A program made the translations under genes and the position numbers. Below, piece by piece: positions 1-30,232 of a DNA stretch of 30,232 nucleotides. The stretch is from a bacterium (GTDB taxonomy: Bacteria > Bacillota > Clostridia > Oscillospirales > Acutalibacteraceae). Numbering within the stretch: position 1 is the first letter of the stretch; each line of letters opens with the position of its first letter. The stretch lies in assembly GCA_020626545.1 (NCBI GenBank), contig JAHKZS010000246.1, positions 1 through 30,232 on the forward strand. Direction: 5' to 3'. The notes under the pieces were generated by a model. That model had not been told where the DNA came from. It saw nothing but the letters and a program-made list of their open reading frames with translations, and searched no databases.

Positions 1-18
1 AGCAACTTTTACTGACAT
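1..18 (-). CDS. 5' end of a leftward gene, probably glyceraldehyde-3-phosphate dehydrogenase
   Basis: Only six codons are inside the window. Read leftward they give MSVKVA, preceded by a strong ribosome site (GGAGGAATTAATT before the ATG) and, further upstream, a consensus promoter. Class I GAPDH proteins of Firmicutes commonly begin MSVKVAINGFGRIGR or similar, so gap/gapA is the best guess, but six residues cannot prove it. That a gene starts here is well supported; its identity is an inference. It is divergent from rny. Confidence 0.5.
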
Positions 19-52
19 AATTAATTCCTCCAGTCATTTTTAGTCATTTACC

Positions 53-81
53 ATTATATTGTATTTTTGTATGAATTGCAA
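53..81 (-). promoter_or_regulatory. sigma-A-type promoter of the leftward partial gene
   Basis: On the minus strand TTGCAA (76-81) and a perfect TATAAT (53-58) are separated by 17 bases. The predicted transcription start, near 46, gives a leader of under 30 bases before the ATG at 18. A perfect -10 box and this strength of ribosome site fit a highly expressed gene such as GAPDH. Confidence 0.6.
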
Positions 82-183
82 GTACAAAAAGGAATTAAAC
101 CTAAGTTTTTTATCATTTTACCGAATAAATTTTCAAAAGTGAGAAAAAGTGTACAAACTTAATTCTTTTTTATAATTAAATTC

Positions 184-212
184 TTGACAATGTAACTTTT
201 TTAAGTTATGAT
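184..212 (+). promoter_or_regulatory. sigma-A-type promoter of rny
   Basis: TTGACA (184-189, perfect), a 17-base spacer, then TATGAT (207-212). The predicted start near 219 gives a leader of about 220 bases before rny. The leader contains a short CGCC-GCAA-GGCG hairpin with a GNRA-type loop around 320-331, but no recognised riboswitch. Apart from this promoter, the divergent one and the leader, I see nothing else in the intergenic region. Confidence 0.7.
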
Positions 213-437
213 ATATGTGTATGTTTATGTACATTAGGTATATATTACATAACATTTTTTTAATCAGACTCGAAAGAGCCGTTATATATAGATATTTTGT
301 AATTAACAAATTATCTTCCCGCCGCAAGGCGTTCGAACATATTACAACTTAATATCTTTATAAACGGCACCGGGCTTGGTTCTTAGTTTGATAAAAATTT
401 TTAAGAAACACTAAATCAAGGAGGTGTCAAGAAGCCG

Positions 438-1985
438 ATGATTTATACAATAATCGGTATTGTAGCCGCAGCGGTAGTTTTCGGGGCAGTGGGTGTGTTT
501 ATCGGAATTACCTATCGAAAAAACGTAGCGGAAAAACAAATCGGCAGCGCTGAACAAGAGGCTAATAAAATAGTTTCCGAAGCGATGAAAACCGCGGAAG
601 CTAAGAAAAAAGAAGCCATTCTTGAGGGTAAGGACGAAGTTCACCGTCTTCGCAACGAAAGCGAAAAGGAACTCGCCGACCGCAGACGCGAAGTTCAGCG
701 TCAGGAAAGACGTATTCAGCAGAAAGAAGAAAACCTTGACCGCAAGATGAACAATCTTGAGCGTAAAGAAGACAAGGTTAACAAGAAGCTCAAGGAAGCC
801 GAGGCTAAGGTAGCTGAGGTTGAGCAGGTTAAAAAGAGCCAGTTTGAGATGCTCGAGAGAATCTCGGGATATACAGCTGAGCAGGCTAAAAACTACCTGC
901 TTGAACAGCTCGACCAGGAGCTTTCCCACGAGAAGAGCGTAAAGATTTTAGAGTACGAGGAGCAGCTTAAAGACGAAAGCGATAAGCTCGCCCGTAAGAT
1001 TATCTCGCTCTCGATCCAGCGCTTAGCCGCTGAGCAGGTTTCTGAGGCTACCGTTTCGGTAGTAGCTCTTCCCAACGACGAAATGAAGGGAAGAATTATC
1101 GGTAGAGAGGGTAGAAATATCCGCGCTATCGAAAACGCTACGGGCGTCGATCTTATTATCGACGATACTCCCGAAGCTATCACGCTTTCGAGCTTTGAGC
1201 CCGTAAGACGTGAGATTGCGAGGGTAGCGCTGGAGAAGCTTATCTCCGACGGACGTATCCACCCCGCGCGAATTGAGGAAATGATTGATAAGGCTCGCCG
1301 CGAGGTTAATTCAAAAATCAAACAGGCGGGCGAAAGAGCCGTTCTCGACGTCGGTGTACGCGGAATCCACCCCGAGCTTGTTAAGCTTCTCGGTAAACTG
1401 CGCTATCGTACAAGTTACGGCCAGAATGTATTAGACCACAGCTTAGAGGTTGCTTATATTTCGGGTATGATTGCTTCCGAACTCGGTATGGATCCGACTG
1501 TCGCGAAACGTGCGGGACTCTTACACGATATCGGTAAGGCTTTAGATCACGAGATGGAAGGAAGCCACGTAGAACTCGGCGTAGAGGCTGCGCGTAAGTA
1601 TAAGGAAAGCGACGCTGTAATCCACGCTATCCAGGCTCACCACGGCGACGTAGAGGCTAAGACGGTTGTTGCCTGTATCGTTCAGGCGGCTGACGCTATT
1701 TCGGCGGCTCGTCCGGGAGCAAGACGCGAGAACCTCGAAAACTATATTAAACGTCTCCAGAAGCTCGAAGAAGTCGCTTCTTCGTTCAAGGGCGTTGAAA
1801 ACTCATACGCTATCCAGGCGGGTAGAGAAATTCGTATTATGGTTAAACCCGAGGTCGTTAACGACGAGCGTATGGTTCCTCTCGCTAGAGAGATTTGTAA
1901 GAAAATTGAGGAAGATCTCGAATATCCGGGTCAGATTAAAGTAAATATCATCCGCGAAGCAAGAGCGGTTGATTTTGCTAAATAA
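438..1985 (+). CDS. rny: Ribonuclease Y
   Basis: Membrane-anchored endoribonuclease that initiates bulk mRNA decay in Firmicutes. The 515 residues match the family length of about 520. Domain order is canonical: an N-terminal membrane helix (residues 2-24), a long charged coiled coil (about 28-190), a KH RNA-binding domain with its GREG loop near 220-225, and an HD phosphohydrolase domain whose catalytic pair is H363-D364 (LLHDIGKA). The start is set by an AAGGAGGTG ribosome site at 418-426. In several Clostridia rny lies between recA and other housekeeping genes; here the upstream neighbour is divergent. The gene stands alone between its own promoter and a terminator. Intact, no anomalies. 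Confidence 0.97.
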
Positions 1986-2021
1986 ATCTTATTCGGGAAC
2001 GAATTGTAAAACAAGATTACC

Positions 2022-2060
2022 AAGACATCGTACATATAAATCTGTGCGGTGTCTTTTTGT
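2022..2060 (+). terminator. intrinsic terminator after rny
   Basis: A 9-bp stem (AAGACATCG at 2022-2030 with CGGTGTCTT at 2047-2055, one G-U pair) leads into a T-rich tail, 35 bases past the rny stop. Confidence 0.75.
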
Positions 2061-2136
2061 TTTCGAAACTGAAATAATTACTGTTTTGGAATAGCGTTAT
2101 ACCGTTAAAGGCGAAAGAATAAATTTTATCGTCGGG

Positions 2137-2175
2137 GCAACAACAGGTTGCTTGATTATTAACGTGTTCTATAAT
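2137..2175 (+). promoter_or_regulatory. promoter with possible operator upstream of the XRE regulator
   Basis: TTGCTT (2148-2153), a 16-base spacer and a perfect TATAAT (2170-2175) lie just before the gene at 2202. An inverted repeat GCAAC-aacag-GTTGC (2137-2151) overlaps the -35 box. XRE proteins often repress their own promoters from such sites, so autoregulation is possible; that step is inference. The repeat is short and could be chance. Confidence 0.45.
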
Positions 2176-2201
2176 AGAATAAGTACAAGGGAGGTGTTTC
2201 G

Positions 2202-2966
2202 ATGAACACGAAAGACATTATCTATGAACTTCGAACAAAGAACGGATTATCGCAGGATGATTTGGCTGAAAAGGTATTCGTGACACGCCAAGCGGTGTCC
2301 CGCTGGGAGAACGGTGATACGGTTCCGAACACGGAAACACTTAAATTGCTTTCCGGGCTGTTCAATGTTTCCATCAATACACTTCTCGGTTCTCCCAGAC
2401 AGCTCATCTGTCAATGTTGCGGAATGCCGTTGGAGGATAGCATTATCGGAAAGGATAAGGACGGCGCTCTGAACGAGGACTACTGTAAGTGGTGCTACGC
2501 CGACGGACAGTACACCTACAGCGATATGGACGAGTTGATAAATGTGTGTATTCCCCATATGGTAAAGGAAGGTTTTTCCGAAGAGCAGGCGCGCGAATAT
2601 ATGAAGCAGAATTTGCCGCGGCTCGATTATTGGAAGCGGTACGAGGAACTCAGCGGCAAAGGCGAGTTTGATAGGTTCAAGAAAAAGTTAATTCAAGAAA
2701 TTAACGATCTCCGAATTGAAGGTATGCCGAAGGTCGAGCGGTTGAACGCGCTTGTCGGCAGTTATGTAAATCTCGCTTATCCGTTGCCGAGCGGTATCAG
2801 CGCAAAGTTCCTTGATGACGGCACAACCTATCTCGGCAATCAGCTTGAATCGGAATTCGGAGGCGAGCGCTGCTTCGGTGTTTTGGCAAATATGGATTTC
2901 ATATTAATAAGCACTTATGAAGAGAAGGGAAAGAATCCCGAGCTTGTGCTGTATAAAAAAAGATAG
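2202..2966 (+). CDS. XRE-family regulator with zinc-ribbon domain
   Basis: 254 residues. Residues 5-62 form a Cro/CI-type helix-turn-helix (recognition region TRQAVSRWENG around 28-38). A putative zinc ribbon follows at about 69-150, with cysteines C70/C73 and C95/C98 and the CGMPL...NEDYCKWC pattern of the Zn_ribbon_2 family (PF12674). The last 90 residues are a mixed region I do not recognise. The combination suggests a DNA-binding regulator whose C-terminal part senses a metal, redox state or ligand; the signal is unknown. The ATG is fixed by a GGGAGGTG ribosome site at about 2189-2196. It is monocistronic, between its own promoter and a terminator, so no target gene is suggested by an operon. 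Confidence 0.85.
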   Translation: MNTKDIIYELRTKNGLSQDDLAEKVFVTRQAVSRWENGDTVPNTETLKLLSGLFNVSINTLLGSPRQLICQCCGMPLEDSIIGKDKDGALNEDYCKWCYADGQYTYSDMDELINVCIPHMVKEGFSEEQAREYMKQNLPRLDYWKRYEELSGKGEFDRFKKKLIQEINDLRIEGMPKVERLNALVGSYVNLAYPLPSGISAKFLDDGTTYLGNQLESEFGGERCFGVLANMDFILISTYEEKGKNPELVLYKKR

Positions 2967-2982
2967 CAGTGCGGCTTTGCGC

Positions 2983-3040
2983 CTAATCTCGCCTTTTATT
3001 ATGTGGTTTTTACCATTCAAGACTTCGACGGCGAGGTTAG
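2983..3040. repeat. 11-bp inverted repeat in the 3' region of the XRE gene
   Basis: CTAATCTCGCC (2983-2993) pairs with GGCGAGGTTAG (3030-3040), with one G-U, across a 36-base gap. No T-run follows, so it is not a terminator itself. It may form an upstream 3'-UTR hairpin on the transcript before the true terminator at 3064. Confidence 0.4.
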
Positions 3041-3063
3041 ATATATCGTATTATTAAACCATT

Positions 3064-3099
3064 CGGTCAGCGGCTTAAACGTTGCTGACCGTTTTTTTT
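3064..3099 (+). terminator. intrinsic terminator after the XRE regulator gene
   Basis: Perfect 8-bp stem CGGTCAGC (3064-3071) with GCTGACCG (3084-3091), followed by eight T residues (3092-3099). Confidence 0.85.
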
Positions 3100-3194
3100 G
3101 CTCTATAGGAAATTACTCAGAATTTGAATAAATATTCAAGAATAACAGTGTTAAGGAAAAGAACATCTTACCTAACTCCTATAGAGTAAAAAAA
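3092..3194. repeat. about 100-bp element bounded by inverted repeats
   Basis: TTTTTTTgCTCTATAGGA at the left and its reverse complement (with a for g) at the right form terminal inverted repeats: core CTCTATAGGA at 3101-3110 and TCCTATAGAG at 3177-3186, perfect over 10 bases and extended by matching T/A runs. Inside is a smaller palindrome, TTGAAT-aaat-ATTCAA. It could be a miniature mobile element remnant, a regulatory hairpin, or coincidence in AT-rich DNA. No target-site duplication is evident and only one copy is seen here. Confidence 0.35.
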
Positions 3195-3260
3195 TAATTC
3201 TATTGTCTGCTCAGTTGCGCGCTTTCTTGTGGAAATAAACTGTTCGTGTTTGTAATTCAT
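3168..3260 (-). CDS. possible 30-residue small protein
   Basis: A leftward ORF begins MNYKHEQFISTRKR and ends SIGVR, with a purine-rich AGAGGCAGGA stretch shortly before its ATG (3258-3260) and a TATAAT-like sequence about 60 bases upstream (3321-3326 on the minus strand) that lacks a good -35. It runs into the inverted-repeat element, whose right end supplies its last codons. It may be a truncated gene remnant, a real small protein, or chance. No family is recognised. Confidence 0.2.
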   Translation of the reverse strand: MNYKHEQFISTRKRATEQTIELFFYSIGVR

Positions 3261-3347
3261 TTTCCTGCCTCTTTTTAAGTTTATCAGCGAATTATTTTAT
3301 CATAAATAATAAAATTAGACATTATAATACAAAATACGCTAAAAATA

Positions 3348-3376
3348 GTGACAATAATTTTAGATTATGATATACT
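3348..3376 (+). promoter_or_regulatory. promoter of the PF06541-like membrane protein gene
   Basis: GTGACA (3348-3353, five of six consensus), a 17-base spacer and TATACT (3371-3376, five of six). A start near 3383 leaves about 100 bases before the preferred ATG at 3482. With the terminator at 3064, the repeat element and the small ORF, this accounts for the gap from 2967 to 3481. Confidence 0.6.
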
Positions 3377-3481
3377 TAATATGTATTGTTTGAATAGGAT
3401 TAAGGGGGTATGTTTTTTATCGCGCTTGCGATATTCTCTGTAAAACTATTTAACAGAAAAAAAGAAGTGAAGGAGAAGATT

Positions 3482-4993
3482 ATGCAATTTTTAACAGAAG
3501 TTTTATGGGTGTTCGTTCTGGCGTCTTTTTTAGGCTGGTTCGTTCAGTTTGTTGTAAAATCTATAAAAAACCGAAAACTTTGTAATCCGGGATTTTTAAC
3601 TCTGCCGTTTATACCGACGGTCGGTTTTGGATTTGTATTACTGTATGTTTTCGTTATCCATTTCGATAACGTATATATGCTGTTTTTTACATCCTCAATC
3701 CTGCTGACATTTTATAAGTATTTTATCGCGAGAATTTCCGACCGTTCATACGGTTTTAAATGGAAAGATTTTTCGACCGGCGCGGGTAAAGTATTTATGA
3801 TTAATTCTTATGTTAATATTTTGGAACCGCTGATTTACGGTCTTGTCGGTGTAATTGCGGTTAAAGGGCTTTTTGTTCCGATTCCGACGCTTGTATCGTC
3901 TATACCGTTTTTGTTCGCGATTCTTATTCCCGCGATTATTACCGCGGTTATCATCTTCGATACTATCGTTTCCTGTATAACCGTCGTAAGACTTAAAAAG
4001 AACTTAAAGGAAATGGACAATATTTCCAAGCTTCTTGAAGCGGGCGATTCGGATATTTCCGACGAGGAGTTAAGAGCGCAGTATGAGCGTAAGATGGTTT
4101 CAAGCAAGCGCTTCAGGCTAAGACTTGTAAGAGCTTTTCCCGATATGGAGTCGTTCGACTACGAAAAGCAGTTTGAAAACATAAAAGAATATCATGATCT
4201 CGTTAAGGAAAAGAATAAAGAAGCCTACGAGAAAAAGATTGAAAATGTAGAGGATAGACCTTTCGCCTACGGACTCAGCTTCGCTAAGCTGTTCTGGCTG
4301 TTCTTTATCGGAAGCTTTTGCGGTACGATTCTCGAAACTATTTGGGCGTTTGTAACTAACGGTTTCTTTGAAATGCGTGTCGGAATGGTTATGGGCCCGT
4401 TTATCCCCGTTTACGGCGGCGGCGCGGTAGCTATTACCCTCTGTCTTTATAAGCTGCATAGAAGAAATAATATTATTGTTTTCGCGGCTTCGGGACTTAT
4501 CGGCGCTACGTTTGAGTATTATTGTTCTTACTTCCAGGAGATGTTCCTCGGTACAATAAGCTGGGATTACAGCGATACTCCGTTTAATATCGACGGAAGA
4601 ACTAACCTTTCGTTCGGGATTATCTGGGGCTTTTTAGGACTTGTATGGCTTAGATATCTCTATCCGTTTATAAGCCGTAGTATAGAGAAAATCCCGAAAA
4701 AACCCGGCAGAATTATCACATTTATTCTCGTAGTATTTATGATTATAAACGGAGTCCTTTCGGTAGTCGCTGTCGACAGAAAGAACAAGCGAGCTGAGCA
4801 TATTCCGCCTAAGACGGTTATAGGGCAGTTTTGCGATACCGTATTTAACGACGACTATATGAACTTTATTTTTCCGCATATGGGTACTCACGAAACCTTT
4901 GAGGCGGGCAGAAAAGAAGAAGCTAAACAGGCGGCTAAAGAAGCCAAGCAAGCTGAAAACAGAGCTGCAAATGTGCCGAAGTCGGCTAAATAA
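3482..4993 (+). CDS. duplicated PF06541 (ABC_trans_CmpB-like) membrane protein
   Basis: Polytopic membrane protein of 503 residues from this start. The sequence contains two copies of the same module. The N-terminal copy opens VFVLASFLGWFVQ and then has GFLTLPFIPTVGFG. The second copy, beginning about 800 bases in, opens LFFIGSFCGTILETIW and then has GPFIPVYGGGA. This SFxGxxxE / P-IPxYG pattern is that of PF06541, named a putative ABC transporter domain but with no proven function. Most members have one copy; here a charged cytoplasmic linker joins two. The C-terminus is Ala/Lys/Glu-rich. An in-frame ATG at 3410 would add 24 residues, but its G-run ends next to the ATG, whereas 3482 has AAGGAG six bases upstream. 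Function unknown. Confidence 0.8.
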   Translation: MQFLTEVLWVFVLASFLGWFVQFVVKSIKNRKLCNPGFLTLPFIPTVGFGFVLLYVFVIHFDNVYMLFFTSSILLTFYKYFIARISDRSYGFKWKDFSTGAGKVFMINSYVNILEPLIYGLVGVIAVKGLFVPIPTLVSSIPFLFAILIPAIITAVIIFDTIVSCITVVRLKKNLKEMDNISKLLEAGDSDISDEELRAQYERKMVSSKRFRLRLVRAFPDMESFDYEKQFENIKEYHDLVKEKNKEAYEKKIENVEDRPFAYGLSFAKLFWLFFIGSFCGTILETIWAFVTNGFFEMRVGMVMGPFIPVYGGGAVAITLCLYKLHRRNNIIVFAASGLIGATFEYYCSYFQEMFLGTISWDYSDTPFNIDGRTNLSFGIIWGFLGLVWLRYLYPFISRSIEKIPKKPGRIITFILVVFMIINGVLSVVAVDRKNKRAEHIPPKTVIGQFCDTVFNDDYMNFIFPHMGTHETFEAGRKEEAKQAAKEAKQAENRAANVPKSAK

Positions 4994-5026
4994 TTTAATT
5001 ACAATTACAATTTTTTTTGGAAAGGC

Positions 5027-5169
5027 GATAGTGTGAAAGCTCACGCTATCTTAAATTAATATTTCCCGCTCAGTCACGCATTGCGTGCGCGAGAGCTGAC
5101 GGCATAATTGCCGTTTACGCCTTACCCGCCCACGGTAACAGCGTAAGGTAAACATCTATTTGTGGGCGG
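5027..5169 (+). promoter_or_regulatory. structured leader with possible ribosome-site pseudoknot
   Basis: Four hairpins are packed between the two membrane-protein genes. H1: GATAGTGTGA (5027-5036) with TCACGCTATC (5041-5050). H2: GCTC/GAGC (5068-5071/5093-5096) around CACGC/GCGTG (5075-5079/5083-5087). H3: ACGGCA-TAAT-TGCCGT (5099-5114). H4: GTTTAC + CTTAC (5113-5118, 5121-5125) with GTAAG + GTAAAC (5143-5153). The H4 loop carries CCGCCCAC (5126-5133), perfectly complementary to GTGGGCGG (5162-5169), which lies directly at the ribosome-binding region. This is the geometry of a translation-controlling pseudoknot. It matches no riboswitch class I recognise. The pairings are read directly; the function is inference. 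Confidence 0.5.
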
Positions 5170-5176
5170 AAAGGCT

Positions 5177-5698
5177 ATGGCAATTATTATGACAGTTTTA
5201 TTTATTATTCTCGGAGTTCTTATGGTTATGTGCGGCTTTTCGTGTATGTTCACACCGCTTTTAACCTATATCAACACTGAATACATTATCGCTATTCTCG
5301 TTATGGTGTTCGGTATTTTCGGTATAATTAAAGGTATTTCCGCTAAAAGATTTGGACCCGGATTCGTGTTCAGTATTATAAGCGCGATTTTCGGTATTTT
5401 GGTTGTATGCTTACCGAATGTGTTTATCGTTACTAATAGTATCTTTATCTATATGCTCGCCGCGTGGATTGTACTTGAGGGTATCGTAACTATAATAACC
5501 TCGGCGGCTGTATCGAGGCTCGCGGGCGGCGGTATGTGGATTTTACAGCTTATTATCGGTATTCTCGCGGTAATTATCGGAGGTTACACTTTTGTACATC
5601 CACTTGTACTTGTTGTTTCAATCGGAATACTCATAGGAATATTCTTTGTGGAAACAGGTATTACTATGATTGTATCAGCAGCTGCCGCTAAGGAGTAA
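5177..5698 (+). CDS. DUF308/HdeD-like membrane protein
   Basis: A small, almost entirely hydrophobic protein of about 173 residues with six predicted membrane helices in three helical-hairpin repeats, glycine-rich turns (FGIFGIIKG, LEGIVTIITS) and no soluble domain. This is the pattern of the DUF308 family (short repeat, related to the acid-resistance membrane protein HdeD); its role in Firmicutes is not established. Start choice is uncertain: GTG at 5162, ATG at 5177 (preferred: GGCGGAAAGG just upstream) or ATG at 5189. The leader can fold so that the sequence at 5162-5169 is paired, which would regulate initiation at any of these. No clear promoter of its own was found, so it may be co-transcribed with the membrane protein gene upstream. 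Confidence 0.8.
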   Translation: MAIIMTVLFIILGVLMVMCGFSCMFTPLLTYINTEYIIAILVMVFGIFGIIKGISAKRFGPGFVFSIISAIFGILVVCLPNVFIVTNSIFIYMLAAWIVLEGIVTIITSAAVSRLAGGGMWILQLIIGILAVIIGGYTFVHPLVLVVSIGILIGIFFVETGITMIVSAAAAKE

Positions 5699-5722
5699 AT
5701 CATATTTTAACATAATCATTAT

Positions 5723-5757
5723 CAGCCGTATCGTTTCCGGTACGGCTGTATTTTTAT
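5723..5757 (+). terminator. intrinsic terminator after the DUF308 gene
   Basis: CAGCCGTATC (5723-5732) pairs with GGTACGGCTG (5739-5748) over 10 bp with one G-U pair, followed by TATTTTTATT. Confidence 0.85.
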
Positions 5758-5778
5758 TATAATCGTAAATCAATAATC

Positions 5779-5807
5779 TTGAAAAACACACAAAAATACT
5801 TTATAAT
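5779..5807 (+). promoter_or_regulatory. sigma-A-type promoter of the PP2C phosphatase gene
   Basis: TTGAAA (5779-5784), a 17-base spacer and a perfect TATAAT (5802-5807), 40 bases before the ATG at 5847. Confidence 0.75.
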
Positions 5808-5846
5808 AAAACTGTATAACTGCTTATAACGAGAGGTTTTGACGGT

Positions 5847-7184
5847 ATGAGTGAGATGTTTTCGAGAATGATTGGAACCCTTGCGATTATATTGCTTATA
5901 GCCGCGTTTATCGGCGGAAGCGATATTGTGTCGAGGTTTATAAAAACTGAAAAAAAGTGGAAGCTTTCGGTCGTCGCGGGTTTAATCGGCGGAGCGTTTG
6001 GAGTTTACGGAAATATTTCGGGCTTCGGTTTTAACGGCGCTGTTATTTCCGTGCGAGATATAGGCCCGATGTTCGCGGGCTTTACGGGAGGGCCTATAGG
6101 CGGTTTAACCGCGGGTTTGATAGCGGGACTGCACAGGCTCAGTATGGGCGGTATTACCGCTCCCGCGTGTGTTGTAGCGACCGGTACTATCGGCTTGGTT
6201 TGCGGTATTATCGAGTTAAAAGCTTATCAATACATAAAAAAACCGCTCTTTGCTCTTTTGGTAAGCGTGATAATGGAAGCGTTCCATCTCGGCGTAGTTT
6301 TAATTATGGTTAAGCCTTTCGAGACGGCGCTTAATATAGTGACCCATATAGCTATCCCGTTTATAGCGGTAAACTCACTGGGGTTTGTACTTATGATTAC
6401 CATTATGACCTATACGAAAAACCAGCGGCTTATTTACAACGAAAGAAACCGTATGCAATCTGAATTGCAGGTCGCTAATGTAATCCAACATTCGCTCTTA
6501 CCTCTCTTGAACGACGAATATCCGGGCTGCGACGACCTTGAAATCGGCGCGTCAATGGACGCCGCTAAGGAGGTAGGCGGTGATTTTTACGACGTGTTCT
6601 TTGTCGATTCAAACCATCTCGCCTTTGTTATCGGCGATGTTTCGGGAAAAGGCGTTCCCGCGGCGTTGTTTATGGCTTCGTCCAAAATTACGCTCCAAAA
6701 CTGTATCAGAGATATTCCCGAGCTTCCTAAGGCTGTCGCCGCCGCGAATAACGCGCTGTGCGTCCGAAATGAAGCGGAGATGTTTTTAACTCTATGGGTC
6801 GGAGTTTTGAATATTAAAGACGGTTCGCTGAAATTCATAAGCGCGGGACACAATCCGCCTGTTTATTTTAGTGGTAGTCACGCCGAGTTTTTAAAGTCAA
6901 AAACAGGATTCGTTCTCGGCGGTATGGAGGATATGAAATATACCGAAAGTAATATTCAGCTTAGCGAGGGCGATTTAGTTTATATCTATACCGATGGCGT
7001 CACCGAGGCGGAAGATAACGACCATAATCTTTTCGGCGACGATAGACTTCTCGGTTGTTTCGAGAATAAAAACGACAGCTCTCCCGAGGAGATAATCAAG
7101 GACGTTAAGGTTTCGATAGAAAACTTTATAAAAGGCAACAGCCAGTTCGACGATATGACGATGCTGTGTTTTAAATGGAAATAA
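5847..7184 (+). CDS. membrane sensor PP2C (SpoIIE/RsbU-type) serine phosphatase
   Basis: 445 residues. The first 190 form several membrane helices with glycine-rich segments (GGAFGVYGNISG, GFTGGPIGGLTAGLIAG) typical of the 5TM-5TMR_LYT sensor domain found in LytS. A short linker leads to a SpoIIE-type PP2C phosphatase domain (about 215-445) with conserved metal-binding motifs: GGDFYDVF (D246), GDVSGKG (D264), SAGHNPP, YTDGVTEA (D383) and FDDMT (D435/D436). Such proteins dephosphorylate STAS anti-sigma antagonists in partner-switching pathways. No STAS protein, anti-sigma kinase or sigma factor gene is in this window, so the target is unknown. The ATG follows GAGAGG at 5831-5836. It has its own promoter and terminator and precedes a two-component pair. 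Confidence 0.9.
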   Translation: MSEMFSRMIGTLAIILLIAAFIGGSDIVSRFIKTEKKWKLSVVAGLIGGAFGVYGNISGFGFNGAVISVRDIGPMFAGFTGGPIGGLTAGLIAGLHRLSMGGITAPACVVATGTIGLVCGIIELKAYQYIKKPLFALLVSVIMEAFHLGVVLIMVKPFETALNIVTHIAIPFIAVNSLGFVLMITIMTYTKNQRLIYNERNRMQSELQVANVIQHSLLPLLNDEYPGCDDLEIGASMDAAKEVGGDFYDVFFVDSNHLAFVIGDVSGKGVPAALFMASSKITLQNCIRDIPELPKAVAAANNALCVRNEAEMFLTLWVGVLNIKDGSLKFISAGHNPPVYFSGSHAEFLKSKTGFVLGGMEDMKYTESNIQLSEGDLVYIYTDGVTEAEDNDHNLFGDDRLLGCFENKNDSSPEEIIKDVKVSIENFIKGNSQFDDMTMLCFKWK

Positions 7185-7189
7185 AAATA

Positions 7190-7222
7190 AAAGCGTGTTT
7201 CTGATTTGAAACGCGCTTTTCA
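7190..7222 (+). terminator. intrinsic terminator after the PP2C phosphatase gene
   Basis: AAGCGTGTTTC (7191-7201) pairs with GAAACGCGCTT (7208-7218) over 11 bp with one G-U; a short T-run follows. It separates the phosphatase gene from the two-component genes. Confidence 0.8.
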
Positions 7223-7309
7223 CTTATATATTATTATAAAACTATTTGTTTATATAATATCTTTAGATGTAATTCAGATTGACCTGATATGATTATATGG
7301 GGTGATAGA

Positions 7310-7987
7310 ATGTATAAGATTTTATTGGTCGAGGACGACAGCAATATCCGCGCCGTAATCTCGAATTATTTTACAAAGAAAAAGGAAAATACCTTTGAGG
7401 TGGAAACTGCCGCCGACGGGCAGGAGGGCTTGGAAAAAGCGTATGAAAATAACTACGACTGTCTGTTACTGGACGTTATGCTTCCCGAGCTTGACGGCTT
7501 CGAAATCTGTAAAGAAATCCGCCATGAGAGCGATGTTCCTATAATCTTTATAACTGCTATGACTGACGAAAGCGATATTCTTAACGGCTACGCGCTAGGT
7601 TGCGACGACTATGTTGTTAAACCGTTTCCGCTTCCCGTATTATATGAAAAAACCGCGGCGCTAATTAAACGCTCTAAAGGACTTGTGCGTTCAAAAATTT
7701 ACTACGCGGGCAATCTTTCGCTTAACCCGAACAACGGTATGGTTATACTCGGTGATGAGGAAATTAAACTTACCGCCCGAGAGTACGGTATCTTAAAGGT
7801 GCTTATCGAAAACAAGGGCAGAATAATAAGCCGTGAGAAGCTTATGGATATGGTCTGGGGATATAACAGCGGAGTCGACGAGCGTGTGCTCGATACCCAT
7901 ATTCGAAACTTGCGTAAGGCGCTCGGAGCTGAGCGCAATCTGATTAAAACTGTTATCCGGCGGGGATATAAGATAGAGGATGATTAA
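7310..7987 (+). CDS. OmpR/PhoB-family response regulator
   Basis: Two-domain DNA-binding response regulator, 225 residues from this start. The receiver domain (2-118) has the acidic pair D9/D10, the phosphoacceptor D55 (LLLDVMLPELDG), T82 and K104 (VVKPF). A winged-helix Trans_reg_C domain follows (about 130-225), ending in the typical RGYKIE. An in-frame ATG seven codons upstream (7289) is less likely, because GGGGTGAT at 7299-7306 sits at the right distance for the ATG at 7310 and receiver domains begin near MYKILLVEDD. It is immediately followed by its kinase gene, without a gap. A TATAAT at 7253-7258 may be the -10 box, but no good -35 was found. Confidence 0.93.
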   Translation: MYKILLVEDDSNIRAVISNYFTKKKENTFEVETAADGQEGLEKAYENNYDCLLLDVMLPELDGFEICKEIRHESDVPIIFITAMTDESDILNGYALGCDDYVVKPFPLPVLYEKTAALIKRSKGLVRSKIYYAGNLSLNPNNGMVILGDEEIKLTAREYGILKVLIENKGRIISREKLMDMVWGYNSGVDERVLDTHIRNLRKALGAERNLIKTVIRRGYKIEDD

Positions 7988-9643
7988 ATGGAAAAAAGGT
8001 TGAAAAAAGAACGTAATAAGCTTTGTCGTCGAATAATTATAATCTTGTTCGCGGTATGGGTTGCGGTTTCGGCGTTGTTTTGCGCGATACGGCTTAATAT
8101 GGAAAAGACAAATATCCAAAGCCGGGAACTTGCCGAATTATCGAATAAAATGCAGCTCTTGTCGCTCGGCAACTTTGACCCGGATTTTATCGGTCAGGCT
8201 ATAACCCATAATAACGACTTTATAGACGAAGACAATAATCCTGATAAATTTGATAAACAGTTTTCGATTATGAACTCAAGGCTTTATTATGTAGTTGCCG
8301 ATACTGCTAAATCCATTGTAGTCCGTTACGGAATAAAAGGCGAGGACTATAATCCTAAGCTAATCGCTCTTTTAAATTACGATAAACTTAGAGAATCCAT
8401 AAGCGATACGCAGTATAAAAAGATAGCCCGGTATCTTAACGCCAAACGTCCGGATGGGAACTACTACGAGCTTGTTTGTACGAAGTTTTATATGGAAAAT
8501 ATCGACGTCTATCCGCTGGAGTTAAAGGTGGTTTTAGTGGACGCTTTGGATAAGCGATTTTTGGTTGACGATAATATCGCGGTTTTTAAGCTCAAAAAAC
8601 CTCAGCAAAAGCTGGGTGAAGTTTACGAGGACGGCGAGGTAACGCGCAATATTATTCCGAAAGATTTTTTACTACATAAGAAGTATAACCGAGATATTAT
8701 AAGTACACTTAGTCCTAAAGAACAAAAAGAAATCGTATATTTTAAGCGTACGGGTATGTTTGAGTATATCTTTTATGCTACCGACGCGCTTAATTTGCTC
8801 GAAACTGAGTCTGCAACTAAGCTCATTAAGCCTAAAAACGATACCTGGGTTGTACAGTACGCCGTAAAGTTTAATCTTTTCGATAATTGCAAAAGCGATT
8901 TAGCTCTCGGATTATCCGTATTTTTTGGATTTATTCTGATTATTACGGTTATTCTGTGCGTTATGATTTGGAATACCGTTAAGCAGCAGATTATCGGCGA
9001 ACAGAAAAGGCTCGATTTTACAAACGCGATCGCTCACGATATTAAAACTCCGCTGTTCGTAATAAGCGGGTACGCCTACAGCCTAAAGGAGAATATAGAC
9101 GAAGAAGAACGCGGCAGCTATATTGATAAAATCCTAGCGCAGACGGATAGTATTAATAACCTTGTCCATCGAATGATTGAACACAGTAAGCTCGATTCGT
9201 ATAAAATGAAACTGAATCTCAGCGAGTTTGATTTATACGAGCTGATAAAAGACTCCTCCGACAGCTCCGTTACTCTGCAAGACGGTAAAAAACTTAAAAT
9301 CACCCGCAGCGGAAATAACGTCATTAACGCGGATAAAGAGCTTATAAAAGAAGCGGCGCTTAATCTTATCGACAACGCCGTCAAGTACTCTCCCGCTGAC
9401 AGCGTTATCGAAATCAAGGTCGATAATAAAACCCTCGCTATATCCAATCCCTGCGAAAATATCGATAAAGCGGATTTAAAGGAAATATCCAAAGCGTATG
9501 TGAGAATAGATAAAAGCCGCCACCAAAAAGGTAACGGCTTAGGTCTTTCGATAGTTAATTCAATTTTGAATTTACACGAAGTAAAATATTCTATAAAAGT
9601 TAAAGACAACGTGTTTACTTTTAAAGCGCTTTTTAACGGATAA
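7988..9643 (+). CDS. membrane sensor histidine kinase
   Basis: 551 residues. A membrane helix at about 16-36, an extracytoplasmic sensor region of about 265 residues with no recognised fold, and a second helix at about 305-329. Then comes a HisKA dimerisation domain with the phosphoacceptor H350 (AIAHDIKTPL) and an HATPase_c domain with the N box NLIDNAVKYS (about 459-468) and G box GNGLGLSIV (about 515). The ATG directly follows the response regulator TAA, indicating translational coupling, so the two form a cognate pair. The stimulus cannot be told from sequence; the large outside domain suggests an extracellular ligand or envelope signal. Its last 11 bases overlap the 3' end of the convergent reductase gene. 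Confidence 0.92.
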   Translation: MEKRLKKERNKLCRRIIIILFAVWVAVSALFCAIRLNMEKTNIQSRELAELSNKMQLLSLGNFDPDFIGQAITHNNDFIDEDNNPDKFDKQFSIMNSRLYYVVADTAKSIVVRYGIKGEDYNPKLIALLNYDKLRESISDTQYKKIARYLNAKRPDGNYYELVCTKFYMENIDVYPLELKVVLVDALDKRFLVDDNIAVFKLKKPQQKLGEVYEDGEVTRNIIPKDFLLHKKYNRDIISTLSPKEQKEIVYFKRTGMFEYIFYATDALNLLETESATKLIKPKNDTWVVQYAVKFNLFDNCKSDLALGLSVFFGFILIITVILCVMIWNTVKQQIIGEQKRLDFTNAIAHDIKTPLFVISGYAYSLKENIDEEERGSYIDKILAQTDSINNLVHRMIEHSKLDSYKMKLNLSEFDLYELIKDSSDSSVTLQDGKKLKITRSGNNVINADKELIKEAALNLIDNAVKYSPADSVIEIKVDNKTLAISNPCENIDKADLKEISKAYVRIDKSRHQKGNGLGLSIVNSILNLHEVKYSIKVKDNVFTFKALFNG

Positions 9644-10268
9644 AATTAGTCATTTCGGGATTGTCGTCTGCCTTAGGCAGCGGCACTCCCGCTTTTTTAC
9701 CTGCGTCTATCAGCTTTAACATCCACGCCATATTCCTCGCTAAAGTCCTCATAGTGAATAAGCCTTCCTTATCCTGAGAGACCTCCTCGGGAGTGTTTCC
9801 GTGAACCATATTCCAGTAACGCGACGTTACTATCGGCATCTGCTGGTGGAGAAAATACTTGTTAATCTGATCTACCGCGGAAGTAGTACCGGCTCTCCTA
9901 GCGCTTACGACTGCCGCCGAGGGTTTTAATTTAAACGGGTGCGGATTCTGACTCGATGCCGAGAAAAATACCCTGTCCATAAAGCTCATAAGGCTTCCGT
10001 TAATTCCTGAATAATATACGGGAGAGCCGAATATGAATCCGTCGTAATCCTGAGCTAAAGCCGTGAACTCGTTAACCTTATCCTCGAAAACACACTTGCC
10101 CTTGTTTCTGCATTGATAACACGCGACGCATCCGCCGATAGCTTTCTTGCCGATTTGGAAAATATCAGCCTCGATATTTTCCTCGGCGAGCGTCTTTTTA
10201 ATCTCCGAGAGAGCTGTGTATGTACAGCCGTTTTTATTGGGACTTCCGTTAATTAATAATACTTTCAT
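9633..10268 (-). CDS. iron-sulfur-flavoprotein-like NADPH:FMN reductase family protein
   Basis: 211 residues, flavodoxin fold. It starts MKVLLINGSPNKNGCT, the FMN phosphate-binding loop of the FMN_red family, and has GSPVYYSGINGSLMSFMDR, the second flavin contact region. Between them is a compact cysteine cluster C47-x2-C50-x2-C53-x5-C59, the spacing seen in archaeal/clostridial iron-sulfur flavoproteins (Isf), which carry a [4Fe-4S] cluster. It is therefore likely an electron-transfer flavoprotein active under anaerobic conditions; the donor and acceptor are unknown. AAGGAGG precedes the ATG. It is divergent from the flavodoxin operon and its end overlaps the histidine kinase gene by 11 bp, so the two transcripts are antisense there. 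Confidence 0.87.
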   Translation of the reverse strand: MKVLLINGSPNKNGCTYTALSEIKKTLAEENIEADIFQIGKKAIGGCVACYQCRNKGKCVFEDKVNEFTALAQDYDGFIFGSPVYYSGINGSLMSFMDRVFFSASSQNPHPFKLKPSAAVVSARRAGTTSAVDQINKYFLHQQMPIVTSRYWNMVHGNTPEEVSQDKEGLFTMRTLARNMAWMLKLIDAGKKAGVPLPKADDNPEMTNFIR

Positions 10269-10291
10269 AATTGCCTCCTTATTTTACTAAT

Positions 10292-10320
10292 ATTATATAT
10301 TCAAATACCTGATATTTCAA
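10292..10320 (-). promoter_or_regulatory. promoter of the leftward flavin reductase gene
   Basis: On the minus strand TTGAAA (10315-10320), a 17-base spacer and TATAAT (10292-10297), followed by AAGGAGG (10274-10280) before the ATG at 10268. Confidence 0.75.
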
Positions 10321-10364
10321 TCACATTTTTTGAATAAAAGCAGACATTTTTAAAGAATAGTATC

Positions 10365-10394
10365 TTTACTTTATACACGATTTTTTGATATAAT
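10365..10394 (+). promoter_or_regulatory. promoter of the flavodoxin operon
   Basis: TTTACT (10365-10370), an 18-base spacer and a perfect TATAAT (10389-10394). The ATG at 10436 is preceded by AAGGAGG at 10424-10430. The -35 is weak, which would fit an activated or regulated promoter. Confidence 0.55.
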
Positions 10395-10435
10395 GTATTC
10401 AGATAATTTTTATTTGTCCATAAAAGGAGGAGCCT

Positions 10436-10951
10436 ATGAAAAATCTAATCATTTTTTATTCAAGACGCGGTCAGAACTATGTTAACGGTTCTGTAAAGAA
10501 TTTAGAGAAAGGTAACGCGGAGTATATCACCGCGTTTATAAAGGAAGCCGTCGGCGCGGACGTTTTTGAGGTCGATACCGTAAAGCCCTACGATACCGAT
10601 TATATGGTTTGTATCGAGGAAGCTAAGGCGGAACTGAAAGATAAAGCTCGTCCCGAGTTAAAGGAGTATCTCGACAGCGTAGAAGATTACGACAATATAT
10701 TTATCGTAGGCCCTAACTGGTGGGGAATTTACCCGATGGCTATGTATACTCAGCTCGAAAAGCTCGACTTTAGCGGAAAAACTGTCCACTTTGTAGTAAC
10801 CCACGAGGGTTCGGGTTTAGGCGGAGTGCCTAAGACTATGAAGGACGCCTGCAAGGGCGCTAAAATCGGTAAGAGCTTAGCCGTTCACGGCGCGAGCGCT
10901 CCCAACTCAAAGGCTCAGGTTCAAAAATGGGCTGAGAAAGCCGTTAAATAA
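10436..10951 (+). CDS. flavodoxin (Flavodoxin_4-like)
   Basis: 171-residue flavodoxin-fold protein. The N-terminal FMN loop reads FYSRRGQNY in place of the usual S/T-x-T-G-N-T, a variation seen in the Flavodoxin_4 group. IVGPNWWGIYPMAMYTQLE at about 95-113 is the second flavin-binding loop, and THEGSGLGG the third. It probably carries electrons for a partner reductase. It is first gene of a five-gene operon that includes an iron-sulfur aldo/keto reductase. Its TAA overlaps the next ATG by one base. Confidence 0.85.
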   Translation: MKNLIIFYSRRGQNYVNGSVKNLEKGNAEYITAFIKEAVGADVFEVDTVKPYDTDYMVCIEEAKAELKDKARPELKEYLDSVEDYDNIFIVGPNWWGIYPMAMYTQLEKLDFSGKTVHFVVTHEGSGLGGVPKTMKDACKGAKIGKSLAVHGASAPNSKAQVQKWAEKAVK

Positions 10952-11535
10952 TGGACGAACGTATAAAGAAACAACTCGAGTTTTCGCTCGAGATTGATAA
11001 AGAAAAGAACGTGTTTCGTCAAACTCACCTCTCGAATCACGGACGAAATGAAAACGACGCCGAACACGCCTGGCATATGGCGGTGATGGCTTATCTTTTA
11101 AAGGAGTATTCCAACGAGGAAGTCGATATCGCCAAGGTTATGATAATGTGCCTTATACACGATATCGTCGAAATCGACGCCGGCGATACCTACGCCTACG
11201 ATACCGAGGCTTTAAAAACTCAGAAAGAGCGTGAGAATAAGGCTAAGGAGCGTATATTTTCTATTCTTCCCGACGACCAGAAAGCCGAGTTTACCGCTAT
11301 TTTCGACGAGTTCGAGGCGTACGAGAGCGCCGAATCCAAATTCGCTCACGCTATGGATAACCTCCAACCGCTTATTTTAAACGATTCAAACGGCGGAGCC
11401 GATTGGCGCGAGCATAAGGCTAAAGCCGAGCAGGTCTATAACCGCCAGTCAAAAACACGGCTCGGCTCAGAAAAGCTTTTCGAGGTAGTTGACAGAATAA
11501 TTAAAGAAAATATAGAGAAGAAAAATCTTTTATAA
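10951..11535 (+). CDS. HD-domain hydrolase, YfbR/HDDC2-like 5'-nucleotidase family
   Basis: 194 residues, HD_3 family. Metal ligands are visible: H39 (AEHAWH), H70-D71 (LIHDIVEI) and D136 (AMDNLQP); the HDIVEIDAGDT segment, with E74 and D79, is typical of YfbR/HDDC2-type 5'-deoxynucleoside monophosphatases. A role in nucleotide salvage or clean-up is therefore likely, though substrates vary in this family. Its start codon overlaps the flavodoxin stop (TAATG), so translation is coupled; the ribosome site must lie within the flavodoxin 3' end. The aldo/keto reductase gene follows 13 bases later. Confidence 0.87.
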   Translation: MDERIKKQLEFSLEIDKEKNVFRQTHLSNHGRNENDAEHAWHMAVMAYLLKEYSNEEVDIAKVMIMCLIHDIVEIDAGDTYAYDTEALKTQKERENKAKERIFSILPDDQKAEFTAIFDEFEAYESAESKFAHAMDNLQPLILNDSNGGADWREHKAKAEQVYNRQSKTRLGSEKLFEVVDRIIKENIEKKNLL

Positions 11536-11548
11536 AGGAGTTCTTTGT

Positions 11549-12676
11549 ATGGAGAAAAATAAATTTTTCCCCGAGATTAACGGCAATTTCGCGTTCGGAT
11601 GTATGCGCCTTCCGATGAAGGAGGGCGAGGTGAACTACGACGAGTTTAAGGAAATGGCTGACGCATTTATAGACAGCGGCTTTAATTATTTTGATACCGC
11701 TCACGGTTATCTCGACGGAAAAAGCGAAACGGCTATAAGGGACTGTGTTTCGAAGCGCTACGACCGAAGCAGGTTTATACTTACCAATAAACTGACTGAT
11801 TTCTGCTTTAAAAAGGAAAGCGATATCCGCCCGTTTTTCGATAGACAACTCGGGTTGTGCGGAGTGGATTATTTCGATTTCTACCTTATGCATGCCCAAA
11901 ATATCGACAACTATCAGCTTTATAAGAAATGCCGCGCCTACGAAACGGCATTTGAGCTAAAAAAAGAGGGCAAAATCCGCCATGTCGGAATTTCTTTCCA
12001 TGATAAAGCGGAAGTTCTTGAGCAGATTTTAAATGATTATCCCGAAATTGAGGTGGTTCAGATTCAGCTCAACTATGTTGACTGGGATAATGAGAGTGTC
12101 GATACCAAGCGTGTGTACGAGGTCTGTGAAAAGTACAACAAGCCCGTGCTTGTTATGGAGCCTGTTAAGGGCGGAAGTCTTGTTAATCTTCCCGATGAGG
12201 CAAAGGCCGTTTTTGATGAACTCGGCGGCGGAAGTTACGCGAGCTACGCGCTGAGATACGCGGCGGATTTTCCGAATATCTGCGCCGTGCTCTCGGGTAT
12301 GAGCAATATGGCTCAGATGAACGATAACCTCAGCTTTATGCCAGAGTGTAAACCGCTTACCGATACGGAAAAATCCGCTATAATTAAGGTCTGTGACATT
12401 TTTAAATCCAAGCATTTAATCCCCTGTACCTCGTGCAGATACTGCGTGGCGGGATGTCCTAAAAATATCCTTATCCCCGAGCTGTTCGCTTGCCTTAACC
12501 AGAAAAAAGTTTTTAATAACTGGAATCAGAATTTTTATTATAATACCGTGCTTACCGCTCATAACGGAAAAGCTTCCGACTGTATTAAATGCGGTAAATG
12601 CGAAAAAGCGTGTCCTCAGCATTTAGAGATTCGAAAACTTCTCGTAGATGTTAAAAACGAATTTGAAAGGGAATAA
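11549..12676 (+). CDS. aldo/keto reductase with C-terminal two-[4Fe-4S] ferredoxin domain
   Basis: 375 residues. The AKR barrel (about 10-275) keeps the catalytic tetrad D49, Y54, K81 and H115 (FDTAHGY, NKL, YLMHAQN). The C-terminal part holds two clusters of the form Cx2Cx2Cx3CP: C293/C296/C299/C303 and C345/C348/C351/C355, enough for two [4Fe-4S] centres. Such AKR-ferredoxin fusions are common in anaerobic Firmicutes. The substrate is not known; ferredoxin or flavodoxin may exchange electrons with the iron-sulfur centres, consistent with the flavodoxin gene in the same operon. An AAAGGAG ribosome site precedes the ATG. The stop is three bases from the next gene. Confidence 0.92.
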   Translation: MEKNKFFPEINGNFAFGCMRLPMKEGEVNYDEFKEMADAFIDSGFNYFDTAHGYLDGKSETAIRDCVSKRYDRSRFILTNKLTDFCFKKESDIRPFFDRQLGLCGVDYFDFYLMHAQNIDNYQLYKKCRAYETAFELKKEGKIRHVGISFHDKAEVLEQILNDYPEIEVVQIQLNYVDWDNESVDTKRVYEVCEKYNKPVLVMEPVKGGSLVNLPDEAKAVFDELGGGSYASYALRYAADFPNICAVLSGMSNMAQMNDNLSFMPECKPLTDTEKSAIIKVCDIFKSKHLIPCTSCRYCVAGCPKNILIPELFACLNQKKVFNNWNQNFYYNTVLTAHNGKASDCIKCGKCEKACPQHLEIRKLLVDVKNEFERE

Positions 12677-12679
12677 ACT

Positions 12680-13228
12680 ATGACTGATGTAAATGTAAAA
12701 AATAAACTATCCGTAAAAGCTCAGACCTTATATACGCTCGGCGCGATAACCGCGGCGGTTTTACTTCCCCAGCTTCTTCATATTATGGGAGCTGTTTCGG
12801 GTACGGGAACCGCGTTAGGCGAAACATTTTTACCGATGCACCTGCCGATTATTCTTGTTGGATTTCTGGCGGGTCCTTACGCCGGCGCTGTTTCGGGACT
12901 TGTATCTCCGCTTTTAAGCTTTGCGTTTACCGGTATGCCCAAGGAAGTTATGCTTCCGTTTATGATGATTGAGCTTTTGTTTTACGGACTTACGGCGGGA
13001 CTTTTAAGCAACGTTAAAATCCCCGCTATCGCTAAGGTGTTAATTGTTCAAATTTCGGGTAGAGCCGTAAGAGCCGCGGCTATATTAATCGCGGTTTACG
13101 CTTTAAAAAACACTGCCGTTCCCGCGGCGGTAATTTGGAACAGCATTACCGCGGGCATCTTCGGAATTGCTTTACAATGGGCGCTTATTCCGCTGATTAT
13201 CTACAGAGTGGAGAATAAGAATGATTGA
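12680..13228 (+). CDS. ECF transporter S-component-like membrane protein
   Basis: 182 residues, about six predicted helices. LPMHLPIILVGFLAGPYAGAVSGLVSPLLSF is the pattern seen in substrate-binding S components of energy-coupling factor transporters: helix 1 ends near a P-H-xP motif, followed by a glycine-rich helix. The vitamin or metal it carries cannot be assigned. No EcfA or EcfT gene is nearby, as is normal for group II systems where the energising module is encoded elsewhere. A start at AAAGGGAATAAACT-ATG, three bases after the AKR gene, and an 8-bp overlap with the next gene show it is inside the operon. Confidence 0.78.
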   Translation: MTDVNVKNKLSVKAQTLYTLGAITAAVLLPQLLHIMGAVSGTGTALGETFLPMHLPIILVGFLAGPYAGAVSGLVSPLLSFAFTGMPKEVMLPFMMIELLFYGLTAGLLSNVKIPAIAKVLIVQISGRAVRAAAILIAVYALKNTAVPAAVIWNSITAGIFGIALQWALIPLIIYRVENKND

Positions 13229-13640
13229 CGAACTCACTTACGCTAAGGAAATGCTTATACGCGGGGGATATTCGCTCGTTGTGTGTTCGGGCGGGTATGT
13301 TTATACAAGTTCGGATAGAGGAATAAAACCTCTGCTCGAAATCGTTGATGACGAGAATTTACAGCATTGCTGCGCTTCCGATAAAATCGTCGGAAAAGCG
13401 GCGGCTATGCTTTATGTACTGCTTAAAGCCGAGGCTGTTTACGCCGAAGTTATGAGTAAGGACGCTGTAAATGTATTTGGGAGTTACGGTGTGAAATACG
13501 ATTATAAAGAGCTTGCCGATAAGATAATTAACCGTGATAAAAGCGGGCTTTGTCCGATGGAACTCGCCGTAAAGGATACAGACGATCCCCAAAAGGCTAG
13601 AGAGACTATCGAGCGGAAAATAAAAACTTTAGCAAGTTAA
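13221..13640 (+). CDS. DUF1893 family protein
   Basis: 139 residues resembling the DUF1893 family (the Thermotoga TM1506 structure belongs to it; fold related to the cytidine deaminase superfamily). Visible signatures are SDKIVGKAAAMLYVLL (about 54-69) and CPMELAV (about 111-117), plus an early VVCSGG segment. The biochemical function is not established. It is the last gene of the operon, overlapping the S-component gene by 8 bp; the tight coupling suggests a link to what that transporter imports. No terminator is obvious between it and the T-box promoter 28 bases downstream. Confidence 0.85.
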   Translation: MIDELTYAKEMLIRGGYSLVVCSGGYVYTSSDRGIKPLLEIVDDENLQHCCASDKIVGKAAAMLYVLLKAEAVYAEVMSKDAVNVFGSYGVKYDYKELADKIINRDKSGLCPMELAVKDTDDPQKARETIERKIKTLAS

Positions 13641-13668
13641 TGGGTTGAATTATTCACCGAAAAAACTA

Positions 13669-13697
13669 TTGACAAATAAAAAGATTTGTTGTAAAAT
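13669..13697 (+). promoter_or_regulatory. promoter of the T-box/trpB transcript
   Basis: Perfect TTGACA (13669-13674), a 17-base spacer and TAAAAT (13692-13697). The start near 13704 agrees with the first bases of the T-box Stem I. Confidence 0.8.
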
Positions 13698-13703
13698 GCT
13701 TTT

Positions 13704-13972
13704 AAACCGATGAGGAAGAGTGAGTAAACTCTGTATCCTTTCTTAAGAGAGCGGCGGATGGTGGAATCGTCGTAGAAAGAGCAGTTTTGAATGGGCTTCT
13801 GAGGGCGAGCAGAAACGCTTTGCGGAGTATGTGAGACGGAAAGACTATCCGTATAATTTGGTCAGCGTATGTTGGTACGCGTTGAGCGGACGTAAAAATT
13901 ACGTCAAGCGAGGTGGCACCGCAGGATTATTCCTGTCCTTGCATTTTTGCAGGGACAGGATTTTTATTTTTA
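13704..13972 (+). promoter_or_regulatory. T-box riboswitch, tryptophan-specific
   Basis: Leader RNA that binds uncharged tRNA and prevents termination. Seen directly: the Stem I base with GATGAGGAAGAG (K-turn region), the specifier segment GAATGGG with TGG at 13792-13794 (Trp codon), the invariant T-box AGGTGGCACCGC (13911-13922), and a terminator stem of 12 bp (TCCTGTCCTTGC 13931-13942 with GCAGGGACAGGA 13949-13960, one G-U), followed by TTTTTATTTTTA. The specifier matches the downstream tryptophan synthase gene. The antiterminator would pair the T-box region with the 5' side of the terminator. Tryptophan starvation should raise read-through. Confidence 0.95.
13931..13972 (+). terminator. 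T-box regulated intrinsic terminator
   Basis: 12-bp stem with a 6-base loop and a T-rich tail. It is the OFF state of the T-box and overlaps the antiterminator strand. Confidence 0.9.
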
Positions 13973-13988
13973 AAAAAAAGGTGATTCT

Positions 13989-14015
13989 ATGAAGCTTTTA
14001 ACTAAACGATGGTGA
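13989..14015 (+). CDS. possible Trp-containing leader peptide
   Basis: An eight-codon ORF between the T-box terminator and trpB encodes MKLLTKRW, with the Trp codon immediately before TGA. It has its own ribosome site (AAAGGTGATT, 5 bases before the ATG). The 60 bases after it can form small hairpins (CCTG/CAGG; ATTAAA/TTTAAT at about 14021-14040) before the trpB ribosome site. The design recalls the T-box plus Trp-rich leader peptide ahead of anti-TRAP in Bacillus subtilis, though here there is one Trp codon. Translation is inferred. Confidence 0.4.
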   Translation: MKLLTKRW

Positions 14016-14074
14016 ACCTGAATTAAACAGGCTTTAATTTAAAAATTATTATTGAATATAAAAGGAGAATTCTT

Positions 14075-15463
14075 ATGTCAAACACAGAAAACAAAATCCC
14101 GTATAAAATTTATCTAAGTGAAAACGAAATCCCGAAGCAGTGGTATAATCTCAGAGCGGATATGAAAAACAAGCCCGCTCCGCTTCTTAACCCCGGTACA
14201 GGTAAGCCGCTTACCGCTGAGGAAATGAGCGGTATCTTCTGTGAAGAACTCGTAGCTCAGGAGCTCGACGATACTACTCCCTATATCGACATTCCTCAGG
14301 AAATCCGGGATTTCTATAAAATGTACAGACCCGCTCCGCTCGTTAGAGCTTACTGTCTCGAGAAAGCCTTAGACACTCCCGCTAAGATTTACTATAAATT
14401 CGAGGGTAATAATACAAGCGGAAGCCATAAATTAAACTCCGCTATCGCTCAGGCTTATTACGCTAAGAAACAGGGCTTAAAGGGCGTTACTACCGAAACA
14501 GGAGCAGGTCAGTGGGGTACAGCTCTCTCGATGGCTTGCGCTTACTTAGGACTTGACTTAAAGGTTTATATGGTAAAGGTTAGCTACGAGCAGAAGCCGT
14601 TCAGACGCGAGGTTATGCGTACTTACGGCGCTGACGTAACTCCTTCTCCGTCAACTACTACCGAGGTCGGCAGAAAGATTTTAGCCGAGCATCCGGGTAC
14701 TACAGGAAGCTTAGGCTGCGCTATCTCCGAGGCTGTTGAGGTTGCTACTACTAACGAGGGCTACCGCTATGTACTCGGTTCGGTTCTTAACCAGGTACTC
14801 CTTCATCAGTCGGTTATCGGTCTCGAGACTAAAGCCGCTCTCGATAAATACGGCGTCGAGCCCGATATGATTATCGGCTGCGCCGGCGGCGGTTCAAACC
14901 TCGGCGGACTTATCGCTCCGTTTATGGGCGAAAAGTTAAGAGGCGAAAAAGACTACCGTATTATCGCGGTTGAGCCCGCTTCATGTCCGAGCTTTACACG
15001 CGGAAAATTCGCTTACGATTTCTGCGATACAGGAATGATTTGTCCTCTCGCTAAGATGTATACTTTAGGCTCAGGCTTTATCCCCTCGGCTAACCACGCG
15101 GGCGGATTAAGATTCCACGGTATGAGCTCTACTTTAAGCCAGCTTTACGATGACGGCTTAATGGAGGCTGTAGCCGTAGAGCAGACCGAGGTATTCGAGG
15201 CTGCCGAGAAGTTCGCTCGTATCGAGGGTATACTTCCCGCTCCCGAAAGCTCGCACGCTATCAAGGTCGCTATGGACGAAGCGCTTAAATGCAAGGAAAC
15301 AGGCGAGGAGAAAACTATCGTATTCGGTCTTACAGGTACAGGTTACTTCGATATGGTCGCTTACGAGAAGTTTAACGACGGTAAGATGACCGACTATATC
15401 CCGACCGACGAAGAACTCGAGGAGAGCTTTAAACACCTCCCTAAAGTTCCCGGTCAGGAATAA
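14075..15463 (+). CDS. trpB: tryptophan synthase beta subunit-like, TrpB2 type
   Basis: PLP-dependent enzyme that condenses indole with serine to tryptophan. The 462 residues exceed TrpB1 (about 400) and fit the TrpB2/TIGR01415 family, with its N-terminal extension before the catalytic core. Visible motifs: EGNNTSGSHKLNSA with PLP lysine K119, the TETGAGQWG substrate loop (about 143-151), and GCAGGGSNLGG, the phosphate-binding glycine loop. No trpA or other trp genes are next to it. TrpB2 proteins often work without TrpA, so indole salvage is likely. A Trp T-box and a possible leader peptide control it. AAAGGAG precedes the ATG. Confidence 0.95.
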   Translation: MSNTENKIPYKIYLSENEIPKQWYNLRADMKNKPAPLLNPGTGKPLTAEEMSGIFCEELVAQELDDTTPYIDIPQEIRDFYKMYRPAPLVRAYCLEKALDTPAKIYYKFEGNNTSGSHKLNSAIAQAYYAKKQGLKGVTTETGAGQWGTALSMACAYLGLDLKVYMVKVSYEQKPFRREVMRTYGADVTPSPSTTTEVGRKILAEHPGTTGSLGCAISEAVEVATTNEGYRYVLGSVLNQVLLHQSVIGLETKAALDKYGVEPDMIIGCAGGGSNLGGLIAPFMGEKLRGEKDYRIIAVEPASCPSFTRGKFAYDFCDTGMICPLAKMYTLGSGFIPSANHAGGLRFHGMSSTLSQLYDDGLMEAVAVEQTEVFEAAEKFARIEGILPAPESSHAIKVAMDEALKCKETGEEKTIVFGLTGTGYFDMVAYEKFNDGKMTDYIPTDEELEESFKHLPKVPGQE

Positions 15464-15502
15464 TTAAATAAAACTTTTGAAAATTCCCGTTAGATAAAAA
15501 TT

Positions 15503-15535
15503 ACGGCTGTCACGTTTAATGTGACAGCCGTTTTT
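15503..15535 (+). terminator. intrinsic terminator after trpB
   Basis: ACGGCTGTCAC (15503-15513) and GTGACAGCCGT (15521-15531) form an 11-bp perfect stem with a 7-base loop, followed by TTTTC. Confidence 0.92.
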
Positions 15536-15769
15536 CTGTTTTTACAATTACTTTATCTCCCGATAAAGTCTGGAAATTATCACATATACTTTAGCTTTTT
15601 AATGCGTAAAACCGCTAAAAAATTGTGAAAAAATGCACAAGTGAAGCCCTGTTTTTTGCTCACATTTTTTGTGTTCGAAAGTTCACGTTGAAAAAGTGAA
15701 TAAACAGCTCATATAAAAAATTCAACAAATTGTTAAAACCTACGAAAATTGCTCAAATATAGCGATAAT
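15536..15769. other. AT-rich upstream region of the surface protein operon
   Basis: No gene is seen. A perfect hairpin CTTTATC-tccc-GATAAAG (15551-15568) has no T-run. TCACATATAC occurs at 15580-15589 and again at 15890-15899 in the leader. AATGCACAA at 15632-15640 recurs at 15767-15775 beside the promoter. These repeated short words in the promoter-proximal DNA suggest regulator binding sites, but each is short. Confidence 0.35.
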
Positions 15770-15811
15770 GCACAAAATTTACTTGCCGACTTTGTGCGAA
15801 AATGATATAAT
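15770..15811 (+). promoter_or_regulatory. promoter with flanking inverted repeat (candidate operator)
   Basis: TTGCCG (15783-15788), a 17-base spacer and TATAAT (15806-15811). The -35 box sits inside a perfect 7-bp inverted repeat: GCACAAA (15770-15776) and TTTGTGC (15791-15797). An additional related word, AATGCACAA, lies about 140 bases upstream. A dimeric repressor binding there would block polymerase. The regulator is unknown. Confidence 0.6.
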
Positions 15812-15817
15812 ATAAGG

Positions 15818-15949
15818 CAAATAATCATATTGAGAAACTGTATTCAATAGCTCATAATCTGTTTTTTCAAAAGTGATATACCGGAAAAGTCACATATACA
15901 AAATTTACCTTGGAAACAAGGAAGTGACGTCCTGTCACTTTTTCTTGAA
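15818..15949 (+). promoter_or_regulatory. leader RNA with alternative terminator/antiterminator helices
   Basis: The leader of the surface protein operon contains four mutually complementary segments: 1 AAGTGAT (15871-15877), 2 GTCAC (15889-15893), 3 AAGTGAC (15922-15928), 4 GTCACTT (15934-15940). Segments 3:4 make a terminator (7 bp, loop GTCCT, then TTTCTT). Segments 2:3 would break it and enclose a perfect CCTTG-GAAA-CAAGG hairpin (15908-15921). Segment 1 can also pair 4, extended by TTCAA (15866-15870) with TTGAA (15945-15949), to 12 bp with a 4-base bulge. This is an aptamer-plus-expression-platform layout. No known riboswitch class recognised; a fold such as 1:4 plus 2:3 is inferred from complementarity. 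Confidence 0.5.
15922..15946 (+). terminator. intrinsic terminator inside the surface protein leader
   Basis: Stem AAGTGAC/GTCACTT (7 bp, 5-base loop) followed by TTTCTT, about 105 bases before the gene start. It would end transcription prematurely unless refolded. Confidence 0.55.
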
Positions 15950-16050
15950 AAAAATAATTAAATACGGAATAATTAAAGTGTAATATATTGATTTATCGGA
16001 AATTATGAAAACATTATTTAGAAGTAAATTTTAGGAAAGGGAGATGGAAA

Positions 16051-19000
16051 ATGTTAACACGAGTTAAATCGACGGTCAAAGAGAAAAGATCAATCTTTTT
16101 AATAACACTGTTTGTGTTTTTGATTGGATTTGTTTTCGCGTCTGTTATCGCGTACGCTGACAGTTATTGCACCGTTCGTATCAATTACTCTTACGAGGAC
16201 GGTACAGCGGCGCACGATCCGTATGTAGCTGTGCTCCGCTCGGGCGAGAATCTCAATGTGGAAGTTACCAACCCCGTTATCCCAGGCTATGTACCCTACA
16301 CCGCGTTAGAGGGCGGTGAGGTTGCGCGCAAAACTACGCTTGATTACCCCGATATAGAAGGGGACGATACCGTTACGATTTATTATCTTCCCGATAAGGT
16401 TCACTATAAGGTAAGATACTTCTTGCAAAATATCCGAGATGACCTCTATACCGAGAATCTTTCGCTTAGTAACGACTACTATGAGAAATCGGGTTATACG
16501 GGTACATACCCCGAGGAGCTTGAGAATATTCATTTTGACGGATTTACTTCTTTGTTCCATGAGCCCGACTCAATCGCTGCCGACGGTTCGACCGAGTTCA
16601 AGCTATATTACGACCGAAATTATTATCTCGTTAATTTCGACCTGGGTAAAGGCGGTTACGGAGTTGAACCGGTATATGCTAAGCACGGCGCAACTTATAA
16701 TATTTCTACACCTAAGCGTACGGGTTATGACTTTATCGGCTGGGTTAAATCGAATGAAGAAGGACAGTATTTAAACAATAGCGGAACTCCGATTACGGAA
16801 GAAGAAGCTAAGGATATCGCTGATGATTTCAGCAGCGGAATCGTTCCGAAAGGTAATACCTACTATAAAGCCGTGTGGAAGCCTATAGATACAAAATACA
16901 CTATCATATATTGGATTGAAAACCCCGAGAGTACCTTGACAGAATCGGCGTTAGACGGAAAGAGCGCCCAAGAAGCTCAGGACTTACTCGCGAAGAATTA
17001 CTCCGTTGCGACGTCCTACGCTGTTGACAACGTTACTTCGGGTACTACGCTTACGTATGATAATACCGTTTTATCTTATGACCTATTTGAGCACGCGGAC
17101 GAGCTTCAATCGGTTTACGAAAAAATGAGCCCCGCTGTAAAAAAGGATCTCACGGAAAACAGCAGATATTATCATCTTAACGAAAAAGCGTCAAGCTTAA
17201 TATTTACTCAGAAACGCTCAGACAGTATAACGGTTGCGGGTGACGGAAGCACCCAGATTAACGTTTACTACGAACGCAAAGAAATGACCTTGAAGTTCTT
17301 CTACGCTAAGTCCGAGGGCGGTACTGTTACCGTGGATGAAAACGGAAGTAAAGGTCTTGAGGGCGGTAAGGTTTCCTTAACAAGCGGTACCAAGGGCTTC
17401 TCTGTAAATCAACAGGATAAAGCTAACGCTACATTTAAACCGATTATTACACAGCTTCGTAACGCTCCTTTCCAAAGATCTGTTGTCGCAAATCTTCCCA
17501 AAATCGTCAAAGGCGGAATGAAAGTCGATTATATTGACGATACAGAAAAAAACCACAGATACTGGTTCTACGAGTTTAAAGTAAAATACGGCGCAAGTCT
17601 GCACAACGTATGGTATAATGACGCGTTCGATACTCAACAGCGTTCCGATAAACCTAACCAGCCGAACGAAGTTGTACGTTTCGGAAGCTGGGCGGTACAG
17701 GAAGGCTCGAAATATAAGGTCGGTAAGAGCAACTTTACCGTTAAGGGCTTCTTCGAAAAGCTCGATGGTGATATATTATTGACGGATACGTTTATAAATT
17801 ATAACCTTAAGAATACCCCCGGTTTCGACTATACCACATTATACTTCGCGGCATCGTGGGATAATACCGCGGCAAGCTCAGGCGACTGGAACGGCTCCGC
17901 GTCAAAGGTATTTAACTTTACTTATAAAAACTATACCCAGCTTTTACCGTGTGAGGATTACGTTATTGAATCAAAGGGTTGGGATACCTTTTTTAACGGC
18001 GGAGAATATCCCGGAGGATTTTATTCTAAAAACGGATTCTACTTTGAGCCGGGATATTGGGAACCCGGTCAGTATGTAGACGTTATCGAGAACAACGGTG
18101 TAAGATACGGCTTGAAAGCTCAAAATATCGTTGAAACGATTGACGCGGGCGGTAATTACCATACCTTATCTGAACCTAATCTTTCGAATGAGGTAAAAAA
18201 GAACCAGACCGCTGTTTCTATGGTGGGTTATACGTATATTACCGAAGCCAACGTAATTAAGAAGAATTACACCCATTATTATTCGAATGGCAATGAGGTT
18301 GTTACGGAAGATAAGAATCTTAGTACCTACGACATAAACCCTCTTTCGATTTGGTATGATAATGACGGTGAGGGCGGATTTGACGCTAAACATCACTGCG
18401 ACGTAATGTTTTTCTATAATTTCAATACATATAAGCTGAACTACTATAACTACAATGTAATTCAGCATGCGGCGTCTCCGAGAGCTCCTTACGACGGCCC
18501 GTTTAATGCTACATCTTTAAGATACGAGAACCCCGAGTTCCCTGTTGAGGGACTTGAGAATTACTATGTTTTCGAGGGCTGGTATTGGGATCCGTTCTAT
18601 ACTAAAAAGCTTAATTACGATACAGACCGTATGCCCGCCGACGATACTACGTTCTACGCGCGGTGGCTGCCTGTAACTAACGAAGTCAAATTCTATAACG
18701 ACTATCGTTCTTACAGCTTGAACCAAGAGCCTGTTAACTCTTGTACAGTTGATTACAATTCGCTTATTGATACTGCGGATGTTCCGGCGGATGATCCCGA
18801 CGCGGTGCATAAGCTGAATCCGCTTAACAACGCTATGTTCGCGGGCTGGTATTATATTGACGAAAACCGTCAGCCTGTAAGATTCGACCCCGAAACTCTG
18901 CCGGTAACGCGCGACCTTAAATTATACGCGGAATGGGTTTCCAGAGATACCGCTAAGTATCAGGTAACTTATACCGAACAGGGTACAGGTAAAGAGGTAG

Positions 19001-21750
19001 CTCCTCCGTCGACAGGTACGGTATTCGTATCAAAAACCCGTACATTTACCGCTAAGAGCGGCTCTGAACTCAACGAGGAGCATAAGTGGGTAGACGGAGA
19101 GGCTAACTGGTGGCCGACTATGTCGTCGCACTCAATCCTTATTGAGAGCAACGAGGATGGAAAAGAGTTCGAGCCTAATACATATAACTTTGAATATATC
19201 CATAAAGAAAAAGTATGGTATAGAGTACAGTATATTGATAAGGATTCAGGCGAGATACTTTACGACACTCAGGACGACCACACTGCCTTTGCTGTTGTCA
19301 CCGAAAGAGCTCAGTATATTGAAGGATATGTTCCCGATAAGATTTCACGTTCGATAGTTCTTTCGGCTTCGGTAAATAGCGATTCCGAAAAGGCTAAGGA
19401 AGAGGAGCTTAAAAATAACCGAATAATCTTCTTCTATACAAAGAGTAATACAGGTACTCTGTATCAGATAGACCACTATATCCAGAATGCCGACGACAGC
19501 TCTAATTATGAGCTTTACTACAGCGAAAACCAGACAGCTCAAATCGGCGATACTGTTAACGCTTCCGATATTTACTCGCGCGATACTTGTACAGCTCTTT
19601 TAGACAGAGGCTATACGATTGACGAGAGTAAAACAAGCATAAAAGTTAACGACGAGGAAACGGCGTTGAATACAAGCGTTACGTTGGACGGTAATGTAAC
19701 GGTTATCTCGGTTTACTATAATCGAAAAGCTTATAAGTACACCGTTAAGTATTACGATTACGAGGCTGAAAAGCTTTACGACAACGATCCTACGCTTTGG
19801 GACGGAGAAATTAAAGCTCCCGAAACGTTCGACGCTCAGCCCGTAGGTAAGATAGTTAATGTAGACGCTCCGTCGTCGCTTAGATACAACGACGCTAACT
19901 ATACCCGTATAAGCGACCGTCAGCTTACGGTAACTATCCGTACCGATAAAGATCCTCCCGAAACGAATATAATAAAGGTTTACTATAAGAGAGACAGCCA
20001 GCGTAAACTCAGCTATCGTACGTACTGTGAATTAGACGCTGACGACGCGGAAACCTATGCGGTGCTGTCTTCTTCTCAGGAACTCGTCGAAAAAGCCGAG
20101 GAAATCAAGGGCTGTACCGTGACACCGATGTCCGATGACGAGCTTGAAAGTAAGTATATATTTAAGGGTTGGTATTTAGATCCTATAAACTATAGGACTG
20201 ATAGTCCGATTAGTACCAGCTTAACTTATAAACCGAACGAAATACCGGGCGCGGATATTACTTATTATGCCGTATTCGAACAGGTTAAAGTTCATATGAA
20301 CGTAGAGATCCGCTACAATGACGACGGTGTTTATACCAACGACGAATCTTCGAGTTTAGATACCGACGGAAATATGACGGGATACAAAGTTGAATTCGAA
20401 TCGCCGTCCGGATACAAGTGCGGAAACGATACTCCGTACGCTAAGAACAGTAAGTTTAAATTCAGAATAAATAAGAATGACGAAAGACTTTATAAATACG
20501 AGTTTACCGGTTGGTACGAAGAACTCGAAAGCGGAGAGATAATCCGACACGACGACAATAATTCTATGACAGTCGATAATAACCAGAGAGTCCGTAATTA
20601 CCGCTATATCGCGATGTTTAAGAAGCTTCCGCTTCCTGACTCTATGAATTATGAGATTAAGTTCAGGTTTAAAACCCGTCAGTACGGCGTGCAGGATTTC
20701 GTAGTTAAAGATACGCTTACTAAGGATAAGCTCTCCGAAAGTCTTAATGATAAGGGCGCTTATGAGCTTAGCGATGAGTTCATTATGGCGTTAGCTCCGT
20801 TCGAGAGTAATCACGGTGAGACGTTATGCTGGACTGATAAGAATATCGTGAAGGACTCGAAGGCTTCGCCCGATACTATGTATACCGTAGTAACCGCCGA
20901 ACAGGAAATTAAAAAGGTTCACGTTAATTATCGTCTTAACGAGTCGGGCGCTTATACTACCATTCAAACCACCATAGGCGCTAACCGTGAAACAGACCAA
21001 AAGCTTGCCGCTTTGGATTTACGTGATAATAAAAACTTCAGCTATTGGGCGATTAGAAAATCCGAGGACGGAAAGGTAATAGCTAAGTGCTATGACTCTT
21101 GGTTTACTTTCTGTATTATGGATGACTACTTTATAAGCCCTGTGTTTAATGATTCGGACAGCAGTGCAGAGGATACCGAAATCGTTCTGACTCACCTCGA
21201 TTATTCTCGAAACCGCTGGACTGACGAGGACGGTAATCTTTTCCCGAACGGAAGCACCGACTTAATGTACACCGATTTCGAGATCGCTTTTGGCGGCGAA
21301 AATAATAAACTTAGAAACGACGGCGACTATACAGCGGGCGTAGTGCTTGAGTATTGCGCTTCACTGCCCGCCGATAAGGAATTTGTCGAGGGCAAGGATT
21401 ATAACTTCGCTTCAAACGAAGCTAATCTCAAAGAGGCTATAAAGAATAAATCGACCGTTTATTCTTATAACGATACTAAACGTCGTTCTATCTCGGTAAA
21501 TAATATACCTAATCTAAGCATTACTAACAAAAACCGGGTTGAGTTTGCTAAGCCGTTTACCAATAACTACACCGAGTCAAATGGCACAAAAACTTATAAA
21601 AACAGAAACTATGTATTAAAGGCGACAGCCTACTTAATCGACAAAGACCAAAACGTAACCCTCAGTAATTCCGTCTACGTTTGTATGAGAAATATAGGCT
21701 CTCAGGACAACGCGCTGGACAATATGAAGGTAATTACTACTACTGATTAA
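16051..21750 (+). CDS. giant secreted InlB B-repeat-type surface protein
   Basis: 1899 residues. A basic N-terminus and hydrophobic segment (about 14-36: FLITLFVFLIGFVFASVIAYA) form a signal peptide with likely cleavage after AYA. The rest is a series of beta-rich modules. InlB B-repeat/Flg_new units are marked by a hydrophobic strand then GYxFxGW (e.g. TPKRTGYDFIGW, YYVFEGWYWDPFYT, AMFAGWYYI, YIFKGWYLDP, YEFTGWYEE). MucBP-like units show VRYIDKDSGE/YYxRK pairs. No LPXTG motif, C-terminal membrane helix, dockerin or SLH domain is seen; the end is NMKVITTTD, so how it stays at the surface is unclear. Ribosome site GGAAAGGGAG precedes the ATG. It is first gene of a three-gene unit. Adhesion or a structural role is inferred. 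Confidence 0.88.
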   Translation: MLTRVKSTVKEKRSIFLITLFVFLIGFVFASVIAYADSYCTVRINYSYEDGTAAHDPYVAVLRSGENLNVEVTNPVIPGYVPYTALEGGEVARKTTLDYPDIEGDDTVTIYYLPDKVHYKVRYFLQNIRDDLYTENLSLSNDYYEKSGYTGTYPEELENIHFDGFTSLFHEPDSIAADGSTEFKLYYDRNYYLVNFDLGKGGYGVEPVYAKHGATYNISTPKRTGYDFIGWVKSNEEGQYLNNSGTPITEEEAKDIADDFSSGIVPKGNTYYKAVWKPIDTKYTIIYWIENPESTLTESALDGKSAQEAQDLLAKNYSVATSYAVDNVTSGTTLTYDNTVLSYDLFEHADELQSVYEKMSPAVKKDLTENSRYYHLNEKASSLIFTQKRSDSITVAGDGSTQINVYYERKEMTLKFFYAKSEGGTVTVDENGSKGLEGGKVSLTSGTKGFSVNQQDKANATFKPIITQLRNAPFQRSVVANLPKIVKGGMKVDYIDDTEKNHRYWFYEFKVKYGASLHNVWYNDAFDTQQRSDKPNQPNEVVRFGSWAVQEGSKYKVGKSNFTVKGFFEKLDGDILLTDTFINYNLKNTPGFDYTTLYFAASWDNTAASSGDWNGSASKVFNFTYKNYTQLLPCEDYVIESKGWDTFFNGGEYPGGFYSKNGFYFEPGYWEPGQYVDVIENNGVRYGLKAQNIVETIDAGGNYHTLSEPNLSNEVKKNQTAVSMVGYTYITEANVIKKNYTHYYSNGNEVVTEDKNLSTYDINPLSIWYDNDGEGGFDAKHHCDVMFFYNFNTYKLNYYNYNVIQHAASPRAPYDGPFNATSLRYENPEFPVEGLENYYVFEGWYWDPFYTKKLNYDTDRMPADDTTFYARWLPVTNEVKFYNDYRSYSLNQEPVNSCTVDYNSLIDTADVPADDPDAVHKLNPLNNAMFAGWYYIDENRQPVRFDPETLPVTRDLKLYAEWVSRDTAKYQVTYTEQGTGKEVAPPSTGTVFVSKTRTFTAKSGSELNEEHKWVDGEANWWPTMSSHSILIESNEDGKEFEPNTYNFEYIHKEKVWYRVQYIDKDSGEILYDTQDDHTAFAVVTERAQYIEGYVPDKISRSIVLSASVNSDSEKAKEEELKNNRIIFFYTKSNTGTLYQIDHYIQNADDSSNYELYYSENQTAQIGDTVNASDIYSRDTCTALLDRGYTIDESKTSIKVNDEETALNTSVTLDGNVTVISVYYNRKAYKYTVKYYDYEAEKLYDNDPTLWDGEIKAPETFDAQPVGKIVNVDAPSSLRYNDANYTRISDRQLTVTIRTDKDPPETNIIKVYYKRDSQRKLSYRTYCELDADDAETYAVLSSSQELVEKAEEIKGCTVTPMSDDELESKYIFKGWYLDPINYRTDSPISTSLTYKPNEIPGADITYYAVFEQVKVHMNVEIRYNDDGVYTNDESSSLDTDGNMTGYKVEFESPSGYKCGNDTPYAKNSKFKFRINKNDERLYKYEFTGWYEELESGEIIRHDDNNSMTVDNNQRVRNYRYIAMFKKLPLPDSMNYEIKFRFKTRQYGVQDFVVKDTLTKDKLSESLNDKGAYELSDEFIMALAPFESNHGETLCWTDKNIVKDSKASPDTMYTVVTAEQEIKKVHVNYRLNESGAYTTIQTTIGANRETDQKLAALDLRDNKNFSYWAIRKSEDGKVIAKCYDSWFTFCIMDDYFISPVFNDSDSSAEDTEIVLTHLDYSRNRWTDEDGNLFPNGSTDLMYTDFEIAFGGENNKLRNDGDYTAGVVLEYCASLPADKEFVEGKDYNFASNEANLKEAIKNKSTVYSYNDTKRRSISVNNIPNLSITNKNRVEFAKPFTNNYTESNGTKTYKNRNYVLKATAYLIDKDQNVTLSNSVYVCMRNIGSQDNALDNMKVITTTD

Positions 21751-21775
21751 TTGAAAGGATAAGGGGGAGATAAAT

Positions 21776-21931
21776 TTGAAAAAAGAATATATCTCGCCCG
21801 AATTCTTTTATAAGGGCGTAGCGCTCGACGATGTTTTATTGAACAGCGTCGAGGGATATTCCGAGTATATAGCGCCTACGGATCCTTTGGATGATCCGAT
21901 TATAGAGAACGACGATTATATGTGGGATTAA
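21776..21931 (+). CDS. 51-residue acidic small protein, TTG start
   Basis: A short gene between the giant surface protein and the LRR-dockerin gene. It starts at TTG (21776), preceded by a strong AAGGGGGAG ribosome site, and encodes MKKEYISPEFFYKG...DDYMWD. There is no signal peptide or membrane segment; the N-terminus is basic, the rest very acidic (many D and E, Tyr/Trp at the end). The KKxYxxPE start followed by a hydrophobic patch resembles unnamed short proteins of gut Clostridia that I recall only loosely; no family is assigned. Spacing of 25 and 11 bases to its neighbours puts it in their operon. It could be a chaperone-like, modified or regulatory peptide; all are inference. Confidence 0.7.
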   Translation: MKKEYISPEFFYKGVALDDVLLNSVEGYSEYIAPTDPLDDPIIENDDYMWD

Positions 21932-21942
21932 CGGAGGAATTT

Positions 21943-22812
21943 ATGAGAAGTTGTTTTAGAATTATTTGCGTAGTTTTATCTATACTCATTTTAGGCTCCG
22001 TTAACGTCTATGCCGCTGACTCTTACGTAACCTTGGACGGCTTCGCGTTCGATATTGACGAAAGCGGCGGCGCGGTTATTCACAGCTTCGACGACCGTAC
22101 CGATAAGGTAGTTATTCCAAAAACTCTCGCGAGAGCCTATGTAACCGAAATCGACGATTACGCGTTTTTCGAGGATACTTATATAACGTCCGTTTCGTTT
22201 GAGAATGCTTCTAAGCTCAAAAAGATTGGATCGAACACCTTTTACGGTTGTACTGAGCTTAAAGAGCTTATTCTTCCCGATAATTTAGAGGAAGCGGGCT
22301 TCGGAGTTTTTCAGAACTGTACCGATTTAAAATCGGTCAGCTTAGGCGGATTGACCAAAGTTCCGAGCCAGGCATTTTATAACTGTAGTTCGCTTGAAAG
22401 GCTCGATATTCCCGAAACGGTTGAGGCTATAGGCTCGAGAAGCTTTGAAAACTGTACTTCTCTTGAGGATGTTTATATTCCCGACAGCGTGATCTCTATC
22501 GAGGATAACGCCTTTAGCGGTATAGATAACCTGATTATATATTGTAACGAGGGCTCGTACGCCGAAAGTTACGCTATCGCTAATAATATTAAGTACGATA
22601 CTCCGAAAAGCTACGATCTCGGCGACGCTAATCTCGACGGCAGGTTAAATATTCTCGACGCTACGCTGATTCAGAAATTTAAAATCGGCGCCGAAGAAAT
22701 CCCGCTCTACCGAGGCGAGAACTTTGCCGACGTAAACCGCGACGGAAGCGTTACGATTCGTGACGCTACGCTGATTCAGATGAAGCTCGCGCGTCTTATA
22801 GACGAGTTTTAA
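21943..22812 (+). CDS. secreted leucine-rich-repeat (BspA-like) protein with C-terminal dockerin
   Basis: 289 residues from the ATG at 21943, chosen because CGGAGGAATTT lies just before it; a GTG at 21922 would overlap the previous gene. Signal peptide residues 1-25 (CVVLSILILGSVNVYAA). About 45-215 are LRR_5 (BspA/TpLRR) repeats with units such as FYGCTELKELILPDN, FQNCTDLKSVSL and FENCTSLEDVYIPDS. The C-terminus (about 224-285) is a type I dockerin with two calcium-loop/helix duplicates, DANLDGRLNILDATLIQ and DVNRDGSVTIRDATLIQ. Dockerins bind cohesins, so this protein may attach to a scaffold. It lacks a catalytic domain; a recognition or adhesion module is likely. It closes the three-gene unit; a terminator follows. 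Confidence 0.92.
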   Translation: MRSCFRIICVVLSILILGSVNVYAADSYVTLDGFAFDIDESGGAVIHSFDDRTDKVVIPKTLARAYVTEIDDYAFFEDTYITSVSFENASKLKKIGSNTFYGCTELKELILPDNLEEAGFGVFQNCTDLKSVSLGGLTKVPSQAFYNCSSLERLDIPETVEAIGSRSFENCTSLEDVYIPDSVISIEDNAFSGIDNLIIYCNEGSYAESYAIANNIKYDTPKSYDLGDANLDGRLNILDATLIQKFKIGAEEIPLYRGENFADVNRDGSVTIRDATLIQMKLARLIDEF

Positions 22813-22825
22813 TAATATGTAAATT

Positions 22826-22853
22826 GAACTCCGCTTTCGCGGAGTTCTTTTTT
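22826..22853 (+). terminator. intrinsic terminator of the surface protein operon
   Basis: GAACTCCGC (22826-22834) pairs with GCGGAGTTC (22839-22847), 9 bp with a TTTC loop, then six T residues. Confidence 0.88.
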
Positions 22854-22867
22854 GCCGATAAACGCAA

Positions 22868-22896
22868 ATACGGAGCAGTTTTAAACTGCTCCGTAT
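22868..22896 (-). terminator. terminator-like hairpin after the leftward CotH gene
   Basis: ATACGGAGCAGTTT and AAACTGCTCCGTAT form a near-perfect palindrome of 29 bases, 13 bases past the leftward stop codon. The T-tract on the minus strand (ATTTGCGTTT) is weak, so efficiency is uncertain. It lies back to back with the rightward terminator. Confidence 0.65.
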
Positions 22897-22908
22897 CGCA
22901 AATGTAAG

Positions 22909-25569
22909 TTATTTAACGCTTACCTTAAAGGTAAGTTTAATGCCGTTTGTTTTAACCTTAACCTTGGCTTTGCCTTTGCGTAAGGCTTTTACGTAACCTT
23001 TCTTAGTTACCTTTATCCGCTTGTTAGAAGCGATGAATTTAGCCTTTCCGACTTTTCCGATAATCTTTATCTTGTATTTTTCGCCGAGCTTTAAGGTCTT
23101 TTTCTTGACCTTGAGTCTCGGGCTTTTAACTTTTATCTTGAACTTCACCGACACGCCGTTATTTTTAATCGTGATATACGCCGTGCCCTTTTTTAGCGCC
23201 TTTATCTTGCCCTTGGAGCTTACCTTGGCTACCTTGGGTTTAGAACTCTTGAAAGTCACCGCGCCTTTTTTATTCTCGATTTTTACCGAGATTTTATAAG
23301 TACCGCGTCTGTAGATTTTCGCTGATTTTTTCTTTAGCGTAATCTTGGTTACGGCGGAGGGCTTTTCTATCGGGTCTGTGACGGGCTGAATCTGAGGTTC
23401 GGTTACGGGTTCGCTCACGGGATCGACAGGTATTATCGACGGAGCTGTTACAGGTTCGGTCGGCTGTTGAACTTCGGTAGGATTCTCAGCCGGTTCGGTC
23501 TGAGGTTCTGGCGGATTTGTGGTTATGGGTTCGGTTGTTTCGGGAACTGTCGAAGTTTCTTCCGTCGGTTCGGGAGTAGAAGTAATCGGTTCTGTTGTTA
23601 CAGGTCCTGAAGTTACAGGCTCGGTAGTTTGAGGTTTGGTTGTCTCGGTTTCAGTGGTAACTTCCCGGGTTGTCGCAGCTTCTGTAGTTGTAGCATCTGT
23701 AGTAGGCGGTACTGTAGTTGCGGGTTCGGTAGTCGGAGGTTCTGTCGCCGGCTCAAAAGCGGGACGGTCTACCTTAGCGGTTGTGATACTAGTATCGCTC
23801 ATCTCTTTAGACATCCAAGCCGCGCGGCTTATCATCCAGTCTCGAGCGTAGTTGTACATTCCCTCGAATGTGTTAGCGTATCTATCCGTGGTTTTGTACT
23901 CGTTGTACGTCTTGGTATCGTCGTCGTAGAACGCGTTGTTTAAACTCGAATGGTCGGCAATCCAACCGCTCGTTTTTAGCAGCCATCCGCTTTTATAATT
24001 CATAAGCGCCGAATCGCTTATGAGCGAGTAGTATTTATCCGCGGTGTAGAAATCGCTGTTTACGGAGGAGATATATTTTCTGCCTAAGAAATGGTCGATA
24101 GCGGGTACGAATTTTTCGAACCATATTTTTTTCGACGCCTCAAAAACTCCGTTGTTCTGGGAAAGACGGTTTAAGATATTGTTAGAGATTTTTCCGCGCG
24201 AGCCTTTTTCCTTGTAACGACACCACCATCCCGAGTATTCCTCGTAGTCGGTAACTCCGATATTTCTGAGGTCGTTTTTAACGCCCGTGGCGTTGCCTAG
24301 CGAGTTGTCGTAATCCCATACGGGCGAACCGTAGAATTTATATTTTCCGTTTTCGTCCTGCCTGTATGTAAAGAACATACTTGAGGCGCCCGAATCCCAG
24401 TTTTTGCCGAGTTCGTTTATAAGGTAGATTTTAGCTACCGAGTCAACGTCGGCGTAATCGGATAAATCGGCGGTCGTACTGCCCGAAGCGTTGTAAAACT
24501 CGCTGAATTTAGTTTTAACGTATTCCTTAACCTCGTTGTAACCTTTGTCGGTTGAGTCGAGCTCGGGAGCTTTAATAGTAACTTTAAGTCCGTTGTTGAG
24601 TGATACGTAATAATCCTCAGCGGCGTTAGCGCTCGCGTCCACCTCGCATAAAAACGGAAAATCTTCCTTTACATTACCGCTTTCGTCGAGGTAATCGGTT
24701 TCCTCAAAATCGCTTACTAAGCTCGACGAGCCTACGTCGATTTTCTCGCACATCTGGTACGAACCCCAGTAATATCCGTCTGAGTAGAAATCTACGTAAC
24801 GTGAGTCGGAAGCGTACGGCATACCTACAGCGTCCGAAAGGTCGTATAAAAAGCGGTTTCTCGAGAGCGAGTCGTCCTGATAATTCGCGAGAATCGAATA
24901 CTTCTTCGATTTAGGCATTCCCGCTATGCTGACCTTACTATCGTAGGTTATATTATAGGCTTTCTTGGCTTTTTGCCATGTTGTATTACCTCTGCCCTTA
25001 ATCTTTTTGATATTGGTGTTGTCGAGCTTGCCGTCGGGAGTGACGATTGCTCCCGAAGCTTTCGCGCTCAGGCTTTTATCGGAGTTTAAGTAATTCATTA
25101 ACTCCGCGCCGTTGCCGTCGGCGTCGCTGTTGTTTATGTAAATCGCCGCCTCGGCGTTGGACTTCATAAACTTTAGTGTGTAATTAGTTCCGTTTATATT
25201 AACAGTGTAGTTTTTATCCTGCTCATAAGCTATCGGAGAGGTTTTACCCGCCTCAATTAAAACGCCGTTAACGCTGACGTCGAACTGATAACCGTTGTAA
25301 ATATCTACGCTGTTTGTATCAGCCGAAGCCGGAAGAAAGAAGTATTTCTCCGTCGGTTTAGCTTCGTTAAAACTCTCGTCATGTGCGCTCTGCCAAGCCT
25401 GCCACGCTTCGCTGTCAGCCGAGTTTAACACGGCGTGGGCGAATAGAGCGTTTTCGGCGGTAAATCCCGTAGGTGTGCCGAGCTCAGTTTCGTCAGCGTT
25501 TACGCTCATAGCTGTAAAAATTGACACAACCATCAGCAAAGAAAGCAGTGTAGCCGTTAGTTTTTTCAT
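22909..25569 (-). CDS. secreted CotH-family protein A with TEP-rich linker and Ig-like tail
   Basis: 886 residues. Signal peptide 1-25. The CotH kinase-fold domain (about 35-590) shows [45 protein letters not shown] and [12 protein letters not shown] (W418, D419, D421); B. subtilis CotH is an atypical protein kinase, and the last motif holds its metal-binding Asp. A linker of Thr/Glu/Pro repeats follows (about 603-738), then two lysine-rich Big_2-like Ig repeats (about 742-886). Spore-coat function is not implied; related secreted CotH proteins occur in Ruminococcus. Ribosome site AAAGGAGG overlaps the MATE stop codon, 13 bases away: co-translated with it. Clear paralog of the gene at 28018. 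Confidence 0.93.
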
Positions 25570-25582
25570 AGGAATTCCTCCT

Positions 25583-26905
25583 TTAAGTTTCGCTGTGTTT
25601 TACGATTGATTTATTCCGCCATTTTCCGCTTTTCCAACGCAACAGCATCAGTATTCCGCGAAAACATTCGTCGGCGGCAAGCGCGATCCAAAGTCCGTAA
25701 ATTCCCATTCCGCATACTACGGCGAGCAGGTATGAACCTCCTACGCTTAAAGTCCAGTTCGAGAAAACGGCGCACGCGGTCGGGAAGTATACGTCTCCCG
25801 AACCTCTAAGACACGCTATTATGATTAAGTTAGTAGTTCGCCCCGCCTCTAAAAAAGCGTTAAGTAAAAGTATATTCGCGCCAAATTCTATAACTTCGGC
25901 GTTGCCTGTAAAAATTCCGATAAGCTGATACCTTAGAATTATTCCTATAGCGCAAGCCGCGGCGCTTATTATAAATGCGTAGCTGTACGACCTCAGTCCC
26001 TGACGGTAAGCTTTGTCGTACTCTCCAGCGCCGACAAGGTGTCCCGTTATAATCTGGGAAGCTTGACCTATCGACAGCGCGAATATGTAGAAAAACATTG
26101 TTATATTTTGGACGTAAGTTTTAGTGATAAGTTCGTTATCGGAAAGGAAGTTTAAGACGATTGATGTGATAACGAGCTGGGATAGGTTGTATAAGAAAGT
26201 TTCGAATGCGGACGGCACTCCGATTTTGAATATATCCTTTAAATCGTTTACGGGGAAAGGTTTTATAAGTTTAAATATCGAGAGTTTCTCAACCCTTTTG
26301 AAAAGCACTACCGCAAGTACGATTGTGCCGATAACCCGGCTGATACTGGTAGCTATAGCTACTCCCGCGACGCCCATTTTCGGCACGAGTATAATATCAA
26401 GTACAGTGTTTAAAAAGTTCATCCCCACGGTTACGAACATCGAAACTTTCGTCATTCCGTGGTTGCGGATAATAACCGACATTGAGGTCATTAACGCCTG
26501 TAGGAAAATTACTCCGCCGACTATCGAAAGATATTGGCACGCGAAGTCGAGAATTTTATTCTCCGCGCCGATAAATATTAGGATAGGTCGATTGAAAATC
26601 AGAAACATTACGCTTATAATAACGCCGAATATAAGATGTAATGTTATTGACAACGCCGCTATCCGCGAGGCAGATTGTTCTTTTTTCGCGCCGAGATACT
26701 GCGAAATCATCACGGCGCTCGCCGAGGATATTACGGCGAATACTATTGTAACGATTGAGACAGCCTGATTCGCTGTGTTGACCGACGAGGCAGCTAAGTC
26801 GTCGTAACGGCTCAGGATATATACGTCTATAAACCCGAGCAGCATAAACAGAGCCGTTTCTACGAAAATCGGCCACGCAAGACTGTATAGTTTTAGCTTT
26901 TTCAT
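25583..26905 (-). CDS. MATE-family multidrug/toxin exporter
   Basis: 440 residues, 12 predicted membrane helices in two halves, typical MatE length. The N-terminal half has the LAWPIFVE and [10 protein letters not shown] segments; repeated patterns ASxVNTANQ and [13 protein letters not shown] (about 180-192) are typical. It exports cationic compounds with Na+ or H+ exchange in known members; the substrate here is unknown. It is first gene of a leftward pair with cotH A. Its ribosome site is weak (AAGTGAT), so translation may be limited. Divergent from the AraC regulator, with overlapping promoters, so AraC control is likely. Confidence 0.93.
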
Positions 26906-26934
26906 ATAATCACTTGAATTTAAACATTTTTCTT

Positions 26935-26969
26935 GTATAATTGTATTATACGATTATTTTATGTATAAT
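26935..26969. promoter_or_regulatory. divergent promoters with GTATAAT repeats between MATE and AraC genes
   Basis: GTATAAT (26935-26941) and ATTATAC (26945-26951) form a 7-3-7 inverted repeat; a third GTATAAT lies at 26963-26969. Rightward: TTGTAT (26941-26946), 17 bases, TATAAT (26964-26969). Leftward: TATAAT as minus strand of 26945-26950 with TAGAAT at 26968-26973, 17 bases apart. The repeat covers both core promoters, so one bound protein, plausibly the AraC regulator, could control both. AT-rich -10-like words can also occur by chance. Confidence 0.5.
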
Positions 26970-27019
26970 TCTAGCATAAATCAGCTCTGTTTTTAACACA
27001 AAACAATTTTGAGGTAACT

Positions 27020-27901
27020 ATGCGCGCTTATCATGAAACTAAAATTCACGGTTCGAGAAATTTTCCTTACGCAATCTACCGCTCCGTACTGCCTGATTTT
27101 TTTAACAGCTTTCCGCTTCACTGGCACGACGAGCTTGAGATTATCTATGTGACGATGGGGGAGATATCCGTTTCCGTTGAGCAAAATGAGTTCGTCGTAT
27201 GTAAGGGCGAAATGGCGCTAATCCATCCGCAGACTATCCATTCTATAAAACAACGCGGCGAAAAGCGCGCCGTCTACTACAATATTCTTTTCAGATTATC
27301 GCTTCTCGAAAGCAACGGTGAGGATATCTGCGCTGAAAAATATCTTAAACCCATCTTTTATCGAAAACTTGTAATGCCGAATTTTATCGGCAGGGATAAT
27401 CTTCTGCTCACTAAGTTAACTCCGCTTGTTGACTCGCTGATTGAAAACGCTCCCCAGCTATCGAGCGATAACGAGCTCTTGATTAAATCGAGGGTGTTTG
27501 AGTTTATGCACTATGTAAAGAACGTCTGCGCCGTATCCGACGAAACAGGCGGCGAAAACGAGCGTTTTTACGAAAAGCTAAAGGTATCGCTTTCGTATTT
27601 AGAGGATAATTATGCCGAGAATATCACCGTAGCCGACGCAGCTTCTATGTGTAATTTTTCGCCGAGTTATTTTTCTAAGATGTTCAGGGAGCTTACGGGC
27701 AGCTCGTTTACAAAGTATCTGAAAAACTACCGCCTTGAACGCGCAGCCGAAAAAATCAGCAACGAAAAAATGAAAATTTCCGACGCGGCTTCGTCCTGCG
27801 GATTCGATAACCTGTCCTATTTTACCCGGGCGTTTAAGGAGAAGTATAAAGTAACCCCGACTCAGTTTAAAAATGAAAGCAATGATAACCGGCACCTCTG
27901 A
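27020..27901 (+). CDS. AraC-family transcriptional regulator
   Basis: 293 residues. The N-terminal cupin-like sensor (about 20-100) contains PLHWHDELEIIYV, with H34/H36, and ends near LIHPQTIHS; this arrangement in AraC proteins binds a small ligand such as a sugar. The C-terminal double helix-turn-helix (about 190-288) shows ITVADAASMCNFSPSYFSKMF and the signature KISDAASSCGFDNLSYFTRAF, ending VTPTQFK. GAGGTAACT precedes the ATG. Divergent from the MATE/cotH A genes and followed by cotH B, so it probably regulates one or both flanks. Ligand unknown. Confidence 0.94.
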   Translation: MRAYHETKIHGSRNFPYAIYRSVLPDFFNSFPLHWHDELEIIYVTMGEISVSVEQNEFVVCKGEMALIHPQTIHSIKQRGEKRAVYYNILFRLSLLESNGEDICAEKYLKPIFYRKLVMPNFIGRDNLLLTKLTPLVDSLIENAPQLSSDNELLIKSRVFEFMHYVKNVCAVSDETGGENERFYEKLKVSLSYLEDNYAENITVADAASMCNFSPSYFSKMFRELTGSSFTKYLKNYRLERAAEKISNEKMKISDAASSCGFDNLSYFTRAFKEKYKVTPTQFKNESNDNRHL

Positions 27902-27921
27902 TTTTTGAGGTGCTGATTTTT
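27892..27921 (+). terminator. intrinsic terminator overlapping the AraC stop codon
   Basis: GCACCTC (27892-27898) and GAGGTGC (27907-27913) form a 7-bp stem with the TGA stop in the loop, then TGATTTTTTG. Confidence 0.75.
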
Positions 27922-27959
27922 TGTACGCAATTCTTAATATTAACTTCAGATTGATGCTT

Positions 27960-27965
27960 TATAAT
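27960..27965 (+). promoter_or_regulatory. possible -10 box for the second CotH gene
   Basis: A perfect TATAAT lies 52 bases before the ATG at 28018, but no convincing -35 is at 16-18 bases. A 5-bp hairpin ATAGC-GAAAA-GCTAT (27975-27989) follows in the leader. A promoter needing an activator, such as the AraC protein upstream, would fit; this is inference. Confidence 0.4.
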
Positions 27966-28017
27966 TATTTCAACATAGCGAAAAGCTATCTTGAAAATAA
28001 TTGAAAGGGTGGAAAAA

Positions 28018-30232
28018 ATGAAAAAGATTAAAAAGATTTTAAGTGTATTTTTAGCCGCTGTTTTAACGCTGGGTATAACGGCTGCGGCTCCCATGGTAAA
28101 CGCTGATACAGAAGCGCCGAAGCTTTCCTTTAACGCGGATAAGGCGCTTTACGTACACGCCGTATCGTCGTCCGAGGATGTCGAGGCGTGGAGCGCGTGG
28201 CAGTGTGTCCACGGCAGAGATTATAAAGAGATTAACCCCGACGAAAAATTCTTCTTCCTGCCGTCGTCAGCGGACTCATCTAAGGTCGATATCTTTAATA
28301 ATTTTACCGAAAATGTAAATGTTAACGGTACCGAAATCCCCGCGGGCAAAGTGACCGAGGTGAATTACGAACAGGATAAAACCTACGAGGTAAAAGCTGA
28401 GAACGAAACATATAAATTGCGTTTTATGAAATCCGAAGCTGAAGCAGCAGTGTACGTCAATAACAGCGACGCCGACGGCAAGGGTACCGATTTATTTACC
28501 TATCTAAGCGGTGAAAAATCCAATACCGCAAAGGCTGCGGGCGCAATTGTTTCTCCCGACGGCAAGGTGGATAACACATCTATCAAGAAAATCAAAGGCA
28601 GAGGTAATACAACCTGGAATATGGATAAAAAGCCGTTCAATATAACTTACGACAAGAAAGTCAGCGTAGCCGGTATGAAAGAGGGTAAAAAGTACTCCCT
28701 GCTCGCTAATTTCCAGGATGATACCCTTTCGAGAAACCGTATACTCTACGACCTTTCGGACGCGGTAGATATGCCTTACGCATCTGACTCGCGATACGTA
28801 GATTTCTATATGAACGGTTATTACTGGGGAACGTACCAGATGGCTGAAAAAATCGAAGTCGGTAAAAATTCTCTTATCAGCGACTTTGAGGAAACAGATT
28901 ATCTTAACGAGGATGGAAGCGTTAAAGAGGATTTTCCGTTTTTGTGCGAGGTAGACCCCGGCGCTCAGGTAGCGTACGATTATTTCGTAACGCTCGACGA
29001 CGGTTTAAAGATTACGATTAAATCCCCCGAAATTGCTCAGGGTGAAAAAGGCTATAACACCGTTAAAAATTACGTTAAAGAAAAGTTTACCGAGCTATGC
29101 GGCGCATTAGGAACGAACGACGAAAAAATAAAAGATATTGCCGACGTCGATTCAGTCGCTAAGCTTTATCTGATTAACGAACTCGGCAAGAACTGGGACG
29201 CGGGCGTGTCGAGTATGTTCTTTACATATAAACAGGACGAAAACGGTAAGTATAAATTCTACGGTTCGCCTGTATGGGATTACGATAACTCCCTCGGTAA
29301 CGCCGCCGGTATTAAGGAAATGCTCGATTATTTCGCGATTTATGATTACGAAAAACCGACCGGTGAATGGGGCTCGTTTGCTATGAATTTTATCTCTAAC
29401 GAGGTTTTGTTAAATCGTATTAAAGAGATTTGGTTCGAGAAATTTGTTCCCGCGATTGATCATTTTACGGGTAAGAAGTTTAACAGCGATATGGATAAGG
29501 TTTTCCATACTAAAGATAAATATTTCTCGCTTGTTGAAAAGAGCGCCGCGATGAACTACGCTTGCGGTTGGCCGACGTATACGGGCGAATGGATTGCCGA
29601 CCATACCTCGCTTACTAAACTCTCTTACGATGTTGAAACCAACACCTACTCCGTAAACAAGTATCCTACTTCTTATCCCGATACCTTCAAGGGTAAGTTC
29701 GATTACGCTTGCGATTGGATGGTTAGCCGAGCGGCTTGGCTGTCGAAGGAGTATTCCGCCGAAAAGGTAGAGGAGGTCGAAATTAATAACGAGGAAGATT
29801 TACCTCCCGTCGTTGAACCCGAAAATCCTGTTGGCGAAAAAACTCCCGCTATTTCGGCTAAAAGCTTATCGCTTAAAGCGGGCGAAGCAAAGGTGTTAAA
29901 GGTGACGAACGCCGGCGTTAAAAGCTGGAAAAGCTCTAACGCTAAGGCGGTTTCTGTAAAGGGCGGAAAGGTTACCGCGCTTAAAAAGGGTTCGGCAGTA
30001 ATTACCGCAGCTCTCACAGACGGCGGTAAGCTTACCTGTAAGGTTACCGTAAAAACTTCGCCTAAGCTGAGCAAAAAGAGCATTACCGTTAAGGTAAAGA
30101 AAACTAAGACAGTAAAAATTATCGGCAAAGCGGACGGATTTAATAATAAGTATAAGAACACTAAAACCGCTAAAGTTACTTCTAAAAAATCCGCTAAAAG
30201 CCTAAAGATAAAAGGACTGAAAAAGGGCAAGA
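28018..30232 (+). CDS. secreted CotH-family protein B, truncated by the window end
   Basis: 738 codons are inside the window and no stop is reached. It begins MKKIKKILSVFLAAVLT, a signal peptide (about 1-30), with AAAGGGTGG as the ribosome site. The CotH domain carries [45 protein letters not shown] and [12 protein letters not shown] (W420, D421, D423). It is visibly similar to the gene at 22909 over the whole domain, more than half the residues identical by eye. A short acidic linker (about 585-610) replaces the long TEP linker. The tail is Lys-rich and Big_2-like (TALKKGSAVITA). Separate transcription from AraC is likely because of a terminator between them. Confidence 0.93.
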   Translation, partial: MKKIKKILSVFLAAVLTLGITAAAPMVNADTEAPKLSFNADKALYVHAVSSSEDVEAWSAWQCVHGRDYKEINPDEKFFFLPSSADSSKVDIFNNFTENVNVNGTEIPAGKVTEVNYEQDKTYEVKAENETYKLRFMKSEAEAAVYVNNSDADGKGTDLFTYLSGEKSNTAKAAGAIVSPDGKVDNTSIKKIKGRGNTTWNMDKKPFNITYDKKVSVAGMKEGKKYSLLANFQDDTLSRNRILYDLSDAVDMPYASDSRYVDFYMNGYYWGTYQMAEKIEVGKNSLISDFEETDYLNEDGSVKEDFPFLCEVDPGAQVAYDYFVTLDDGLKITIKSPEIAQGEKGYNTVKNYVKEKFTELCGALGTNDEKIKDIADVDSVAKLYLINELGKNWDAGVSSMFFTYKQDENGKYKFYGSPVWDYDNSLGNAAGIKEMLDYFAIYDYEKPTGEWGSFAMNFISNEVLLNRIKEIWFEKFVPAIDHFTGKKFNSDMDKVFHTKDKYFSLVEKSAAMNYACGWPTYTGEWIADHTSLTKLSYDVETNTYSVNKYPTSYPDTFKGKFDYACDWMVSRAAWLSKEYSAEKVEEVEINNEEDLPPVVEPENPVGEKTPAISAKSLSLKAGEAKVLKVTNAGVKSWKSSNAKAVSVKGGKVTALKKGSAVITAALTDGGKLTCKVTVKTSPKLSKKSITVKVKKTKTVKIIGKADGFNNKYKNTKTAKVTSKKSAKSLKIKGLKKGK

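Follow-up and report, generated by a model that had tools for sequence, protein, structure and literature searches.

A fixed-spacing palindrome over the promoter and a probably lineage-specific palindromic stretch in the leader of a giant-protein gene of an uncultured Clostridia-type bacterium

A gene for a protein of 1899 residues lies in the window (the whole stretch of 30,232 nucleotides that was analysed) behind a promoter whose -35 box is enclosed by an inverted repeat and a leader whose segments can pair in competing ways. The first-pass annotation of this DNA proposed a new riboswitch or attenuator in the leader, with the promoter as a possible further layer of control. Where, then, would the control of this gene reside: in the RNA of its leader or in the DNA of its promoter? 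The leader element is probably not a riboswitch, because no counterpart turned up in any relative that was examined; the folded stretch itself is real. The palindrome over the promoter belongs to a set of fixed-spacing sites that precede many genes for secreted proteins in the genus. The proposed riboswitch, if true, would be a new RNA class, and the failure to find the element in any relative saves the effort of pursuing it. The putative operator family offers a testable handle (a fixed 30-bp palindrome and its helical phasing) on the control of large secreted proteins in uncultured Clostridia of the window's genus, which are probably rumen dwellers.

The giant-protein gene and the predicted folds of its leader

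The promoter, leader, and genes are arranged as follows, in coordinates of the window.

15769-15798, no strand: 30-bp palindrome TGCACAAA-N14-TTTGTGC(G), the proposed operator straddling the -35 box
15770-15797, no strand: core GCACAA-N16-TTGTGC, with arms GCACAA (15770-15775) and TTGTGC (15792-15797)
15783-15811, + strand: sigma-A type promoter, TTGCCG (15783-15788), 17 bp, and a TG-extended TATAAT (15806-15811)
15816-15860, + strand: first part of the leader
15860-15960, + strand: lineage-specific imperfect palindrome of 101 nt with four competing segments
15866-15876, + strand: segment 1, TTCAAAAGTGA
15889-15893, + strand: segment 2, GTCAC
15908-15921, + strand: hairpin CCTTG-GAAA-CAAGG, exact
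15922-15928, + strand: segment 3, AAGTGAC
15934-15940, + strand: segment 4, GTCACTT, then TTTCTTGAA
15922-15940, + strand: hairpin 3:4, AAGTGAC-GTCCT-GTCACTT, -7.2 kcal/mol, then TTTCTTG; weak terminator candidate
15961-16048, + strand: last part of the leader, with the Shine-Dalgarno sequence
16051-21750, + strand: open reading frame of 1899 aa; List_Bact_rpt/Flg_new repeats, and a start resembling a signal peptide (by eye)
21922-22812, + strand: LRR_5 and dockerin protein of 296 aa, downstream of the 1899-aa gene

The open reading frame for the giant protein has the size first claimed for it. Because the gap between it and the LRR-dockerin gene holds no promoter or terminator candidate, and a terminator candidate (22826-22847) appears only after the second gene, the two genes probably share a transcript. 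A stem of -20.8 kcal/mol (15503-15531) lies behind the upstream gene. Adjoining the operon are two CotH-kinase proteins (22909-25569 on the - strand and 27991-30231 on the + strand), with a MatE transporter and an AraC regulator between them.

A search of 161 genomes of the genus with the first 300 residues of the 1899-aa protein gave matches in 37: the window's own genome, 33 at E <1e-30, and three at E ~1e-4 (G044, G160, and G054). Four homologous loci come from named genomes. Three of these, at 66-69% identity, belong to uncultured Clostridiales bacterium RUG081, RUG196, and RUG447, and the fourth, in a Lachnospiraceae MAG, is weak (38% identity). We take the RUG records to be rumen genomes and the genus, presumably, to be rumen-dwelling.

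The four segments with competing complementarity are present in the leader as the annotation described, and so is its perfect CCTTG-GAAA-CAAGG hairpin. The segments can adopt two arrangements, 1:4 together with 2:3, or 1:2 together with 3:4. For the transcript from 15818 to 15960, the first arrangement is predicted at -27.7 kcal/mol, and forcing 3:4 to form gives -26.0 at best (the second arrangement); the two folds lie within 1.7 kcal/mol of each other and are nearly isoenergetic. Both 2:3 and 1:4 exclude hairpin 3:4 in the predicted folds, in line with the proposed blocking of 3:4. Pairing 1:4 had been described as a 12-bp helix. The long helix is there, but it is not continuous: a 4-base bulge separates AAGTGA/TCACTT from TTCAA/TTGAA in the predicted fold.

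The 101-nt element folds at -24.5 kcal/mol (z -3.2), and none of 200 dinucleotide shuffles is as stable. The 248-nt stretch from 15815 to 16062 is ordinary (z -0.46, with 60 of 200 shuffles as good). Stretches of 101 nt with z <= -3.2 are present in 12 of 38 leaders (the window and 37 homologs, with 60 shuffles each), so stable hairpins in themselves are common in these leaders. One homolog (L074, in G142) has a strong, unrelated leader hairpin, its best 101-nt stretch reaching z -7.2, and several genes of the family thus carry private leader hairpins.

Conservation of the leader and readings of the folded element

The leader was compared piecewise with 37 homologous leaders, with 200 shuffles per comparison. 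The promoter (15765-15815) beats all 200 shuffles in four of them (L048, L059, L057, and L046), the region upstream of it (15620-15760) in one (L048), and the last part of the leader in two (L057 and L059). The first part of the leader beats all shuffles in none of the 37 (L048 is best, with 1 of 200 as good), and the same is true of the element (best L056, 1 of 200 as good). These alignments show that related sequence flanks the element in a few homologs, yet does not reach inside it. The homologs have 34-66% protein identity near the N-terminus, and with leaders this divergent a fast-evolving RNA could be missed. Homolog start codons were picked by script, and the set of 37 skips loci that share their first 60 coding bases with an earlier locus (hence the absence of L014 and L026). 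Two loci (L031 and L044) were dropped because no start was found, the gene of L044 being regained through L074, and L075 and L076, which repeat L064 and L060, were removed. For L018 and L019 the match lies entirely within a longer protein, and the sequence upstream of L060 is just 102 bases long.

Rfam gave no match above the gathering score in the window. A covariance model was built from the single sequence and its 1:4 with 2:3 structure; at E <= 0.01, its sole match in the 161 genus genomes is the element itself, and with a one-sequence model, strict filters, and at most 25 candidates scored per genome, distant relatives could be missed. Among 42 sources, the model gave four matches besides the element, at E 5.9 to 7.6. 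Short matches of 24-37 bases at E 1.8e-4 to 8.6e-4 in 5 of 97 other genomes are taken for chance; four lie in AT-rich leader sequence and one inside the start of the gene. The annotation had named a lack of conserved pairing segments in front of homologous genes as grounds for refuting the riboswitch or attenuator. No conserved copy was found in the 37 leaders and 161 genus genomes examined, which goes against the proposal, and a count of compensatory changes would require just such homologous copies.

The joint reading that we consider probable takes the element for a lineage-specific, palindrome-rich stretch of the leader and places conserved control in the DNA palindrome over the -35 box. 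The element takes up some 100 nt of a 5' leader that is otherwise related to those of homologs; it would fold in the mRNA, most likely as 1:4 with 2:3, and might stabilise the message or its 5' end or cause slight pausing. It would not be a conserved ligand-sensing switch. The four-segment layout arises in 1 of 5000 dinucleotide shuffles of the leader, by a criterion set after the element was seen. The 37 homologous leaders do not have it, nor does the rest of the 30-kb window on either strand. This rare layout, together with the small energy difference between the folds, has the look of a switch and counts against reading the element as a lineage-specific stretch.

A possible but less favoured explanation is that the leader received a small palindromic insertion, MITE-like or of a similar kind. 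The ends of the element are imperfect inverted repeats (TTTTTTCAAAAGTGA / TCACTTTTTCTTGAAAAAA), and its flanks align with some relatives where its middle does not. The -10 box and the start codon are 245 nt apart in the window versus ~92 (L057), ~106 (L059), and ~120 nt (L048) in the three homologs whose -10 box aligns with the window's, which also fits an insertion; with the last -10-like box used instead, the distance is 62-121 nt in eight chosen homologs. However, leaders longer than 200 nt occur in other homologs as well (e.g., L039, L040, and L053, by eye), with different sequence, and there is no clear target duplication (by eye). A DNA search of the own genome found no second copy at E <= 0.001, and neither phage or plasmid sequences (E <= 0.01) nor viral contigs (an exact match to one 21-base stretch of the element) gave a match. 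A phage, plasmid, or viral origin was rejected on these searches.

More doubtful is a lineage-specific attenuator, in which hairpin 3:4 would stop transcription except when 2:3 or 1:4 is formed, the choice falling to a ligand, a protein, or a stalled ribosome. Attenuation leaders and the expression platforms of riboswitches carry mutually exclusive hairpins upstream of a gene, and the element shares this feature: its two exclusive folds are close in energy, its layout is rare in shuffles, and it sits between promoter and gene. It differs from those systems in lacking, as far as was found, conservation, a convincing terminator, and an aptamer family. At -7.2 kcal/mol (versus -20.8 for the stem behind the upstream gene), with three G-C pairs and a short broken T run (TTTCTT), hairpin 3:4 is a weak terminator candidate, and it does not appear in the list of the + strand terminator scan. 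The best folds of a growing transcript, taken in 5-base steps, go to 2:3 once segment 3 is made and then to 1:4, never to 3:4. Six leader ORFs of at least six codons are present, with AAGG or GGAA near three of them; none of the six has a well-spaced or convincing Shine-Dalgarno sequence, and a leader peptide is unlikely. That no relatives of the element were found in the 161 genomes and 37 leaders also weighs against an attenuator.

A GTG-started ORF of 36 codons (15873-15983) spans the element, without an evident Shine-Dalgarno sequence. Translation control by hiding of the gene's Shine-Dalgarno sequence was considered and rejected: folding without the element leaves the pairing of 16035-16053 nearly as it was.

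A riboswitch class shows itself by sequence and structure that stay conserved in front of related genes. No such conservation was found here, and a new ligand-binding class is very improbable: an arrangement resembling aptamer plus platform, and nothing more, speaks for it, against zero Rfam matches, no second example in the 161 genus genomes, and none among the 37 homologous leaders.

The palindrome over the promoter and its recurrence in the genus

The inverted repeat that had been noticed around the -35 box is exact. GCACAA/TTGTGC occurs three times in the 3,204 intergenic bases of the window, always upstream of the 1899-aa gene, and eight times in coding sequence. In a word count over 35 leaders (the window included; L060, L018, and L019 omitted), TGCACAAA/TTTGTGCA appears 16 times versus 1.2 expected, and among 8-base words only a GACA repeat and Shine-Dalgarno-like words are more prominent. 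L055 has an array of GACA-type tandem repeats upstream of the homologous gene.

At the matching promoter position, 6-9 bases before the -10 box, the site is present with one or two mismatches in four of 38 leaders (the window, L048, L057, and L059), versus none of 1520 shuffles at <=2 mismatches. In the other 34 of the 37 homologs, an N14 site with <=2 mismatches is absent from this position. L061 has a site with two mismatches at spacing 13, and L048 and L059 also have two mismatches at spacing 12 (the same places, with overlapping A-runs). Control by the operator is thus not general in the family, and its spacing is not absolute. The suggestion that control also acts at the promoter is supported: the inverted repeat belongs to a fixed-spacing site family in the genome and genus, and its promoter position recurs in 3 of 37 homologs.

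The words AAGTGA/TCACTT are enriched around the promoter and leader (five in 15531-16050 versus 0.34 expected). Together with the upstream region conserved in L048, these words may form a second set of binding sites.

Within the own genome, the pattern GCACAA-N(8-30)-TTGTGC occurs in ten places, all ten at N16, and the reversed-pattern control in none. When the arms are extended by one base at each end and <=3 mismatches are allowed, there are 35 places versus 7 for the control. Across the 161 genus genomes, 1,039 matches lie at spacings of 8-30. N16 accounts for 248 of these, in 101 of the genomes; the other 22 spacings account for 791, a mean of 36 per spacing, and the genus control for N16 has 11 sites (counted by hand from the table). 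The 33 genomes that encode a strong homolog of the giant protein carry 3.0 N16 sites per genome, as compared with 1.1 in the 127 others (Mann-Whitney p 8e-5); sites at other spacings show no such excess (4.4 versus 5.1). In an order sample of 245 genomes, the own genome included, 91 have at least one site; the own genome has ten, and every other has five or fewer. A search for RNA families of the Rfam type at the ten site loci found no known family. The palindrome is symmetric, keeps a fixed spacing, and recurs before related genes, and these properties place it in a family of putative operators.

The context was read for 50 sites in five genomes, chosen for having many sites or a homolog with the site at its promoter. 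These comprise ten exact and three one-mismatch sites of the own genome and the exact sites of G182 (16), G183 (8), G170 (7), and G125 (6). By eye, 36 of the 50 are followed on one side, no more than ~400 bp away, by a gene whose product starts like a secreted protein or lipoprotein, such as LRR-type proteins, a subtilisin-like protease, and solute-binding lipoproteins. Among the remaining sites, some lie at contig ends, and others stand by an EF-G-like gene, a histidine kinase, or a DegV-like gene. All gene identities behind sites (LRR, subtilisin-like, murE, EF-G-like, and solute-binding) were assigned by eye. For other genomes 31 sites were read, as a rule the first per genome, and eight of these lie inside an ORF and look like chance. 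The palindrome stands between murE-like and solute-binding lipoprotein genes in four genomes (L081, L139, L156, and L158; names by eye) and upstream of an EF-G-like gene in four (L086, L162, L168, and L128), with a nearly identical spacer in the first three of the latter.

Beside 18 of the 50 sites is a promoter of the form TGAAAC-N16-GAC(R)CTACTATAGTG, for which we assume the label ECF-like from its -35 consensus. These sites belong to three genomes: seven to the own genome (L077, L078, L079, L082, L083, L084, and L149), eight to G182 (loci L157, L165, L183, L184, L185, and L187), and three to G183 (L189, L190, and L191). By the pattern used, none of the 13 sites of G170 and G125 has such a promoter. 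The distance from the first base of the core to TGAAAC, allowed to range from 28 to 160 bp, is 60-61 bp at ten sites and 69-72 bp at eight. The two classes differ, by inspection, by about one helical turn. Several of the target genes, those of G182 among them, look like paralogs, and the 18 phased sites are therefore not independent. Sequence, spacing, and distribution of the sites, and their phasing in three genomes, are observed directly.

Readings of the palindrome as regulatory DNA

The putative operator TGCACAAA-N14-TTTGTGCA straddles the -35 box, and conserved control would accordingly lie in the DNA. From the layout of the sites we infer a binding protein, a sign of regulation, and possibly a signal. 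A putative dimer or tetramer would bind the two half-sites, which are two helical turns apart, and would touch two major grooves 22 bp apart on one face of the helix. Over the -35 box, such a protein would compete with RNA polymerase and repress the giant-protein gene. The same site ~61 or ~72 bp upstream of the ECF-like promoters of secreted-protein genes may serve activation from a fixed face of the helix.

Taken together, these two positions would allow one regulator two opposite uses. Bound ~61/72 bp upstream of ECF-like promoters, it would activate LRR and other secreted proteins; bound across the sigma-A -35 box, it would repress the giant repeat protein, and the cell would switch between two surface coats. 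This extension is speculative, and we hold it to be rather unlikely.

In another reading the palindrome is no operator but part of a promoter recognised by an alternative sigma factor. In four genes it overlaps the promoter and keeps a constant distance to the -10 box, which would fit such an element. The symmetry of the palindrome would not, nor would its position elsewhere, 60-72 bp upstream of a different type of promoter and on the same helix face, and the sigma-factor reading is accordingly given little credence. An operator remains the preferred reading of the palindrome.

Operators of comparable geometry are found among known regulators. The NikR operator, GTATGA-N16-TCATAC, shares 6-bp half-sites in inverted repeat with exactly 16 bp between them, but its half-site differs from the one here. 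NikR was also rejected as the factor on domain content: NikR_C (PF08753) has no match in the 87% complete own genome, and the control matched in 5 of 14. PurBox pairs of the Bacillus PurR and operators of BirA likewise consist of inverted half-sites with about 16 bp between them; their half-site sequences and target genes differ from those described here.

A histidine kinase (His_kinase PF06580) and a response regulator are encoded at L178 (531-2669 of G000:C90), with a one-mismatch site upstream. The response regulator was considered as a candidate factor and set aside: its output region has no Pfam match, so nothing follows from it about the factor.

Among the matches listed in the literature, judged by title, none was seen for the palindrome motif, for which novelty is not claimed, and those for the downstream promoter part CTACTATAG looked unrelated. 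ECF sigma promoters have TGAAAC and a spacer of about 16 bp. The target promoters share with them the -35-like TGAAAC and the constant spacing, and are candidates for this type. The form TGAAAC-N16-GAC(R)CTACTATAGTGAA recurs before secreted-protein genes, in phase with the palindrome.
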